Shown: positions 1-64,000 of the stretch, one piece after another
Numbering within the stretch: the first letter of the stretch is position 1
Layout of the letters: every line of letters starts with the position of its first letter
NCBI RefSeq assembly: GCF_016862395.1
Contig: NZ_BOMW01000014.1
Location: forward strand, 124,001-188,000
DNA length: 64,000 nt
From: Actinoplanes siamensis
GTDB taxonomy: Bacteria; Actinomycetota; Actinomycetes; Mycobacteriales; Micromonosporaceae
Direction of reading: 5' to 3'
Notes under the pieces: generated by a model
What the model was told of the DNA's origin: nothing
Seen by the model: only the letters and a program-made list of their open reading frames with translations
The model's database searches: none
Made by a program: the position numbers and the translations under genes

Positions 1-170
1 ACGTCCGCCTTAGCAAGGCTGGGATCGCACCGCTCGACGTGTGTACCGATCCCGGGCGATATGCGCCAGCCAAGCCGCGACTGTCCACCGATCTGAGCAG
101 CGCGAAACGGGCTCGCAGAGCGCTTCGGCACATCTGGGCGTCATTCGGTCTCGGCGTTACGCTCAACGGC

Positions 171-830
171 ATGATCGGTGCGGTGGTATTTGATGTGGGC
201 GAATGCCTAGTCGACGAGACTCGCGAGTACGGAACTTGGGCCGATTGGCTTGGCGTACCTCGACACACTTTCTCCGCGATGTTCGGTGCGGTGATCGCAC
301 AAGGCCGTGACTACCGAGAGACGTTCCAGGCCTTCCGGCCGGGCTTCGACTTGACGGAAGAGCGGGAGCGGCGCGTCGAGGCTGGCCAGCCCGAGTCATT
401 CGACGAGCACGATCTCTACTCGGACGTGCGCCCAGCACTGAGCGCCCTCCGGGCCGCTGGCTACTGGGTCGGCATCGCTGGAAACCAGACGACCCGCGCG
501 GGGCGGATCTTGCGGTCGCTTGATCTGCCTACCGACATGATCGCAACTTCGGACGATTGGGGGGTCTCGAAGCCGGACGTAGGGTTCTTCGAGGCCCTGG
601 CGAAGGAAACGCCATGCAGCCCGGGAGAGACGCTCTACGTCGGCGACCGGCTGGACAATGACATCCGGCCGGCCGCAGCGGCAGGTTTCAAGACTGCGTT
701 GATCAAACGAGGTCCGTGGGCAACCATCCAGCAGCACGATCCGGACTCGGCCCAGCTACCGACCATGCGGATCTACTCGCTGACAGAACTCCCCGATCGA
801 ATCGCGGCGCTCAACGCTGCAACGCGCTGA
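171..830 (+). CDS. HAD-family hydrolase
   Basis: Predicted cytosolic haloacid-dehalogenase-superfamily phosphatase of 219 aa; substrate unknown. The N-terminal FDVGECLVDE is HAD motif I with the nucleophilic Asp. GNQTTRAG fits the motif II region, SDDWGVSKP carries the motif III Lys, and YVGDRLDNDI is motif IV. The usual second Asp of motif I (DxD) is replaced by Gly, as in some HAD subfamilies, so its phosphatase chemistry is less certain. The ATG at 171 is preferred over upstream in-frame codons because HAD homology begins there. Its last 20 bp overlap the 3' end of the converging regulator remnant. Such HAD proteins are often found beside XRE/TPR regulators in actinobacteria (recalled context). 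Confidence 0.85.
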   Translation: MIGAVVFDVGECLVDETREYGTWADWLGVPRHTFSAMFGAVIAQGRDYRETFQAFRPGFDLTEERERRVEAGQPESFDEHDLYSDVRPALSALRAAGYWVGIAGNQTTRAGRILRSLDLPTDMIATSDDWGVSKPDVGFFEALAKETPCSPGETLYVGDRLDNDIRPAAAAGFKTALIKRGPWATIQQHDPDSAQLPTMRIYSLTELPDRIAALNAATR

Positions 831-1450
831 GCGTGGTCTGCCAGCTGTAGAGGCGGTCATCGACCTTACGGACGAAGTCGGTGTCCGCCCACGGGTGCAG
901 AGCATGACGCACCTCGCGAACGCGTTCCATTCCGGTCGCGTACCAGGTGTTCGCCAACTGATCGAGGGCCTCGTGGATGCGCACGCAGGCGACCTCCGGC
1001 TTCTCCTGGGCGACGTCAACCGCCGCGAGATCAGCAAGGATGACGGTCCGTTGCTTGCCTTCATCGGGGAGCAGGCCGGACAGGGCTGCGGTGAGCGTTT
1101 CGCGCGCCTGCGCGTATCGACCGGCCTTCAGCTGAGTGTTCCCTTTGAACGCGGCGAGCCGGGCTGGAGAGAACCAGGTGAACCACTCCGGTGAGCTGCG
1201 GTCGACGTTTTCCCCAAGGGTCTCCTCGGCGTGAGCAATGACGCGTAGCGCATCGGCGTGGTGTCCACAAATGGACTCGCACTCGGCTTCGACAGCATCG
1301 ATCCAGGCGAAGAAGTTCGGGGTGGCGTTGCCTCGGCGAGCGTAGGTGCGCGCGGCGCGAAGTCGCTCGGCGGCTTCGTCGCGGCGCTGCGCCCAGCCGG
1401 GAATGAACGCGGCGTGCGCAAGAACGGCTGCGCCGAGAAGTGCGTCATCC
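811..1450 (-). pseudogene. XRE/TPR-type regulator, C-terminal remnant
   Basis: On the minus strand an open frame of about 212 codons ends at the TGA at 813-811 and contains no N-terminal helix-turn-helix. It closes upstream at an in-frame TAG at 1451-1449. The translation is TPR-like (ALSGLLPDEGKQRTVILADL, EVACVRIHEALDQLA) and ends SWQTTLSAL, as in the C-terminal half of the roughly 400-aa XRE regulators of Streptomyces and Actinoplanes. No plausible start or Shine-Dalgarno sequence was found for the remnant. It abuts a second 5'-truncated gene of opposite orientation at about 1450, so a deletion most likely removed both 5' halves. Almost certainly non-functional. Confidence 0.7.
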
Positions 1451-1942
1451 TACCGCCCCGGCTCCGCCGATCTTCCCCTTGTCGTGGGTCTTCTGCATGA
1501 CATCGCGGCCATGAAGTGTCCGCCCGTCGATCTCCGCCGCGCGGAGGTCCGTTGGGCTGATTACGTTGACCAGCCAGCAGCGGCAGAGGAACTCGCCGGA
1601 TCATCACTACTTCACACCGACTGGAACGACACCAACGTTCTGATCAGCGACCGCGCCCGACTCGTCGACTGGGGATGGGCCACGCGTGGCGCGCCCTGGC
1701 TAGATCCTGCGCTATGGGTGATCTGGTTGATCGCTTCCGGGCACAGTCCATCGGCAGCGGAACAGTGGGCAGGGAAAGTCGCGACCTGGTCGAGCGGATC
1801 ACCAGAGTCAGTTACCCGGTTCGCGTCGGCCAACGCCCGTTTCTGGGCGAGCGAAGGCGAACGGACTCAGGACGCATGGACCCTCCGCCTGGTCAATGCG
1901 TCTGCAAGCTGGGCTGCGCACCGCCGCAGCCTGGAGATCTAA
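1451..1942 (+). pseudogene. aminoglycoside phosphotransferase (APH)-like, N-terminally truncated
   Basis: The frame encodes the C-terminal half of an APH/choline-kinase-fold protein. It has the catalytic loop HTDWNDTNVLI (HxDxxxxN) and the metal-binding VDWGWATRG segment, followed by the helical C-terminus. The N-lobe that binds ATP, with its Lys and Gly-rich loop, is absent. Homology begins near RPGSADLP, immediately after the breakpoint at about 1450; upstream codons in this frame are antisense to the regulator remnant. Without the N-lobe it should be inactive. Start codons upstream could still give a product, but I infer a pseudogene. Confidence 0.7.
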
Positions 1943-2422
1943 CCGACCACGCGATCAAGTCCTGGCGTCGGCCTTCGGCCGTCCGCTTGCCGGCGGACGG
2001 GTCCAGGGAACAGAGCCGGCGCCCTTCACCGCCCGTCTCGGCGGGGATTATCCCCGTGGTGCCTGCCGAGCCGGGTCAGCTTCAGCCCGCCGTTGCTCGC
2101 TGTCTGCGACACCCCTAGGCGGGCTGAGGGCGACCGTCCCCCGGTCGCAAGGAAGGCCCGGACTGCCACCAGCGGCAGCGTCCGAACGCTCGCCGGAACT
2201 ACGGCCGGGACGGGGCGAGCCGTCACGGATGCGGCAGCCAGTAAGAGCGTCTCGACTACGGCTGTGAACGCCGCCCGGCGGCCCGGCCACGACGTGATGG
2301 CACATCCGGCCAGGTGCGAAGCGTTTGCGGGTCCGGCTGCGGCTCATGGTGCCGAAAGGTCTCGGATGACCGATGCTGGAGATGGTCCCCGGTAAGCCCC
2401 GTCCGGCGAATCTTCCGGAAAG
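1943..2422. other. gene-free stretch downstream of liv operon
   Basis: This 480-bp interval separates the APH remnant from the 3' end of the branched-chain transporter operon. Short open frames are present but have no recognisable domain, no good ribosome-binding site and no overlap with neighbours. I see no RNA gene, terminator or repeat that I can support. It is probably the edge of the lower-GC rearranged segment. Confidence 0.5.
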
Positions 2423-3442
2423 CTACGCGGCCTCCGGGTGGGGTTCGCGGGCCGTCGCGTCGCGCGCCGGCCGGAGGCGGGCGCGCAGCCCGGCCAGGCC
2501 GCCCGGGACGAAGTACACCGCCAGGACGAACAGCGTGCCGAGCACGAACAGCGGTTCGCCGAGCGGCCCGGGCAGTCGCCCGCCGAGCCGGGCCAGCCGC
2601 TGGTCGAGGTAGGCGTAGAGGATGCCGCCGGCGAGCGCGCCCCAGCGTGTGCCGGCGCCGCCCAGGACCGCCATCACGATCAGCGCGAGCGTGAGGTCCG
2701 AGGACGCGACGTGCGGCGAGGCGCCGCCGACGACCAGGGCGTGGACCACGCCGCCGAGGGCCGCCAGAGCGGCGGCCAGAACAACGGCCAGGAGCTTTAT
2801 CTTGTACGGCGACAGGCCCACCACCGCCACCCGGCGCTCGTCGTCGCGCAGCCCGGTCAGTGTGCGCCCCAGCGGCGCCCGGTCGACGGCGTGCACCACC
2901 AGCGTCACGACCACCAGCGTGGCCAGCGCCAGCCAGTACAGGTTCACCGTGTTCGTCACCCCGACCAGCGCGTCCGGCAGCCCAGCGGTCCGCATCGGCA
3001 GGCCCTCCTCGCCGCCGGTCAGCCCGCCCGGGTCCCGGTTCACCAGGATGTGCCCGACCTCCGCGAAGGCCAGCGTCACCATGGAGAACGCGATGCCGGA
3101 GGTGCGCAGCGCCACCGAGCCGAGCAGCGCCGCGAGGCCCGCCGCGGCGAGCACGGTGACCGCGGCGGCCGGCCACAACGCCCAGCCGTAGTGGCTGATC
3201 AGGATGTCCACGCCGTACGCGCCGGCCGCGATGTAGAGCGCGTGACCGAAGGAGAGCAGCCCGGCCCGCCCGAACAGCAGGTCGTAGCCGAGCGCCAGCG
3301 CTCCGAACACCAGGCAGACCGCGAGCAGTTGCAGCGTGCCGGGGGAGTTCAGCGGCCCGTCGAAGAGGCCCGGCACGTCGAGCGTGGACCAGGGCAGCGC
3401 CGCGGCCGCCACCAGCAGGGCCAAGGGCACGAAGCGGGTCAC
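2423..3442 (-). CDS. livM: branched-chain amino acid-type ABC transporter permease (LivM family)
   Basis: A 339-aa polytopic membrane protein, the second permease of an HAAT-family (LivFGHMK-like) importer. It has many hydrophobic helices and the loops GYDLLFGRAGLLSFGHA and GLRDDERRVAVVGL typical of LivM. The GTG at 3442 is chosen because it overlaps the stop of livH in a GTGA arrangement, indicating translational coupling. It is the last gene of a five-gene operon running from 6924 down. The substrate cannot be read from the permease: relatives move branched-chain amino acids, amides, urea or small organic acids. Confidence 0.9.
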   Translation of the reverse strand: MTRFVPLALLVAAAALPWSTLDVPGLFDGPLNSPGTLQLLAVCLVFGALALGYDLLFGRAGLLSFGHALYIAAGAYGVDILISHYGWALWPAAAVTVLAAAGLAALLGSVALRTSGIAFSMVTLAFAEVGHILVNRDPGGLTGGEEGLPMRTAGLPDALVGVTNTVNLYWLALATLVVVTLVVHAVDRAPLGRTLTGLRDDERRVAVVGLSPYKIKLLAVVLAAALAALGGVVHALVVGGASPHVASSDLTLALIVMAVLGGAGTRWGALAGGILYAYLDQRLARLGGRLPGPLGEPLFVLGTLFVLAVYFVPGGLAGLRARLRPARDATAREPHPEAA

Positions 3443-4305
3443 GCCGCGACCGCCTTTCCCGCGATGCCGGCGGGGCGCAGCAGCAGCACGACGGCGAGCA
3501 GGGCCACCACGCTGACGTCCCCGGCGCCGGCCGCGCCGTAGTAGTTCACGAACTGCTGGAGCAGGCCCACCCCGGCCGCGGCGACCGCGGAGCCGGTGAC
3601 CGAGCCGAGCCCGCCGATCACCACCACGATGAACGCGAAGATCAGCAGCGAGACGCCCTGACCGGGGGAGACCGAGGTGAAGTACATGCCGCCGAGGATC
3701 CCGGCCAGCCCGGCCAGCGCCCCGCCGATCGCGAAGACCAGGGTGAACGCGGTGCGGACGTCGATACCGAGCGCGCGGACCATGGCCCGGTTCTCCACGC
3801 CGGCCCGGATCACCAGGCCGTACCGGGTGAACCGGAGGAACGCCAGCAGCGCCACCAGCACCAGCACGGCCGCGCCGATCAGCAGGAACCGGTCGTCGGG
3901 CACCTGCGCGCCGAGCACCCCGGTGACGTGCGACGCCCATTCCGGCCGGGGGAAGACCCGGGCGTCGGCGCCCCACACCGACTGCAGCAGGGCCACCCCG
4001 GCCAGCGACAGCCCGACGGTGACCAGCACCTGCTCGGTGTGCCGGGTGTAGAGCGGGCGGATCAGCACCAGCTCGGTCAGCGCTCCGGTGGCGGCGGCCG
4101 CGGCGACGCCGGACACCACCGCGAGCGGCAGCCCGAGGTGCGGGGCGGCCCACCAGGTGACGTACGCGCCCACCGACAGGAACAGGCCGTGCGCGAAGTT
4201 GAGCACCCCGGCCAGGCCGAACACCAGCGACAGACCGGAGGCGATCAGGAAGTACAGCGCCGCCAGGCCGAGCCCGGTCAGCGTCAGCAGAACCACGGTG
4301 GACAT
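3439..4305 (-). CDS. livH: branched-chain amino acid-type ABC transporter permease (LivH family)
   Basis: A 288-aa first permease subunit of the same importer, with about eight hydrophobic segments. Family landmarks are GLSLVFGLAGVLNFAHG near the N-terminus and VVIGGLGSVTGSAVAAAGVG near the C-terminus. It starts with ATG two bases after the end of the LivF gene and its stop overlaps the LivM start by 4 bp, so all subunits are co-transcribed and probably coupled. Sits in the cytoplasmic membrane. Confidence 0.92.
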   Translation of the reverse strand: MSTVVLLTLTGLGLAALYFLIASGLSLVFGLAGVLNFAHGLFLSVGAYVTWWAAPHLGLPLAVVSGVAAAAATGALTELVLIRPLYTRHTEQVLVTVGLSLAGVALLQSVWGADARVFPRPEWASHVTGVLGAQVPDDRFLLIGAAVLVLVALLAFLRFTRYGLVIRAGVENRAMVRALGIDVRTAFTLVFAIGGALAGLAGILGGMYFTSVSPGQGVSLLIFAFIVVVIGGLGSVTGSAVAAAGVGLLQQFVNYYGAAGAGDVSVVALLAVVLLLRPAGIAGKAVAA

Positions 4306-4307
4306 GC

Positions 4308-5012
4308 TCAGTGCCTCCCGACGCCGAGTAGGGAACGCGTCGCCTCGCCGTCGTCGAGCAGTTCGCCGGCCGCGCCGCGCCAGGCGACCCGGCCGGCCTC
4401 GACCACCACGGCGTCGGTGGCCAGACGGCGGACCACCGCGAGGTTCTGCTCGACCAGCAGCACCGGCACCCGCCCGGCGACCCGGGCGAGCACCGTGGCG
4501 ACCGCTGTCACCACGGCCGGGGCCAGGCCCTTCGTAGGCTCGTCGACGAGCAGCAGCCGGTTCGGGTTGAGCAGCACCCGGGCGATGGCGACCATCTGCT
4601 GCTGGCCGCCGGACAGCGTGCCGGCGCGCTGCCCGGCGCGGGTCGCGAGTTCCGGGAACAGCTCGTGGACCAGGGCGTAGTCGGGATCGGGGACCCGCTC
4701 GGCGAGGCGGAGGTTCTCCGCGACGGTCAGACCCGCGAAGACACCGCGATCCTCCGGTACGTACGCCAGCCCGTCCCGGACCAGGCGATGCGTGGGACGC
4801 CCCAGGATCTCCCGGCCGTCGTAGGCGACGCTGCCGGTGGCCGGCAGCTCCCCCAGGATCGCGCGCAGCGTGGTGGTCTTGCCGGCGCCGTTGCGCCCGA
4901 GCAGCGCTGTCACCCCGGCCGGCGCCACGTCGAAGGTGACGCCCTGCAGGATGTGCGACCCACCGAGACGCACCGACAGGCCGGCCACCCGCAGGACCGG
5001 TTCCCGGCTCAC
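4308..5012 (-). CDS. livF: ABC transporter ATP-binding protein (LivF family)
   Basis: A 234-aa ATPase subunit with Walker A GRNGAGKTTT, signature LSGGQQQM and Walker B LLLVDEPTKGLAP. The LivF subgroup is indicated by its short length and by the PTKGLAP element. The GTG at 5012 (VSREPVLRV) is preferred over an upstream start because it overlaps the stop of the LivG gene as GTGA and places the ABC core at the usual distance. It couples ATP hydrolysis to transport on the cytoplasmic face with LivG. Confidence 0.9.
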   Translation of the reverse strand: MSREPVLRVAGLSVRLGGSHILQGVTFDVAPAGVTALLGRNGAGKTTTLRAILGELPATGSVAYDGREILGRPTHRLVRDGLAYVPEDRGVFAGLTVAENLRLAERVPDPDYALVHELFPELATRAGQRAGTLSGGQQQMVAIARVLLNPNRLLLVDEPTKGLAPAVVTAVATVLARVAGRVPVLLVEQNLAVVRRLATDAVVVEAGRVAWRGAAGELLDDGEATRSLLGVGRH

Positions 5013-5755
5013 AACCCCTCCCCGAGGTACGCGTGCTGGACGAACGCGTCGGCCATCACCGCGGCCGGGGTGTCGCACGCCAGCAGCGCCCCGTGGTGCA
5101 GCACGGCGACCCGGTCGGCCAGGTCGAGCACCACGTCCATGTGGTGCTCGACCATCAGCACGGTGCGGCCGGTGCCCGCGGTCAGGCCACGGATCACCTC
5201 GACCAGGGCGGGCACGTCCTCGGCGCTCACGCCGGCCATCGGCTCGTCGAGCAGCAGCACCCGCGGGTCGCCGGCGAGCAGCAGCGCGATCTCGAGCTTG
5301 CGCTTCTCCCCGTGGGCCAGGGAGCCGGCGGTGCGGCCGGCGCGGTGCTCCAGTCGTACCTCCGCGAGGATCTGCGCGGAGCGGACCGTGACGTCGCGGT
5401 CGGAACCGCGACGCCAGGCCCGCAGCGCGCCGCCCCGGCGTGCCTGCACGGCCAGCGCGACGTTCTCCGTGACGGTCAGCGAGCCGAAGACCGCGGAGGT
5501 CTGGAAGGTCCGGCCCAGCCCGCTGCGGGCCCGGCGGTACGGCGCCAGCCCGGTCACGTCCCGCCCGCCCAGCAGGATGCGTCCGGAGGTGGGCCGGCGC
5601 AGCCCGCTGATCAGGTTGAACAGCGACGTCTTGCCGGCGCCGTTCGGGCCGATCAGCGCGACGAACTCGTCCGGCGCCAGGTGCAGGGTCACATCGTCGA
5701 CGATCGGCACCGCGCCGATGCGCCAGGACACGCCCTCGACGGCGAGGACCGTCAT
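5009..5755 (-). CDS. livG: ABC transporter ATP-binding protein (LivG family)
   Basis: A 248-aa ATPase with Walker A GPNGAGKTSL, a signature region LAHGEKRKLE that deviates from canonical LSGGQ as is common in LivG, and Walker B VLLLDEPMAGVS. The ATG at 5755 lies three bases after the stop of the binding-protein gene. The long segment between Walker A and the signature, and the C-terminal YLGEGL, are typical of LivG. Partner of LivF in the heterodimeric ATPase. Confidence 0.9.
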   Translation of the reverse strand: MTVLAVEGVSWRIGAVPIVDDVTLHLAPDEFVALIGPNGAGKTSLFNLISGLRRPTSGRILLGGRDVTGLAPYRRARSGLGRTFQTSAVFGSLTVTENVALAVQARRGGALRAWRRGSDRDVTVRSAQILAEVRLEHRAGRTAGSLAHGEKRKLEIALLLAGDPRVLLLDEPMAGVSAEDVPALVEVIRGLTAGTGRTVLMVEHHMDVVLDLADRVAVLHHGALLACDTPAAVMADAFVQHAYLGEGL

Positions 5756-5757
5756 GG

Positions 5758-6924
5758 TCAGCCCTTCATCGCGGCGGCCGGGGGAGCGGTGTCGTCCGGG
5801 CTGACCGTGCCGGTCAGCGTGGCGGCTCCGCCGGTCAGCCTCGCCTGGAACATCGGCTGCAGCAGCGCGTGGTCCTCGGGCCGGACGGTGAGAGTGCCCT
5901 TGACCGAGTCGAAGCTGTAGCCCTCCAGCGCGGTCACCATCGTGTCCGCGTCGTCCGGGCTCGCGGTCAGCGCGTGCACGATCATCTGGGCCGCGGCGAA
6001 CCCGTCCGGGTGGAACAGGTCGGTCCGCCCGCCCGGCACGGCCGCCTTGAGCGCCTGGTAGGCCGGGTTGTCGGCAGCGCCGTCGAAGTAGTGCGCGAGC
6101 AGGTTCAGCTTGTCCGCGCCGGCGCCGAAGCCGGCCCAGCTGGCGTGGATGTCCAGGCCGGTGACGACCTTGCTGCCGGCCAGGACGCCCTGCTGGTCGA
6201 GCGCCTGCCACATGGCCCCGGCGGTGGCGCCGGCCCAGGCGACGAAGACCAGGTCCGGATCGGCGGCCTTGATCTGGCTGGCGAACGGGGTGAAGTCGGT
6301 GGCGCTGGCCGGGACGGCGACGCTGGTGACGCCGGTTTTGATCACCGCCCGCACGGCATCGACGTTGGACTTGCCGAACGCGGAGTCCGGCGCGAAGACG
6401 ACGACCTTGCGCCCGTCGCCGAGGAACGCCTTCGCGGTGAGAACGTCCTGGTAAGACTGGCGACCCGAGCGGAACGTGTACCTGTTAGCCCCGGTGATCG
6501 CGTCGGTCGCGGCCGGCCCGGACACGAAGAGCACTTTGTTCTCCGCGGCCAGCGGCGCCACCTGCAGCGCCACGCCGGAGCTGGTGGAGCCGGCGAGCAC
6601 CCGGCAACCTTCGCCGATCAGATCTTTGGCCGCGGACACCGCCTTGACCGGGTCGCCGGCGTCGTCGGTCCAGCTGACGTCGATCGTACGGCCGCCGATC
6701 TTGTTCGTGTTGTTCGTCGCGTACGCCAGGCCGGCCTTGAAGCCCTCCGCGTACTGTGCGCCGTAGCTGGCCAGCGGCCCGGACTGGGAGTACACCACGC
6801 CGACGGGTATCGACGAGCCGTCATCGGCGGCCTGCTTCGGGCTGCCGCATCCGCTCACGGTGACCACGGCGGCGGTCAGCACGGCGCCGAGCCATGCCCG
6901 CCGGGATGTCGACAAAGAACTCAT
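5758..6924 (-). CDS. extracellular substrate-binding lipoprotein of the Liv-type transporter
   Basis: A 388-aa periplasmic-binding type I protein that captures solute for LivHMGF. The N-terminus has a positively charged start, a hydrophobic stretch and a lipobox-like VTVSGCG, so it should be lipid-anchored on the outer face of the membrane. VGVVYSQSGPLASYGAQ and the YTFRSGRQSYQDV region fit the Leu/Ile/Val or amide-binding (Peripla_BP_6) family. First gene of the operon. It is divergent from the 3-hydroxybutyrate dehydrogenase gene, which hints at a substrate metabolised by that pathway rather than an amino acid (inference). Confidence 0.88.
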   Translation of the reverse strand: MSSLSTSRRAWLGAVLTAAVVTVSGCGSPKQAADDGSSIPVGVVYSQSGPLASYGAQYAEGFKAGLAYATNNTNKIGGRTIDVSWTDDAGDPVKAVSAAKDLIGEGCRVLAGSTSSGVALQVAPLAAENKVLFVSGPAATDAITGANRYTFRSGRQSYQDVLTAKAFLGDGRKVVVFAPDSAFGKSNVDAVRAVIKTGVTSVAVPASATDFTPFASQIKAADPDLVFVAWAGATAGAMWQALDQQGVLAGSKVVTGLDIHASWAGFGAGADKLNLLAHYFDGAADNPAYQALKAAVPGGRTDLFHPDGFAAAQMIVHALTASPDDADTMVTALEGYSFDSVKGTLTVRPEDHALLQPMFQARLTGGAATLTGTVSPDDTAPPAAAMKG

Positions 6925-7077
6925 CGAACGCCTTCCGTCAAGAATCTGCCTCGTGTGGCAGACACGCTAGGAGCGTCGATGTGACGAAGGCCATCCACGG
7001 CGTTCACACGGGCCGCCCGCCCGAAGTGTGGTCCGGCCACATATTCGTGGTGGTCGGCGGTCCGTACGGTCACCGGC

Positions 7078-7845
7078 ATGACGACGGCACGGGTGGTCGA
7101 TCTCGACCTGACAGGACGTACCGCGCTGGTGACCGGCGCGGGCAGCGGCATCGGGCGCGCCTGCGCCGAGCGCCTGGCCGCGGCGGGCGCCCGGGTGCTC
7201 GCGGTGGACATCGACGAGCGCGCGGCGAAGGAGGTGGCCGCGGCGATCGGCGGGCGGTCGCTGGCCGCCGACCTGTCCGACCTGACCGCTGTCGACGCGC
7301 TGCCGGCCCGGGTGGACGTGCTGGTCAACAACGCCGGGCTGCAGGTGGTGGCGCCGCTGCCGGACTTCCCGCCGGACAAGTTCGCGCTGATCCAGCGGGT
7401 GATGGTGGAGGCGCCGTTCCGGTTGGTGAGACTGGTGCTTCCGCACATGTACGCGCGCGGTTGGGGCCGGATCGTCAACATCTCCTCGGTGCACGGGCTG
7501 ATCGCGTCGCCGTACAAGGCCGCGTACGTCACCGCGAAGCACGGCCTGGAGGGGCTGTCGAAGGTCACCGCGCTGGAAGGGGCCGCACACGGGGTCACTT
7601 CCAACTGCGTCAACCCGGCCTTCGTACGGACGCCGCTGGTCGACAAGCAGATCGCCGACCAGTCGCGGGCGACGGGCATCGCCGAGTCCGACGTCGTCGA
7701 GAAGATCATGCTGGACCGGGCGGCGATCAAGAAGCTGATCGAGCCGGAGCAGGTGTCCGAGCTCGTGGCGTACCTGTGCAGCCCCCCGGCCTCGTTCATC
7801 ACCGGCTCGTCGATCATCATCGACGGCGGCTGGACCGCGCACTGA
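7078..7845 (+). CDS. 3-hydroxybutyrate dehydrogenase (SDR family)
   Basis: A 255-aa short-chain dehydrogenase predicted to interconvert D-3-hydroxybutyrate and acetoacetate with NAD in the cytosol. It has the cofactor motif TGAGSGIG, NNAG, and a catalytic Ser in NISSVHG followed by Y-x3-K in YVTAKHG. The stretches SPYKAAYVTAKHGLEGLSKV and SNCVNPAFVRTPLV and the ending IDGGWTAH match the 3-HBDH subgroup rather than generic SDRs. The start is the ATG at 7078. It is divergent from the liv-type operon across 153 bp and followed after 13 bp by a hydrolase gene, so the three units probably serve one catabolic route. Confidence 0.82.
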   Translation: MTTARVVDLDLTGRTALVTGAGSGIGRACAERLAAAGARVLAVDIDERAAKEVAAAIGGRSLAADLSDLTAVDALPARVDVLVNNAGLQVVAPLPDFPPDKFALIQRVMVEAPFRLVRLVLPHMYARGWGRIVNISSVHGLIASPYKAAYVTAKHGLEGLSKVTALEGAAHGVTSNCVNPAFVRTPLVDKQIADQSRATGIAESDVVEKIMLDRAAIKKLIEPEQVSELVAYLCSPPASFITGSSIIIDGGWTAH

Positions 7846-7858
7846 GGAGACGCTTGTC

Positions 7859-8662
7859 GTGGACGAGATCGATGTTCCGGTGGCCGGCGGTTCGCTGCGG
7901 GCGCTGAGCTGGCCGGGGGACGGGCCGGTGGTGGTCGCGGCGCACGGGATCACCGCGAACGCGTTGTGCTGGGCGCCGGTCGCCCGCGCGCTGGGCGGGC
8001 GGGTCCGCCTGGTGGCGCCGGACCTGCGGGGGCGGGCGTCGAGCGCCGGGCTGCCGGGGCCGTACGGGATGGCGGCGCACGCCGCTGACCTGCTGGCGGT
8101 GGCCTCGCACTTCGGGGTGGGCAGGGTGCCGCTGGTGGGGCACTCGATGGGTGCTTTCGTGGTGGCGGCGACCGCTCTTCGTCATCCGGACCGGGTCGGG
8201 CCGGTGTTGCTGGTCGACGGCGGGGTGTCGCTGGGGGTGCCGGCCTCGGTGGACGTGGACGTGGCGTTGGAGGCGGTGATCGGGCCGGCGCTGCGCCGGT
8301 TGTCGATGACGTTCGCGTCCCCGGGCGAATACATCAGATATTTCCGGGAGAACCCGGCGTTCGATCGGTACTGGAGTCCCGACGTGGAGGCCTACGTGCT
8401 GCGCGACTTCACCGGCAGCGGCTCGTCCTGCGACATCGACGCGATCCGCGGCGACGCCGCCGACATGCTGCGCAACCCGCCTCCGGCGCCGTTCCCGCTG
8501 CTCTGGGCGCCGCGCGGCCTGATGGACCAGGAGCCGGGCCTCTACCGGGCCGACCAGCTCACCGGGGTGGACGCCGAACGGGTGCCGGACGTCAACCACT
8601 ACACGATCGTCCTCGGCGCCGGCGCCGGCCGGGTGGCCGAGAGGATCCTCGCCCTGCTCTGA
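7859..8662 (+). CDS. alpha/beta-fold hydrolase
   Basis: A 267-aa serine hydrolase without signal peptide. HGITANALCW forms the oxyanion region, GHSMGAF carries the nucleophilic Ser, and NHYTIVLG carries the catalytic His; the acid is probably in the LMDQEPG segment. It starts at a GTG with GAGGAG about ten bases upstream, 13 bp after the dehydrogenase stop, so it is in that operon. An ester or lactone linked to the hydroxybutyrate pathway is a plausible substrate, but this is inference from position only. Confidence 0.82.
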   Translation: MDEIDVPVAGGSLRALSWPGDGPVVVAAHGITANALCWAPVARALGGRVRLVAPDLRGRASSAGLPGPYGMAAHAADLLAVASHFGVGRVPLVGHSMGAFVVAATALRHPDRVGPVLLVDGGVSLGVPASVDVDVALEAVIGPALRRLSMTFASPGEYIRYFRENPAFDRYWSPDVEAYVLRDFTGSGSSCDIDAIRGDAADMLRNPPPAPFPLLWAPRGLMDQEPGLYRADQLTGVDAERVPDVNHYTIVLGAGAGRVAERILALL

Positions 8663-8790
8663 CGCCGCCGCGACCCGCCGCCGGCTCCGCCGGAAAGGCT
8701 GGAAAGCCGCGGAAGCCCTGCCCGGCCTCGTCGGAGGTGGGACGGTCGATGGCGACACCGTGCCCGCGCGCAAGTCCGAACGGAGGAAGA

Positions 8791-10080
8791 ATGCGGCGCA
8801 CCTTCCCGGCGGCCCTTCTGACCCTCTCTGTCGCCCTCACGGCCGGCTGCGATCGCGGCGCAGGCGTGGTCGACGCCGGCCGGGCCAACGCCGCCACCGG
8901 CCCGATCACCATCTGGCTCTCCACCAACCAGGAGGAACAGACCTGGGGCCGGGCCATGACGGAGGCCTGGAACGGCCGGCACGCCGACCAGAGGATCACC
9001 GCGCGGGAGATCCCCGCCGGCCGCAGCTCGGAGGAGGTCATCGCCGCCGCCATCACGGCGGGCAACGCGCCCTGCCTGATCTTCAACACCGCACCCGCCG
9101 CCGTGCCGCAGTTCCAGAAGCAGGGCGGCCTGGTGCCGCTCGACTCCTTCGAGGGTGGCGCGCGGTACATCGCCGACCGCTCCGGCGAGACCGCGGAGCA
9201 GTACAAGTCGCCGGACGGCCGGTACTACCAGCTGCCGTGGAAGTCCAACCCGGTCATGATCTTCTACAACAAGGAGATCTTCGCCCACGCGGGGCTGGAC
9301 CCGGAGAAGCCCGCGCTCGCCACCTACGACGGGTTCCTGACCGCGGCCCGCGCCATCAGGTCGTCGGGCGCCGCGCCTGCCGCCATCTATCCCGCCCCGT
9401 CCAGCGAGTTCTTCGAGTCCTGGTTCGACTTCTACCCGCTGTTCCTCGCCGAGACCGACGGCACGCAGCTCGTGCGGGACGGCAAGGCGCAGTTCGACAC
9501 CCCGCAGGGCCGGGCGGTCGCCGATTTCTGGAAGACGCTGTACGACGAGGGACTGGCGCCCAAGGAGCAGTACACCGGCGACTCGTTCGCCGACGGCAAG
9601 GCCGCCATGGCGATCGTCGGACCGTGGGCCGTCGAGGTCTACCGGGACAAGGTGGCCTGGGGCGCGGTGCCGGTGCCCACCTCCGCCGGCAAACCGCCCG
9701 GCCAGATCACCACGTTCAGTGACGCGAAGAACGCGGCGATGTACACCGCCTGCCGCAACCGCGCCACGGCGTGGCAGGTGCTGAAGTTCGCGACCAGCCG
9801 GGACCAGGACGGCAAGCTGCTCGACGCGACCGGCCAGATGCCGCTGCGCAGGAACCTGCCGGCCACCTTCCCCGGCTACTTCGCGCGGCACGCCGCCTAC
9901 CGGCAGTTCGCCGATCAGGCCGCGCGCACCGGCGAGGTGCCCAACGTGCCCAACTCGGTGGCCATCTGGCAGACGTTCCGGGACGCGTACTGCCAATCGG
10001 TGATCTTCGGCAAGCGGCCGGTGGCCGCCGCCTTCGCCGGCGCCGCCGAGAAGGTCGACCGGCTGGCCGGCGGATCATGA
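8791..10080 (+). CDS. sugar ABC transporter substrate-binding lipoprotein
   Basis: A 429-aa family-1 extracellular solute-binding protein (MalE/UgpB-like). It begins MRRTFPAALLTL with the lipobox LTAGC, giving a lipid-anchored mature protein. ITIWLSTNQEEQTWGRAM and the later FADGKAAMAIVGPWAV are classic for carbohydrate-binding proteins. The ATG at 8791 is chosen over an upstream in-frame start because GGAGGA lies just before it and the signal peptide starts there. Its stop overlaps the next gene in an ATGA, and two permeases follow. The sugar is unknown. Confidence 0.9.
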   Translation: MRRTFPAALLTLSVALTAGCDRGAGVVDAGRANAATGPITIWLSTNQEEQTWGRAMTEAWNGRHADQRITAREIPAGRSSEEVIAAAITAGNAPCLIFNTAPAAVPQFQKQGGLVPLDSFEGGARYIADRSGETAEQYKSPDGRYYQLPWKSNPVMIFYNKEIFAHAGLDPEKPALATYDGFLTAARAIRSSGAAPAAIYPAPSSEFFESWFDFYPLFLAETDGTQLVRDGKAQFDTPQGRAVADFWKTLYDEGLAPKEQYTGDSFADGKAAMAIVGPWAVEVYRDKVAWGAVPVPTSAGKPPGQITTFSDAKNAAMYTACRNRATAWQVLKFATSRDQDGKLLDATGQMPLRRNLPATFPGYFARHAAYRQFADQAARTGEVPNVPNSVAIWQTFRDAYCQSVIFGKRPVAAAFAGAAEKVDRLAGGS

Positions 10081-11000
10081 CGACCACCGCTCCGCCAGCC
10101 GGCCCGGTACGGCGCAACCGGTCCGAGACCCTGTTCGGCCGGCACCCGGTGGGCATGATCCTGGCCGCCCCGTACGCCGTCCATCTCGCCGTCGTCTTCG
10201 CCTACCCGTTCGCGTTCTCGGTGTGGATCAGCTTCCACGACTACTTCTTCGCCGCGCCCGGCGTCGTCGTCGACCACCCGTTCGCCGGGCTGGACAACTA
10301 CCGGGCGGTGCTGTCCGACCCGGCGGTCCGGCAGGCCTTCCGGAACATCCTGGTCTTCCTGGTCGTCAACGTGCCGCTGACCACCGGGCTCGCGCTCGTG
10401 CTGGCGGTCGCGCTGGACCGGGTGGTGCACGCCCGGACCTTCCTGCGGGTCGCGTTCTACCTGCCGTACGTGACCGCGAGCGTCGCGGTGGTCGGCGTGT
10501 GGCTGTTCCTGTTCAGTTCCGGCGGCCTGGTCAACACCCTCCTCGGCCCCCTGGCGCCCGAGCCGTCCTGGCTGGTCAACGCCAACCTGGCGATGCCCGT
10601 CATCGCGTTGTTCGTGACCTGGAAGCAGCTCGGCTTCTTCATCCTGCTCTATCTCGCCGCGCTGCAGAACGTGCCGGGGGAGCTCTACGAGTCGGCGTCG
10701 GTCGACGGCGCGAACGGGTGGCACCGGTTCTGGTCGGTGACCGTGCCGGCCGTGCGCCCCGCGACGGCGCTCGTGGTGATCCTGGGGCTCATCACCGGCG
10801 CCAACCTGTTTACCGAGCCCTATCTGCTCACCGGCGGCGGTGGCCCGAGCGGCGCCTCGGCCTCGCCGGTGCTGGTCATGTACCAGCGCGGCCTCCAGCA
10901 GGGCGAGCCGGACTTCGCGGCCGCTCTCGGGGTGGTCCTCGTGGCCGGGGTGCTGGTCGTCGCGTACGTCAATCGCCGTTTCCTCGAAGGGCGGGACTGA
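10077..11000 (+). CDS. sugar ABC transporter permease (MalF-like)
   Basis: A 307-aa membrane permease with six predicted helices, of the binding-protein-dependent transport family. The EAA-like cytoplasmic loop reads ELYESASVDGANGWHRFWSV and should contact the ATPase. ATG at 10077 overlaps the preceding stop. Carbohydrate-uptake (CUT1) operons in actinobacteria commonly lack an ATPase gene and share a MsiK-type ATPase encoded elsewhere; none is present here. Confidence 0.9.
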   Translation: MTTTAPPAGPVRRNRSETLFGRHPVGMILAAPYAVHLAVVFAYPFAFSVWISFHDYFFAAPGVVVDHPFAGLDNYRAVLSDPAVRQAFRNILVFLVVNVPLTTGLALVLAVALDRVVHARTFLRVAFYLPYVTASVAVVGVWLFLFSSGGLVNTLLGPLAPEPSWLVNANLAMPVIALFVTWKQLGFFILLYLAALQNVPGELYESASVDGANGWHRFWSVTVPAVRPATALVVILGLITGANLFTEPYLLTGGGGPSGASASPVLVMYQRGLQQGEPDFAAALGVVLVAGVLVVAYVNRRFLEGRD

Positions 11001-11001
11001 C

Positions 11002-11832
11002 ATGGGACGCTGGTCCGCGGCGGTACGTCAGGTCCTGCTCTTCCTCGGCGCGCTGATCTTCCTATTCCCGTTCTGGTACATGCTGATCGGCTCGTTGCAG
11101 TCCGAGCCGGACACCTCGCTGCGGGGCGCGTTCCCGGTCACCGGTCTGACGCTCGACAACTACCGGGACATCAACTCGCGGGTCCACCTGCTGCGCTCAC
11201 TGGTCAACTCCGGCGTCTTCACCGGCGGTGTGCTGCTCGGGACCGTCGTGTTCGGGATGCTCGCCGGCTACGCGCTGGCCCGGCTGCGGTTCCGCGGGGG
11301 CGGCACCCTGTTCGCCCTGGTGCTGCTGGTCCAGGTGATCCCGTTCCAGTTGCTGCTGATCCCGCTCTACGTGCTGGTCGTGCGTGACTACGGACTGGCC
11401 GACACCTACCTCGGCATGATTCTGCCGTTCGCCGTCAACACCACAGCGGTCTTCGTCTTCCGGCAGTTCTTCCTGCAACTGCCCGACGAGCTGTTCTCGG
11501 CGGCCCGGCTCGACGGCGCCGGCGAGCTGCGGATCCTCTGGTCGGTGGCGCTGCCGCTGGTGCGCCCCGCCGTGCTGACCACGGTGCTGCTGACCTTCAT
11601 CGGCCCGTGGAACGAGTTCCTGTGGCCGTTCCTGGTGACCAAGAACCCGGACCTGCAACCGCTGGCCGTCTCGCTGGCGAACTACCTCAGCAACGTGTCC
11701 GCGCGGGCGGCCAACCCGGTCGGCGCGATCCTGGCCGGCGCGTGCGTGCTGGCGGCCCCGGCGGTCGCGCTGTTCGTCGCCTGCCAGCGGCAGTTCGTCT
11801 CCACCGACGTCGGTTCCGGTGTGAAGGGCTGA
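11002..11832 (+). CDS. sugar ABC transporter permease (MalG-like)
   Basis: A 276-aa second permease of the CUT1 transporter. It starts at the ATG one base after the previous stop. It has six hydrophobic helices and the EAA loop ELFSAARLDGAGELRILWSV, followed by PWNEFLWPFLVT, which is diagnostic for the MalG side of these importers. Last gene of the operon; no ATPase follows. Confidence 0.9.
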   Translation: MGRWSAAVRQVLLFLGALIFLFPFWYMLIGSLQSEPDTSLRGAFPVTGLTLDNYRDINSRVHLLRSLVNSGVFTGGVLLGTVVFGMLAGYALARLRFRGGGTLFALVLLVQVIPFQLLLIPLYVLVVRDYGLADTYLGMILPFAVNTTAVFVFRQFFLQLPDELFSAARLDGAGELRILWSVALPLVRPAVLTTVLLTFIGPWNEFLWPFLVTKNPDLQPLAVSLANYLSNVSARAANPVGAILAGACVLAAPAVALFVACQRQFVSTDVGSGVKG

Positions 11833-11941
11833 CGCCCCGGCGTTCCTTTCGCCCTCGTCGCGGCCCTGCCCGCGGCCGTGCTCTGTGCGGGAGGTGACCG
11901 GTCCGGCCGACGGTGGGGTCCGGCCCTCATGGCCCGGCGAG

Positions 11942-11966
11942 GAGTCTTTCCCGGGTTACCGGGTAT
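11942..11966 (+). promoter_or_regulatory. SigB/SigF-type promoter
   Basis: GAGT, 15 bp, GGGTAT fits the actinobacterial stress-sigma consensus GNNT-N14-16-GGGTAY exactly. The predicted start site, about 7 bp downstream, lies within a few bases of the ATG of the 48-aa ORF at 11976, giving a leaderless or near-leaderless transcript. Confidence 0.6.
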
Positions 11967-11975
11967 CAGGGCGGC

Positions 11976-12122
11976 ATGACAGCGCAACCGCAGGAACCCG
12001 CTCCCGACGACGCCACGGCCGACGAGCGGGACGCGCCACAGGTCCTGGCCGGCGACGACGTACGCGTCGGCCCCGAGCAGTCCGATGAGCCGGAGGCCGG
12101 GACGACCGAGCCTCCCGACTGA
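11976..12122 (+). CDS. small acidic protein (48 aa), probably stress-induced
   Basis: A short hydrophilic ORF rich in Asp, Glu, Pro and Ala (MTAQPQEPAPDDATADE...), with no membrane segment, Cys or recognised domain; probably disordered. No Shine-Dalgarno sequence is needed if the message begins at the stress promoter just upstream. A hairpin that could end transcription follows the stop. Function unknown. The promoter is the main argument that it is real. Confidence 0.5.
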   Translation: MTAQPQEPAPDDATADERDAPQVLAGDDVRVGPEQSDEPEAGTTEPPD

Positions 12123-12128
12123 CCCCTC

Positions 12129-12146
12129 GGCGGGCCGCCGCCCGCC
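12129..12146. terminator. hairpin between convergent genes
   Basis: GGCGGGC and GCCCGCC form a 7-bp GC stem with a 4-nt loop, placed between the 48-aa ORF and the 3' end of the hybrid kinase gene. There is no U-tract, as is common in high-GC actinobacteria. Confidence 0.4.
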
Positions 12147-12195
12147 GCCCGGCCGGTCCGCCCGCGCCGGGCATGCCGGATGGTTGCGGCCTCCG

Positions 12196-14586
12196 CTAAG
12201 CGGGCACCTGGCTCTGCACCGCTCGCAGCAGGTCCGGGATGGTGAACGGCTTGGTGAGGTAGACCCGGGCGGGATCGGGTGGGCCGGTGTCCAGCAGCGG
12301 CTCCGCGTACCCGGACATGAAAATGACCTTGATGGTGGGGATCAGGCGGGTGACGCGCTGGGCCAGTTCGCCACCGTGCATCTGCGGCATGATCACATCG
12401 GTGAGCAGCACGTCGAGGTTCTCGCGATGGCGCTCGGCGACGGCGAGCGCGGCGGATCCGTCAGGTGCGGTCAGGACGCGGTAGCCGTGGCGGGTCAGCA
12501 CCCGGGCGGTGGACTCCCGTACGCCTTCCTCGTCGTCGACGAGCAGGATGTTGCGCTGTTGCGGTGGCGGGACGGCCGCGGTGTCCCGGCCGGCGTCACC
12601 GGTGCGGGTGGGTGCGGGCTGGTCGGTGGCGGGCAGCAGCACCGTCATCGTGGTGCCGGCGCCCGGCTCCGACTTCACGGCCAGGCAGCCGCCGGCCTGC
12701 CCGACGATGCCGTACACCGCGGCGAGCCCCAGACCTGCCCCCGGCGTCTTGGACTTGGTGGTGAAGAACGGGTCGAAGGCGCGGGCGGCGACCTCGGCGG
12801 GCATGCCGACGCCGGTGTCGGTGACACCCAGCCGCAGGTATCGCCGTCCCGGTTCGGGGTCCGGCTGGAAGGCCGGGTCCGGCTGCTGGAATACCGCGTT
12901 CCCGGCGATCACGTGCAGCAGTCCCCCGTCCGGCATCGCGTCGCGGGCGTTGACCGTCAGGTTCACCAGGATCTGCTCCAGCTGGCCCGGGTCCAGCACC
13001 ACCGGCCACAGCGACTCGGCGGCGTCGACCCGCAGCTCGTACTGCTCGCCGAGGGTGGTGCGCAGCGACGGGACCAGCCGCTCGATCACCGCGGCCGGGT
13101 CCAGCACCTGCGGCTGGTTGAGGTCGCGGCGGCTGAACGTCAGCAACTGCGCGGTCAGCGCCGCCCCGCGCTGTGCCGCCTGCTGTATCCGGTGCAGGTC
13201 GTCGGCGAACGGCTGCCATCGCCGCGGATCGGTCGCCGCGAGGTCGGCTACCTCCTCGCCGAGCAGGTCGGCGTAGTTGGAGACGATCGCGAGCAGGTTG
13301 TTGAAGTCGTGGGCGACACCGCCGGCGAGCTGCCCGAGGGCCTCCAGCCGCTGCGCCCGCAGGATCGCCTGCTCCGTCCGTTGCCGTTCGACCTGTTCGG
13401 CCAGCCGGGTACGCTCCTGTTCCGCCGCGACGCGTTCGCTGATGTCCCGGCTGACGACGAGCAGGATGTCCTCGTCGCCGGCGCCGAAGCGGGTCACCGT
13501 GTTCTCCGTCGGCACCCGGGTGCCGTCAGCACGGATGACCGGGGCGTAGACCACGGTCCGCGACACCTGATGCGGCTCCTCGAAAGCCGCCGCCACGACC
13601 TGCGCGATCGGTTCCCGTTCCCCCTCCGGGACCAGCGTCGCGTACGGCTTGCCGAGCAGCAGGTCGCGGGAACGGCCCAGCAGCCGCTCGGTTCCCTGAT
13701 TGGCCAGGACGATCCGGCTCTCCCGGTCGATCCCGGTGATCGCGTCCGGGACGGCCTCGAGCAGCGCCCGCAACCGTGACTCCGCCCTGTGCAACGGCGA
13801 CAGGTCCCGGGTCGCGGTGATCAGGATCTGGTCTTCCGGGCCGTCGTCGAGCCAGCTCAGTGCCGTCTCGCCCGGCAGTTCGACGCCGTCCTTGCGCCGC
13901 ATCCGGGTGGCGATCGTGGGGGTACGTGCCCGCAGCCGCGGATCGGCGAACAGCCGGCGCCGCAGATCCGCCATCTGCCCGCGCACCTCCTCGGCGAACA
14001 GGGTGGAGGCGGATCGACCGGTCAGCTCGTCCGGCCGGTAGCCGAGCAGGCGCTCGCAGGACTGGTTGGCGAACGTGATCCGGTCCTCGCGGTTCACGCA
14101 GATCACCGCGTCCGGCGTGGCCTGCGCCAGCGCCGCCATGCGCGCTTCGGCGCGCAACTCGTCGGTGAGCTCGTGCGCGACGCTGACCACCCCACGTACG
14201 GACCCGTCGACGCCCTCGATCGGCGCGAACGACATCCGCACCGGGATCCGGGCTCCGTCCTTGCGCAGCCGGAACGTGCGCAGATGGTTGGTGGGGTTGC
14301 CGAGCAGGGCGGCCTGGAACACCTGCCAGTCCCGTTCGGCGACATCGTCGGGATACATCATCCGGACCGGGCGGTGCCGCACCTCGTCGCTCCGGTAGCC
14401 GTAGATCCGCTCGGCCGCCGGATTCCACGCGGTGATCCGCCCCTGCGCGTCACAACCGACGATGGCGTCCGCGGTCGACTTCACCACCGACGACAAGAAC
14501 GCCTCAGCATGCTCGCTGCCGATCCGATCATCCTGCGTTGCCACACCATCACCGCCCGGCCGCGCCCACAACGGCCTGATGACCAC
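12196..14586 (-). CDS. PAS-domain hybrid sensor histidine kinase with receiver domain
   Basis: A protein of about 796 aa with no transmembrane segment. In order: three PAS domains (about 25-385; DAIVGCDAQGRITAWN, DAVICVNREDRITFAN, DAITGIDRESRIVLAN), a HisKA domain with LGQLAGGVAHDFNNLLA (phospho-His), a HATPase_c domain (DTGVGMP, GAGLGLAAVYGI), and a C-terminal receiver (ILLVDDEEGVRES; phospho-Asp in LLTDVIMPQMHG; conserved Lys in YLTKPF). It would sense a cytosolic signal and pass phosphate from His to its own Asp; an output protein is not evident. The start is uncertain: the GTG at 14586 or the in-frame GTG at 14544. Divergent from a second large PAS kinase. Confidence 0.88.
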   Translation of the reverse strand: MVIRPLWARPGGDGVATQDDRIGSEHAEAFLSSVVKSTADAIVGCDAQGRITAWNPAAERIYGYRSDEVRHRPVRMMYPDDVAERDWQVFQAALLGNPTNHLRTFRLRKDGARIPVRMSFAPIEGVDGSVRGVVSVAHELTDELRAEARMAALAQATPDAVICVNREDRITFANQSCERLLGYRPDELTGRSASTLFAEEVRGQMADLRRRLFADPRLRARTPTIATRMRRKDGVELPGETALSWLDDGPEDQILITATRDLSPLHRAESRLRALLEAVPDAITGIDRESRIVLANQGTERLLGRSRDLLLGKPYATLVPEGEREPIAQVVAAAFEEPHQVSRTVVYAPVIRADGTRVPTENTVTRFGAGDEDILLVVSRDISERVAAEQERTRLAEQVERQRTEQAILRAQRLEALGQLAGGVAHDFNNLLAIVSNYADLLGEEVADLAATDPRRWQPFADDLHRIQQAAQRGAALTAQLLTFSRRDLNQPQVLDPAAVIERLVPSLRTTLGEQYELRVDAAESLWPVVLDPGQLEQILVNLTVNARDAMPDGGLLHVIAGNAVFQQPDPAFQPDPEPGRRYLRLGVTDTGVGMPAEVAARAFDPFFTTKSKTPGAGLGLAAVYGIVGQAGGCLAVKSEPGAGTTMTVLLPATDQPAPTRTGDAGRDTAAVPPPQQRNILLVDDEEGVRESTARVLTRHGYRVLTAPDGSAALAVAERHRENLDVLLTDVIMPQMHGGELAQRVTRLIPTIKVIFMSGYAEPLLDTGPPDPARVYLTKPFTIPDLLRAVQSQVPA

Positions 14587-14901
14587 CTTCCCAGCCGCGC
14601 CGACTCGACGGGCGCGATGCGCCGCGGGTCGCGTCGCAGGGCTCTTCCAGTCTCCGGTGTCACCGCCGGGCCCGGTGGGCGATCACCACTTTTTGCCCTC
14701 GGTGAACCCGGCGCCGGCGGTCAGCCGACCGGCTGGCGCTACGCCTGCCGGCGCCGGCGCTGGCCCGGCTTCAGCCGACACGTCGGCCGGTGAGCGGTGG
14801 ACCCGCGCCGGCGTGGTGGTGGGAGGCACGACAGCCGCTCCGACCCGGCACGTCCGGGGTCGCCGCGGCCCCGGTGACTCATTCACCTCCCGGATCCGCC
14901 G
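14587..14901. other. divergent intergenic region between two sensor kinases
   Basis: These 315 bp carry the promoters of both kinases. A short inverted repeat, CAGCCG-AC-CGGCTG, lies at 14722-14735. No gene, RNA or consensus promoter could be assigned; open frames across it have no recognisable protein character. Confidence 0.45.
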
Positions 14902-17900
14902 ATGAGGATGCTCGTGGAGGCAAGTGTGGTCGATCAGCAGAGCGGCGCCACGGTGTCGACGGATGAGGCCGGGCGGCTGCGCGCCACCATCGCGGTGCAG
15001 CGGGAACTGATGGGGTGCGCCGGGGACCGCGACGCGATCACCAAGTTGATGACCGACCGGGTGCTGCGGGTGCTGCCGGCCGGTACCGCGTCCGTCGTGC
15101 AGATGCTCGACGCCGACGGGCAACGCCTGCACCCCGTGGCGTGGGCCGGTCCGGCCGGCGGGTGCGTCGCGATCGACGTCGTGCTGCCCGGCTCGTTGAG
15201 CGCGGTGGCGATCCGCACGGGCGGTGTCGTGCGGTCGGACGACACGAAGACGGATCCCCGCTCGAACGGGGTCCTGCACCGCCGATGCGGCATGCGATCG
15301 GTGATCATCGTGCCGCTCACGGGCCCGGACCGGATCTCCGGCGTCCTGGCCGTCTTCGGTGACCGGCCGGGCGTCTTCGGCGAGGCCGACGAACAGCAAC
15401 TGGTGCTGCTTGCCGACGCGCTGTCGAGCGCTCTCCGGCATGTCGACGCCGCGGCCCGTCATGAGCAGCTGTTGCGGCAGGCGACCAGCGCGGTGGCCGC
15501 CCTGGAGCAGGAACGCACCGCGACCCTCGCCGCCCTGCGGCGGGTCGAGGACAGCGAACGCCGGTTCTCCGAGGTCTTCGAGACCAGCCCGGTCGCCAAG
15601 ATCGTGGTCGGCCTCCGCGAGCCCGGCTTCGGGCGTGTCACCGTGGCCAACCCGGCTTTCTGCCGGCTGCTGGGCGTGTCGCCGGACCAGGCGGTCGGCA
15701 TGCCTGTCGCGAGGTTCGCCTCGGCCGGCTCCGACGACATCGTCCACGGTCTGCGGGCCCTCGCGGCCGGCGACGCGACCCGGCTGGCCATCGAGTCGTC
15801 CCTGCGGACGGTCTCGGGCGACCAGGTGACGGTGGCCGCCCGTGCCTCGCTGATCAGCGACGAGCAGGGCCCGTTGTCGGCAGTGGTGCAGCTGCTCGAC
15901 GTCACCACCGAGCGCGCGGCTACCGACCGGCAGGTCCAGCGCCTGCGTGCGACGGTCGCGGTGCAGAACGACGTCACGGCCGCGGCCTCGGACCGCAACG
16001 CCGCGCTGCGCGTCGTCGCGGCGCGTGCCGTGGATCTGTTCACCGCCGCCGACGGCGCCGTGGTGGAACTGCTCGACGGCGACCTGCTCAGGTACGAGGC
16101 CGCGGCCGGCGCCCTGAGCACCGCAGTGAGCGCCTGCGTGCCGGTCGACGGGTCGCTGAGCGGCCTGGTCGTCGACACCGGCCGGCCGGCGTGCTGCGGT
16201 GACGCGCTGACCGACACCCGCGTCGACCGCGCCGCCTGCGCCCGTCTCGGCATCCGGTCCATGCTGATCGCGCCCCTGCGAGCGGAGAACACCGTCATCG
16301 GCGTCCTGAAGATCTCCTCCGCGGCGCCGCACGCCTTCGACGACGCCGACGAGCAGCAACTGACCCTGCTCGCCGGCAGTCTCAGCTCGGCGTTGCGGCA
16401 CGCCGACGACGCGGCCCGCAACGCGACGCTGCTCGCCGACCGGACCCGCGCCGTCGCGGACCTGCAGATCAGCCAGCTGAGGTTCCGGCTGGCGTTCGAG
16501 AACTCCCCGCTCGGCTTGATCATCTCCAGCCTGCACGAGGACGACTTCGGCCGTTACCTGCAGGCCAACCCGGCCATGGCCACCATCACCGGCTACCGCG
16601 TCGACGAGCTGACCACGATGACCGTCACCGATCTGCAACACCCCGACGACGCCGCCGACTCCCTGGACCGGATGCGCCGGCTGCTCGCCGGGGAGATGGA
16701 CACCGTCGCGGTCGAGCGGCGCTACCGGCACAAGGACGGCCACACCGTCTGGGTGTTCGTGCGCGTGGCGGTGGTCCGCGACGAGCACGGCAACGGCCAG
16801 TACGTGGTCAACCAGGTGGAGGACATCACCGCCCAGCGGGCCGCGACCGCACAGCTGCGCCGGCAGGCCCGGCTGCTCGACCTGATCCCCGCCGCGGTCA
16901 TCGTCCGCGACCTCGACGGCACCGTCGACTGGTGGAACACCGGGGCCAGCCGCCTCTACGGCTGGCCGACAGCCGTCGCGGCCGGCAAGGTCACCCACAA
17001 ACTGCTCGCGACCCTCTTCCCGGCCGGCGCCACCGCCGACAGCCAGCGCGCCGCGCTCCTGGAGCACGGCCGCTGGGAAGGCCACATGCGGCATCTGGCC
17101 GCTGACGGGCGCACCGTCACGGTGCTCAGCCAGCAGGTCCTGCACCGCAACGGCGAGCAGGCCGCCGGCACGGACGCCCAGGTGCTGGAGATCAACACCG
17201 ATGTCACCGCCACCCGCGCCGCCGAACAGGCGCTCGCCGACAGCGAGCAACGCCTGCGCGCGCACTTCGCGCACTCGGCCGCCGGTCAGATCATCCGCGG
17301 CCTCGACGGACGGCTGATCGAGGTCAACCCGGCCTATGCCGCGATGCTCGGCTACCGGCCCGAGCAGCTGGTCGGCCGGCGGATGGACGACCTGCTGCAC
17401 TCCGAGGACCACGACCAGAGCACGTCGAAGCTCGCCGCTCTGGTCGTCGGCGACGTCGACGCCTACACCCACGAGGGCCGGCTGCGCCACGTGGACGGCC
17501 ACTGGGTCGACGTCGCGGCGACCATGTCGCTGGTCCGCGACACCGACGGCAGGCCCAGGCACTTCGTCGGCGTCGTCGTGGACATCTCCGCCCGGCGGGC
17601 CGCCGAACAGGCCCGCGACATCGCGGCGGCCGCGCTGACCGAACGCAACACCCAGCTGGAAGCGGCCAACCAGCTCAAACTGGATATCATCGGGATGCTC
17701 GGCCACGAGATCGGCAACCCGCTGACCTCGATCCGCGGCTACGCCGAACTGCTCACCGAGGACTGGCCGGCCCTGACCGACGCGGTGCGTACCCGGGCCG
17801 TCGACGCCATCGCCCGGCAAGCCGGCCGCCTCGACGACATCGTCCGCGAAGTGCTGGCCATGGTCACGATCGACGCCGGCGCCATCACCGTCAAGCGCGA

Positions 17901-18339
17901 ACGGCTGTCCCTGCGCTCCGAGATCGTCCGGGCGCTGGCCGCCGCCGAGGCCGGCGACGTGCCCGTGCTGGGCCCCGAGGAAGACGTGCTGTTCAACCGG
18001 GGGCACCTGCAGCAGATCCTGGTCAACCTGCTGTCCAACGCCGGCAAGTACGGCGGCGGAGCCACCGCGATCCGCATCGTCACCGGTGACGACGCGGATC
18101 GCCGGGGCATCCGGGTGCGGGTCGAGGACAACGGTCGCGGCGTTCCGGACGAGTTCCGGCCACAGCTGTTCGAACGACTGGCCCGCGCCGAGCGCGACGC
18201 CGGCAGCGTGCGAGGCACCGGCCTCGGGCTCTACATCGTCCGTGGCCTCGCCCACGCGAACCACGCGGACATCCACCACGAACCGAACCCCGCGGGCGGA
18301 TCGGTGTTCGTCCTCGAACTGGAGCCCGTCGAGGGCTGA
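14902..18339 (+). CDS. multi-GAF/PAS sensor histidine kinase
   Basis: A 1145-aa soluble kinase. Domains in order: GAF (about 27-170), PAS (210-335), a second GAF (345-490), three PAS domains (510-890), HisKA with LDIIGMLGHEIGNPLTSIRG (phospho-His), and HATPase_c ending DNGRGVP and GTGLGLYIVRGLAHAN. The first GAF-PAS unit resembles the second (RATIAVQ/RATVAVQ and the DEQQL-LL-SSALRH segments recur), so it arose by internal duplication. No receiver domain or transmembrane helix. It starts at ATG 14902; GTGGAG-like sequence lies just downstream and no strong ribosome-binding site was seen. The cognate regulator is unknown; the Rcp1-like regulator at 40669 is a possible class of partner. Confidence 0.88.
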   Translation: MRMLVEASVVDQQSGATVSTDEAGRLRATIAVQRELMGCAGDRDAITKLMTDRVLRVLPAGTASVVQMLDADGQRLHPVAWAGPAGGCVAIDVVLPGSLSAVAIRTGGVVRSDDTKTDPRSNGVLHRRCGMRSVIIVPLTGPDRISGVLAVFGDRPGVFGEADEQQLVLLADALSSALRHVDAAARHEQLLRQATSAVAALEQERTATLAALRRVEDSERRFSEVFETSPVAKIVVGLREPGFGRVTVANPAFCRLLGVSPDQAVGMPVARFASAGSDDIVHGLRALAAGDATRLAIESSLRTVSGDQVTVAARASLISDEQGPLSAVVQLLDVTTERAATDRQVQRLRATVAVQNDVTAAASDRNAALRVVAARAVDLFTAADGAVVELLDGDLLRYEAAAGALSTAVSACVPVDGSLSGLVVDTGRPACCGDALTDTRVDRAACARLGIRSMLIAPLRAENTVIGVLKISSAAPHAFDDADEQQLTLLAGSLSSALRHADDAARNATLLADRTRAVADLQISQLRFRLAFENSPLGLIISSLHEDDFGRYLQANPAMATITGYRVDELTTMTVTDLQHPDDAADSLDRMRRLLAGEMDTVAVERRYRHKDGHTVWVFVRVAVVRDEHGNGQYVVNQVEDITAQRAATAQLRRQARLLDLIPAAVIVRDLDGTVDWWNTGASRLYGWPTAVAAGKVTHKLLATLFPAGATADSQRAALLEHGRWEGHMRHLAADGRTVTVLSQQVLHRNGEQAAGTDAQVLEINTDVTATRAAEQALADSEQRLRAHFAHSAAGQIIRGLDGRLIEVNPAYAAMLGYRPEQLVGRRMDDLLHSEDHDQSTSKLAALVVGDVDAYTHEGRLRHVDGHWVDVAATMSLVRDTDGRPRHFVGVVVDISARRAAEQARDIAAAALTERNTQLEAANQLKLDIIGMLGHEIGNPLTSIRGYAELLTEDWPALTDAVRTRAVDAIARQAGRLDDIVREVLAMVTIDAGAITVKRERLSLRSEIVRALAAAEAGDVPVLGPEEDVLFNRGHLQQILVNLLSNAGKYGGGATAIRIVTGDDADRRGIRVRVEDNGRGVPDEFRPQLFERLARAERDAGSVRGTGLGLYIVRGLAHANHADIHHEPNPAGGSVFVLELEPVEG

Positions 18340-18345
18340 CCGGCG

Positions 18346-18369
18346 CCGGCACCCGGCCGCCGGTGCCGG
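18346..18369. terminator. hairpin between convergent kinase and cellulase genes
   Basis: CCGGCACC and GGTGCCGG form a perfect 8-bp stem with an 8-nt loop, seven bases after the kinase stop and immediately before the cellulase stop on the other strand. Likely works in both directions. Confidence 0.5.
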
Positions 18370-20793
<2,424 letters not shown>

Positions 20794-20838
20794 TTACCGG
20801 GATCGATGTCGGTGTCCGCCGGCCATAGCGTTTTCCGC

Positions 20839-22053
20839 ATGACAACGACGAAGAGGTACCGGAGCCGGACGGTGGCCCTGACCGCCGTCGCCGTACTGGC
20901 CGCGGGCGCGGGTGTCGCCCACGCGGAGACCGGGGGCGGGCACGACGTCGCCCGGACGGCGGCGACCGGCTGGGCCGGCATCACCCGGGAACGGGTCAGG
21001 ATCGACTTCGGCGAGGGCTGGGTCACCGAGGGGGAGCTGACCTACCCGAGCAAGGCCCAGGGGCGGCTGCCGGTGGTCGTCATGCTGCACGGCAGCGGGC
21101 ACAACGACATGAACCAGACCCTGCCCGAGGGCAAGGGCGCCACGTTCGTGCCGCTCGCGCAGGCCGCCGGCCGGGAGGGGTACGCGGCCCTGCGGTTCAA
21201 CAAGCGGGGCGTGACCGGCGTCGGGCCGGTGGAGAGCACCGATCCGGCGCAGCTCGACCCGGAGCACCCGTACGCCCGGATCCAGCAGGACGCCGCCGCG
21301 GCGATCCGCTTCGCCGCCGCGTCCCGCCGGGTGGATCCGTCCAGGATCTTCCTGCTGGGACACAGCGAGGGTACGAACGTGGCCGCCAACCTGGCCGCCG
21401 ACCCGAAGGCGTACGGCATCCCCGTTCCCGCCGGCGTGATCGCCATGGGCGTCGTCGGCCAGGACATCAGACAACTGCTGACCCTTCAGCTGTACGGCCG
21501 GTTGCTGCTCCAGATGCACGACGAGTTCGACGTGGACGCCGACGGCCGGCTGACCGCTGCCGAGGCGATCGACGGCCTGATCGGAGTGCCGAAGGAGGCG
21601 GCCGACCAGTTCCGCGCCGTCCTGCTCGACGGTGACCATGTCCGGCCCGGCACCGACACCGACGGCGACGGGCGGATCGCGATCGACGCCGAGGCCGGCC
21701 CGGTGCTGCGTACGGCCACCGGCATCGACGCCTGGCCCGACGTGCCGGGCCTGGAGACGCTGCGGGACTACGTCGCCGACATCGCCCGCTTCCCGACGGT
21801 GACCCAGGCCCTGCCGAAGTTCGCCGGCCCGACGCTGCTGCTCAACGGCGAGAACGATCTGCAGACCCCGGCCCGCGTCGCGCTCACCGCCGATGCCGCC
21901 GTCGCCGCGGCCGGCAACCGGGACCACCGGATCATCATCTACCCGGGCATGGCGCACACCATGAACATCACCCCGAAGTTCACCCCGCAGTTCGGCGACC
22001 CCGACCAGCAGGTCGTCACCGACATCCGGGGGTGGCTCAGGTCCCACCGCTGA
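20839..22053 (+). CDS. secreted alpha/beta hydrolase with EF-hand-like calcium loop
   Basis: A 404-aa protein with a signal peptide (about 1-29, AHA-type site). Its serine-hydrolase core shows VVMLHGSGHNDM (oxyanion region), GHSEGTN (nucleophile Ser176) and PGMAHTMN (His). Between the nucleophile and the His lies an insertion with a canonical 12-residue EF-hand loop, D231-V-D-A-D-G-R-L-T-A-A-E242. A second, degenerate Asp-rich loop (TDTDGDGRIAID) lies about 40 residues later. ATG at 20839. It is divergent from the cellulase; an extracellular esterase or peptidase acting on plant material is possible but unproven. Confidence 0.8.
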   Translation: MTTTKRYRSRTVALTAVAVLAAGAGVAHAETGGGHDVARTAATGWAGITRERVRIDFGEGWVTEGELTYPSKAQGRLPVVVMLHGSGHNDMNQTLPEGKGATFVPLAQAAGREGYAALRFNKRGVTGVGPVESTDPAQLDPEHPYARIQQDAAAAIRFAAASRRVDPSRIFLLGHSEGTNVAANLAADPKAYGIPVPAGVIAMGVVGQDIRQLLTLQLYGRLLLQMHDEFDVDADGRLTAAEAIDGLIGVPKEAADQFRAVLLDGDHVRPGTDTDGDGRIAIDAEAGPVLRTATGIDAWPDVPGLETLRDYVADIARFPTVTQALPKFAGPTLLLNGENDLQTPARVALTADAAVAAAGNRDHRIIIYPGMAHTMNITPKFTPQFGDPDQQVVTDIRGWLRSHR

Positions 22054-22060
22054 CGGACCA

Positions 22061-22086
22061 GGCCTCCGCCACGCGCGACGGAGGCC
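22061..22086. terminator. bidirectional hairpin terminator
   Basis: GGCCTCCG and CGGAGGCC form an 8-bp perfect stem with a 10-nt loop, eight bases after the hydrolase stop and downstream of the converging LacI gene. Confidence 0.55.
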
Positions 22087-22145
22087 CGGCGTTCAGCCCA
22101 GTCGTGCGACGGCCACCCACCGGGCGCCGGTGCGGCGGCGGCCGG

Positions 22146-22673
22146 TCAGCACCGGGAAGAGCCGCGGACCGTCAGGGCGGTGGGCAGCCGGGCGGGCGGC
22201 GGCAGCGTGGGATCGAGCAGCCGCCGGATCGCCGAGGCCGCCTCCTGCTCGACCGGCATGTAGACCGAGGACAAATCGGCGGCCTCGGCCAGCGCGCTGC
22301 CGTCGAAGCCGACCACTGCCACGTCGTCCGGCACGCGCCGGCCCGCCTCGCGCAACGCCTGCAGCACGCCCGTCGCCGAGACGTCGCAGGCGGCGAACAT
22401 CGCGTCGAGTCCGGGCTTGGCGCTCAGCGCCTGCGGATCCGGGTCGATGACGAGGATCTCGATGCGCTCCCGGGAGCCGACACTGGCCCGGCCGGTGGCC
22501 AGCGCCCGCGCCACACCGTGCGGCTCGAACCCGAGCCGGTCCGCCACCTCGCGCACCCGCCGCCGCACGTCGTCCCAGACCCCGTAACCACCGTTGATCG
22601 CCCGGGACGCGGCCGCCCGCGACACCCCGGCCACCCGAGCCACGTCGGCCAGCTTGACCCGTCCGTCCGTCAT
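22146..22673 (-). CDS. LacI-family regulator with large internal deletion
   Basis: Only 175 aa against the usual 330-350. The N-terminal helix-turn-helix is intact (VKLADVARVAGVSRAAASRAI, hinge region to about residue 65), and the C-terminal part of the ligand domain is intact (TGVLQALREAGRRVPDDVAV, VGFDGS, then YMPVEQEA and LTVRGSS). The protein passes directly from the hinge to a segment that normally lies around residue 200, at about residues 66-75, with the frame preserved. It may still bind DNA, but the sugar pocket is missing. Either a decayed regulator or a constitutive DNA-binding form. The ATG at 22673 fits the family start. Confidence 0.72.
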   Translation of the reverse strand: MTDGRVKLADVARVAGVSRAAASRAINGGYGVWDDVRRRVREVADRLGFEPHGVARALATGRASVGSRERIEILVIDPDPQALSAKPGLDAMFAACDVSATGVLQALREAGRRVPDDVAVVGFDGSALAEAADLSSVYMPVEQEAASAIRRLLDPTLPPPARLPTALTVRGSSRC

Positions 22674-22754
22674 GGACGAAAAATACAGGTGTCGCGGCGT
22701 CGATGAGCGCCCGCCGGATGCCGATCTCCGGCAGGCGCCTTTCCCGCGATCGGA

Positions 22755-23963
22755 TCAGTCGGTGTCGGCCTGCCACAGGTCGGGCCCGAACACCTCGTAC
22801 TGGATGTCACGGGCGGCCACGCCCCGGTCGATGAGTCGGCTGCGGACCGCCTGCAGGAACGGCAACGGCCCGCACAGGTAGTACACGGCGCGGTCGGGCA
22901 GGCCGATCTGCGACACGTCCAGCATCCCGCTGGAGACGGACGTGGCCGGCAGTTGTGACCGCTCACCGTTCTCGTACCAGAGGTGCAGCTCCGAGCCGGG
23001 CATCCGGGCCAGGTCGTCGGCGATCTGGCGGCGCAGCGGGAACGACTGCTCGTCGGCGTCGGCGTGCAGCATCGTGACCCGCAGTGAGGAGCCAGCCGCG
23101 ACCAGGTGCGACAGCATCCCGGCCATCGGCGTGATCCCGATGCCGGCGCTGACGAAGACCACCGGCCGACCGGAGTCGTCGAGCACGACGTCGCCGTACG
23201 GCACGCTGATGGTCAGTTCATCGCCGACCCCGACCTTGTCGTGCAGCAGGTTCGACACCTCGCCGTCGGGTTTCCCGCCGCCACGCACCCGTTTGACCGC
23301 GAAGAAACGGTGCTCGCCGTCGTCGGCCCGGGTCAGGCTGTACTGCCGTGGCTGGTGCACGCCGTCGGGCATCAGCAGGTTCACGCTGACGTACTGGCCG
23401 GGCAGCGACGTCTTGACCGGCCGGTCGTCGATGCGCCGCATGACGAAACCGACCACGTCCGGGGTCTCCGGGATCTTCCCGGCGACCCGCCACTGCCGCC
23501 ACACCCGGTCCGCCGTCACCCCGCGCGCGCTGTACAGGCCACGCTCCTGGTGGATGAGCGCGTACGCCATCAGCCAGTACACCTCGTCCCACGCCGCTGC
23601 CACCTCGGGGGTGACCGCATCGCCGAGGACGTCACCGATGGCCCACATCAGGTGGTCGCGCACGATCGGATACAGCTCGGGTTTCAGGCCGAGCGAGGCG
23701 TGCTTGTGCGCGATCCGGGTCAGCAGCCGGTCCGGCACCCGCCCTGGCTGAGCCAGCAGGGTGGAGGCGAACACGGCGACCGATCCGGCGAGGGCTTTGG
23801 GCTGGGACCCCTCCGCCTGGTTGCCGCGGTTGAACAGCCCGTCCTGGAACTCCGGGTGGGCGGCGAACATGTGCGCGTAGAAGCGGTTGGCGATCTCTTC
23901 GATGTGTTGCCCCACGACGGGCAGGGTGGCCTCGACGACGGGCCGGGACTTGTCGGAAAGCAC
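22755..23963 (-). CDS. hmp: flavohaemoglobin (nitric oxide dioxygenase)
   Basis: A 402-aa cytosolic protein that oxidises NO to nitrate using O2 and NAD(P)H. The globin domain spans about 1-135 (ANRFYAHMFAAHPEFQDGLF; proximal His in IAHKHASLG). It is followed by the FAD-binding domain (RQYSLT, GEVSNLLHDKV) and the NAD-binding domain (FVSAGIGITPM, YYLCGPLPFLQAVR). Start is the GTG at 23963 with a purine-rich GGGGG seven bases upstream. Stands alone; the 210 bp upstream show no NsrR or DtxR site I can recognise. Confidence 0.93.
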   Translation of the reverse strand: MLSDKSRPVVEATLPVVGQHIEEIANRFYAHMFAAHPEFQDGLFNRGNQAEGSQPKALAGSVAVFASTLLAQPGRVPDRLLTRIAHKHASLGLKPELYPIVRDHLMWAIGDVLGDAVTPEVAAAWDEVYWLMAYALIHQERGLYSARGVTADRVWRQWRVAGKIPETPDVVGFVMRRIDDRPVKTSLPGQYVSVNLLMPDGVHQPRQYSLTRADDGEHRFFAVKRVRGGGKPDGEVSNLLHDKVGVGDELTISVPYGDVVLDDSGRPVVFVSAGIGITPMAGMLSHLVAAGSSLRVTMLHADADEQSFPLRRQIADDLARMPGSELHLWYENGERSQLPATSVSSGMLDVSQIGLPDRAVYYLCGPLPFLQAVRSRLIDRGVAARDIQYEVFGPDLWQADTD

Positions 23964-24173
23964 TGCGTGACCCCCGTTGTCGCGTTCTCGCGAATACCGC
24001 TGTCCCTGCTGTGGGTGACCGCGTCGTCGCGGGTCAAACCTGCCACGGCGGCAACTGTGACATGGCCGGCGGCCGGGCGGCGTGCCGAGGCCCGCCCACG
24101 ACCCGCGGCGCCGGAGTCCCGCGTCGCGGTGCTGCTGCGTCCGGGACAGCCGATGGTCTGGGCCGCCCGCCGG

Positions 24174-24866
24174 TCACCGCAGATCCACGAGCGGCCGGTC
24201 GGCCGCGCCCGCCCGGGCGATCAGCCGGGGCACGTCCGGGTCCGGCGCGTCGTGCAGGTCCAGGCCGTTGCGGGCCAGCTCGAACGAGGTACGGAAGCTG
24301 CGCCCGTCGGCGAGGCCACGGTAGAAGCCGGTAGCGAACAGGATCGCGGTGTCGTCGAACACCTGCCGCCGCATGCCCACCACGCACGGGACGTGCGCCG
24401 CGATCGCCTCCGCCTGCTCGTCGGTGTGGCAGGCGTTGAGCACGACGCAGCGCAGGCCCTCGCCGAGAATGGCGAACAGGTCGCGCAGGGCGCGCGGCGG
24501 CACCGAGCGCGGCCAGCCGTCCCGGCCGACGACCTGGATGCCGTCCCGCGGGTGCCCGTGGCCGCTGAAGTGGGCCAGGACCGGGCGGTGGCGCAGCAGC
24601 ACGCGCTGCAGGTCGTCGAGCCGCAGGGCGTCGGCGGTGCGGACGTCCAGCCGGCCGGCCGCGCGGGAGTGGGCGACCTCCTGGTCGATCGCCCGGCGTT
24701 CCTGGTCCAGGGCCAGTTGCCGCTGATCGTCGGCGTTCGCGCTGAGCAGCAGGATGGTGCCGCGTGCCGGGACCGGCCGGGCGGCGGGCGGCGGCGCGGA
24801 GCCGTAGTTCACCGTCTTGCCGCCGTAGACCGTGTCGCCCTTGCGCCCGAAAACGATGTCGCCCAT
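24174..24866 (-). CDS. CHAT-domain (caspase-like) protease, putative effector
   Basis: A 230-aa protein. After an N-terminal tail, residues about 30-220 form a CHAT domain of the caspase/separase clan: HFSGHG carries the catalytic His and VLNACHT the catalytic Cys, then GMRRQVFDDTAILFATGFY. The first about 22 residues (GDIVFGRKGDTVYGGKT) are Gly-rich and match the C-terminal tail of the divergent membrane protein. The ATG at 24866 is chosen because it begins the motif; an upstream GTG/ATG at 24908 would overlap the neighbour's start. CHAT proteases act in prokaryotic immunity and cell-death systems. Here the target is unknown and activation by tail-tail assembly is inferred. Confidence 0.85.
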   Translation of the reverse strand: MGDIVFGRKGDTVYGGKTVNYGSAPPPAARPVPARGTILLLSANADDQRQLALDQERRAIDQEVAHSRAAGRLDVRTADALRLDDLQRVLLRHRPVLAHFSGHGHPRDGIQVVGRDGWPRSVPPRALRDLFAILGEGLRCVVLNACHTDEQAEAIAAHVPCVVGMRRQVFDDTAILFATGFYRGLADGRSFRTSFELARNGLDLHDAPDPDVPRLIARAGAADRPLVDLR

Positions 24867-24874
24867 GACGGTCT

Positions 24875-24893
24875 CTGACGGACCGTCCGTCAG
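24875..24893. promoter_or_regulatory. perfect palindromic operator shared by CHAT and DUF6232 genes
   Basis: CTGACGGACCGTCCGTCAG has perfect 9-bp arms around a single central base. It fills over half of the 35-bp gap between two divergent start codons, so one bound regulator could control both genes. The half-site GTCCGTCAG recurs at 25678-25686. Confidence 0.65.
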
Positions 24894-24901
24894 GGGCATC
24901 C

Positions 24902-25438
24902 ATGGCAATCAAGCATGTCGGCGTCGAGGTGCGGATCAGCCGCCGGACGATGTGGGTGGGCGCGAAGGTCTACCCGCTCAAGCACGTCACCCGGGTGGAG
25001 CCGCTGGAGATCGTCCCGCGGCGTGGGCGCATCGTGGTCAGGTACGGCCGGCAGGCGGGCTCCTGGGCCGCGCTCGGGCTGCTCGGGCTGATGGTGCTGG
25101 CGTGCGCCGGCAACACGGTGCCCACCGCCGCCGTCACCGTCTACGAGCTGGCCGTCCTGGGCGCCCTGATCGCCGTCACGATCCGGCTGATCGACCGGCT
25201 CACCATGTCCACTCTGCACGTGCTGAGCATCGCCAGCGCCGGTGGCCTGCACGAGGTCGTGGCCAGCTGGGACCGGGAGCAGATCCACACCCTGATGGAC
25301 CAGGTGGTCGCCGCGATCGACGACCCGGAGGTGAGTTACGCGGTGCACATCGAACACATCGACGCCACCGGCGACGTCGTGTTCGGGGACAAGGGGGACC
25401 GCATCCTCGACGGCGGCAAGACCGAGCACCACTACTGA
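24902..25438 (+). CDS. DUF6232-family membrane protein with effector-matching C-terminal tail
   Basis: A 178-aa protein. The N-terminal cytosolic part (VEVRISRRTMWVGAKVYPLK) is typical of DUF6232. Two adjacent transmembrane helices occupy about residues 54-98, followed by a soluble domain. The last 22 residues (GDVVFGDKGD, then GGKTEHHY) repeat the motif found at the N-terminus of the CHAT protein next door. AGGGG precedes the ATG by six bases. The family has no established biochemical function; I infer a membrane-bound sensor or platform for the CHAT protease. Confidence 0.8.
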   Translation: MAIKHVGVEVRISRRTMWVGAKVYPLKHVTRVEPLEIVPRRGRIVVRYGRQAGSWAALGLLGLMVLACAGNTVPTAAVTVYELAVLGALIAVTIRLIDRLTMSTLHVLSIASAGGLHEVVASWDREQIHTLMDQVVAAIDDPEVSYAVHIEHIDATGDVVFGDKGDRILDGGKTEHHY

Positions 25439-25448
25439 GAGGAGAACC

Positions 25449-25667
25449 ATGGACACCGTCGCCGGAGCCGCCGGCAACCTGCTCACCAGCGTCGTCCTCG
25501 TCCTGCTCGGCCCGACCGTGTTCATGCTGCTGGTCCGGCGATTCGTGCCGTACCTCGGCGAGCACCTCTGGCGCGCCTACTGCGATGTCCTGATCTGGCT
25601 GCTGCGCGCGCCGTTCCGAGTGGTCCGGGTGCTGATCCGGGAGGTCCGCGGCGCCCGCCGACACTGA
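25449..25667 (+). CDS. small membrane protein (72 aa)
   Basis: One strong hydrophobic helix at about residues 10-30 (LLTSVVLVLLGPTVFMLLV), possibly re-entering at VLIWLLRAPF, with an Arg-rich cytosolic C-terminus (RVLIREVRGARRH). It starts 10 bp after the DUF6232 stop behind AGAGGAGA, so it is co-transcribed with it. No family recognised. Confidence 0.7.
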   Translation: MDTVAGAAGNLLTSVVLVLLGPTVFMLLVRRFVPYLGEHLWRAYCDVLIWLLRAPFRVVRVLIREVRGARRH

Positions 25668-25686
25668 CGCCCGCGCGGTCCGTCAG
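25664..25686. promoter_or_regulatory. second copy of the CTGACG...CGTCAG operator-like repeat
   Basis: CTGACG-N11-CGTCAG, whose right arm extends to GTCCGTCAG, identical to nine bases of the palindrome at 24875-24893. It lies just after the small membrane gene and 35 bp before the next gene pair. Spacing differs from the first site (N11 against N7), so binding by the same protein is uncertain. Confidence 0.4.
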
Positions 25687-25720
25687 TACCCACACGCGTA
25701 CCGCCGAAGGGGTGAGATCG

Positions 25721-25867
25721 ATGTTCCTGCAAGCCACCGAGACGCCGCCGGCCGGCAGCGCCGCCCAGCGTGACGAGGTTCGCCTCGCGGCCTGGTCGCC
25801 GGGCTCGTGGTGGCCGCCCGGGTCGTTGTCGCGGGGCGAACTGCTCAGCGACCGGGAGCCGGCGTGA
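25721..25867 (+). CDS. short ORF (48 aa) translationally coupled to zinc-ribbon gene
   Basis: Starts at ATG behind a good AAGGGGTGAG ribosome-binding site and ends in TGA overlapping the next gene's GTG (GTGA). The peptide (MFLQATETPPAGSAAQ..., ending LLSDREPA) is Trp/Pro-rich in its middle and unrecognised. The ribosome-binding site and the overlap argue that it is translated. Confidence 0.5.
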   Translation: MFLQATETPPAGSAAQRDEVRLAAWSPGSWWPPGSLSRGELLSDREPA

Positions 25868-26757
25868 CGTCCGGCTGGCGGTGCGACGACTGCCTGACCG
25901 TCAACGGCGATCCGCGGAAGCCCTGCGCGGCCTGCGGAGGGAGCCGCCGGCGTGCGGAGCCGTCCGGGCCGCTGTCGGCGCCCGCCTGGCCGCCGGCCGG
26001 GGCTTCCTGGGCGCCGCCGTCATCCGCGCCCGCGTCGCCGGCCCCGCCGTCATCCGCTGCGCAGGCCCCGCCGTCGTGGACCGCCCCGGCGGCCGGCCCC
26101 GGGGCGTCCGCTGCGCGGACCTATCACGTCTCCAGCCGGCCGCCGTCGCACCGGCTGCGGCTCCTCCTCACGACCGCCGTCGTGATCGTCGGCATCCTGG
26201 TGGCGGTCGTGCTGGTGGTCACCAATCGGGAGCAGGACGGTCCGGATCCCGGCGCCGCCCGGAGCGTCGGAGCCGGGTCGGCGCAGGGCGGCGGACCGGA
26301 CCGGCGGGACGAGTCCGAGCAGGCCGACGCGGCCGCCGCGCGGCGGATGGACGCGTTGCTCACCGAGAGCATCGCCGGTCGCAGATACCTGCTGGAGGCC
26401 ATCGACCAGGCGCTGGCCTGCGACACCTCGGCGGCGTCCAGGGGGATGAGGGCGGCGTCCCAGGCCCGCACGGACCTCATCGCCAAGGCCGGCGACACCG
26501 ACCTGGCCGCGCTGCCCGGCGGCGACGATCTCAAGTCCGGCCTGATCGGCTTCCTGCGCGCCTCGTACACCGCGGACCAGGCGTACCTGCGCTGGGTGCG
26601 GTCCGCGGACGGCTGCCCGTCCACCGGTGGGGCCGGCTTTCCCGCGGTCGAGAGGGCCAACGCCGAGGCACGGTCCCGCAAGACCGGCTTCCTGGCCGAC
26701 TGGAACCCGGTCGCCGAGCGGTTCGGCCTGCCCACCCGGGACGTGAAGAGCATCTGA
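25864..26757 (+). CDS. zinc-ribbon membrane protein, extracellular helical domain
   Basis: A 297-aa protein. A RanBP2-type or related zinc ribbon lies at the extreme N-terminus (WRCDDCLTVN, then PCAACGG: CxxC...CxxC). A Pro/Ala-rich linker follows (to about residue 85), then one transmembrane helix (LLLTTAVVIVGILVAVVLVV, about 97-118), then an outer Ala-rich helical domain with two Cys. Starts at GTG 25864, overlapping the upstream short ORF. It ends the operon-like series that begins with DUF6232. No function known. Confidence 0.75.
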   Translation: MTSGWRCDDCLTVNGDPRKPCAACGGSRRRAEPSGPLSAPAWPPAGASWAPPSSAPASPAPPSSAAQAPPSWTAPAAGPGASAARTYHVSSRPPSHRLRLLLTTAVVIVGILVAVVLVVTNREQDGPDPGAARSVGAGSAQGGGPDRRDESEQADAAAARRMDALLTESIAGRRYLLEAIDQALACDTSAASRGMRAASQARTDLIAKAGDTDLAALPGGDDLKSGLIGFLRASYTADQAYLRWVRSADGCPSTGGAGFPAVERANAEARSRKTGFLADWNPVAERFGLPTRDVKSI

Positions 26758-26762
26758 GCGCC

Positions 26763-26790
26763 GGTCCCCGGGAGGGCGCTCCCGGGGACC
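26763..26790. terminator. strong bidirectional terminator hairpin
   Basis: GGTCCCCGGGAG and CTCCCGGGGACC make a perfect 12-bp stem with a GGCG loop, five bases after the zinc-ribbon gene and downstream of the converging mannosyltransferase gene. Confidence 0.7.
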
Positions 26791-26829
26791 AGCCGCTGCG
26801 TTCATCTCCGGGCCGGCCATCCGGCTGCG

Positions 26830-28017
26830 TCAGATCGCCTGCCCGGAGATGAACGGGAGCCAGCCCGCGTACCAGCCGGAGAGGAGCGCGAGCGCGCCCA
26901 GCACGATCATCAGGTCCCGGTCCCGGGCGCGGGCCAGCACGACGGCCGGGACGAGCAGGACCGGGAACGCCGGCAGCAGATGCCGCCCGATCATCGAGAT
27001 GTGTGTGCTCGTGCCGGCCGACAGGATCAGCATCGCGGCCGCGAAGACTGTCAGCTGCCAGGGCGCGTGGAACGCCAGGAGCCCGAGCAGCACGATGAAC
27101 CCGGCCAGGATCAGCACGGACAGGACCCGGATCGGCTGGGCGGCGTTGTCGTCGTCGACGCCGAACAGGATGTCCGAGACCATTCCCCAGGTGTTGCGGC
27201 CGCTGTCCCAGCGTGCCCCGAACGTGTTCTGGTGCAGTTCGGTGTACCGGGAGAAGCCGCCCAGGCGGGCGGCGGCGAAGGCGAAGTACGCCAGCAGGCC
27301 GGCCGGGGCCAGCAGCATCGCGGCGTAGGGCCGCCAGCCGCCCTTGCGGGAGATGGCGGCGATCAGCGCGGCGAGGCCGACGGTGCCGATCAGGGCGACG
27401 GCGGTGGGCCGGCTCAGGCCGCTGACGCCGGCCAGCAGTCCGGCGAGAATCCAACGCTGCTCGAGTACGGCGTACAGCGCCCACGCGGCCAGAGCGGTGA
27501 ACAGCGATTCGGTGTACGCGCCGTTCTGCGTCATCGCGGCGGGCGCCACCGCCCACAGCGCGACCAGGATCAGGCCGGTGCGGTGATCCCGCACGTGCCG
27601 GCCGACGAGGTAGATCCCCCAGGCGGCGGCGACGGCCGCGACGAACGAGACGACCAGGCACGCCGCGACGGGTGAGACGAAGGGCAGGAAGGTGAGCGGG
27701 CGGGCCAGCCACGGGTAGAGCGGGAAGAACGCCAGCCGCAACTGGTAGGGCACACCGTCGGCGTCGATCGCGCCGACCGGGCCGCCCAGACCGCTGCCGG
27801 CGATCTTCGCGTACCACCGTCCGTCCCAGGAGACCAGCGCATCCAGGACCGAGGTGAAGCTGCGCCACTGATTGTTGATCGAGCCGTCCGGGTAGACCGG
27901 CCGTCCCGGGGCGCGGACGTGCGCCTGGGCCTCCAGCATGGCCATGACCTCGAGGCTGAACGAGCGCAGCAGCAGGTACAGCCCGACCGCGGTGGCCACG
28001 GGACGAAGCGATCTCAT
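26830..28017 (-). CDS. PIG-V-like polytopic mannosyltransferase
   Basis: A 395-aa membrane protein with about ten hydrophobic helices. The first outer loop contains SWDGRWYAKIA, matching the catalytic-loop region of PIG-V-type (GT76-like) and other C-type glycosyltransferases that use polyprenyl-phosphate sugars. AFFPLYPWLARPL, NGAYTESLF and GLSRPTAVAL are also typical. It probably adds a sugar, perhaps mannose, to an extracytoplasmic acceptor. ATG at 28017. A near-perfect CelR box lies 19 bp upstream, unexpected for this family. Confidence 0.78.
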   Translation of the reverse strand: MRSLRPVATAVGLYLLLRSFSLEVMAMLEAQAHVRAPGRPVYPDGSINNQWRSFTSVLDALVSWDGRWYAKIAGSGLGGPVGAIDADGVPYQLRLAFFPLYPWLARPLTFLPFVSPVAACLVVSFVAAVAAAWGIYLVGRHVRDHRTGLILVALWAVAPAAMTQNGAYTESLFTALAAWALYAVLEQRWILAGLLAGVSGLSRPTAVALIGTVGLAALIAAISRKGGWRPYAAMLLAPAGLLAYFAFAAARLGGFSRYTELHQNTFGARWDSGRNTWGMVSDILFGVDDDNAAQPIRVLSVLILAGFIVLLGLLAFHAPWQLTVFAAAMLILSAGTSTHISMIGRHLLPAFPVLLVPAVVLARARDRDLMIVLGALALLSGWYAGWLPFISGQAI

Positions 28018-28035
28018 GGGGACACTGTTCTACAA

Positions 28036-28049
28036 CGGGAGCGCTCCCA
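28036..28049. promoter_or_regulatory. CelR/CebR-type operator (13 of 14)
   Basis: CGGGAGCGCTCCCA differs from the perfect box at 20704-20717 in one outer base. It sits 18 bp upstream of the mannosyltransferase ATG; on the minus strand it would lie between a weak -35 (TTACGT) and a -10-like TAGAAC. Confidence 0.6.
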
Positions 28050-28194
28050 ACGTAACGATTTGATCGACGGTCGCCACTGCCGGATGTGCGGAACACTCCC
28101 TGACGCCCCTCGATGCCCACGTTTGTTCTCCGCTTTGCCGGGAAAGCGCCGCCGGTACCGGTCGTTCCGCGCCGCAGTGAAGGGCGGGCGATTC

Positions 28195-28827
28195 ATGACG
28201 GACCGCGACGTAGTGGTGATCGGCGGCTCGCTGGGCGCCCTGCAGGCGGCTGCCACCCTGCTCGGGAAGTTGCCCGCGGACCTGTCCGCCGCGCTGCTGA
28301 TCGTCGTCACCCCGGCACGGGCACGTGACTTCGCGATGTTCGACAGTGCCGGGCCGTTGCCGGCCGTGGTGGCGGTCGACGGCGACGTACTGCGACCGGG
28401 ACAGATCCATGTCGCCGGGCCGGATCGGCATCTGCTGCTGGGCCCCGACGACCGCGTCCGGCTCAGCTCCGCGCCGCACTACAACCGGCTCCGCCCGGCG
28501 GTGGACCCGCTGCTGCTCAGCGCCGCGCGCTGGGGCGGTCCGCGCACGGTCGGCATCCTGCTGTCCGGAGTGTTCGACGACGGCGTCGCAGGGCTGGCGG
28601 CGCTCGGCATGCACGGTGGCGTGCTCGCCGTCCAGGACCCCGCGGACGCCGCCTACCCCGATCTGCCGGCCACCGCGACGCGTATGCACCCGCACCAGGT
28701 GGGCACGGCCGCCGCACTGGCGGCCGCCCTGCCGGAACTGCTCAAAACACCGGGAACCGCGCCGACCGCGCCCGATCCGGCACTGGTCAAGGAGACCGAC
28801 ATCCTCATCCATGTGGCCGGAACCTAG
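28195..28827 (+). CDS. CheB-like methylesterase-fold protein lacking the catalytic His
   Basis: A 210-aa single-domain protein with the CheB methylesterase fold. The nucleophile is conserved in VIGGSLGAL (Ser12) and the acid region in ILLSGVFDDGVAGL. PGQIHVAGPDRHLLLG and RLRPAVDPLLLSAA are CheB hallmarks. Where CheB has the catalytic His (IVQHMP), this reads IVVTPA with Thr39. There is no receiver domain and no chemotaxis gene nearby. Probably not a classical esterase; stand-alone CheB-like proteins occur with signalling kinases in actinobacteria. Confidence 0.78.
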   Translation: MTDRDVVVIGGSLGALQAAATLLGKLPADLSAALLIVVTPARARDFAMFDSAGPLPAVVAVDGDVLRPGQIHVAGPDRHLLLGPDDRVRLSSAPHYNRLRPAVDPLLLSAARWGGPRTVGILLSGVFDDGVAGLAALGMHGGVLAVQDPADAAYPDLPATATRMHPHQVGTAAALAAALPELLKTPGTAPTAPDPALVKETDILIHVAGT

Positions 28828-29183
28828 GGCGCGGCGGGTGCCGACCGTCAGATGCGGTGGTTGCGATGCCGCGCACGCCCACCACGGCACCACCAGGCAT
28901 CCCCCGAGGCGACCTCGACCGTCCGGTGACGGCGGCGTGGCGGGGCGTCCCCAGGCGCCGGAACCGTACGCCCGTCGTGCGGCTGATGATGGGGATTGCG
29001 GAACTTTACGCCATCGGTGAAGCGGTTCGTGGGCCGCTGAGCTGGGCCGCGGCGATGGGGCCGTACCAACAAATCAGGTTTTCTCGGTATTTGATAGTGA
29101 CGTCGTTCGGGTGGTGCGTGGCACGGGCCCGCCGGTGGCGCCGGGTAAGTTCTGACGGGCCCGGAGCGGAAAGGGGCGTGCCT
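28828..29183. other. intergenic region before permease pair
   Basis: 356 bp with a conspicuous AT-rich patch at about 29068-29102 that probably holds the promoter of the permease operon. No clear -35/-10 pair and no Zur box could be identified, although related permease pairs are zinc-regulated in Streptomyces. Confidence 0.35.
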
Positions 29184-30170
29184 GTGGTGACGACGTCGAC
29201 GAGCCCGGACTCGGAGAAGAACACGACGATCGGCTCGCTCGAGGTGCTGGCCGTCGTGCTGGTGCTGCTGGTGCTGGCCCGCGGCCGGATCGCCGGGCTG
29301 CTCTCCGGGGCCGCCCTGCAGACCTGGGCGACGGTGTTCGTCTCCGTGCTGGTCCAGGCGGTGCCGTTCCTGGTCTTCGGGGTGGTGCTCTCCGCGGTCA
29401 TCGCGGTGTTCGTGCCCCGCGGATTCTGGGCCCGCGCGCTGCCCCGCCATCCCGCGCTGGCCGTGCCCGCCGCCGGTGTCGCCGGCGTGATCCTGCCCGG
29501 CTGCGAGTGCGGAAGCGTGCCCATCGCCGGCTCGCTGATCAGACGTGGCGTCACCCCGGCCGCGGCGCTGGCGTTCCTGCTGGCCGCCCCGGCGATCAAC
29601 CCGATCGTGCTCACCGCGACGGTGATCGCCTTCCCCGGCCAGCCGCAGATGGCTGTCGCCCGGGGCGTCGCCAGCCTGGTCGTCGCGGTCGCGATGGGCT
29701 GGCTGTGGCTGCGCATCGGCCGCCCGGAGTGGATCAAGCTGCCGCACCGCCCCGACCTGGACGACACGTCCCGGGCGCGCGCGTTCTGGGCGGCGTGCCG
29801 CCACGACATCATGCACGCCGGCGGCTTCCTGGTGCTGGGCGCGGCCGCGGCGGCCACCATCAACGTGGTCGTCCCGGCGAGGTGGCTGCAGAGCCTGGCG
29901 GGCGACCCGGTCATCTCGGTCCTGGCCCTGGCCACCCTCGCCGTCCTGCTCTCCATCTGCAGCGAGGCGGACGCCTTCGTCGCGGCCTCGCTGTCCCAGT
30001 TCTCCCTGACGTCCCGCCTGGTCTTCCTGGTGGTCGGCCCGATGGTCGACCTCAAGCTGATCTCCATGCAGACCGGCGTCTTCGGCAGGGGCTTCGCCGT
30101 CCGCTTCGCCCCCACGACGTTCGTGGCCGCCATCCTGATCGGCTCGGCCTTCGGCCTGGTGCTGTTGTGA
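29184..30170 (+). CDS. YraQ/DUF318-family permease
   Basis: About 328 aa with eight or more hydrophobic helices. It carries paired Cys motifs GCECGSVPIAGSLIRRG and, in the second half, CSEADAFVAASL, typical of the UPF0718/DUF318 permeases. AAPAINPIVLTAT is also characteristic. AAGGGG lies seven bases before the GTG at 29184 (an alternative GTG is at 29187). Its stop overlaps the next gene, which encodes the usual TIGR03943 partner. Role unproven; such pairs are proposed metal or metal-chaperone exporters or importers. Confidence 0.85.
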   Translation: MVTTSTSPDSEKNTTIGSLEVLAVVLVLLVLARGRIAGLLSGAALQTWATVFVSVLVQAVPFLVFGVVLSAVIAVFVPRGFWARALPRHPALAVPAAGVAGVILPGCECGSVPIAGSLIRRGVTPAAALAFLLAAPAINPIVLTATVIAFPGQPQMAVARGVASLVVAVAMGWLWLRIGRPEWIKLPHRPDLDDTSRARAFWAACRHDIMHAGGFLVLGAAAAATINVVVPARWLQSLAGDPVISVLALATLAVLLSICSEADAFVAASLSQFSLTSRLVFLVVGPMVDLKLISMQTGVFGRGFAVRFAPTTFVAAILIGSAFGLVLL

Positions 30171-31075
30171 GCCGGCTGACCCAGGCAGTCGTCATGCTGC
30201 TGTTCGGCGGCGCCGTCATCAAGGCGACCGTCACGGACGTCTTCCTCCGCTACGTCAAGGAGGGCCTGCGGCCCTTCCTCCTCCTTGCGGGCATCCTGTT
30301 GGTCGCGGCCGCGGCAATGACGATGTGGTACGACCTCCGCGCCGCCCGCCGTCCAGAACCCGCCGCTCCCGCTGACGGTTCCGCCGCCCCTGTCGATGGC
30401 TCCGCTTCGGAAGTCGCTGCTCTTCCTGGCGGCTTCGCTTCGGAACCAGCCGCTTCTTCGGGCGGCTCTGCTCCGGAGGGCCCCACTTCTGTCGGCGGCT
30501 CCGCTCCGGAAGTCGCCGCTCCCGTCGACGGCTCCGGGGGCGGCGGCGCGCACGACCATGACAACGGGCATGGCCACGGGCACCACGAGCCGCGGGTAGG
30601 GTGGCTGCTCCTGCTCCCCGTGCTGGGCCTATTGTTGATCTCGCCGCCGGCGCTCGGCTCGTTCGCGGCCAACCAGGCCGGCAGTGTCGGCCCGGCCGCC
30701 GCCTCGGACTATCCGCCCCTGCCGGCCGGCGACCCGGTGGAACTGAGCCTGCTGGACTACGCCTCCCGCGCGGTCTTCGACGGCGGCCGGAGCCTGGCCG
30801 GCCGCGACGTTAAGCTGACCGGCTTCATCACTCCCGGCCCGGACGGCAAGCCGATGCTGGCCCGCATCGTCCTCACCTGCTGCGCCGCGGACGGCCGCCC
30901 GATCAAAGTCGGTCTGACCGGCGCCCCGATCGACGCGCCACCGGACGCCTGGGTCGAGGTGGTCGGCGTGTACCGCGGCGAGGTGGGCTCGGATCCGGTG
31001 AACAAGGCGCAGGTCGCCTACCTCGACATCAAGTCCTGGCAGGAGATCGACCAGCCGAAGCAGCCATACGCCTGA
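30167..31075 (+). CDS. TIGR03943-family permease partner with His-rich linker
   Basis: A 302-aa protein starting at a GTG that overlaps the YraQ-type stop (GTGA). Two N-terminal helices (about 5-50) are followed by a long linker of degenerate Ser/Gly/Ala/Pro repeats. The linker ends in a His-rich cluster (AHDHDNGHGHGHH, about residues 125-137) that could bind zinc or copper. Then come a third helix and an extracytoplasmic domain with LTCCAADGRP (CC pair) as in the family. The linker repeats look like a small tandem expansion. Confidence 0.82.
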   Translation: MSRLTQAVVMLLFGGAVIKATVTDVFLRYVKEGLRPFLLLAGILLVAAAAMTMWYDLRAARRPEPAAPADGSAAPVDGSASEVAALPGGFASEPAASSGGSAPEGPTSVGGSAPEVAAPVDGSGGGGAHDHDNGHGHGHHEPRVGWLLLLPVLGLLLISPPALGSFAANQAGSVGPAAASDYPPLPAGDPVELSLLDYASRAVFDGGRSLAGRDVKLTGFITPGPDGKPMLARIVLTCCAADGRPIKVGLTGAPIDAPPDAWVEVVGVYRGEVGSDPVNKAQVAYLDIKSWQEIDQPKQPYA

Positions 31076-31137
31076 CCGCGCGCCGCCCTGCCCGCGCGAT
31101 CCTGTCCGTGCGGCCCTCCTGGTGCTGTCTCGCCCGC

Positions 31138-31263
31138 GCTGCCCCGCCGGCCCGCGCTGCCCTGCCGGCCTGCGCTGCCCTGCCGGCCTGCGCTGCCCTG
31201 CCGGCCTGCGCTGCCCTGCCGGCCTGCGCTGCCCCGCCGGCCTGCGCCGCCCCGCGCCGCCCT
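31138..31263. repeat. 18-bp GC-rich minisatellite
   Basis: Six near-identical 18-bp units (GCTGCCCTGCCGGCCTGC) in tandem from 31138 to 31245, plus a degenerate seventh. It fills the 327-bp gene-free gap after 31075. Open frames across it encode only the repeat and are not credible genes. Confidence 0.9.
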
Positions 31264-31402
31264 GCCCGCGCGATTCCTCTCGCCTGCGCCGCCTCGCGCC
31301 CTTTGCGTTCCGGATGTGCGGACGATGGACGCGAGTTTCTGTGATGGTTTCGAAATGATCGAACACTGACACGGCAATTTCCGGAAGCGGGATGATTGAT
31401 GC

Positions 31403-32380
31403 ATGAGACAGTTGTCGCTGTTCAGCGGAGCGGAACTCTCCGGAATGCGTGACCGCACGCTGCGCCGCAATTATTCGGCCGAGGCGGAGAAGTTCCGTAG
31501 CGAGCATCAGCGTCATCGGGATTGGGGCCTGAAGCGGCGTCATGCCGAGAAGCTACGACGAATACAGCAGAGTCGCACTGCGCAGCCGACCCGCTCTGCG
31601 TCGCCGGCCTGCCTGGGGCAGCCGACCCGCTCGGCGTCGGCGCTGGCCTGCCTGTCGCAGCCGATTCGCTCCGTGCAGGCGACCCGCTCTGGGTCGTCGA
31701 TTCGCTCCGTGCATCCGACCTGCTCTGGGTCGTCGATTCGCTCCGCGCGGCCAACTCCGTCTGCATTGCCTAACCGCCCGGCCCCGCGGGTCTCCTCCCG
31801 GGAGATAGCGTCTTCTTCTTTTTCCTCGGCCGGGTCGAGGCGGGATTTCTTGAATATTGTGGTTGCTGTTCGATGGTGCTCAAGGTGGCACTCGGCGTCG
31901 TTTCCCTGCCGCCGGGTCGGCTTGGGTCACCGTGCCCTCGGCCGCCGTGCCTCTCCTTGGCACGGCTGGCCGCGCTATTCACCCGCGGATCGTCGCGGTG
32001 CCCCGCCTGTGTCCGGGGTTGGCCTGTGTCCGGGGTTCGCGTGCGTCCGGGGTTGGCGTGCGTCCGGGGTTGGCGTGCGCCCGGGGTTGGCGTGCGCCCG
32101 CGGTTCGCCCGCGCCCGCGGTTCGCCCGCGTCCGCGGGTCTGCGCGTCCATGCGCTGGGCTGCTTCCGTGCCGCTGCGTGTTCGGGTTGTGCGCCGTGGT
32201 CGCGGTGCGCCGATCCGCTTCTGCTCGACCCTGGGGTGTTCGCTTCTCGCGGTGGGGCGGGTTCTTGGCGTGGGGCGGGTTCTTGGCGTGGGACGGGTTC
32301 AGATGGTGCGTAGGTCCAGGCTGTTCCGGACGAAGGAGGACTGGTCGCCGGTGGACCACCACAGGACGCCGGCCCGGTAG
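31403..32380 (+). CDS. small conserved actinobacterial protein with read-through repeat tail
   Basis: The first about 58 residues (MRQLSLFSGAELSGMRDRT ... RHRDWGLKRRHAEKLRRI) look like a compact, basic, conserved family of about 70-90 aa known from Micromonosporaceae; function unknown. The frame continues through GC-rich tandem repeats (Ser/Arg/Pro-rich) to a stop at 32380, overlapping the converging gene by 82 bp. The tail probably arose when repeat growth displaced the original stop. Whether the full 325 aa is made is doubtful. ATG at 31403; no strong ribosome-binding site. Confidence 0.5.
   Translation: MRQLSLFSGAELSGMRDRTLRRNYSAEAEKFRSEHQRHRDWGLKRRHAEKLRRIQQSRTAQPTRSASPACLGQPTRSASALACLSQPIRSVQATRSGSSIRSVHPTCSGSSIRSARPTPSALPNRPAPRVSSREIASSSFSSAGSRRDFLNIVVAVRWCSRWHSASFPCRRVGLGHRALGRRASPWHGWPRYSPADRRGAPPVSGVGLCPGFACVRGWRASGVGVRPGLACARGSPAPAVRPRPRVCASMRWAASVPLRVRVVRRGRGAPIRFCSTLGCSLLAVGRVLGVGRVLGVGRVQMVRRSRLFRTKEDWSPVDHHRTPAR
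31575..31755. repeat. imperfect tandem repeat of about 35 bp
   Basis: Units built around CCGACCCGCTCTGGGTCGTC and GATTCGCTCCGTGCA recur four to five times with drift. The two best copies (about 31680-31749) differ at few positions. Confidence 0.7.
32009..32138. repeat. 17-bp tandem repeat
   Basis: Seven 17-bp units (GCGTCCGGGGTTGGCGT and variants) from 32009 to 32127 with a partial eighth. Since 17 is not a multiple of three, the array rotates the reading frame, arguing against selection on a protein. Confidence 0.85.
32250..32300. repeat. 18-bp tandem repeat, about 2.7 copies
   Basis: GGGGCGGGTTCTTGGCGT occurs twice in tandem, followed by a partial copy that ends at the stop of the converging gene. 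Confidence 0.7.
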
Positions 32381-33372
32381 GAGATGTTGCCGGCGTCCGG
32401 GCTCACCAGGATCGTGTGGCGGTTGCTGAGGTCGTAGATTCGTAGTTCCTGGTTTCCGGTCAGTTCTGACTGGGCCGTCACCTCGGCCAGGATGTCGAAG
32501 CGGTCCAGGACTGCCACGTCGGGGATGACCGTGGCGACCGTGCCCTCGGCTACCTTGCGGCGGGCGGAGCCGTCGGGGTGGGACAAATCTATCCGTGAGT
32601 AGCCGTCGTCGTTGATGGAGACCATCTGGCACCAGGCGGGGCTGCACGACGTGACCGTGCGGTCCGTTGACGGGACCGCGACGGTCTCGCCGGTGGTCAG
32701 GTTGCGCAGGGTGGTGGCGCCGCGGGCGGAGGTCTGGCCGTCGACCGCCCATGGCCAGGTGGACAGGCCCCAGGTGCCCTTCTCCGTCGTGACCGTCACC
32801 TTGCCGCCGTCCAGCGGGACCGAGCGGAACTCAGTGGTGTCGCCGGTGCCGCTGGCCACCCAGTGGACTTTGCCGTCCGCGATGACCAGGTCGTTCTGGG
32901 TGTCGTAGAACTGCATGGCGCCGGCTTCGGCGGTCAGCATCCGGGGTTCGGTGGCGCCGGTCAGGTCGCCGGTCCAGATCTGCTGCCTGCCGTTGACACT
33001 CTCGACCCAGACCAGCGTTTCTCCGGTGCTGGTGAGGGCCGTGAACGGGGCTCGGTGCTCGGCCGGCACCTCGCGCAGCTCGCGCAGCCCGCCGTCGGAC
33101 TGGCGGAGGATCAGGCGCAGGATTTTGCCGTCCTGGCTCTGGGCGGTGCCGATCGCGGTGCGGGCGTCCAGGAAGAGGGCGGGGGAGAAGTCACTGCCGT
33201 CCGGCAGCTTCGACGGGATGCTGCCGCGCTGCGCGTTCGGCCAGGCGGTGCTCAGGGCCAGCGGGACCGGCTCGCCGGACTGGGCGGGAGAGCCGAAGAG
33301 CAGGGCGGCGCCTGCGGCGAGGGCGACCCCGAGCCCGATCAGCGTGCGGGTGAGGCGTCCACGGTCCGGCAT
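32299..33372 (-). CDS. membrane-anchored or secreted beta-propeller-like protein
   Basis: A 357-aa protein with an N-terminal hydrophobic segment (about 10-28; LIGLGVALAAGAALLFG), a signal peptide or anchor. The remainder is predominantly beta, with repeated Trp/Gly blades (LVWVESVNGRQQIWTGDL, KVHWVASGTGDT, GVLWWSTGDQSS), consistent with a WD40/TolB-like propeller outside the cell. Two Cys lie in SCSPAWCQM. Hypothetical; no enzymatic motif. ATG at 33372. Confidence 0.72.
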   Translation of the reverse strand: MPDRGRLTRTLIGLGVALAAGAALLFGSPAQSGEPVPLALSTAWPNAQRGSIPSKLPDGSDFSPALFLDARTAIGTAQSQDGKILRLILRQSDGGLRELREVPAEHRAPFTALTSTGETLVWVESVNGRQQIWTGDLTGATEPRMLTAEAGAMQFYDTQNDLVIADGKVHWVASGTGDTTEFRSVPLDGGKVTVTTEKGTWGLSTWPWAVDGQTSARGATTLRNLTTGETVAVPSTDRTVTSCSPAWCQMVSINDDGYSRIDLSHPDGSARRKVAEGTVATVIPDVAVLDRFDILAEVTAQSELTGNQELRIYDLSNRHTILVSPDAGNISYRAGVLWWSTGDQSSFVRNSLDLRTI

Positions 33373-33418
33373 TGCGCGATGTTAGCCGACCAGCCCGCAC
33401 CGGAGCCCCAGCCAGAGG

Positions 33419-33560
33419 GCCACCGCGCCGAGAAGAGCCCGGAAGAGACGTTAGAGGCCACCGCCCCGAGAAGAGACGGGAGAGCTCACCGCGCCGAGAA
33501 GAGGCGAGAGCGGCCACCGCGCCGAGAGTGGGTGAGGACCACCGCGCCCGGTGAGAGGCG
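33419..33560. repeat. degenerate GCCACCGCGCCGAGAAGAG repeat
   Basis: About five copies of a core CCACCGCGCCGAGAAGAG with spacers of 28-37 bp fill the gap between the propeller gene and the MarR gene's 3' end. Confidence 0.65.
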
Positions 33561-33585
33561 GGAGGCGCCGCCGCGCGGGGCGCTC

Positions 33586-34017
33586 CTACCCGGACGGGCA
33601 GTTTCCCGGGCCGAGCGTGACCGAACCCACCAGCCCCGCGAAGAGCCGCCTGTCCCGGGGGCCGAGCGCGGCCGCGACGTCGGGCAGGCGCGCGTCGACA
33701 TCCTCGTACAACGCTCGCCCGATCTTCTTGCCCTCCGGGGTGGCCTCCAGGGTGACCACCCGGCGGTCCTGCTCCGAGGTGGTCCGGCGGACCAGGCCAC
33801 GGCTCTCGATCCGGTCGATGAGCTGGCTGAGCGCGGGCTTGGCCATGCCGAGCCGGGCGGCGAGGTCGGCCATCCGCCGCGGCCCGTCCTTGAGGGTGCA
33901 CAGCAGCAGGGACTGGGCGGGGGTGAGGTCGTGCTCGGCGCAGATCTGGGCATGGCGACGCTGGATCAGCCCGGCCAGTTCCAGAAGTTGGTGGCCGAAC
34001 CCCGGTTGCTGTTTCAC
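33586..34017 (-). CDS. MarR-family transcriptional regulator
   Basis: A 143-aa winged-helix repressor; MADLAARLGMAKPALSQLID is the recognition helix region and SEQDRRVVTLEATPEG the wing. The GTG at 34017 is chosen because GAAGGAG lies nine bases before it. An upstream in-frame GTG at 34074 falls inside an operator and would add 19 unconserved residues. Divergent from an Old Yellow Enzyme gene, with two inverted repeats between, so it probably represses both until an electrophile or similar ligand is sensed (inference). Confidence 0.85.
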   Translation of the reverse strand: MKQQPGFGHQLLELAGLIQRRHAQICAEHDLTPAQSLLLCTLKDGPRRMADLAARLGMAKPALSQLIDRIESRGLVRRTTSEQDRRVVTLEATPEGKKIGRALYEDVDARLPDVAAALGPRDRRLFAGLVGSVTLGPGNCPSG

Positions 34018-34068
34018 CTGCCCATTCTCCTTCCGCACCCGGTACCTCCCGCCATCGTACTTGCGGAT

Positions 34069-34105
34069 GTTCACGCCGTGAACTAAATTCGTTCACGGCG
34101 TGAAC
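34069..34105. promoter_or_regulatory. twin MarR operators
   Basis: GTTCACGCCGTGAAC (34069-34083) and GTTCACGGCGTGAAC (34091-34105) are two 15-bp palindromes that are reverse complements of each other, 22 bp centre to centre, about two helical turns. They lie between the divergent MarR and flavin-oxidoreductase starts. Confidence 0.75.
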
Positions 34106-34130
34106 CATTCACTGGATGAAGGATAGGCGC

Positions 34131-35204
34131 ATGGCAACGGCATTTGATGCGTACGACCTCAGCGGCACCAAGCTCGCCAACCGCATCGTGATGTCCCCGA
34201 TGACCCGCAACCGCGCGTTCGGGCCGGGCCTGAGCCCGACCGAGCTGAACGCGGAGTACTACGCCCAGCGCGCCTCGGCCGGTCTGATCATCACCGAGGG
34301 CACCCAGCCGTCCGCGGCCGGCCAGGGCTACATCAACACCCCGGGCCTGCACTCCGAGGAGCAGATCGCCGGCTGGCGCAAGGTCACCGACGCGGTGCAC
34401 GACGCGGGCGGCGTGATCTTCGCCCAGCTGATGCACAGCGGCCGGATCGGCCACCCCAGCGTGCTTCCCGGCGACCTGCACCCGGCCGGGCCGTCCCCGG
34501 TCGCGCCGGCCGGGCAGATCGTCACCCAGGACGGCCCGCAGGACATGGTCGCCCCCAAGGAGTTGACCGAGGCGGAGATCGCCGAGATCATCGCGGACTT
34601 CGCGAGCGCGGCCCGCAACGCGATCGCGGCCGGCTTCGACGGCGTCGAGATCCACGGCGCGAACGGCTACCTGGTCCACCAGTTCCTGTCGTCGAACGCG
34701 AACCGGCGCACCGACGGCTGGGGCGGCGACATCCAGGGTCGCATCCGCTTCGCCGTCGAGGTCACGACCGCGGTCGCCGACGCGATCGGCGCCAACCGGG
34801 TCGGCATCCGGGTCTCGCCCGGCAACGTGTTCAACGACATCGCCGAGGAGCACGTGGAGGAGCTCTACACGGCGCTGCTCGACCGGCTGGCCCCGCTGCG
34901 CCTGGCCTACCTGCACGTCGCCGAGGCCGCGGGCCGGGAGCTGACCAGGAAGCTGCGCGCCCAGTGGCCGGGCACGTACATCCTGAACCCGGGGACCTAC
35001 CCGAACCCGACCGGCCCGGACGACCTGGCCCTGATCGAGGACGGCACCGCCGACCTCATCTCGTTCGGCGCGCTGTTCCTGGCCAACCCGGACCTGCCGG
35101 CGCGGCTGGCGGCCGGTGGGCCGTTCAACACCCCGGACATGTCCAAGGCGTACGGCGGCGACCACACCGGCTACATCGACTACCCGGCGCTGGTGAAGGA
35201 CTGA
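34131..35204 (+). CDS. Old Yellow Enzyme-family alkene reductase (NemA-like)
   Basis: A 357-aa FMN-dependent TIM-barrel enzyme that reduces activated alkenes or nitro compounds with NAD(P)H. MSPMTRNRA is near the N-terminus. The substrate-binding His/Asn pair is in GVEIHGANGYLVHQFL, SNANRRTDGWGG is a family signature, and LISFGALFLANPDLP is near the C-terminus. ATG at 34131 (an ATG five codons upstream is also possible). Controlled by the divergent MarR protein. Confidence 0.9.
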   Translation: MATAFDAYDLSGTKLANRIVMSPMTRNRAFGPGLSPTELNAEYYAQRASAGLIITEGTQPSAAGQGYINTPGLHSEEQIAGWRKVTDAVHDAGGVIFAQLMHSGRIGHPSVLPGDLHPAGPSPVAPAGQIVTQDGPQDMVAPKELTEAEIAEIIADFASAARNAIAAGFDGVEIHGANGYLVHQFLSSNANRRTDGWGGDIQGRIRFAVEVTTAVADAIGANRVGIRVSPGNVFNDIAEEHVEELYTALLDRLAPLRLAYLHVAEAAGRELTRKLRAQWPGTYILNPGTYPNPTGPDDLALIEDGTADLISFGALFLANPDLPARLAAGGPFNTPDMSKAYGGDHTGYIDYPALVKD

Positions 35205-35256
35205 CCGTCCGGCCCCGGTGAAGAACCGGCCAGCCGGCGGGCGAGGAACTGACCAT

Positions 35257-35286
35257 CCGGCGCGGGCGGAGAACGGTCCGCGCCGG
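35257..35286. terminator. hairpin between convergent OYE and rtcB genes
   Basis: CCGGCGCGG and CCGCGCCGG pair over 9 bp with a 12-nt loop in the 93-bp gap between the two stops. Confidence 0.45.
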
Positions 35287-35297
35287 CCGGGAACTGG

Positions 35298-36455
35298 TCA
35301 GTCGCCTTTCACGTTGACCAGCTGACGCAGGGTGTGGCGGATCGAGACCAGGTCCGCCGCGTCCTGCATCACCACGTCGATCGGCTTGTAGGCCTGCGGG
35401 ATCTCGTCCAGGAAAGCGTCCGTGTCGCGGTACTCGATCCCTTTCATCGCGGCCCGCAACTGCTCCCGGGTGAACGTCCGGCGGGCCCTCGACCGTGAGT
35501 ACGCCCGGCCGGCCCCGTGCGGCGACGAGTTCAGCGCCTGCGCGTTGCCCTTGCCCACGACCACGTACGACGCGTCACCCATCGATCCCGGGATCAACCC
35601 CGGCACCCCGGGTCCCGCGTTGATCGCGCCCTTGCGGGACAGCCACACCCGCTTGCCGTAGTGCGTCTCCTGCTCGGTGTAGTTGTGGTGGCACTGCACC
35701 CGTTCCAGTTCCCGCACCGGCCCGCCGACGAACTCGGCGAAGCAGGCCACCACCCGGTCCATCATCTCGTCCCGGTTGGCCAGCGCGAAGTCCTGCGCCC
35801 AGCGCAGCTCCCGCAGGTACGCGTCGAACTGCCCGGTGCCCTCCTCCAGGTAGGCCAGGTCGCGGTCGGGCAGGTCGATCCGCCGCTGCGCCATCAGGTT
35901 CCGCGCGATCTGGATGTGATGGCTGGCGATCTTGTTGCCGACGCCGCGCGAGCCGGAGTGCAGGAACAGCCAGATCCGGCTCTGCTCGTCCTGGCACACC
36001 TCGATGAAGTGGTTGCCGCTGCCCAGCGAACCGAGTTGGAGCTTCCAGTTCTTCGCGTACTTCGCCGGGTCGAAGTCCGCCTTGTCGGCGAGAGCCGAAA
36101 CGCGCGCCTGGGCGGATTCGGTCAGCCTGCTGTTGTACGAGCCGGCCGACAGTGGTACCGCCCGCTCGATCGAGGTGCGCAGCGTCCCGAGGTCCGGGCG
36201 CAGGTCCTCGACCCGGTACTGGGTGCGCACGGCGGCCATCCCGCAGCCGATGTCGACGCCGACGGCGGCCGGGATCAGCGCGCCCAGCGTCGGGATCACC
36301 GAGCCGACGGTGGCGCCCTTGCCCAGGTGCGCGTCCGGCATCAGCGCGATGTGCGGATGGATGAAGGGCAGCCGGGACGCCTTCTCCGCCTGCGCCAGGG
36401 TCTCCGCCTCGATCAGGCTCGCCCAGTTGAGCAGCCGGTCGTTGATCTGCCGCAC
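35298..36455 (-). CDS. rtcB: RtcB-family RNA-splicing ligase
   Basis: A 385-aa ligase that joins 2',3'-cyclic phosphate and 5'-OH RNA ends using GTP and Mn2+. Metal and guanylate-site motifs are visible: MPDAHLGKGATVGSV, VGVDIGCGMAAV, GSLGSGNHFIEV, LHSGSRGVG, SPHGAGRAYSRS. The GTG at 36455 is preferred because GGAAGGAG lies seven bases upstream; the frame continues to 36494 without conservation. No archease or RtcA/RtcR genes are nearby. Confidence 0.93.
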   Translation of the reverse strand: MRQINDRLLNWASLIEAETLAQAEKASRLPFIHPHIALMPDAHLGKGATVGSVIPTLGALIPAAVGVDIGCGMAAVRTQYRVEDLRPDLGTLRTSIERAVPLSAGSYNSRLTESAQARVSALADKADFDPAKYAKNWKLQLGSLGSGNHFIEVCQDEQSRIWLFLHSGSRGVGNKIASHHIQIARNLMAQRRIDLPDRDLAYLEEGTGQFDAYLRELRWAQDFALANRDEMMDRVVACFAEFVGGPVRELERVQCHHNYTEQETHYGKRVWLSRKGAINAGPGVPGLIPGSMGDASYVVVGKGNAQALNSSPHGAGRAYSRSRARRTFTREQLRAAMKGIEYRDTDAFLDEIPQAYKPIDVVMQDAADLVSIRHTLRQLVNVKGD

Positions 36456-36598
36456 GTTTCGGCTCCTTCCGGGAAAACCACAAGATTTTCGCACGTACGG
36501 CGTTAGTGCTCAGGCATTTTCCACCCTTGCGCGAGCGGGCCATTGTGGAGCAAAAATGTTCCGTTGTTGGTGACCCGGCGGCTACTGGGGGCGACAGG

Positions 36599-38128
36599 GT
36601 GACTGGGGGAGCGGGCGCGGGACGCAAGGTGGTGCTCTACACGGCCGCGGCCCTGATCGCGATCGCGTTGGTGGGGCTGCTGGTGGCGCTGCGGTCGCGG
36701 GGCGGCGGCAGGCCGGGCGAGCCGATCGCGCGGCCGTCCGGCGGCTGCCCGGCGGAGCTGACCGCGGCCACCGGCGAGTGCCTGGGGCCGGTGACCGGCA
36801 GCGCCCGGCTCGACCCGGTGCTGCGGCCGGTCGCCGACAAGATCTTCCGGGCCAACGAGGAGATGAAGGCCAAGCAGGGCAAGTACGTCCGGATCGTGCT
36901 GCTCACCCCCCTCGGCGTGCCGGGGAACGCGAACATGCGCTCGGCGATCTCCATCGACCAGGTGCGGTTCAGCCTGGAGGGCGCCTACACCGCGCTGCTG
37001 CGGGCCAACTCCACCCGCGAGTTCTACGACCCGGACGCGCCCGGCATCGAGCTGGTGCTGGTCGAGCAGGGTTCCCGGCAGGAGTACGTCACCGGCCTGC
37101 GCGACGCGATCCTGGCGCTGAGCGTCGCGGACCACCCGGTGGTCGCGGTCGCCGGCCTGGGCTCCAGCTTCGCCGGCACCGAGGAGATGACCAGGGCGCT
37201 GGCCGAGGCGGGGATCCCGGCGATCGGCGCGGTGACGTCGGCGACCAGCCTGACCGCGGCGACGGCGCGGACCTTCCACAGCGTGTCGCCGAGCAACGTT
37301 GACTACGCGCTCGCGCTCAAGCACCTGTTGACCACGCAGAAGCAGGCGCTGCCGGTGAGGAACGCGCTGATCGTGGCGGACCAGAACGACGACCCCTACC
37401 CCCGTACGCTCAGGCAGGCCCTGCAGACGCAGCTGAAGGACTATCTGATCTCGGCGCCGCAGGTGTTCAGCGGCAGCACCGTCGAGACGCCGGTCACCGC
37501 CAACGTGTTCGTCCCGATCGTCACCAACATCTGTAGCGCGATGCTGGACCCCCAGGCGCCGCTGGACACGGTGTTCTTCGCCGGGCGGGTGGCCGACTTC
37601 GGCGCGTTCGCCGACGCGCTCGCGACCCGGGTGTGCCGGCAGAAACCGCTGACCGTGATGGTCGGCGCCACCGGGTTCCAGGCCGCCCAGGACCGGGTGA
37701 AGGTGCTCGACGAGGCGCGGGTCACGGTGATCTACGCGTCGTCGGGGGACTCGCCGGGCTGGCTGCGCGGCGGGCCGGGCGTGCCGGAGGGCTATCCGGC
37801 GTTCCACAAGCGGTTTCTCAGCGCCGGCTTCGACGAGGCGTCGCTCTCCGACGGGTACGCGGTCTCCTACCACGACGCGATCGCCGCGGCCGTGTCGGCG
37901 ACCCGGCTGGCGGCGCTCGGCAACCCGGTGCCCACCGCCGCCGACGTGCAGACCCAGTTCGCGAACCTGTCGCTGGCCAACACCGTCAAGGCCGGCGCCG
38001 GCACGCTCGACTTCGGCAGCCGGTCGGCCGGGGACGGCCGGGCCAGCGGCAAGGTGGTGGTCTTCCGGCAGATCGGCACGTCCGGCATGCGGCTGCCGGC
38101 GGACGTGCCGCCCTACCTGACCGACTGA
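36599..38128 (+). CDS. membrane-anchored periplasmic-binding-protein-like sensor
   Basis: About 509 aa. An N-terminal transmembrane helix (VVLYTAAALIAIALVGLLVAL) is followed by an extracellular type I periplasmic-binding fold (YVRIVLLTPLG, AGLGSSFAGTEEMTRALAEA, ALIVADQNDDPYPRTL, AVSYHDAIAAAVSATRLAAL). It resembles amino-acid/amide-binding proteins but has a membrane anchor instead of a lipobox and no transporter genes nearby. GTG at 36599 follows GGGGGCGACAGG; the frame is open from 36506. It converges with the NACHT gene, the 3' ends overlapping by 16 bp. Confidence 0.75.
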   Translation: MTGGAGAGRKVVLYTAAALIAIALVGLLVALRSRGGGRPGEPIARPSGGCPAELTAATGECLGPVTGSARLDPVLRPVADKIFRANEEMKAKQGKYVRIVLLTPLGVPGNANMRSAISIDQVRFSLEGAYTALLRANSTREFYDPDAPGIELVLVEQGSRQEYVTGLRDAILALSVADHPVVAVAGLGSSFAGTEEMTRALAEAGIPAIGAVTSATSLTAATARTFHSVSPSNVDYALALKHLLTTQKQALPVRNALIVADQNDDPYPRTLRQALQTQLKDYLISAPQVFSGSTVETPVTANVFVPIVTNICSAMLDPQAPLDTVFFAGRVADFGAFADALATRVCRQKPLTVMVGATGFQAAQDRVKVLDEARVTVIYASSGDSPGWLRGGPGVPEGYPAFHKRFLSAGFDEASLSDGYAVSYHDAIAAAVSATRLAALGNPVPTAADVQTQFANLSLANTVKAGAGTLDFGSRSAGDGRASGKVVVFRQIGTSGMRLPADVPPYLTD

Positions 38129-40563
38129 GCCGGGGCCAGCCAGTGGCGGCTGTCGTCGCTGGTGTACGCCTCGGCCCAGTGCGACGGCTCCTCCGCGCCG
38201 TCGTCCGGGGCCGACCCGGGGCGCACGCCCAGCATGGTCAGCGCGATCGCCAGCTCGGCCGCGGCCAGCACCAGCGCCAGCGCGCCACCGAGCCGGTTGC
38301 CCACCCCGGCCAGGCCGGTGATGACCACCGCGACCGCGCCCAGCGCCACCACCGTCAGGAGACCGCCGACCAGCAGCTCGTCCCGGTCCCGGTTCCGGTC
38401 GCGGTGCAGCGGCCATCGCCACGGCCGGCGCTGGTGGCCGCGGTCGCGTTCCAGCCGCCGCCACGCCTGCGGGTCCTCGTAGCGGGCCCGCAGGAACAGG
38501 TTCGGCTCCGAGCAGACCACCTGCTTCTCGGCGGCCCAGCAGAGCAGCGTCACCAGATTGCTGTCCCGGCTCTGTCCACGCTCGAACGGGTACACCTCGC
38601 GGCGCAGCCGGTCGTCGGCGAACGGTGGGCTCTGCGGCGGCTGCCGCTGCAACTCGGCGAAGCAGACCGGGTCGATCGCCAGGCGCAGCAGCCGATCGAT
38701 CACCGGCGCCGGGCGGGTGGTGCGGCCCAGGTGCCGCCAGAGCGGGCCGACCAGCCGGGGATCGTTCGGGGCCAGCTCGGCGACCTGCGCCACCAGATCG
38801 TCGCTGACCTCCGGATCGTTCGACTCCTCGATCAGGGTGGTGGCGATCTCCAGGGCCGGCTCGTACGTACCGCCGATGGCGTTTATCGCCCCCGGCTCGC
38901 TGATCCTGGTGATCCAGGCGAAGGCCGCCGCCCGTGCCCGCGCCCGGATCGCCGGGCGCCGGGCGGCCATCGCGCTCAGCAGCGCGGCCAACGCCGGGAT
39001 GCGCCGGGCGGGCTCGGTCTCCAGCACCCGCTCGACCCGGGCGACCAGGTCCGCGCCCACCTCGTCGGCGCAGTTCGCCCCGGACAGGCAGGCGCAGGCC
39101 AGGATCGGCGCGGCGACCGCCAGCTCGGCCAGGAACGGGGTGACCGGCTCCTGGTCGGCCATCGCCGTGTAGTAGACGAACACCTGGCGCCAGTCCTGCT
39201 CCAGGGCGTGCCGGCGCAGCCGCTCCCGGCCCGGCCCGCCGAGCACGATCAGCTGCTCGGCGGCGAGGTGCTCCTGGATCGAGCGGTGCGCGAACCCGTA
39301 CCGCCCGGGTCCGGTCGGGGTGAGCAGGCCGGACCGTTCGATGATCTCCTGGACCAGGTCCTCCACCTCGTCGTCGGCGATCAGCAGCCGGCCTCGGGTG
39401 CTGCGGGTGTGCTGCACCAGATCCTCGGTGCGGAACGCGCCGAACCAGCCGCGGTCCAGCGCGGTCAGCGCGAAGCCGCGCAGCACGTCGTACTTGTCGG
39501 TCTTGTCGAACCGGTTCGCGGCGACCTGTCTGTCGTTCTGCAGGAACGTGTGCCGGTCCAGCATCTCCGAGATCATCGTCTGGTAGAGGGCGGCCACCGA
39601 GCGTGGGATGTCCAGCCGGATCCGGTCGGCGAACAGGCCCACCGACATCGACAGCACCAGCGGGTTGCGGTGCAGCTCGACCAGCCGGAGCCGGTTGAGT
39701 TCGGCGAGGAACCGCTCCGGGCCCTCCGGGTCGCAGAAGCGGTCCCGGAACCGGTCGAGGTAGGCCAGGATCTGCGTCTCGGTGAGCGGGGACACCGCGT
39801 ACACCTGGGTCGGCGCCCCGGGCAGCGGCCGCAGCGCCACCTCGCGGTGCGTGCCCGGCTCCGGCGAGGCGAGCCAGTCCCGGCTGTTCCGCAGGAAGCT
39901 GTGCCGGCGGCTGGTCACCACGAACCGGGCGCCGACGGTCTCGTGGGTGAACCGGTGGACGTCGTTGAGCACCCGCTCGTACCGGGCCGGGTCCACCTCG
40001 TCCAGGCCGTCCAGCAGCACCACCAGGCGGCGCTCGGCCAGCAGGCGGGCGATCACCTCGCGGACCTCCCGCTCCGAGCACTGCGGGATCGCCGTGCGCA
40101 TCAGCTTGACCAGGTAGTCGCCGAGGGAGTCGTGCTGCCACGGGGCGGCCAGGACGCGTACCGGGACGAAGAACGGGACGTCCCCGGTGCGTCTGAGGAG
40201 CAGCGAGACGCCGTACGCCTGAAGGGCCGTGCTCTTGCCCGCCCCGGCCTCGCCGAGCAGGATGACGTGGCCGCGGCTGTCGGCGACCCGCTCCACGTCG
40301 CCGTCCACCTGGTTGGCGTCGTGCTGCGCGGTGGCCAGCAGCGGGATGTACGTCCGGTCCAGGCGCAACTCGTCGCGGGCGTCCAGGTACGGGTTGCGGT
40401 AGACGGCGTACTCCCGCAGGAACCAGGCCCGGTACCGCGGCTCGGGAGCGCCGCGGCGCATCGACCGCAGGCGGGCGGCGAGCCAGCCGGTGACCCCGAC
40501 CAGCGCGCCGAGCATCGCGAGCACCGCCTGCCACGCCGCTATCTCGTTGAGCAGCTCCCGCAT
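38113..40563 (-). CDS. NACHT-domain NTPase, membrane-associated
   Basis: An 816-aa STAND ATPase. One N-terminal transmembrane helix (about 10-30) is followed by a NACHT domain (about 95-300) with Walker A LLGEAGAGKST, Walker B LVVLLDGLDEVD and sensor VVTSRR, then the winged-helix region (RYGFAHRSIQEHLAAEQL). A helical HEAT-like C-terminal region follows (about 430-680), then two C-terminal membrane helices (LLTVVALGAVAVVITGLAG and the next). NACHT proteins of this layout are associated with conflict or defence signalling. No separate effector domain is evident, so it may perturb the membrane. ATG at 40563. Confidence 0.85.
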   Translation of the reverse strand: MRELLNEIAAWQAVLAMLGALVGVTGWLAARLRSMRRGAPEPRYRAWFLREYAVYRNPYLDARDELRLDRTYIPLLATAQHDANQVDGDVERVADSRGHVILLGEAGAGKSTALQAYGVSLLLRRTGDVPFFVPVRVLAAPWQHDSLGDYLVKLMRTAIPQCSEREVREVIARLLAERRLVVLLDGLDEVDPARYERVLNDVHRFTHETVGARFVVTSRRHSFLRNSRDWLASPEPGTHREVALRPLPGAPTQVYAVSPLTETQILAYLDRFRDRFCDPEGPERFLAELNRLRLVELHRNPLVLSMSVGLFADRIRLDIPRSVAALYQTMISEMLDRHTFLQNDRQVAANRFDKTDKYDVLRGFALTALDRGWFGAFRTEDLVQHTRSTRGRLLIADDEVEDLVQEIIERSGLLTPTGPGRYGFAHRSIQEHLAAEQLIVLGGPGRERLRRHALEQDWRQVFVYYTAMADQEPVTPFLAELAVAAPILACACLSGANCADEVGADLVARVERVLETEPARRIPALAALLSAMAARRPAIRARARAAAFAWITRISEPGAINAIGGTYEPALEIATTLIEESNDPEVSDDLVAQVAELAPNDPRLVGPLWRHLGRTTRPAPVIDRLLRLAIDPVCFAELQRQPPQSPPFADDRLRREVYPFERGQSRDSNLVTLLCWAAEKQVVCSEPNLFLRARYEDPQAWRRLERDRGHQRRPWRWPLHRDRNRDRDELLVGGLLTVVALGAVAVVITGLAGVGNRLGGALALVLAAAELAIALTMLGVRPGSAPDDGAEEPSHWAEAYTSDDSRHWLAPAQSVR

Positions 40564-40655
40564 CCGTCCATCGTGGCATCAGGCGGCCAGGGCGGACCCG
40601 GCCACGAGGTCCGCAAATCGCCTGCCTACGCGGAGTGAGGAAACCGATACAGCGG

Positions 40656-40661
40656 GTATAA
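40656..40661 (+). promoter_or_regulatory. GGGTAT -10 element giving a leaderless transcript
   Basis: GGGTAT ends seven bases before the GTG of the response-regulator gene, so transcription would start at or next to the start codon. A SigB/F-type -35 is weak: GAGT with a 17-bp spacer. Confidence 0.4.
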
Positions 40662-40668
40662 GGGCACC

Positions 40669-41142
40669 GTGGTAAGCGCCCGCGCCCTGCACGTTCTGGT
40701 CGTCGACGACGACGAGGCGGACTTCCTGATGATCGAGGAAGCCCTGGAGACGGCCGCGGTTCCACCGGTCGTCACCCGGGTCGCCGACGGGACGCAGGCG
40801 CTGGACTTCCTGCGCCGGCGCGGCTGTTTCCGGCGGGCCCGGCGCCCCGACCTGGTCCTGCTGGACCTGAACCTGCCCCGGATGTCCGGCCACCAGGTGC
40901 TGACCGCGATGAAGCGGGACGCCTGCCTGCGCGCCATCCCGGTCGTGGTGCTGACCACCTCGTCCGCGCGGGAGGACGTGGCGGCCAGCTACCGCGAGCA
41001 GGCCAGCGCGTTCGTGACCAAGCCGATGGACTACCACTCGTTCGAGGCCGCGCTCCGGACGATCAACGACCTCTTCCAGGCCGCGGTCCGACGGGAAGCG
41101 GAGAGCGAGGCGGTCGTCCTGCCGTTCCGCCGGCGGCGTTGA
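40669..41142 (+). CDS. Rcp1-like single-domain response regulator
   Basis: A 157-aa receiver domain with no output domain. Acidic pocket VVDDDEADFLMIEEAL, phospho-Asp in LVLLDLNLPRMSG, Thr/Ser in VVLTTSS, Lys in FVTKPMD. The spacing between acid pocket and phospho-Asp (RRGCFRRARRPDLVLLDLNLP) is that of Rcp1-type regulators, which partner phytochrome-like or PAS/GAF kinases. It starts at GTG without a ribosome-binding site, probably leaderless. Divergent from the NACHT gene by 105 bp. Confidence 0.85.
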   Translation: MVSARALHVLVVDDDEADFLMIEEALETAAVPPVVTRVADGTQALDFLRRRGCFRRARRPDLVLLDLNLPRMSGHQVLTAMKRDACLRAIPVVVLTTSSAREDVAASYREQASAFVTKPMDYHSFEAALRTINDLFQAAVRREAESEAVVLPFRRRR

Positions 41143-41189
41143 TCGACGGCTGTTACGGTGGCCGGGCTTGGGAAGGGAGCCCCATCACC

Positions 41190-41591
41190 GTGACCGATCT
41201 GCCCGCGCGCCTGCTCGATCTGCTCGCCGCGCCCAGCCCGTGCCTGGTCGCCACCACCAACCCGGACGGCTCGCCGCAGCTCACCCAGACCTGGGTGGAC
41301 ACCGACGGCAAGCACGTGCTGATCAACACCGTGCGGGGCTTCCGCAAGCTGCGCAACCTGGAGCGGGATCCGCGGGTGGCGGTCAGTGTGCTGGACGGGG
41401 CCGATCCGTCGACGTACTACTCGCTGGCCGGGACGGTGATCAGCATGGACACCGAGGGCGCTCGGGAGAGCATCGACCGGCTGTCGCACAAGTACACCGG
41501 CGGGCCGTACCAGGACTACGGCGGCCGGCGGCAGACCCGGGTGCTGCTCACCGTCCGGGTCGACAGGATCGTCCACGCTCCCTGGCACTGA
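41190..41591 (+). CDS. PPOX-class F420/FMN-dependent oxidoreductase
   Basis: A 133-aa split-barrel flavoprotein-fold enzyme. SPCLVATTNPDGSPQLTQTW and LINTVRGFRKLRNLERDPRV fit the PPOX-class F420-dependent group common in actinobacteria. Start is GTG 41190 with GAAGGGAG about 11 bases upstream. Substrate unknown. Possibly co-transcribed with the response regulator 47 bp upstream. Confidence 0.85.
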   Translation: MTDLPARLLDLLAAPSPCLVATTNPDGSPQLTQTWVDTDGKHVLINTVRGFRKLRNLERDPRVAVSVLDGADPSTYYSLAGTVISMDTEGARESIDRLSHKYTGGPYQDYGGRRQTRVLLTVRVDRIVHAPWH

Positions 41592-41789
41592 CCCGACCGG
41601 TGGTACGTGGCCGGGCCCGCTCCCCGTGCCGTCGTGTCCGCGGGGCCACGTCCACCCGGGCTCCGGCGGCGCGCCCGCGCTTGCGCACGGCGGAGCTCGC
41701 GATGGCTTTGCCCGGCACGCGCCGGGCCGGCGCACGGCGTGGCAGGCAGGCGGCCGCAGCCGGCGCTCGGCGTGCCGCGCGGTCGGTGG

Positions 41790-42116
41790 TCAGACGTTGG
41801 TGGCTGGTTCGCCGGTGAGCGTCTCCTCGAGGTTGGTGACCTGCAGCAGCATGCGCACCATCGGGCCGAAGTCGCGCAGCCGGAACGTGAGCCCGCGCGC
41901 CTGGGCGGCCTTGCGGGCGGCGACGAACACACCCAGGCCGGTGGAGTCGAGGAAGGCCACCTGGTGCAGGTCCACCTCGAGATGGGTGAAGCCGGGCGTG
42001 TCCACGGCCTGGCGCAGGATCTGCCGCAGCGCGCCCGCGCTTTCCGCGTCGATGTCGCCCTCGGGCACGATGACGACCCGATCGTCGTGCCGTTCGATCG
42101 TGCAGCCGAATTCCAT
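41790..42116 (-). CDS. STAS-domain anti-sigma factor antagonist
   Basis: A 108-aa protein of the SpoIIAA/RsbV type. VIVPEGDIDAESAGAL and VAFLDSTGLGVFVAAR place the phosphorylatable Ser next to the invariant Asp. When unphosphorylated it should sequester an anti-sigma kinase and free a SigB/F sigma factor, for which there is a gene 280 bp away on the other strand. The ATG at 42116 is preceded by GGGAGA. A stress-sigma-like promoter lies upstream. Confidence 0.88.
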   Translation of the reverse strand: MEFGCTIERHDDRVVIVPEGDIDAESAGALRQILRQAVDTPGFTHLEVDLHQVAFLDSTGLGVFVAARKAAQARGLTFRLRDFGPMVRMLLQVTNLEETLTGEPATNV

Positions 42117-42170
42117 GTCTTCTCCCTGTCGCGCGACTGTCGAACCGAATCCCCGCTTCGGCCCGCGCCG

Positions 42171-42196
42171 ATGCCCAGAATGCTGCTCCGCCAAAC
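42171..42196 (-). promoter_or_regulatory. SigB/SigF-like promoter of the STAS gene
   Basis: On the minus strand GTTT, 16 bp, GGGCAT, one mismatch in the -10 to GGGTAT. It lies 55 bp before the STAS start and suggests feedback by the stress sigma factor. Confidence 0.4.
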
Positions 42197-42396
42197 GCGA
42201 CGGCACTCACACCTTGGGGTGGTCTGGCCGCGTAAGCAGCAGCGATTAGTACTTTCGGCTGGTAATAACCGGGACGTACGGCTAGGGTTCCTGCATCGGT
42301 CGAACAGTGTGCCGAATATCCATCCAGGTGTGCATCAAGGTGCCGGGGTGCCTTCCTGCACGGGGAGGACATCCCCGTGCCGGTCAGGGGACTTTC

Positions 42397-43164
42397 ATGC
42401 GATTCGCTGCGGAGACCGATTCCGAGACCGATCTCGCCACCGCGCTGGTGGAGACCCCGCGCCGCGATCCCGCCTGGGTCTGGCGGCGCGAGGAGGCCAT
42501 CACCGCGTGGCTGCCGATGGCCCGGCGGCTGGCCCGGCGTTACGCCAGCCGCGGCGAGGACCTGGAGGACCTGACCCAGGTCGCGATGGTCGGGCTGATC
42601 AAGGCGATCGACGGGTTCGAGCCTGAGCGCGGCGCCGACTTCGCCGGGTACGCGATTCCCACCATTCTCGGGGAGCTGCGCCGGCACTTCCGGGACCGGA
42701 TGTGGAACATCCGGGTGCCGCGCCGCCTGCAGGAGCTCAACATGGCCATCAACAAGGCGCGCGGCCAGCTGGTCCAGACGCTGGGCCGGGTGCCGACCGT
42801 CGCGGACCTCGCCGAGCATCTCGGGGTCAGCGAGGAGGACGTGATCGAGGGCCTGGAGGGCGGCAACGCGTACCGCCCGACCTCACTGTCCACGCCGATC
42901 GCCGCCGATGGCGACACCGAGCTGGGCGACACGCTCGGACAGCGGGACCCCGGGTACGAGGCCGCCGACCTGCATCTGGCGCTCGGCCCGGCGATGGGCT
43001 GCCTGACCGAGCGCGAGCGCACCATCGTCACACTGCGGTTCTACGGCAACCTGACGCAGAGCCAGATCGGCGAACGGGTCGGGGTGTCCCAGATGCACGT
43101 GTCCCGGCTGCTCGGCCAGGCGCTGACCAAGCTGCGCACCCAGCTGGGCCCGGACAGCCGCTGA
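42397..43164 (+). CDS. SigB/SigF/SigG-family RNA polymerase sigma factor
   Basis: A 255-aa alternative sigma factor with regions 2, 3 and 4 in order: RYASRGEDLEDLTQVAMVGLI and GYAIPTILGELRRHFRDRMW (region 2), VADLAEHLGVSEEDVIEGLE (region 3), LTERERTIVTLRFYGNLTQ and IGERVGVSQMHVSRLL (region 4). Such factors direct stress and developmental regulons from GNNT-N15-GGGTAY promoters. ATG at 42397 has GGGGA upstream. It sits between a STAS antagonist and a MEDS-HATPase gene, forming a partner-switch module. Confidence 0.92.
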   Translation: MRFAAETDSETDLATALVETPRRDPAWVWRREEAITAWLPMARRLARRYASRGEDLEDLTQVAMVGLIKAIDGFEPERGADFAGYAIPTILGELRRHFRDRMWNIRVPRRLQELNMAINKARGQLVQTLGRVPTVADLAEHLGVSEEDVIEGLEGGNAYRPTSLSTPIAADGDTELGDTLGQRDPGYEAADLHLALGPAMGCLTERERTIVTLRFYGNLTQSQIGERVGVSQMHVSRLLGQALTKLRTQLGPDSR

Positions 43165-43301
43165 GGCGGGCCCGGTGGCGGCCGGGGTTCCGACGTCGTG
43201 CCCGGCAGGCACGACGTGCCGGGGCGGGGCCGGTCGCCCCGGCTTCCTGGCGGATCACCGCTAATCTCTTCACCAGGCGACACCGGTGGGGAGGGGACGT
43301 G

Positions 43302-43334
43302 ATGGTCGATACGACCCCGTCGGAACCGGCGTGA
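43302..43334 (+). CDS. 10-codon leader ORF upstream of MEDS kinase
   Basis: ATG GTC GAT ... GCG TGA encodes MVDTTPSEPA behind a good GGAGGGGAC ribosome-binding site, and its stop overlaps the next GTG (GTGA). The next gene has no ribosome-binding site of its own, so translation is probably coupled through this leader. Confidence 0.45.
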   Translation: MVDTTPSEPA

Positions 43335-44233
43335 CCCGGCACCACCCCGCCCTGCTCTATCAGGACATCGACGACTATCTGCGGGGCGTCACGTCGTTCG
43401 CCCGGACGGCGGTGGCCGGCGGCGAGGCGCTGCTGGTCGCCGTGCCCGGCAAGAACCTCGTGGTCCTGCGGGACGCCCTCGCCGATCTCGGCGACGCGGT
43501 GCGCTACGCGGACCTGACGGTGGCCGGCCGCAATCCCGGCCGGATCCTGCCGGGGCTGCTGCTGCCGTTCGCGTCCGCGCACCGCGGCCGCCGGGTGTCG
43601 GTCGTCCAGGAGTCGGTCTGGCCGGGCCGCACCGACCTGGAGTATCCCGCCTGCGGCCTGCACGAGGCCCTGCTCAACGTGGTGTTCACCGGCGCGGTTC
43701 TGTGCCCCTACGACGCCGGCGCGCTGCCGGACGCCTGGCTGCGCGGCGCGTGGCGCACGCACCCGGTGGTGATCACCGCGGACGGGGAGCGACCCAGCCC
43801 GGTCTACACGCCGGCCGCGCGGTTCGACGAGCCGCTGCCTGTCGTGCCGGCCGGCGCGGCGACGCATCCCTTCGAGGTGGTCGGCGATCTTTCCACGGTC
43901 CGGCGCTTCACCGAGGGCCTGGCGCGCGGGGCCGGCCTGCCCGAGCCGAAGGTGGAGGACCTGGTGGTGGCGGTCAACGAGCTGGCCGAGAACACCATCG
44001 TGCACAGTCCGGCCGGCGGCGTCCTGGCGGTCTGGTCGGAGGCGCAGGTGCTGGTCTGCCAGGTCGACGACGCCGGGCACCTGACCGATCCGCTCGCCGG
44101 GCGGATCCCGCCGTCGGCCACCAGCGAGGGCGGACGAGGCCTGCTGCTGGCGAACCAACTCTGCGACCTCGTCCGCGTCCACACCGGCCCCGGAGGCACG
44201 AGCATCCGCCTACACATGGGGTTCGATCTCTAG
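43331..44233 (+). CDS. MEDS-domain anti-sigma regulatory kinase (RsbW-like HATPase)
   Basis: A 300-aa protein. The N-terminal MEDS (methanogen/methylotroph DcmR sensory) domain (about 1-165; ALLYQDIDDYLRGVTSFARTA, GEALLVAVPG, YPACGLHEALLNVVF) is followed by an RsbW-type HATPase domain (about 185-300; AVNELAENTIVHS N-box and GGRGLLLANQLCD G-box). It probably binds and inhibits a sigma factor or phosphorylates a STAS antagonist. GTG at 43331 overlaps the leader ORF. Confidence 0.88.
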   Translation: MTRHHPALLYQDIDDYLRGVTSFARTAVAGGEALLVAVPGKNLVVLRDALADLGDAVRYADLTVAGRNPGRILPGLLLPFASAHRGRRVSVVQESVWPGRTDLEYPACGLHEALLNVVFTGAVLCPYDAGALPDAWLRGAWRTHPVVITADGERPSPVYTPAARFDEPLPVVPAGAATHPFEVVGDLSTVRRFTEGLARGAGLPEPKVEDLVVAVNELAENTIVHSPAGGVLAVWSEAQVLVCQVDDAGHLTDPLAGRIPPSATSEGGRGLLLANQLCDLVRVHTGPGGTSIRLHMGFDL

Positions 44234-44466
44234 CAGGCAGCGACTCGACGGCATGGTGGTCGACAGCCACGTCGCGTGTCCGCCCTGGATGCGCATCCAG
44301 TTCCCAGACCATCTCCAGGCCGGCGCGATCCCCTCGAGCCGGTTGTGCGGATGATCGTCCTGGGCGGCGCCCTCTCCGCACTCGCCGCGGGCCACGTCGG
44401 AGGTTGGCCGTAGATCGTGGTGGCACCAGGATCGGGCTGATACCGGCTCCTCGGATCGCGGGTCGT

Positions 44467-45036
44467 TCAGTCGACGGTCGACGCCTTGGCTCGAGCGACC
44501 AGGTCGGTGAACCATCGCGCTTGAGAGACGGGGACGATTTCGGTGGACTTCCAGAACTTGTGCTGCGACAGATCGACTTGGGACTCCGCGGTGACGCCGA
44601 CGAAATACACGCTCAAGTACTGGGTCGGTGCTCCGTCGCCGGGGATGGTCAGTTCTTTGGCGCATCCCCCGGTGGGAGCCGTGTCGCAGTATCCCATCGG
44701 CTTCTGAGCAAAGGCCGCGATCGCCTGTAGCCCGGCCCCGAACTCGTATGTGTCGGTGATCGCATCGCCGTTGCCGCCAATGTGCAGACCCGTCAGTGAC
44801 GGGGGCTGGTCCTTCGGCACGTAGGCGAAATGGTTCGCTTCACCGGATTCACGCCAGGTGACCACTTCGATAACGTCTTGCAGCAGCTGATGGTCGGGGA
44901 CATTCTGATCGATGAACGGGATGTCTGGCATTGACGAAGCGCGCCTATCGTCGTGGTCCATCTGCGTGACCGCCACACCGGCAAGGGCTACGGCGGCCAC
45001 TGCTGCCGCCGCGATGCCTGCGAGTTTCATGTTCAT
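44467..45036 (-). CDS. secreted or anchored hypothetical protein
   Basis: A 189-aa protein with an N-terminal signal or anchor (KLAGIAAAAVAAVALAGVAV) and an extracellular remainder with two Cys (GYCDTAPTGGCAKEL). It ends ARWFTDLVARAKAS, echoing HWFTDVRACMK at the end of the upstream gene. The ATG overlaps the upstream TAA. GC content appears lower than in flanking genes, suggesting recent acquisition. Function unknown. Confidence 0.65.
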   Translation of the reverse strand: MNMKLAGIAAAAVAAVALAGVAVTQMDHDDRRASSMPDIPFIDQNVPDHQLLQDVIEVVTWRESGEANHFAYVPKDQPPSLTGLHIGGNGDAITDTYEFGAGLQAIAAFAQKPMGYCDTAPTGGCAKELTIPGDGAPTQYLSVYFVGVTAESQVDLSQHKFWKSTEIVPVSQARWFTDLVARAKASTVD

Positions 45037-45695
45037 TAGTTCTTGTCCTTCATGCAGGCACGGACATCGGTGAACCAGTGCTTCGGGTTCCGGGACCGGA
45101 CGTGGGCGCCATCGTCACGCACTGGCCAGGTCTCAGCCAGCACTGCCGGTGCGGAGGCATCGTCGACACCGGAGATGAGGCAGCTGACTGGCTTGATGGC
45201 ATTGACCGGTCCTGGGACGCGAGAACCGCAACTGGCCGGCCCGGCGAGAATCTTCTTGACCGGGTCGGTGCCTGTTTGGGCTTCTCCGGGATAAGCGCCG
45301 CAGTACTCGTCGGCGTAGGCTATCGATGCCGGGCTCAGATCGTTCCTGCCGATGCGCAACCATAGACCGTCGGAGAGTTGCCCGACCGTCTTCGGGTCGA
45401 TGGTGAGTTCTGCGCTGTCCCAGCGTACGGAGGCTGTTGTGCTGATGCCGGCGGCTACTAGTGCGCTGGCTACATCGAATCCCGTCACCGGTAGGCTTCG
45501 CGAAGCGACATCGACGGAAAAGCTGTTGTACCTGTCGATCAGAAGTCTGACATTGCGGTCGACGTTCGCTTTGGTGCAGCCACGACAAGTTGCGATGATC
45601 TTCTTCCAGATTTGGCTGCTGCGAGCATTGATGATTGCGGCGTTCGAGAATCCGGGTGCGGCTGCCGGTCGGACGAGGACGGCGTCACGCACCAT
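45036..45695 (-). CDS. hypothetical protein, possibly N-terminally incomplete
   Basis: A 219-aa protein with six Cys (CRGCTK, YCGAYPG, ASCGSR, SCLISG, RACMK), suggesting an extracellular disulfide-rich fold, but no signal peptide is visible from the ATG at 45695 and there is only weak ribosome-binding sequence. The 5' end may have been lost. Its C-terminus (HWFTDVRACMKDK) resembles that of the downstream secreted protein, so the two may be diverged paralogues. Lower GC than neighbours. Confidence 0.55.
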   Translation of the reverse strand: MVRDAVLVRPAAAPGFSNAAIINARSSQIWKKIIATCRGCTKANVDRNVRLLIDRYNSFSVDVASRSLPVTGFDVASALVAAGISTTASVRWDSAELTIDPKTVGQLSDGLWLRIGRNDLSPASIAYADEYCGAYPGEAQTGTDPVKKILAGPASCGSRVPGPVNAIKPVSCLISGVDDASAPAVLAETWPVRDDGAHVRSRNPKHWFTDVRACMKDKN

Positions 45696-46230
45696 ATCCG
45701 CGAAGCCTGCTGTTCACCGACTCCGGACCTCGCAGCGCAGCCCCGCCGTTGTGCACCACCTGCCCGGTGCGGGCCTGCGTGGGTACAGCCAGCGCGTGGC
45801 CTCCTTGGTCGCGATGACTGTGGCGCACACCGCAGCGAGAGGTTTTTTCAAGGGATTCTTTCCCGTCTCGACCTATCAGAATTGCTAGTCGAGATCTGTG
45901 ATCTCGCACGTGGCGGCTGATCTTAAGACAAGATCGCAGCGCTTCCGCAACCGAAATCGGGTGCTGTTACTCACAGGTAGCCCGCGGTGTCGCAAGGGCT
46001 GGGCCGCCATTCACCTCGCCATCGCCGTTACTGCAATCATCTGATATCAGCGACGCGAAACGGTTGATCAGCGCGCCATGGCCGACGGCGTACACAAAAC
46101 AGACAGCAATCACCGGCTGGCTGTACGGCCTCGACAAGTGCGACCAGGTGAGGCTCGGGTTTGACCGTAACCTGCCGGCCGGCAGCAGGTCTGGCGCTAC
46201 TCGAGCCCCACCCCTGGAGCCGGCCTGCGA
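45696..46230. other. gene-poor lower-GC stretch
   Basis: 535 bp with stops in all frames or short unsupported frames. The composition is more AT-rich around 45890-46060. No tRNA, IS end or repeat could be recognised; it may be the remains of an acquired segment that includes the two hypothetical genes to the left. Confidence 0.4.
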
Positions 46231-47034
46231 CTAGGAGGCGCCGCCCGGCTCGGCCATCTTGCTGTGCATCGCGGCCTTCGCCCGATCCGGCATCACCTTG
46301 CTGGCGGCCGCCTGCGCCTTCGTCTTCAGCGAGCCGGCCTGCACCTTCTCCTCGCCGTCGAGCAGCGCGCGGATGCCCTGCTCGGCGACGAGCGCCGGGT
46401 CGTCCTTCTTGCCGGCGCCGACCGGGGTGTCGTCCATCTCGGCGCGGTGGAAGAAGTTGGTGTCGGTGGGTCCGGGCATCAGCGCGGTCACCGTCACGCC
46501 GGTGTCCTTCAGTTCGGCGCGCAACGCCTCGGCGAACGACTGGGTGAAGGACTTCGACGCGTTGTAGACCGCCTGGTAGGTGCCCGGCATCATGGACGCG
46601 ATCGACGAGGTCACCAGCACCCGGCCGCGGCCGCGGCCGACCATGCCGGGCAGCGCCCGCTTGGCCAGGTGGACCGTGGAGGTGATGTTCACGGCGATCA
46701 CGTTGAGCTCGTCGGCCAGGTCGGTGCCGCCGACGAACTCGCCGCCGATGCCGCGACCGGCGTTGAGCGCCAGGGCGTCGATGTCGCGCCCGGTGGCCGC
46801 GATCGCCGCCCACGCCTTCTCGACGCCGTCGTAGTCGGCCAGATCGGCCCGTACCGCGGTGATCTGGTTCTCCCCGTCGCGGCGCAGATGCGTGGCAGCC
46901 TCCTCGATGCCGTCGTCCTCGGCGACGATCAGCAGATCGAAGCCGCGCTCGGCGAGCATCCGCGCCAGCTCGAAGCCGATACCGCTGGAAGCGCCGGTGA
47001 CCACGGCGAAGGGATTCTCACTGGGATTGTTCAT
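46231..47034 (-). CDS. SDR-family oxidoreductase
   Basis: A 267-aa classical short-chain dehydrogenase with cofactor motif TGASSGIG, LNAGRG in place of NNAG, catalytic Ser in SSIASMM and YNASK. A C-terminal extension of about 40 residues (KVQAGSLKTKAQAAASKVMP) is Lys/Ala-rich. Substrate unknown. Divergent from a zinc-dependent dehydrogenase across 61 bp, so they may be co-regulated. Confidence 0.85.
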   Translation of the reverse strand: MNNPSENPFAVVTGASSGIGFELARMLAERGFDLLIVAEDDGIEEAATHLRRDGENQITAVRADLADYDGVEKAWAAIAATGRDIDALALNAGRGIGGEFVGGTDLADELNVIAVNITSTVHLAKRALPGMVGRGRGRVLVTSSIASMMPGTYQAVYNASKSFTQSFAEALRAELKDTGVTVTALMPGPTDTNFFHRAEMDDTPVGAGKKDDPALVAEQGIRALLDGEEKVQAGSLKTKAQAAASKVMPDRAKAAMHSKMAEPGGAS

Positions 47035-47095
47035 GTCGTACCGGGTGCCCCCGAAACGGGTGGTTAATCACGATCCTGCTGGGCACCCATGAGAC

Positions 47096-48265
47096 ATGCG
47101 AGCGCTGACATGGCAGGGCACCGGCAAGGTTTCGGTGGAAACCGTTCCGGACCCGAAGATTCAAGATCCGACCGACGCGATCGTACGGATGACGTCCACC
47201 GCCATCTGCGGATCGGACCTGCACCTGTACGACGTGCTCGGCATGTACCTCGACAAGGGCGACGTGCTCGGCCACGAGCCGATGGGCATCGTCGAGGAGG
47301 TCGGATCCGAGGTGACCCACATCAAGCCGGGCGACCGGGTGGTGATCCCGTTCAACATCTCCTGCGGCCACTGCTGGATGTGCACCCGCGGCTACTTCGC
47401 CCAGTGTGAGACCACGCAGGTCAAGGAGCAGGGCAAGGGCGCGTCGCTGTTCGGCTACACCAAGCTCTACGGTCAGGTGCCCGGCGGCCAGGCCGAGTAC
47501 CTGCGGGTGCCGCAGGCGCACTTCGGGCCGATCAAGGTGCCCGACGACGGCCGTCCCGACGAGCGCTACCTCTTCCTCTCCGACGTGCTCACCACGTCGT
47601 GGCAGGCGGTGAAGTGGGCCGACGTCGAGCCGGGGGACACCGTGCTGGTCACCGGGCTGGGGCCGATCGGGCAGATGTCCGCCCGCATCGCCCGGCATCT
47701 GGGCGCCTCCCGGGTGTTCGCGATCGACGACGTGCCGGAGCGGGCCGCGATGGCCCAGCGCCACGGCATCGAGGTGGTCGGCAGCGCCGAGGAGGTGCTC
47801 CAGTTGACCCACGGCCGGGGCGCGGACCGCGTGATCGAGGCGGTCGGGATGGAGGCGCACGGCTCGCCGTTCCAGGCCGCCGCGATCAAGACGGCTGGCC
47901 TGCTGCCCGACGCGGTCGGCCGCAAGGTGACCGAGACCGCCGGGGTGGACCGGATGGCCGCGCTGCGGACCGCGTTCGAGGCGGTGCGCCGGGCCGGCAC
48001 GGTCTCGATCATCGGGGTGTACGGCGGCAACGCCGACCCGATGCCGATGATGGACCTGTTCGACAAGGGTGTGACGCTGCGGATGGGCCAGGCCCACGTG
48101 AAGCGGTGGGTGGACGAGATCATGCCGCTGCTGACCGGTGACTCGGATCCGCTGGGGGTGGACGACCTGGTCACGCACCGGGTGCCCCTGGAGGAGGCGC
48201 CCGGTGCGTACGAGATGTTCAAGAAGAAGGAGGACGGCTGCATCAAGGTCGTGCTCAAGCCGTGA
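47096..48265 (+). CDS. zinc-dependent alcohol dehydrogenase (FdhA-like)
   Basis: A 389-aa medium-chain dehydrogenase. Catalytic zinc ligands are in AICGSDLHLYD and GHEPMGIVEEVG; the structural zinc loop is CGHCWMCTRGYFAQCE. The NAD fold has VTGLGPIGQMSARIA. Length and the extra loop before the C-terminus fit the glutathione-independent formaldehyde dehydrogenase-like subgroup. ATG at 47096. A GGTT-N15-GGGCAC element just upstream is a weak stress-sigma-like match only. Confidence 0.88.
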   Translation: MRALTWQGTGKVSVETVPDPKIQDPTDAIVRMTSTAICGSDLHLYDVLGMYLDKGDVLGHEPMGIVEEVGSEVTHIKPGDRVVIPFNISCGHCWMCTRGYFAQCETTQVKEQGKGASLFGYTKLYGQVPGGQAEYLRVPQAHFGPIKVPDDGRPDERYLFLSDVLTTSWQAVKWADVEPGDTVLVTGLGPIGQMSARIARHLGASRVFAIDDVPERAAMAQRHGIEVVGSAEEVLQLTHGRGADRVIEAVGMEAHGSPFQAAAIKTAGLLPDAVGRKVTETAGVDRMAALRTAFEAVRRAGTVSIIGVYGGNADPMPMMDLFDKGVTLRMGQAHVKRWVDEIMPLLTGDSDPLGVDDLVTHRVPLEEAPGAYEMFKKKEDGCIKVVLKP

Positions 48266-48836
48266 GCAGCGCCCTGGCGAAGCGGGCCGCCAGCCGGGCC
48301 GCGGTGTGGATCGCGGCGGGCCGGGTGGCCGCGAAGAGCACCGCGACGACCAGGGAGAACACCACGATGGTCAGGTAGGAGTCGCCGAGGCCGAGCAGCT
48401 CCGGCGGCTCCACGTCGCCGCTCGGCAGCGACCAGCCCTACAGCCGCCAGGTGAGGCCGCCGACCAGGCCGGCCCACCAGGTCGCGACCATCGAGAAGGC
48501 CACGCCGCCGGGCGGGGACCGCAGCGCCGCGTGCGCCAGGTCCCGCCAGCTCTGCCGGTCACCGAGCACGGTGGCCAGCCGGCGCAGCGCGTTGCTGGAG
48601 TCGGAGGCGCGGTAGTCCGGCCGCGTCACCGGCTCCCCGAGCGCCGCGGAGATCCGCTCCCGCTCGTGGTCGGCGAACCCCCGGGACATCCCGAAGGCGA
48701 ACATCATCAGCGGTACGCCGGGCCAGTGCACCGCCAGGAGAGGAAGGCGCCCGCGGGTCGCCGCAGGCGGAGGGAGGGAGCGGCCATCGGGGTGCTCACC
48801 GGGGGCTCGGCGGGAAACGAAATGTGAGCACTCCAT
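48255..48836 (-). pseudogene. putative sensor-domain (PF13796-type) protein, interrupted
   Basis: On the minus strand the frame reads FADHERERISAALGEPV, then SMVATWWAGLVGGLTWRL, then TAG at 48440-48438, then GWSLPS and EPPELLGLGDSYLTIVV, to a TGA at 48257-48255. Actinobacterial sensor-domain proteins read ...GGLTYPLWGWALP... here, so the TAG replaces the expected Trp (TGG to TAG). The N-terminal membrane helix also seems missing. A decayed remnant of a two-component sensor component. It ends convergently with, and overlaps, the dehydrogenase 3' end. Confidence 0.65.
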
Positions 48837-48848
48837 GGGATCTCGATC

Positions 48849-48873
48849 GTTTGCGGGTGACCGGCCTGGGTAC
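48849..48873 (+). promoter_or_regulatory. SigB/SigF-type promoter of the catalase gene
   Basis: GTTT, 15 bp, GGGTAC is a perfect stress-sigma consensus. The start site would be near 48880, about 37 bp before the catalase ATG and its GAGGAG ribosome-binding site. Confidence 0.7.
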
Positions 48874-48916
48874 TCGGAGTCCGGGCCGAATACACCTTAT
48901 CGAGGAGTTTGTCCGG

Positions 48917-51160
48917 ATGGAATCACGTAACCCGGCTGAGGTAATCAAGGATGCTGTCTCGGCCGTGACCGGCGACCGGAGCCCGGACGCCCCGGGCACC
49001 CCGGGAAGCGGCACGCCGACGATCGAGGAGCCGACCACGCCGACCGGCCCGCTGCCACCCAAGCGAGAGCAGGGACAGCCGGACACCCGGACCCCGACCG
49101 GCGCGGAGACCGGCGCGCCGCCGACCGCGTTCGGTCAGCAGGGCGCCTACCTGACCACGGCTCAGGGCGCGCGCCTGCGCGACACCGACCACTCGCTGAA
49201 GGCCGGTCCGCGCGGGCCGCTGCTGATGCAGGACCACCACTTCCGCGAGAAGATCACGCACTTCGACCACGAGCGGATCCCGGAGCGCGTGGTGCACGCG
49301 CGCGGCGCCGGGGCGCACGGCGTCTTCACCAGTTACGGCACCGCGGCGAACCTGACCCGGGCCGGGTTCCTCAAGCACAAGGGCAAGGAGACCGACGTCT
49401 TCGTCCGGTTCTCCACCGTGCTGGGATCGCGCGGCTCGGCGGACACGGTGCGCGACACGCGCGGGTTCGCCACCAAGTTCTACACCGACGAGGGCACGTT
49501 CGACCTGGTCGGCAACAACATGCCGGTGTTCTTCATCCAGGACGCGATCAAGTTCCCGGACGTCGTGCACGCCGCGAAGTGGCACCCGGACCGGGAGATC
49601 CCGCAGGCGCAGAGCGCGCACGACACGTTCTGGGACTTCGTCTCGCTGCACACCGAGGCCCAGCACCACACCATGTGGAACATGTCCGACCGTGGTATCG
49701 CCCGGTCGTTCCGGACCATGGAGGGTTTCGGCGTCCACACGTTCCGGCTGGTCAACGACGCCGGCGAGACCGTGCTGGTGAAGTTCCACTGGAAGCCGAA
49801 GCTGGGCGTGCACTCGCTGGTCTGGGAGGAGGCGCAGATCGCCGCCGGCGTCGACCCGGACTTCCACCGGCGCGACCTGTACGACGCGATCGAGGCCGGC
49901 GCCTACCCGGAGTGGGAGCTGGGGCTGCAGGTCTTCCCGGACACCCCGGAGGAGACGTTCGCCGGGATCGACCTGCTCGACCCCACCAAGATCGTGCCCG
50001 AGGAGCTCGCGCCGGTGCAGCCGGTCGGCAAGCTGGTGCTGAACCGGACGCCCACCAACTTCCACGCCGAGGTCGAGCAGGTGGCGTTCCACCTGGGCAA
50101 CCTGGTGCCGGGCATCGACGTGACGAACGACCCGCTGCTGCAGGGGCGGCTCTTCTCCTACCTGGACACCCAGCTCACCCGGCTGGCCGGGCCGAACTTC
50201 CACCAGATCCCGATCAACCGGCCGCACGCGCCGGTGAACGACATGCTGCGGGACGGCTTCCACCAGCACGCGGTGCACGCGGGCGTGGCGCCGTACAAGC
50301 CGAACTCGCTCGACGGCGGCAACCCGTTCCCGACCGAGGAGAACTCCTTCGTCGACGTGCCGGTCACCGTCACCGAGGCGCCCAAGGTGCGCGACCTGCC
50401 GGTGTCGTTCCAGGACCACTGGACCCAGGTACGGCTGTTCTGGCTGAGCATGACGCCGATCGAGCAGGAGCACATCATCCGGGCCTACACCTTCGAGCTC
50501 GGCAAGTGCTACGAGCAGGCGATCAAGGAACGGCAGCTGCAGTGCCTGGCGAACATCGACCCGGTGCTCTGCCAGCAGGTCGCCGCCGGGCTGGGCCTGC
50601 CCGCGCCGGCGCCGACCATCGAGCTGTCCGAGGTCACCCCGAGCCCGGCGCTCTCGCAGGTCGGCCAGCAGTGGCCGGCGGACGGGCGGCTGGTCGGCAT
50701 CGTCGTCGACGACACCGACAGCGACGGCGTGGCCGAGGTGCGCGAGGCGATCCTGGCCGCCGGCATGGTCCCGCTGATCATCGCGCCGCACGGCGGCAAG
50801 GTGGGCGCGCTTACCGTGCAGCGGACCTTCGCCACCGCCCGCTCGATCGAGTTCGACGCGCTGCTGCTGGCCGCCGCGCCGGTGCCGGCTCCGGACGCGG
50901 TGCCGGCCCGCGACGAGAAGGCCGGCGCGCCGCGGACCGCGGCCCTGGACCCGCGGGTGAACCTGCTGGTCGACGAGTGCTGGCGGCACGCGAAGGCGAT
51001 CGGCGGGTGGGGCCCGGGCGCGGAGCTGCTGCAGCGGATCGGGCTTGCCGAGACGCCGGGCGTGGTCACCCACGACACGGCCGCCGGAGCGCTGGCCGCG
51101 GTGCAGCAGTTGATGGCCTCGCACCGGGTCTGGGAGCGGTTCCCGGCCACGGTCGGCTGA
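48917..51160 (+). CDS. large-subunit (clade 2) haem catalase
   Basis: A 747-aa hydrogen peroxide-decomposing catalase of the KatE type. VVHARGAGAHGVF carries the catalytic His and GNNMPVFFIQDA the catalytic Asn; RLFSYLDTQLTRLAG holds the haem-ligating Tyr. The C-terminal about 150 residues (LVGIVVDDTDSDGVAEVREA) form the GATase1/DJ-1-like domain of clade 2. ATG 48917 is preferred over an upstream GTG (48824) because GAGGAG lies nine bases before it and because the stress promoter at 48849-48873 would exclude the earlier start. Confidence 0.93.
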   Translation: MESRNPAEVIKDAVSAVTGDRSPDAPGTPGSGTPTIEEPTTPTGPLPPKREQGQPDTRTPTGAETGAPPTAFGQQGAYLTTAQGARLRDTDHSLKAGPRGPLLMQDHHFREKITHFDHERIPERVVHARGAGAHGVFTSYGTAANLTRAGFLKHKGKETDVFVRFSTVLGSRGSADTVRDTRGFATKFYTDEGTFDLVGNNMPVFFIQDAIKFPDVVHAAKWHPDREIPQAQSAHDTFWDFVSLHTEAQHHTMWNMSDRGIARSFRTMEGFGVHTFRLVNDAGETVLVKFHWKPKLGVHSLVWEEAQIAAGVDPDFHRRDLYDAIEAGAYPEWELGLQVFPDTPEETFAGIDLLDPTKIVPEELAPVQPVGKLVLNRTPTNFHAEVEQVAFHLGNLVPGIDVTNDPLLQGRLFSYLDTQLTRLAGPNFHQIPINRPHAPVNDMLRDGFHQHAVHAGVAPYKPNSLDGGNPFPTEENSFVDVPVTVTEAPKVRDLPVSFQDHWTQVRLFWLSMTPIEQEHIIRAYTFELGKCYEQAIKERQLQCLANIDPVLCQQVAAGLGLPAPAPTIELSEVTPSPALSQVGQQWPADGRLVGIVVDDTDSDGVAEVREAILAAGMVPLIIAPHGGKVGALTVQRTFATARSIEFDALLLAAAPVPAPDAVPARDEKAGAPRTAALDPRVNLLVDECWRHAKAIGGWGPGAELLQRIGLAETPGVVTHDTAAGALAAVQQLMASHRVWERFPATVG

Positions 51161-51310
51161 CCGGGGCTCTCCGGGACCACTCACGTGGAAGGGTCCGGCG
51201 ATCACCGTCGCCGGGCCCGCCCCGGGGAGCAGCGGCCGGTGGCCACGGCGTACGACGTCGATCCGCCGAATTTGATCGTGATTTGCTGCTGGCGGCCTGG
51301 GGAGGCGGCG

Positions 51311-52297
51311 ATGGGGAAGCGGTTGCGGCGAAGCGTGCTCACCAAGCCGGGACTGACCCGCCGCCGCTCCGGGCGCGGCTTCCGCTATCTGGACACGGAC
51401 GGGGCTCCGGTCAAGGACGCGGAGACCCTGGAGCGGATCAAGAGCCTGGTCATCCCGCCGGCCTGGAAGGACGTCTGGATCTGCCCGGACCCGCGCGGGC
51501 ACATCCAGGTGACCGGCATCGACGCCGCGGGGCGCAAACAGTATCGGTACCACCAGGACTGGCGGACCGCCCGGGACGAGGAGAAATTCGATCGGGTACG
51601 GGAGATCGCCGGTCGCCTGCCGCGGATGCGCGACCGCCTCTGCGAGGACCTGACCGCCGGCCGCGGCCTGACCCGGGAACGGGTGCTCGCGGCCATCGTG
51701 CGGCTGCTCGACCTCGGGATGTTCCGCATCGGCGGGGACGGCTACGCCAGCCGGGAGGAGGATCCGTCGTACGGTCTCTCCACGCTGCGGCCGGAGCACG
51801 TTCGCCAGGTCAAGGGCGAACTGATGCTGAAATTCCCCGGCAAGTCGGGCGTCGAGCACTCCCGGGTCGTCGAGGACGGCGAGGTCGCCGAGGTGCTCTC
51901 CACGCTCAGACGGCGCCGCAAGGGGCAGGACCGCCTGTTCGCCTACTGGAATCCGGCCGGCAAGTGCTGGCAGGAGATCCGCGCCGACGCGGTGAACGAC
52001 TACCTCCGGGAGATCAGCGGCGCCCCGATGACCGCCAAGGACTTCCGCACCTGGCACGGCACCGTGACGGCCGCCACCGAACTCGCCGAGGCCGGGCCGC
52101 AGCCGACGAAGACCAAGCGGCGCAAAGTGGTCGCGCGGGCGATGCGGGAGGTGGCCGACAAGCTCGGCAACACCCCGGCGGTGGCCCGCGCCTCGTATGT
52201 CGACCCCCGCCTGCTGGAGAAGTACGAGGACGGCGAAGCGCCGGAGCGTGGCGATGAACGCGAGGTTCGCAAGCTGCTCAAGGACGCCACCTCCTAG
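51311..52297 (+). CDS. type IB DNA topoisomerase
   Basis: A 328-aa poxvirus-like topoisomerase I that relaxes supercoils by a 3'-phosphotyrosine. Active-site features are RIGGDGYASREEDPSYGLSTL (first Arg), the Lys region, FRTWHGTVTAA (Arg and His) and ARASYVDPRLLEKY (nucleophilic Tyr). ATG at 51311 behind GGGGAGGCGG. Small monomeric topo IB genes are frequent in actinobacteria in addition to topo IA. Confidence 0.92.
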   Translation: MGKRLRRSVLTKPGLTRRRSGRGFRYLDTDGAPVKDAETLERIKSLVIPPAWKDVWICPDPRGHIQVTGIDAAGRKQYRYHQDWRTARDEEKFDRVREIAGRLPRMRDRLCEDLTAGRGLTRERVLAAIVRLLDLGMFRIGGDGYASREEDPSYGLSTLRPEHVRQVKGELMLKFPGKSGVEHSRVVEDGEVAEVLSTLRRRRKGQDRLFAYWNPAGKCWQEIRADAVNDYLREISGAPMTAKDFRTWHGTVTAATELAEAGPQPTKTKRRKVVARAMREVADKLGNTPAVARASYVDPRLLEKYEDGEAPERGDEREVRKLLKDATS

Positions 52298-52454
52298 CCG
52301 ACGAAGCCGCGTGACGAATCGGCCGGATTCTCGTCCCGGCGGCTGACCCGCATCCTCGCCGTTTCCTCTGGGCGCCGGCTACGGGCCTACGGCTGGTGCT
52401 GTGAAGTGCGTCGCGGGGTCGAGGCGCTGCCGACCGCCGGCCGATTGGGGACGG

Positions 52455-53297
52455 TCAGAGGCGGGTGGCGGTTCGGATCAGCGCGGCCAGGGCGCGCGAG
52501 CGGCTGTGCGGAGGCCAGGCGATCAACGTGGTGACCAGCGGGGCGTCCAGCACCGGAACGGCGACCAGATCGTCTCCGCGCAGCTGAACCCTGACCGACT
52601 CGGGAAGGATCGTGCACGCCCGGCCCAGCGAGATCAGCTGCAGCAGCTGGGTGCTGTCGCGGACCTCCGGGCCCGGCCCCTCCGGATAGGTCCCGTCCGG
52701 CCGCGGCCACCGGGGCATCGGCAGGCCCGGCAGGTCGGTGATGTCCGCCATCCGCACGTGCGGGCGGGTGGCCAGCGGGTGACCGGCCGGCAGGATCACC
52801 ACCTGGCTCTCGGTGCCCAGCTCCTCGGTGTCGAACCCGGCCGTCGAGTCGAACGGGTGGTGCAGCAGCGCCACGTCGGCCCGCCCGTCGCGCAGCAGGC
52901 GTTCCTGCTCGGCGATGCCGCACAGGAGCACTTCGACTCCGACGGCGTCGGGCTCACCGGCGTACGCGTCGAGCAGTTTCGCCAGCAGCTCGGCCGAGGC
53001 GCCGGCCTTCGCGACCAGCACCAGCCCGGCCTGCCCGGACGCGGCCCGGCGGGTCCGGCGCTCGGCGGCCTCGACCGCGTCGAGCGCCGCCCGCGCCTCG
53101 CGCAGCAGCACCGCCCCGGCCTCGGTCAGCGTCACGCCGCGGCTGTGCCGTTCCAGCAGATCTACCCCGAGCCGCCGCTCCAGCTGGCTGATCGCCCGGG
53201 ACAACGGCGGCTGCGCGATCCCCAGCCGCTGGGCGGCCCGCCCGACGTTCAGCTCCTCGGCGACCGCGACGAAATACCGCAGCTCCCGCGTCTCCAT
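52455..53297 (-). CDS. LysR-family transcriptional regulator
   Basis: A 280-aa protein with N-terminal winged HTH (LRYFVAVAEELNVGRAAQRLGIAQPPLSRAISQLERRL) shown here only as its ends LRYFVAVAEE and SRAISQLERR, and a periplasmic-binding-like effector domain. ATG at 53297. Divergent from an SDR gene; a T-N11-A palindrome at 53310-53324 lies 12 bp upstream of its own start, as expected for an autoregulated LysR target. Confidence 0.88.
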   Translation of the reverse strand: METRELRYFVAVAEELNVGRAAQRLGIAQPPLSRAISQLERRLGVDLLERHSRGVTLTEAGAVLLREARAALDAVEAAERRTRRAASGQAGLVLVAKAGASAELLAKLLDAYAGEPDAVGVEVLLCGIAEQERLLRDGRADVALLHHPFDSTAGFDTEELGTESQVVILPAGHPLATRPHVRMADITDLPGLPMPRWPRPDGTYPEGPGPEVRDSTQLLQLISLGRACTILPESVRVQLRGDDLVAVPVLDAPLVTTLIAWPPHSRSRALAALIRTATRL

Positions 53298-53309
53298 GCC
53301 GAGAAGGCT

Positions 53310-53324
53310 ATACCCGTGCGGTAT
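53310..53324. promoter_or_regulatory. LysR box (T-N11-A)
   Basis: ATACCCGTGCGGTAT is an interrupted palindrome (ATAC...GTAT) containing T-N11-A, located in the 84-bp gap between the divergent LysR and SDR starts. Confidence 0.6.
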
Positions 53325-53381
53325 GGCGGCCCCACCCGATCGGTGTTGGTCCATCGATCCTGCCGCGGACAGGATCAATGC

Positions 53382-54107
53382 ATGAGTGAGGGAACGATTG
53401 CGCTGGTCACCGGCGCGAACAAGGGCATCGGGTACGAGATCGCGGCCGGCCTCGGCGCGAAGGGCAGCACCGTCGGCGTGGGCGCGCGGGATCCGCAGCG
53501 ACTCGAGGAGGCGGTGGCGAAGCTGCGGGCCGCCGGAGTGGACGCGTTCGGCGTGCCGCTGGACGTGACCGACGACGCGAGTGTGGCCGCCGCCGCGCGA
53601 CTGATCGGGGACCGGTTCGGGCGCCTCGACGTGCTGGTCAACAACGCGGGGATCACCGGCGGCGGCCCGCAGGAGCCGACCGTCGTGGACCCGGCGATCA
53701 TTCGTACGGTCGTGGAGACCAACGTCATCGGCGTCATCCGGGTCACGAACGCCCTGCTGCCGCTGCTGCGCCGGTCCGCGTCGCCGCGGATCGTGAACAT
53801 GTCGAGCTCCGTCGGCTCGCTGACCCGACAGTCGACGCCGGGTGCGGAGAGCGGGCCGATCGCCGCGGCGTACTCCCCGTCGAAGACGTTCCTGAACGCG
53901 GTGACGGTGCAGTACGCCAAGGAGCTGGCGGACACGAACATCCTGATCAACGCGGCGTGCCCGGGGTACTGCGCGACGGATCTGAACGGCTTCCGCGGCT
54001 ACCGCACGGCGGAGCAGGGCGCGGCGACGGCGATCCGCCTGGCTACTCTCCCGGACGGCGGCCCGACGGGCTCGTTCTTCGAGGACGCCGGCGTCGTCCC
54101 CTGGTGA
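53382..54107 (+). CDS. SDR-family oxidoreductase
   Basis: A 241-aa short-chain dehydrogenase with TGANKGIG, NNAGITGG, catalytic Ser in NMSSSVGSL and YSPSK. The TGANKGIG form and NAACPGYCATDLNG resemble carbonyl reductase-like SDRs. Substrate unknown. Presumed target of the divergent LysR regulator. Confidence 0.87.
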   Translation: MSEGTIALVTGANKGIGYEIAAGLGAKGSTVGVGARDPQRLEEAVAKLRAAGVDAFGVPLDVTDDASVAAAARLIGDRFGRLDVLVNNAGITGGGPQEPTVVDPAIIRTVVETNVIGVIRVTNALLPLLRRSASPRIVNMSSSVGSLTRQSTPGAESGPIAAAYSPSKTFLNAVTVQYAKELADTNILINAACPGYCATDLNGFRGYRTAEQGAATAIRLATLPDGGPTGSFFEDAGVVPW

Positions 54108-54109
54108 CC

Positions 54110-54191
54110 GCTCAGGTCCTGGCGATCCCAGCCGGGTTGCTCACCTCGCGGAACCTCGTCCGGCGGTGCTCAGGTCGTGGCGATCTCAGCC
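54110..54191. repeat. 24-bp direct repeat at the 3' end of a small membrane gene
   Basis: GCTCAGGTC[C/G]TGGCGATC[C/T]CAGCC occurs at 54110-54133 and 54168-54191, two mismatches apart. The second copy is the last codons of the gene at 54170; the first lies just past its stop, so the 3' end seems to have been duplicated. Confidence 0.6.
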
Positions 54192-54373
54192 AGCGGGGCG
54201 CCGGGTGCGGTGGCACCGGCCGGTGGTGCGCTGGGCGTGGGACCGAGCCCGTACCTGGCGCCGTCGGCCCGGTGGCGGGACAGCGCGAGGCCGGCTGCCA
54301 CCGCCAGGATCACCAGGGCGATCAGAACCTTGACGAACCAACGGCGTTTCGCCTTCGGCGACCTTGCCGGCAC
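54170..54373 (-). CDS. small single-pass membrane protein (67 aa)
   Basis: A basic N-terminus (PARSPKAKRRW), one helix (FVKVLIALVILAVAAGLAL) and a Pro/Ala-rich outer tail. GTG at 54373 is chosen because GGGAGG lies four to five bases upstream. No family recognised. Confidence 0.6.
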   Translation of the reverse strand: MPARSPKAKRRWFVKVLIALVILAVAAGLALSRHRADGARYGLGPTPSAPPAGATAPGAPLAEIATT

Positions 54374-54521
54374 GTGTCCTCCCGGGTGGGCTGGTGTTCG
54401 GGGCACTCTATGGGCGACCCGGACACCTCGCCGTCATCTGACCGAAGGGCTGGCACGAAGCCGGTACGCCCGGATCGGGTCGAACGCACGGCCGGCCGCA
54501 TCGGATGTCTGCTGGGCCGGC

Positions 54522-55343
54522 TCAGGGGCGCGGGCGGCGGCGCCGCTCGAAGCCCGGCATGGTGATGTGCGGGTCGAGGTCGTCGCCCGAGGACACCTGC
54601 GAGGCCAGGCGCTGGGTGAGGCGGCGCAGGCCCGGCCGTCGGCGGCCGCCGGCGTCCGGGACCTCCGGCTGGCTCAGCTGCTCGGCCATGTCGCCCATCG
54701 AACGGGCGATCTCCTCGAACGGGATGTAGAGCGCGCGGTTCGCGGCCGAGCCCAGGTACTCGAACGGCTCGGAGCCGGCCATCGCGATGAAGCGGACGCC
54801 GAGCATGTCCAGATTGCGGTAGGCCGCCGCGTCCAGCATGCAGACGACGTGACGGACCTGCCAGCGGTGGCCGGCGTTGATGAACGCGCGGTACAGCATG
54901 CCGCTGACGGTGAGGCCGTTGCGGTCGGCACGGTAACGGGGGAGGACCGCGAGCGTGGCGTATTCCCAGATCTTGCCGCCGTCGTGCAGGCCGTGCATGT
55001 CGACGATCTCGGACAGCGAGCGGCCGATCAGCTCGGGCGCGTCGTCCAAGGTCTTGCCGCCACCCTCGATCGCCCGCGCCGCGCCGGCCGGCATGCCGGT
55101 CTCCCGGTCGAGGATCAAGAACAAATAGCTGTGCTGTTCGTACGGCCCGTACTCGGCGAGCATCGCGGTTGCGTCCAGCCCGAACGACTCCTCGAACACC
55201 ATGCGCTCGACAGTGCGCGCAACGTCGGCCATCGGGTCGGTGGTGGCGAGCGCCAGGGCGACGAAACGGTTCGGCGAGGTGTGCCCGCTGAGCGCCTGGG
55301 CGCAGAGCTGACGAAGGGTGGCGTCGTCGAGAGCGTAGGACAT
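54522..55343 (-). CDS. conserved actinobacterial protein, GNAT/autoinducer-synthase-like
   Basis: A 273-aa soluble protein. The core (FVALALATTDPMADVARTVE, YLFLILDRETGMPAGAARAI, IWEYATLAVLPRYR) looks like an acetyltransferase-type fold related to acyl-amino-acid or acyl-homoserine-lactone synthases, with an Arg-rich C-terminus (FERRRRPRP). This is a tentative fold impression. ATG 55343 follows AAGGAG. Stand-alone gene; no LuxR partner nearby. Confidence 0.6.
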   Translation of the reverse strand: MSYALDDATLRQLCAQALSGHTSPNRFVALALATTDPMADVARTVERMVFEESFGLDATAMLAEYGPYEQHSYLFLILDRETGMPAGAARAIEGGGKTLDDAPELIGRSLSEIVDMHGLHDGGKIWEYATLAVLPRYRADRNGLTVSGMLYRAFINAGHRWQVRHVVCMLDAAAYRNLDMLGVRFIAMAGSEPFEYLGSAANRALYIPFEEIARSMGDMAEQLSQPEVPDAGGRRRPGLRRLTQRLASQVSSGDDLDPHITMPGFERRRRPRP

Positions 55344-55576
55344 CTGGGGGACTCCTTGGGGATGCCAGGAAGGGGATGACCTGGCATAACGGTGGAATCG
55401 GACTTATGCAGCATTGGTCAGAACTTAGAACATGTCAAGAAATTAAGAATCACATCCGCTTCTGGTCAAGCTTGCGCTATATGCCCAGGGCATCGCCGGG
55501 TGGTCGGCCCGATCAGCGGGTGATCGGTCGGCAATTCCCGGGCATGGACGAGCTCATGGCGGGTAGTCGGCGCGGC

Positions 55577-56035
55577 ATGACGACATCGACCACCCCCGCT
55601 TCCGGGATCGCGCTGCCGGGGATCGTGCTTGGTGTGGGACTCGGCGGGTTCGTGGACGGCATCCTGCTGCACCAGCTCCTGCAGTGGCACCACCTGCTGA
55701 GCACCAGATATTCCGTGGACACCGTCGACGGGCTGCGGATGAACACGTTCGCCGACGGGCTCTTCCACACCGTGACGTGGCTGGCCGTGCTGATCGGAAT
55801 CGGTCTGCTGTACAACCGCATGACGGCGGACCGCCGGCAGGTGTGGGGCTCCCGGACGCTGTGGGGTTGGATGCTCGTCGGCTGGGGCCTGTTCAACCTG
55901 GTCGAAGGACTGATCGACCACCAGATCCTGGGGATCCACCACGTGCACGGCGGTCCGCAGCAGCTGTGGTGGGACCTCGGGTTCCTCGGGTTCGGGGCGG
56001 TGCTCGTCGGCTTCGGGTGGCTGCTGCGCCGGTGA
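55577..56035 (+). CDS. DUF2243 membrane protein
   Basis: A 152-aa polytopic protein with four helices. GIVLGVGLGGFVDGILLHQLLQWHH and GLFNLVEGLIDHQILGIHH (His-rich membrane faces) define DUF2243. These proteins are commonly encoded with CtaG-like assembly factors, as here. ATG 55577 fits the family start, though ATGs at 55544 and 55556 are in frame. The 233 bp upstream are AT-rich (about 55400-55490) and likely hold the promoter. Confidence 0.8.
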   Translation: MTTSTTPASGIALPGIVLGVGLGGFVDGILLHQLLQWHHLLSTRYSVDTVDGLRMNTFADGLFHTVTWLAVLIGIGLLYNRMTADRRQVWGSRTLWGWMLVGWGLFNLVEGLIDHQILGIHHVHGGPQQLWWDLGFLGFGAVLVGFGWLLRR

Positions 56036-56784
56036 ACCACGCTCATCACCCCGACGGCGGGCTGCTCCTGCTGGGCAGCGCCACCCTGGCGGTCACTTAT
56101 GAATTGTTTGCGACCGTACGGGGCGACTGGTCCCGTCGGCGGACGATGTCGTTCCTGGCCGGGTGCGCGCTGCTCGTGGTCGCGCTCACCTGGGACGGCG
56201 ATGGTTTTCGGGCACACATGGCCGTACACCTGACGATCGGAATGCTCGCGCCGCTGGCTCTGGCCCTCGGCGCGCCGGTGACCCTGCTGTTGCGGAGCAT
56301 TCCGCGTCCCGCCGGTCGTGCGGTCGGCCGGCTGCTGGCCCGCCTGCGCGGAGTGGCCAACCCGGTCGTCACGCTGCTGCTCAACCTGGGTGGGCTCACA
56401 GTGCTCTACTTCACGCCGCTGTACGCCTGGACCACCCGGCATCCGGGGGCGCAGCTACTCGTGCACGTCCACTTCCTACTTGCCGGGTACCTCTTCGCGT
56501 GGGTGGTCGCCGGCCCGGATCCCGCGCCCCGCCGACCGTCGGTTCCGGCGCGGCTGGTGGCGCTCGGGGTGGCGATCGCCTTCCACGCGGTCGTTTCTCA
56601 GATGATGTACGCCGGGGTGTTCGTCGACCTGCCGGTGCCCGTCGCCGAGCGCGAGGCCGGGGCGACGTTGATGTACTACGGCGGGGACATCGCGGAGTTG
56701 CTGCTCGCGGTGGCGCTGGTCAGCGGCTGGCGAGTCAGGCGGCGGTGGCCCCGGGGGCGGGCGGTGGCCGGGCCGGTCGTGTGA
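56032..56784 (+). CDS. CtaG-like cytochrome c oxidase assembly protein
   Basis: A 250-aa protein with six to seven membrane helices. HMAVHLTIGMLAPLALALGAPVTL, LFAWVVAGPDP and FHAVVSQMMYAG match the caa3-type oxidase assembly factor family proposed to deliver copper. It starts at a GTG overlapping the DUF2243 stop (GTGA), so the two are coupled. No oxidase subunit genes in the window. Confidence 0.82.
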   Translation: MNHAHHPDGGLLLLGSATLAVTYELFATVRGDWSRRRTMSFLAGCALLVVALTWDGDGFRAHMAVHLTIGMLAPLALALGAPVTLLLRSIPRPAGRAVGRLLARLRGVANPVVTLLLNLGGLTVLYFTPLYAWTTRHPGAQLLVHVHFLLAGYLFAWVVAGPDPAPRRPSVPARLVALGVAIAFHAVVSQMMYAGVFVDLPVPVAEREAGATLMYYGGDIAELLLAVALVSGWRVRRRWPRGRAVAGPVV

Positions 56785-56795
56785 GGATACTCGGC

Positions 56796-57788
56796 ATGTC
56801 GGTGCGCGCGTTGAGCTTCGGTCCGGTGGCAGAGGCGTACGAGCGGTTCCGCCCGGGATATCCCGAGGAGCTGTTCGACCTGGTGATGGCGTACGCGGGC
56901 CACCCGGTCCGCACGGCTCTGGAGATCGGGGCGGGGACGGGCAAGGCGACTCGGCTGTTCGCGAGGCCGGGGATCACCGTGACCGCCACCGAACCGGATC
57001 CGGCGATGCTCGCCGAGCTGCGCAAACACGTGCCGCCCTCGGTGCGGGCGGTGCGGGCGGCGCTCGAGGACCTGCCGGCCGGCGGGCGTCGTGACCTGGC
57101 TGGCGGGAGTCGCGAGCGGGCCGGTGAGAGCCGCGAGATGGCTGGCGAGGACAGCCGTGGCCGGTCTGGCGGCGAGAGTCGCGCTCTGTTCGACGGTGGG
57201 CGTAACCATCTGTCCGACGGCGAGAGTCGTGGTCTGTTCGCCGGCGGCCGTAATCATCTGTCCGACGGCGAGAGTCGTGGTCTGTTCGACGGCCAGCATC
57301 GTGATCCGGTCGGCGGTGAGCGTCATGATCTGTTCTATGTGGCGGCGGCGCTGCACTGGACGCGGCCGGAGGGCCGGTGGGAGCGCATCGCCGGTCTCCT
57401 GAGGCCGGGCGGCGTCTTCGCCTCGTGCGGCGGGCCGGTCCAGTTGGCCGATCCCGCTGTGGCGGAAGCGGTCCGGGCGGCTCGCGCGCCGTTCCTGGAG
57501 ACCGATGAGCTCCCGTCCCCGGACGGCACACCGCCGGAGCAGGAGATGCAGTGGCCGGGAACGGAGCTGGAACAGTCTCCCCTGTTCGAGGACGTCCGCC
57601 AAGTGACGATCGGCCGGCGACTGACGGTGAGCTCCCGCGATTACGTCGGTCACCTGTCCACTGTCTCCGCCTACCTCACCCTGCCGCCGGCCCACCGCGC
57701 GGAGGTCTACCGGCGGATCCTCGCGGCCGTCCCGGACACGCTGGAGCTCACCGCCGACATCGTCGTCCACCTCGCCCGCCGGGTCTGA
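56796..57788 (+). CDS. SAM-dependent methyltransferase with octapeptide-repeat insertion
   Basis: A 330-aa class I methyltransferase (methyltransferase 11/25 type). It has FGPVAEAYERFRPGYP, the SAM motif ALEIGAGTGKAT (about 41-52) and the acidic TATEPDPAML. Between LEDLPAG and the conserved FYVAAALHWTRPE lies an insertion of about 85 residues made of 8-residue repeats (ESRGLFDG, GRNHLSDG and variants; residues 96-180). Without it the protein would have the usual about 245 aa. ATG 56796 follows GAGGA; the GTG at 56781 overlapping the CtaG stop is an alternative. Confidence 0.8.
   Translation: MSVRALSFGPVAEAYERFRPGYPEELFDLVMAYAGHPVRTALEIGAGTGKATRLFARPGITVTATEPDPAMLAELRKHVPPSVRAVRAALEDLPAGGRRDLAGGSRERAGESREMAGEDSRGRSGGESRALFDGGRNHLSDGESRGLFAGGRNHLSDGESRGLFDGQHRDPVGGERHDLFYVAAALHWTRPEGRWERIAGLLRPGGVFASCGGPVQLADPAVAEAVRAARAPFLETDELPSPDGTPPEQEMQWPGTELEQSPLFEDVRQVTIGRRLTVSSRDYVGHLSTVSAYLTLPPAHRAEVYRRILAAVPDTLELTADIVVHLARRV
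57081..57335 (+). repeat. in-frame 24-bp tandem repeat within the methyltransferase gene
   Basis: Ten to eleven 24-bp units coding x-[SR]-R-x4-G octapeptides. The central copies (GGRNHLSD/GESRGLFx) are nearly identical, the outer ones degenerate, indicating recent central expansion. Confidence 0.85.
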
Positions 57789-57837
57789 GCCGTTCCGGCT
57801 CGCGCTCCCGCGCCCACTTTGGCTCGCCGCACCCGGC

Positions 57838-57935
57838 GCTGCCCGTTCGTGCTCGCGCTGCCCGTTCGTGCTCGCGTTGCCCGTTCGTGCTCGCGTTGCC
57901 CGTTCGTGCTCGCGTTGCCCAACTCGTGCTCGTGC
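57838..57935. repeat. 19-bp minisatellite
   Basis: GCCCGTTCGTGCTCGCGTT in four tandem copies (57841-57916) plus degenerate flanks, in the 235-bp gap between the methyltransferase and the MBL hydrolase. No gene in this gap. Confidence 0.85.
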
Positions 57936-58023
57936 TGCCGCTCCTGTTCGCGCTTGTGCTCGTGCTCGCGCTCCGAGTCGGCTTCCGCTCCGTCCGCTCA
58001 GGCTCGCGCTCTGGTCTCCTTCG

Positions 58024-58950
58024 TCAGACGCGGGTGGGGAGCGGGCCACCGTTGTAGGTGACGGCGTCCATGAAAGCCGCGATCAGGTCCAGTTCGGTAT
58101 CGTGGTGATCGGCGTAGAACCGGTGCAGATTCAGCACGATCCGTTCCGCGTCCGCCCACCCGGCGAACTCGCCCAGCTCGACGGCACGAGCCGCCTCCAG
58201 CGGTGACAGCCCCCGCTCGATGCCGGCTGCGCCGGCCTGCAGGACGAGGCGGTAGTACCGCCGATGCTCGTCCAGCACCCGCGAGATGTCGTCACCGCTC
58301 AGGATCGGCCCGTGCCCCGGAACGATCACCTCGGCCCCGAACTCGGCCAGCCAGTCGACCGCCGCCAGCGCACCCTGCACCGACCCCATGAACACCAGCG
58401 GCGTCAGCCCGGCGAAGACCAGGTCCCCGGTGAACAGCACCCGCACGTCCGGCACCCAGGCGATCAGGTCGCCGGTCGTGTGCGCCGGCCCGCCCGGGTG
58501 CCGCAGCTCCACCCGCCGCTCACCGACGTGCACGGTGAGGGCGTCCGCCACGGTGACGTCCGGCAACCGCCGTTCCACGTCGCCCCAGTCTGGCACCGGC
58601 GCCCAGAACGGCGGACACCCGTCGATGATCGGATCGCTCCGCAGCCCTTCCCGCATCTTCTCCTGCCCGATGATCACTGTTTCCGCGGGAAGAAGACTGT
58701 TGCCGTACGTATGATCCCCGTGCTGATGCGTGTTGACCGCCAGCTTCGGCAGCCGCCCGGCAGCCGCCCCCAGCGCATCCAGGAACCGCCGCGCCCGCGT
58801 GGCGGTCGCGCAGGTGTCCACCACGAGCTGCCCCGCCGCGGTGGTGACCGCTCCAGCGTTGTTGAGCCACCACGAGCCGTCCGGTTGCACCCAGGCATGA
58901 ATACCGGGCCGCACCTCGATCAGCTCGGCCGAGTCCTCCGTTGCGTTCAT
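58024..58950 (-). CDS. MBL-fold metallo-hydrolase
   Basis: A 308-aa protein with the metal-binding motif NTHQHGDHTYGN (HxHxDH), then HPGGPAHTTGDL (His), VLFTGDLVFAG (Asp) and IVPGHGPIL (His). The order and spacing fit glyoxalase II/quinoprotein-relay-type hydrolases. No signal peptide. Substrate unknown. ATG 58950. Confidence 0.87.
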   Translation of the reverse strand: MNATEDSAELIEVRPGIHAWVQPDGSWWLNNAGAVTTAAGQLVVDTCATATRARRFLDALGAAAGRLPKLAVNTHQHGDHTYGNSLLPAETVIIGQEKMREGLRSDPIIDGCPPFWAPVPDWGDVERRLPDVTVADALTVHVGERRVELRHPGGPAHTTGDLIAWVPDVRVLFTGDLVFAGLTPLVFMGSVQGALAAVDWLAEFGAEVIVPGHGPILSGDDISRVLDEHRRYYRLVLQAGAAGIERGLSPLEAARAVELGEFAGWADAERIVLNLHRFYADHHDTELDLIAAFMDAVTYNGGPLPTRV

Positions 58951-59019
58951 GCCGAGAGGCTACCGCGTGCCTAATGCCCCGTTTATGACCCTCCTGTCCT
59001 TATCGAGGTGGTTGATTCG

Positions 59020-59155
59020 GCTACGCGCGCTGCTGTCATTCCGGCTGCGCGCGCCACTCCCGCCCTGGCTGCGCGCGCCACTCCCAGCCCGGCTGTACCC
59101 GCTACTCCCGCTCGGGCTGTATCCGCTACTCCCACTCCGGCTGCGCGTGCTGAGC
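59020..59155. repeat. 24-bp minisatellite
   Basis: Units of the type CTGCGCGCGCCACTCCC(G/A)... repeat every 24 bp at 59020, 59044, 59068, 59092, 59116 and 59140, with drift toward the ends. Confidence 0.8.
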
Positions 59156-59290
59156 CAAGCCCAGCCCGAGACCCCGCCGAGTCCCAGGCATCCATCGAGT
59201 GAACGGTGCCCTGCCGCGCGCCTCGGGCCGTGCCGGGGCGCGCCTTGGGCGGCGCCCGGGTGTGCCGGTGGCGCGCTGGACGCGTGCCTC

Positions 59291-59395
59291 GGCTGGTGCT
59301 GGACACCGCGCCCCCCGGCTGGTGCTGGACACCGCGCCCCCCGGCTGGTGCTGGACGCCGCGCCCCCGGCCTGCGCCGGACACCGCGTCTGGCGC
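59291..59395. repeat. 26-bp minisatellite
   Basis: GGCTGGTGCTGGACACCGCG plus a C-run repeats with 26-bp period at 59291, 59317 and 59343, then a degenerate copy to about 59395. Confidence 0.85.
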
Positions 59396-59574
59396 GGCGT
59401 CCCTGGGCCACGCTTGGTTATGCGCCCCTGATTGACTCAACCGCGGCCCGGACCGGTAGGGCAGAGCGCGTGGCGGATGCGCGGAAGATGGAGGTCGCCG
59501 GTCCCTGGGCGTGCCGCGGCTGTCGGCATGTGCCGGGCCTTGAGTGCTCGCCAAGGTGCCGGTGCGCGGAGTCG

Positions 59575-61965
59575 TCACAGGTCGGCCTGGGAGAGGCGGA
59601 GGGCGGGCGCCCGCAGCATCCGCCTGGTCGGCAGCGCGCCGGCCACCAGCGCGAGCATCAGGCACAGCCCGACCACGCCGGCGATGACCGGCCACGGCAC
59701 GACCAGCGGAACCTCTGCGCCGGTCTGCTCGCTCAAACCTGCCCGGACGGCCAGGAGAGCTCCGAACGCGACCAGCCCGCCGAGCACCGCACCGATAGCC
59801 ACGACCAGCGCGGACTCGGCTGCGACATACCCGGCCACCTGCCGCCGCGTCGCCCCGGCCAACCGCACCACCCGCAAGTCGGACGCGCGTCCCTGAGCAG
59901 CCATCAACAGCGTGTTCGCGACCGCGATAGCGCCGTAGCCGGCCGAGACCCCGATCAGCATGAGCGTGAACAGCCACACCAAATGGTCCTCGGCACTGTC
60001 CGCCTCGGCGGCCCACGTCCTCACGTCGATCACCCGCGCGCCAGTGCCGGCCGGAACCTCGCGGTCCAGATACACGGCAGAGGTCAGCGCGGAGGGGTCG
60101 TGTCGCCGCACCATGTCGCGGGACATCAGGAGATCACCGCGGATCGACCCGTCGGCGACGACCCCGACGACTCGCAGGGCGATCTGCCGCCCGTCGGCGA
60201 AGGTGACCGGACAGGCCGCACCGGGCTGCAGATGCGCAGACTCCGTGACCACCACGGTGTCCGGGTCCCGAAGGCCATCCAGGCCGCCCATGATCACCCG
60301 CGCGCTCCGATCGGCCTGGGCGAACGCGGCCGGATCAACGCCGAGACCGCTCAGCGCGCGCAGGTCCGCTCCGAACGCTGTGGTCGGCAGGATTGCCGCT
60401 CCGGACACGGCGGTCACGGCGGCGTCGGACAGCCCCGGCGTACGGTCCGGCACCAACACACGGCCAGCCGCCACGTCCGCCTGCCGACCCGCCGCATACG
60501 CCGCCGTGGACGTCCGTACCATGCCGGAGACCAGCACCGCGAACGCGACGGTCAGCAGCACCGGAGCGGCCGTGGACGCGGTACGCCGGGCGGAGGTCAG
60601 CGCGCCCTCACGAACCAGCAAACCGATCGCTCCGCCGCCGGCCCGCACCGGAAGCCGCCACAGCCGCACGACCAGCGGTATCACCGCGGGCGCAACGGCA
60701 ACCATCCCGGTGACCAGGGCCATCGCCGCGTACAGCGCGAATGTCGCACCATCCTGGGCGTCGTCCGATCCGGCCGCACCGATTGCCAGCGCGACACCGA
60801 CCGCGACCAGCGAGGCACCCGTGATCCAGCGCAACCGTCCCATCGGACGCTGCTCGACGGCCGCCTCACGCAGTGCCTCCAGCGGCCGCACCCGTGCAGC
60901 TCGGCGAGCCGCAGCCCAGGCGCCGGCCAGCGCGACCAGCGGACCGAGCAGAAGCCCGCCGAGGATCGGGAGGGGGTGGTACCGGATTTCGTATGTCGCC
61001 GGCTCGAATCCCGCATCGATGAGAAGCCGGCCCACCAGCGGGGCCACCGCGGCACCCGTGATGGCCCCGAGAACCGCACCGGCTCCGCCGACGAGCAGCG
61101 CTTCGCCGTACACCATCCGCCGCACCTGGCGGGGCGTCGCACCGACCGCCCGCAGCAGGCCCAGCTCACGCCGGCGCTGCGCGACGGTGAACGCGAACGT
61201 CGACGCGACGACGAACACCGTCACGAACCCGGCGAGCGCCGCGACCCCGGTGAGCACCTGCATGCCGATCCAGCGGGTGCGGGCGTCCTCACGCGGTTCG
61301 AGGGCGCCGCGAGCGTCACCGGTCAGCACCGTGCCTGCGGCGCCGACGATCCCGCGAGCGGCTGCCGCCACCGAGCCGGCGTCCGTACCCGGCGTGAGGA
61401 CCAGGCCGATCGCGCGCACTCCGGGCGCCAGTTGGGCGGCCACGTCGTCGGGCACCAGATAGTCGGGCCGATCGGCCAGTCCGGTGACCGTGTGCGGCAC
61501 CGGGCCCTTCGCTGTCAGCAGCGTGATCGCGGCTCCCGGCTGGAGTCCCAGTGACTCGTCCACCACCACATCGCCCGGCTGCCGTGGCGGCTCACCCGTC
61601 ACCAGGCGCACACCGCCGAGACGGGCCGACGACCAGCCATGTCCCTGAACCGCGTCCTGGGCCGGCCTTCCGTCGATCACGGCCTGGGCGTAGAAGGAGC
61701 GGTCCGCGACGGCTGCCGCGACCCCGGGCAGGCCCGAGAGCCGTTTGCTCATCTCTTCGGCTCTCGTCCCCGGCCACGGGATGGTGGGCGGGAACGGGTC
61801 AGCCGGAGTGTGGCTCTCCGGCGCTTGGACGATGACCGCCGCACCCGCCAAACGGTCAGGAATCTTCGGCCGGCCCGCGACGAGCAGCAGCAGGGCAAGC
61901 GTTACCAGCGCGATCCCGATAACCACGGCCACCAGCGCACCGGCTGCCCGGCGGAGCCTCAGCAC
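59575..61965 (-). CDS. FtsX-like ABC transporter permease (two-FtsX type)
   Basis: A 796-aa membrane protein. It has an N-terminal helix, a large extracytoplasmic domain, three helices with the FtsX signature AQRRRELGLLRAVGATPRQVRRM, a second extracytoplasmic domain and a second FtsX block (AAQGRASDLRVVRLAGATRRQV). It works with the ATPase encoded just upstream, probably exporting or sensing lipids or antimicrobial peptides (MacB/BceB-like layout). The GTG start overlaps the ATPase stop by 7 bp. Confidence 0.88.
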   Translation of the reverse strand: MLRLRRAAGALVAVVIGIALVTLALLLLVAGRPKIPDRLAGAAVIVQAPESHTPADPFPPTIPWPGTRAEEMSKRLSGLPGVAAAVADRSFYAQAVIDGRPAQDAVQGHGWSSARLGGVRLVTGEPPRQPGDVVVDESLGLQPGAAITLLTAKGPVPHTVTGLADRPDYLVPDDVAAQLAPGVRAIGLVLTPGTDAGSVAAAARGIVGAAGTVLTGDARGALEPREDARTRWIGMQVLTGVAALAGFVTVFVVASTFAFTVAQRRRELGLLRAVGATPRQVRRMVYGEALLVGGAGAVLGAITGAAVAPLVGRLLIDAGFEPATYEIRYHPLPILGGLLLGPLVALAGAWAAARRAARVRPLEALREAAVEQRPMGRLRWITGASLVAVGVALAIGAAGSDDAQDGATFALYAAMALVTGMVAVAPAVIPLVVRLWRLPVRAGGGAIGLLVREGALTSARRTASTAAPVLLTVAFAVLVSGMVRTSTAAYAAGRQADVAAGRVLVPDRTPGLSDAAVTAVSGAAILPTTAFGADLRALSGLGVDPAAFAQADRSARVIMGGLDGLRDPDTVVVTESAHLQPGAACPVTFADGRQIALRVVGVVADGSIRGDLLMSRDMVRRHDPSALTSAVYLDREVPAGTGARVIDVRTWAAEADSAEDHLVWLFTLMLIGVSAGYGAIAVANTLLMAAQGRASDLRVVRLAGATRRQVAGYVAAESALVVAIGAVLGGLVAFGALLAVRAGLSEQTGAEVPLVVPWPVIAGVVGLCLMLALVAGALPTRRMLRAPALRLSQADL

Positions 61966-62699
61966 GATTTCTCCACCAGGTGTGCGGTGCGGGCCGCGAT
62001 CTGCTCAGGCGCCAGGGGCCCCCGGACGTCGTCGGCGATCCGGCCGTCCGAGAGGAACACGACCCGGTCGGCACGGGCGGCAGCGACCGGATCGTGGGTC
62101 ACCATCACCACCGTCTGATGGTGCTCGTCGACCAGTCTCCGCAGCAGATCCAGGATGTGCCGCGAGGTCACGCTGTCCAGCGCGCCGGTCGGCTCGTCGG
62201 CGAACACCACCGCGGGCCGGCTGATCAGCGCCCTGGCCATCGCGACCCGCTGCTGTTCGCCTCCGGAGAGCTCGCTCGGGCGGTGCCGGAGGCGGTCGGC
62301 CAGGCCGACCTCGGCGAGGGCGGCGGCGACGGCGCCGGGTGCTGGGCGACGCCCGGCCAGCCGGGCCGGCAGCGCCACATTCTGCTCGGCGGTCAGCGAA
62401 GAGACCAGATTGAACGACTGGAACACGAAGCCGATCCGGTCGCGCCGCAGCCGCGTCAGCTGGTCCTCCGTCAGACCGCCGAGCGAGACGTCGTCGATGG
62501 TCACCGAGCCGCTGGACGGGCGGTCGAGGCCGGCCGCGCAGTGCAACAAAGTAGACTTGCCCGAACCGGAGGGACCCATCACCGCGGAGAACGTGCCACG
62601 CTCGAAGGCAACCGATACGCCGTCGAGCGCGACCAATCGCCGCTCGCCCGTGCCGTAGGTGGCGCGGATGTCCTCCAGAACAACCGTCTGCGTCGTCAT
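61959..62699 (-). CDS. MacB/LolD-type ABC transporter ATP-binding protein
   Basis: A 246-aa ATPase with Walker A GPSGSGKSTL, Q-loop FVFQSFNL, signature LSGGEQQRVAMARAL and Walker B VVFADEPTGALD, the last typical of FtsX-partner ATPases. ATG at 62699 is where ABC homology begins; an upstream start at 62765 adds unconserved residues. Divergent from a histidine kinase, a common layout for export systems controlled by a two-component pair. Confidence 0.92.
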   Translation of the reverse strand: MTTQTVVLEDIRATYGTGERRLVALDGVSVAFERGTFSAVMGPSGSGKSTLLHCAAGLDRPSSGSVTIDDVSLGGLTEDQLTRLRRDRIGFVFQSFNLVSSLTAEQNVALPARLAGRRPAPGAVAAALAEVGLADRLRHRPSELSGGEQQRVAMARALISRPAVVFADEPTGALDSVTSRHILDLLRRLVDEHHQTVVMVTHDPVAAARADRVVFLSDGRIADDVRGPLAPEQIAARTAHLVEKSC

Positions 62700-62800
62700 G
62701 CCGGAAACGATGCCGGGACGGGGCCGGGTCGCGCGTCGGACCGGGATTGACACTTTCCGTTCCACCCAGCGTGGTACGCCGTACCTCCGAATCGTCCTTC

Positions 62801-62818
62801 GTCATCCCTGGGGATGAC
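62801..62818. promoter_or_regulatory. palindrome between ABC ATPase and histidine kinase
   Basis: GTCATCCC-TG-GGGATGAC has perfect 8-bp arms. It lies in the 168-bp divergent promoter region and is a candidate binding site for the NarL/LuxR-type response regulator expected downstream of the kinase. Confidence 0.5.
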
Positions 62819-62867
62819 GGCTCGCGGGCCGACGCGCGGCGCCTCCGCGGCCGCTACCGTCTTGCGC

Positions 62868-64000
62868 ATGGATGCCGCCCAGCTGATCAGGCGCCTCCGC
62901 CCGGCCGAGCTCTACGGACTCGACGCCGTCGCGGCGGCGGTCGTTGTACTGGTCTCGTTCGCCGGTGCGCTGGCCGAGCCGACGGACGGCCGCCCGGCCG
63001 AGCCTGTCTGGGTCTCGGGGCTCACCGCCCTTGCCATCGGGCTTCCGGTCGTGGTCCGCCGTCGCTGGCCCTTCCCGGTGGCCATCGCCGTCACGCTCGC
63101 CGCCTCCCTCGCGCTGGCCTTGGAGTTCATCCCGTCCTTCGCCGCGCCCGGTCCGGTCGGTGCTCTCGCCCTGGCCTTCTACACCTTCGGCACGGCTGTG
63201 CGGGACAGCCGAGCGTTCCTGATCGTGGCGATCTGCTCCTTCTTGGTCAGTGCCGGAATGGGCGGGCCGGCGCTCTACGCCGGCCAGAGCCTCCCGCCGG
63301 ACGGACCGCCGGCGTTCCTGACGGCGATCTTCGGGGGTCTGGTGATCGCGCCGTCCGCGATCCTGGGTTTTGCGATCGGTGAGCGCAGAGCGCAGAACAC
63401 CCAGCGCAGCGAGCAGCTCCGGCGCGAAGCGGCGATGGAGGAACGGCTCCGGCTGGCCCGCGAGCTGCACGACGTCATCGCGCACACGATGACGCTGATC
63501 GTGGTCAAGGCGTCGATCGGCAACCACGTCGCGGAGTCGGATCCGGCCGAGGCCCGCGACGCCTTGCAGATCATCGAGAAGACGGGACGATCCGCGATGT
63601 TCGAAGTGCGCAAGGTGCTCGACATGCTGCGCGAGGACACGCCGTATGCGCCGACGCCCGGGCTCGACGACCTGCCGAACCTGGTCGAGTCGGCCTCACT
63701 GGGCGACGCCCGGGTGACACTCACCGTGGACCCTCCGGAGGGCGCGGCACGGGACGCGATATCCCCGTCGCTTCAGCTGGCGGTGTATCGGATCGTGCAG
63801 GAGGCGGTGACCAACGTGGTCAAACACGCCGCGCCGGCCCACTGCCAGGTCACCGTGGTGGTGGGTCCCGACGACGTACGCGTGGAGGTCAGCGACGACG
63901 GGAAACAGCCGCCGCGGGCCAGCAGTGGCGGGCACGGGCTGATCGGGATGCGTGAGCGGGTGGCGCTGCACGGAGGGACGTTCAGCGCCGGGCCGCGCGA
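62868..64000 (+). CDS. NarL-type sensor histidine kinase (3' end outside the window)
   Basis: At least 377 aa. An N-terminal membrane domain with four to five helices (LDAVAAAVVVLVSFAGAL and following) precedes the HisKA_3 dimerisation domain: RLARELHDVIAHTMTLIVV has the phospho-His. The HATPase begins at YRIVQEAVTNVVKHA (N-box) and SGGHGLIGMRERV (G-box). ATG 62868. The gene continues past position 64000. Divergent from the FtsX-type ABC genes, which it probably controls with a downstream regulator. Confidence 0.9.
   Translation, partial: MDAAQLIRRLRPAELYGLDAVAAAVVVLVSFAGALAEPTDGRPAEPVWVSGLTALAIGLPVVVRRRWPFPVAIAVTLAASLALALEFIPSFAAPGPVGALALAFYTFGTAVRDSRAFLIVAICSFLVSAGMGGPALYAGQSLPPDGPPAFLTAIFGGLVIAPSAILGFAIGERRAQNTQRSEQLRREAAMEERLRLARELHDVIAHTMTLIVVKASIGNHVAESDPAEARDALQIIEKTGRSAMFEVRKVLDMLREDTPYAPTPGLDDLPNLVESASLGDARVTLTVDPPEGAARDAISPSLQLAVYRIVQEAVTNVVKHAAPAHCQVTVVVGPDDVRVEVSDDGKQPPRASSGGHGLIGMRERVALHGGTFSAGPR

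Follow-up and report, generated by a model that had tools for sequence, protein, structure and literature searches.

A CHAT protease and a DUF6232 membrane protein in the window, which is the whole stretch of 64,000 nucleotides of Actinoplanes siamensis DNA analysed here, are encoded by divergent genes 35 bp apart and have matching glycine-rich tails, at the N-terminus of the protease and at the C-terminus of the membrane protein. The tails lie outside the folds, are conserved among homologues and co-vary between partners, a His and a Cys residue of the CHAT domain are conserved, and the rule that a tail-bearing DUF6232 protein has a partner with a matching tail holds across families. The two genes probably encode a protease switch that is anchored in the membrane, consists of two or often three parts, and operates by tail-to-tail pairing. 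The scheme resembles BASS/HET-s signalling, but without an NLR. The features of the locus are listed in Table 1.

Table 1. Features of the CHAT/DUF6232 locus; positions are counted from the first letter of the window
Feature	Position	Strand	Description
CHAT protease	24174..24866	-	230 aa from ATG; N-terminal tail and CHAT domain only
N-terminal tail of CHAT	24798..24863	-	GDIVFGRKGDTVYGGKTVNYGS
Palindrome	24875..24893	.	perfect 9-1-9, CTGACGGAC-C-GTCCGTCAG; within the 35-bp divergent gap
DUF6232 membrane protein	24902..25438	+	178 aa; PF19744 match
C-terminal tail of DUF6232	25370..25435	+	GDVVFGDKGDRILDGGKTEHHY
Small hydrophobic protein	25449..25667	+	72 aa, basic C-terminus; directly downstream of DUF6232

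The CHAT protein belongs to PF12770 (E=7.8e-9, 35.8 bits, cut-off 24), and is also matched by the PADLOC models chat (7.9e-11) and SAVED_CHAT (8.8e-11) and by PDB 8tl0 (E=1.5e-13). Pfam identifies the CHAT domain and no second domain in it. His103 (HFSGHG) and Cys146 (LNAC) are invariant in all 36 homologues picked for the alignment and line up with HFIGHG and VLNAC of 8tl0; presumably they are the catalytic His and Cys. The ATG at 24866 is the better choice of start, and the 14 additional residues of the TTG-started frame, which overlap DUF6232, are probably non-coding, because the majority of homologues begin with MGD or close to that.

The DUF6232 protein is a member of PF19744 (E=2.4e-13, 51 bits, cut-off 27.4), the only Pfam family that it matches, and has a weak match to the PADLOC "4TM effector" model (E=0.027). 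A transmembrane (TM) hairpin is predicted at about residues 41-100, and the structural model suggests a possible PH-like domain split by this hairpin; a Foldseek search with the model, which is of modest quality, returned no match at E<=0.001. Neither the CHAT nor the DUF6232 protein matches an NTPase family at E<=1. The gene calls around the locus, read by eye, contain no recognisable defence island, and the neighbours read as a glycosyl hydrolase, a flavohaemoprotein, a glycosyltransferase and similar proteins. Two flanking genes were scanned, one with a globin/NAD-binding match and the other without a match.

The N-terminus of the CHAT protein reads MGDIVFGRKGDTVY-GGKT and the C-terminus of the DUF6232 protein reads GDVVFGDKGDRILDGGKTEHHY. 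When GDIVFGRKGDTVY-GGKT is aligned with GDVVFGDKGDRILDGGKT, 12 of the 17 aligned residues are identical. Tails of this kind are short, about 20 aa, with GD recurring at regular intervals of 5 or 8 residues, and have a high content of Gly, Asp and Lys. The local score between them is 62, compared with a mean of 18.8 (sd 4.0, maximum 51) for composition shuffles, and none of 20,000 shuffles reaches 62. The N-termini of the 52 other gene calls in the window were also compared with their C-termini, and one of these 2704 comparisons reached 62, a 52-aa ORF against itself. The tail windows were cut by eye, for these shuffle scores as well as for the pair matching, partial Mantel, residue identity, BASS-peptide and TIR/HEAT comparisons. 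In the AlphaFold model of DUF6232, residues 151-178 have a pLDDT below 50. The AlphaFold2 model of CHAT (36 sequences) has a mean pLDDT of 86.4, with means of 53-59 over residues 1-20, and contains no secondary structure before residue 36, where the first strand starts. The low pLDDT and lack of secondary structure place both tails outside the modelled folds. The earlier note had drawn attention to a matching motif on these two termini and had set it outside the folded domains, and both observations hold: the two frames and their tails are present, and the tails have low pLDDT in both models.

The C-terminal tail is present in all 13 DUF6232 matches kept, the window's own included, with the consensus GDxVFGDKxGDxVxGDK; a fourteenth match, the chimeric record P0014, also ends in the motif and was left out. 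The motif is within the first 75 aa in 55 of the 62 best CHAT matches (again with the window's own). Five of the seven motif-less matches are cut or variant, and P0072 and P0073 have a different glycine-rich start; in the next 58 CHAT matches the motif occurs in only four. Some tails are multi-repeat (GDKVxGDKVxGDK). By eye, P0142 with P0111 and P0141 with P0083, all separate records, share motifs between DUF6232 tail and CHAT N-tail, such as GSGNIGKA..GSGxIVAG. The tail is not a general feature of DUF6232, since none of the 36 other paralogues read has it; these comprise 6 from two genomes and 30 loci from the best-scoring Pfam matches, mostly of one genus.

The search for related loci covered 354 genomes, all from Micromonosporaceae, the window's own family. 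PF19744 occurs in 323 of them, the tail-bearing DUF6232 subfamily in at least 16, and close CHAT homologues in at least 40; the counts are lower bounds because only some candidates per genome were scored. One set of genome contigs, scanned with the DUF6232 alignment, contained a single locus. A neighbouring gene encodes a protein with a matching N-tail for 14 of the 16 tail-bearing DUF6232 proteins. Nine are class A CHAT pairs (G000, G324, G369, G309, G384, G362, G469, G330 and G643), with the two genes separated by 1.4 kb in G384, and one is a class B CHAT pair (G406). Small, probably helical proteins are the partners in G426, G562, G461 and G577. G308 keeps the DUF6232 tail next to a truncated or frameshifted CHAT. 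In G392 one protein combines a caspase domain (PF00656, 1.1e-16) with a tail-bearing DUF6232, the DUF6232 part being matched by a purpose-built model (E=3.4e-22) and falling below the Pfam cut-off; no reading frame in the surrounding 14 kb matches this tail, which scores 30 there, with decoys reaching 37. At L109:5663-7552, where a PF00656 caspase domain is joined to a tail-bearing DUF6232, a 921-aa CHAT protein is encoded nearby.

The tails differ between loci by whole motif classes, which change in both partners together: GDVNQVFG in class B (CHAT), GDINQIYGDVSGGN in class C, and GDEINM..(I/V)QIGKV in class D (small, probably helical partner). Across 19 pairs, 14 of them adjacent by sight and five from metagenomes with adjacency inferred from contigs of identical length, the similarity of matched tails is 0.485 and that of mismatched tails 0.272 (permutation p=5e-5, the floor for 20,000 shuffles). 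The difference is also found within class A, both for 14 pairs (0.504 and 0.342) and for the nine genome pairs (0.501 and 0.363), with p at the same floor of 5e-5. In the 14 CHAT/DUF6232 pairs the own partner beats the swapped one in 91 of 91 locus-pair comparisons, and a partial Mantel test that controls for CHAT identity (0.41-0.78) and DUF6232 identity (0.30-0.72) gives r=0.56 (p=2e-4). In single rows the rank of the own partner runs from 1 to 6, and G369, G362, G469 and G643 are less exclusive. G309 and G330 have CHAT domains that are 78% identical and DUF6232 proteins that are 35% identical; their tails differ, and each is nearer to its own partner.

Shared ancestry alone, by a duplicated piece or gene conversion and with no mutual function, would also make the tails alike within loci. 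Nine of the 12 shared tail residues in the window use the same codon, and much of this sharing is expected from a GC-rich codon bias. Against such an origin, the tails of a pair match more closely than domain identity would predict (a matched mean of 0.50 compared with 0.36 predicted at 100% domain identity, with 14 of 14 pairs above the prediction), and the partner rule extends to partners as different as CHAT, small proteins and EAD1 and to unlike motifs. Ancestry without function is very improbable, and gene conversion is not favoured as the sole cause. The earlier note had asked whether DUF6232 tails covary with the N-terminal tails of neighbouring CHAT, caspase or TIR proteins, and had counted tails unconserved or unmatched in homologous loci as refuting its idea. 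The covariation is borne out, with a matching partner in all 10 cases from other families as well, and the tails in homologous loci are conserved, matched and co-varying.

These other families were reached through 316 genomes of the class, which were searched with an alignment of 20 DUF6232 sequences; 10 of the genomes had a match. The follow-up set, which leaves out the window and L178 (a partial match with no tail), contains 10 tail-bearing DUF6232 proteins from 8 genomes of three other families. For all 10, the immediately downstream and mostly overlapping gene has a matching N-terminus. Fixed 30-aa tails were scored against whole ORFs in nine of the neighbourhoods, and L180 was judged by eye. 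The true tail ranks first of nine in eight of the scored neighbourhoods and third in one, where chance would give one in nine; the third-ranked case, L183, has a score of 43 with two decoys higher, up to 58. The alignment included the tails, so it is biased to tail-bearing DUF6232, but it cannot itself favour a matching neighbour. The tail motifs are quite unlike the window's, for example GDLIQQYGSGSIGKAEHSGSGSI and GDVFAGDKFTGRGYNVNKSGR. Two of the partners, in L184 and L188, contain EAD1 (E=5.4e-12 and 1.3e-15), and the remaining partners are small, probably helical proteins with Pfam matches below the cut-off. G755 encodes three DUF6232 proteins with three different tails, each with a matching neighbour.

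It is an evenly balanced question whether tail-bearing DUF6232 is a general actinobacterial membrane hub whose partners are interchangeable (CHAT, EAD1 adaptors, small proteins and, by fusion, caspase) and whose tail codes are private and fast-changing. With its own matched code at each locus, parallel switches in one cell, as in G755, could avoid cross-talk. If the hub reading is true, these loci would represent NLR-independent homotypic tail signalling, perhaps amyloid, in bacteria; whether NLR-independent bacterial signalling amyloids exist is a question posed in a review (PMC7889193). The loci form a concrete, testable set, with short tails, a small protease in which no other regulatory part was found, and natural swaps of motif class. 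The parallel pairs within one genome offer a comparison of specificity.

The motif is also found outside these pairs. A DNA pattern for GDx[VIM]xG[DN]K occurs in 75 of 300 family genomes, at 116 places compared with 22 for the reversed control. In 16 of 44 further motif loci a large protein carries the motif in its N-terminal part; the other 28 are without such a pair, and in some reading frames the motif looks like chance. Chance or low-complexity likeness of two glycine-rich ends could draw on these 28 loci, where the 8-residue motif occurs in frames with no tail pair, but it runs against the 20,000 shuffles, the conservation, the covariation and the tail-less paralogues. The shuffles and terminus comparisons reject it for the window's pair, and its probability is negligible.

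In 10 of the 16 loci the same motif ends the upstream reading frame. Three of the four upstream proteins scanned are TIR proteins, and three of the six large downstream proteins scanned have HEAT matches; since these are all below the Pfam cut-off, "HEAT-like" is a loose label. The tails of 11 TIR/HEAT-like pairs are again matched (0.335, mismatched 0.280, p=2.5e-4; 48 of 55 swaps), in a test that omits L159, a near duplicate of L155, and L128, L134, L136 and L169, for which no upstream tail was extracted. The arrangement in L151:3105-6547, L120, L124, L129, L144, L148, L150, L152, L153 and L154 is an upstream gene ending in GDxVxGDK, then a large HEAT-like protein with the motif near its start. 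The TIR/HEAT-like pairs reject the idea that the tail is exclusive to CHAT and DUF6232. The earlier note had counted occurrence of the tail in unrelated, unlinked proteins, as a low-complexity feature, against its idea. This is partly the case, since the motif is present in the TIR/HEAT-like pairs and in chance-looking frames, but the TIR/HEAT-like tails are themselves pair-matched.

Tail conservation, the match within loci, covariation and the joint change of motif class are as homotypic tail pairing predicts. The pattern of homotypic or amyloid-type signalling recognised in the earlier note is therefore retained in its homotypic part, through conservation, within-locus match and joint class switching; its amyloid part, and its suggestion that DUF6232 nucleates CHAT at the membrane, are candidate readings. 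In the switch that we prefer, DUF6232 would be a membrane hub ending in a disordered, locus-specific glycine-rich tail. Because the tails of CHAT and DUF6232 are alike, they may bind homotypically, most simply by stacking short beta-arches as in BASS/HET-s. DUF6232, as the putative trigger, would cluster or expose its tail and gather CHAT at the membrane, where the protease may become active by proximity. The small membrane protein encoded downstream is a candidate substrate or pore, and the outcome may be death or protection of the cell. Activation by clustering would have a precedent in the SAVED-Lon protease CalpL, which is not a CHAT protein and needs oligomerisation (PMC11417357).

The opposite polarity is inhibitory anchoring, in which the DUF6232 tail holds CHAT inactive at the membrane until a trigger releases it. 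The covariation suits any specific tail pairing, the CHAT protein is without another regulatory domain and DUF6232 has the predicted TM hairpin, and divergent genes with a shared palindrome permit balanced expression. Inhibitory docking is usually between unlike surfaces, however, and here both tails are nearly the same sequence, even after class switches; the caspase-DUF6232 fusion and the EAD1 partners also look like recruitment modules. Inhibitory anchoring thus appears distinctly unlikely. The tails may also be a plain dimerisation tag, forming no polymer and pairing by a small beta-augmentation or through a common third partner such as a metal or scaffold. Their shortness (about 20 aa) and regular 5- or 8-residue GD spacing agree with this, but the multi-repeat tails and the pair-specific likeness suit stacking, and docking on a common third partner would give the individual loci no reason to keep matched tails of their own. 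We consider a tag of this kind unlikely.

The proposed activating switch has its closest counterpart in BASS, where the N-terminus of an NLR is linked to the C-terminus of a Bell protein, less often a CHAT or TIR protein (PMC7889193; Dyrka et al. 2020 via PMC7889193, PMC8086366, PMC12261475). As in BASS, the window has neighbouring genes with a short matching motif at opposite termini, and one side is thought to be membrane-acting; it differs in that there is no NLR partner, DUF6232 takes the partner's place, and the N-tail is carried by CHAT. Class A tails are unlike the one BASS3 peptide compared (p 0.25-0.88, 6 comparisons) and show borderline likeness to an archaeal BASS3-like one (p 0.02-0.29, uncorrected, 6 comparisons), so class A was not assigned to BASS3. 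Class A may already be an entry among BASS1-10. Class D tails (IQIG/VQIG) resemble the archaeal BASS3-like peptide (p 0.001-0.03, four comparisons, uncorrected) and are hardly like the BASS3 peptide itself (p 0.03-0.25). The core of the RHIM/PP motif is (I/V)-Q-(I/V/L)-G. On inspection it is absent from the window tails and present in the class D tails of G562, G461 and G577.

In HET-s/NLR and RHIM amyloid signalling, a short homotypic motif joins the trigger protein to the effector (PMC7889193). For class A, any sequence relation to these motifs is putative, as is any formation of fibres. The EADs are a second point of comparison: their copies on neighbouring proteins tend to be most alike and have been proposed to pair homotypically (Kaur et al. 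2020, PMC7159879; 2021, PMC8195603). EAD1, a known adaptor of conflict systems, is contained in two DUF6232 partners, those in L184 and L188. EADs are folded domains, and the connector here is a short disordered tail. Pfam finds no EAD in the window's CHAT/DUF6232 pair. In type III CRISPR systems, the SAVED-CHAT protease, which is activated by assembly, has the same catalytic domain (8tl0, E=1.5e-13), but the window CHAT has no SAVED, TPR or CRISPR part and the tail is its only extra. DUF6232 is named in none of the 5.39 million papers of the literature searched, and titles and abstract starts on CHAT, bacterial amyloid signalling and EAD1 include none on this pairing. Within that literature, the loci would supply the first functional hypothesis for DUF6232.

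The palindrome in the gap between the two genes is a candidate shared operator of both, possibly of a CHAT regulon. The pattern CTGACGGACN{0,4}GTCCGTCAG, with a spacer of 0-4, has a single occurrence in the 8.2 Mb genome. A search of 17 genomes, most picked for their loci and a few for comparison, found 7 distinct sites, spread over 5 of the genomes and every one beside CHAT genes; four lie between CHAT and DUF6232, and three by genes for large proteins with a CHAT match (E 3e-35 to 3e-48). No site of the reversed control occurs in these 17 genomes. The 72-aa protein downstream of DUF6232 probably has two TM helices, as read from its sequence. Six of the 10 class A loci have its gene, and the other four are without it. 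A profile from the six proteins found no further members among the loci examined, and the window's protein has no Pfam, PADLOC or NCBIfam match.

Other CHAT loci have different arrangements. L115:2727-11086 has a CHAT between two large TPR proteins that are weakly matched by STAND/AAA families; the CHAT N-terminus does not significantly resemble one of these (673/5000 shuffles) and resembles the other (0/5000). In L116:6431-7461, L117:6080-7074 and L118:6374-7644 a CHAT and a small TM protein share a VYATQ-type N-tail, with 0/5000, 0/5000 and 15/5000 shuffles respectively. All three loci adjoin genes whose starts, on reading the sequence, look vWA-type.
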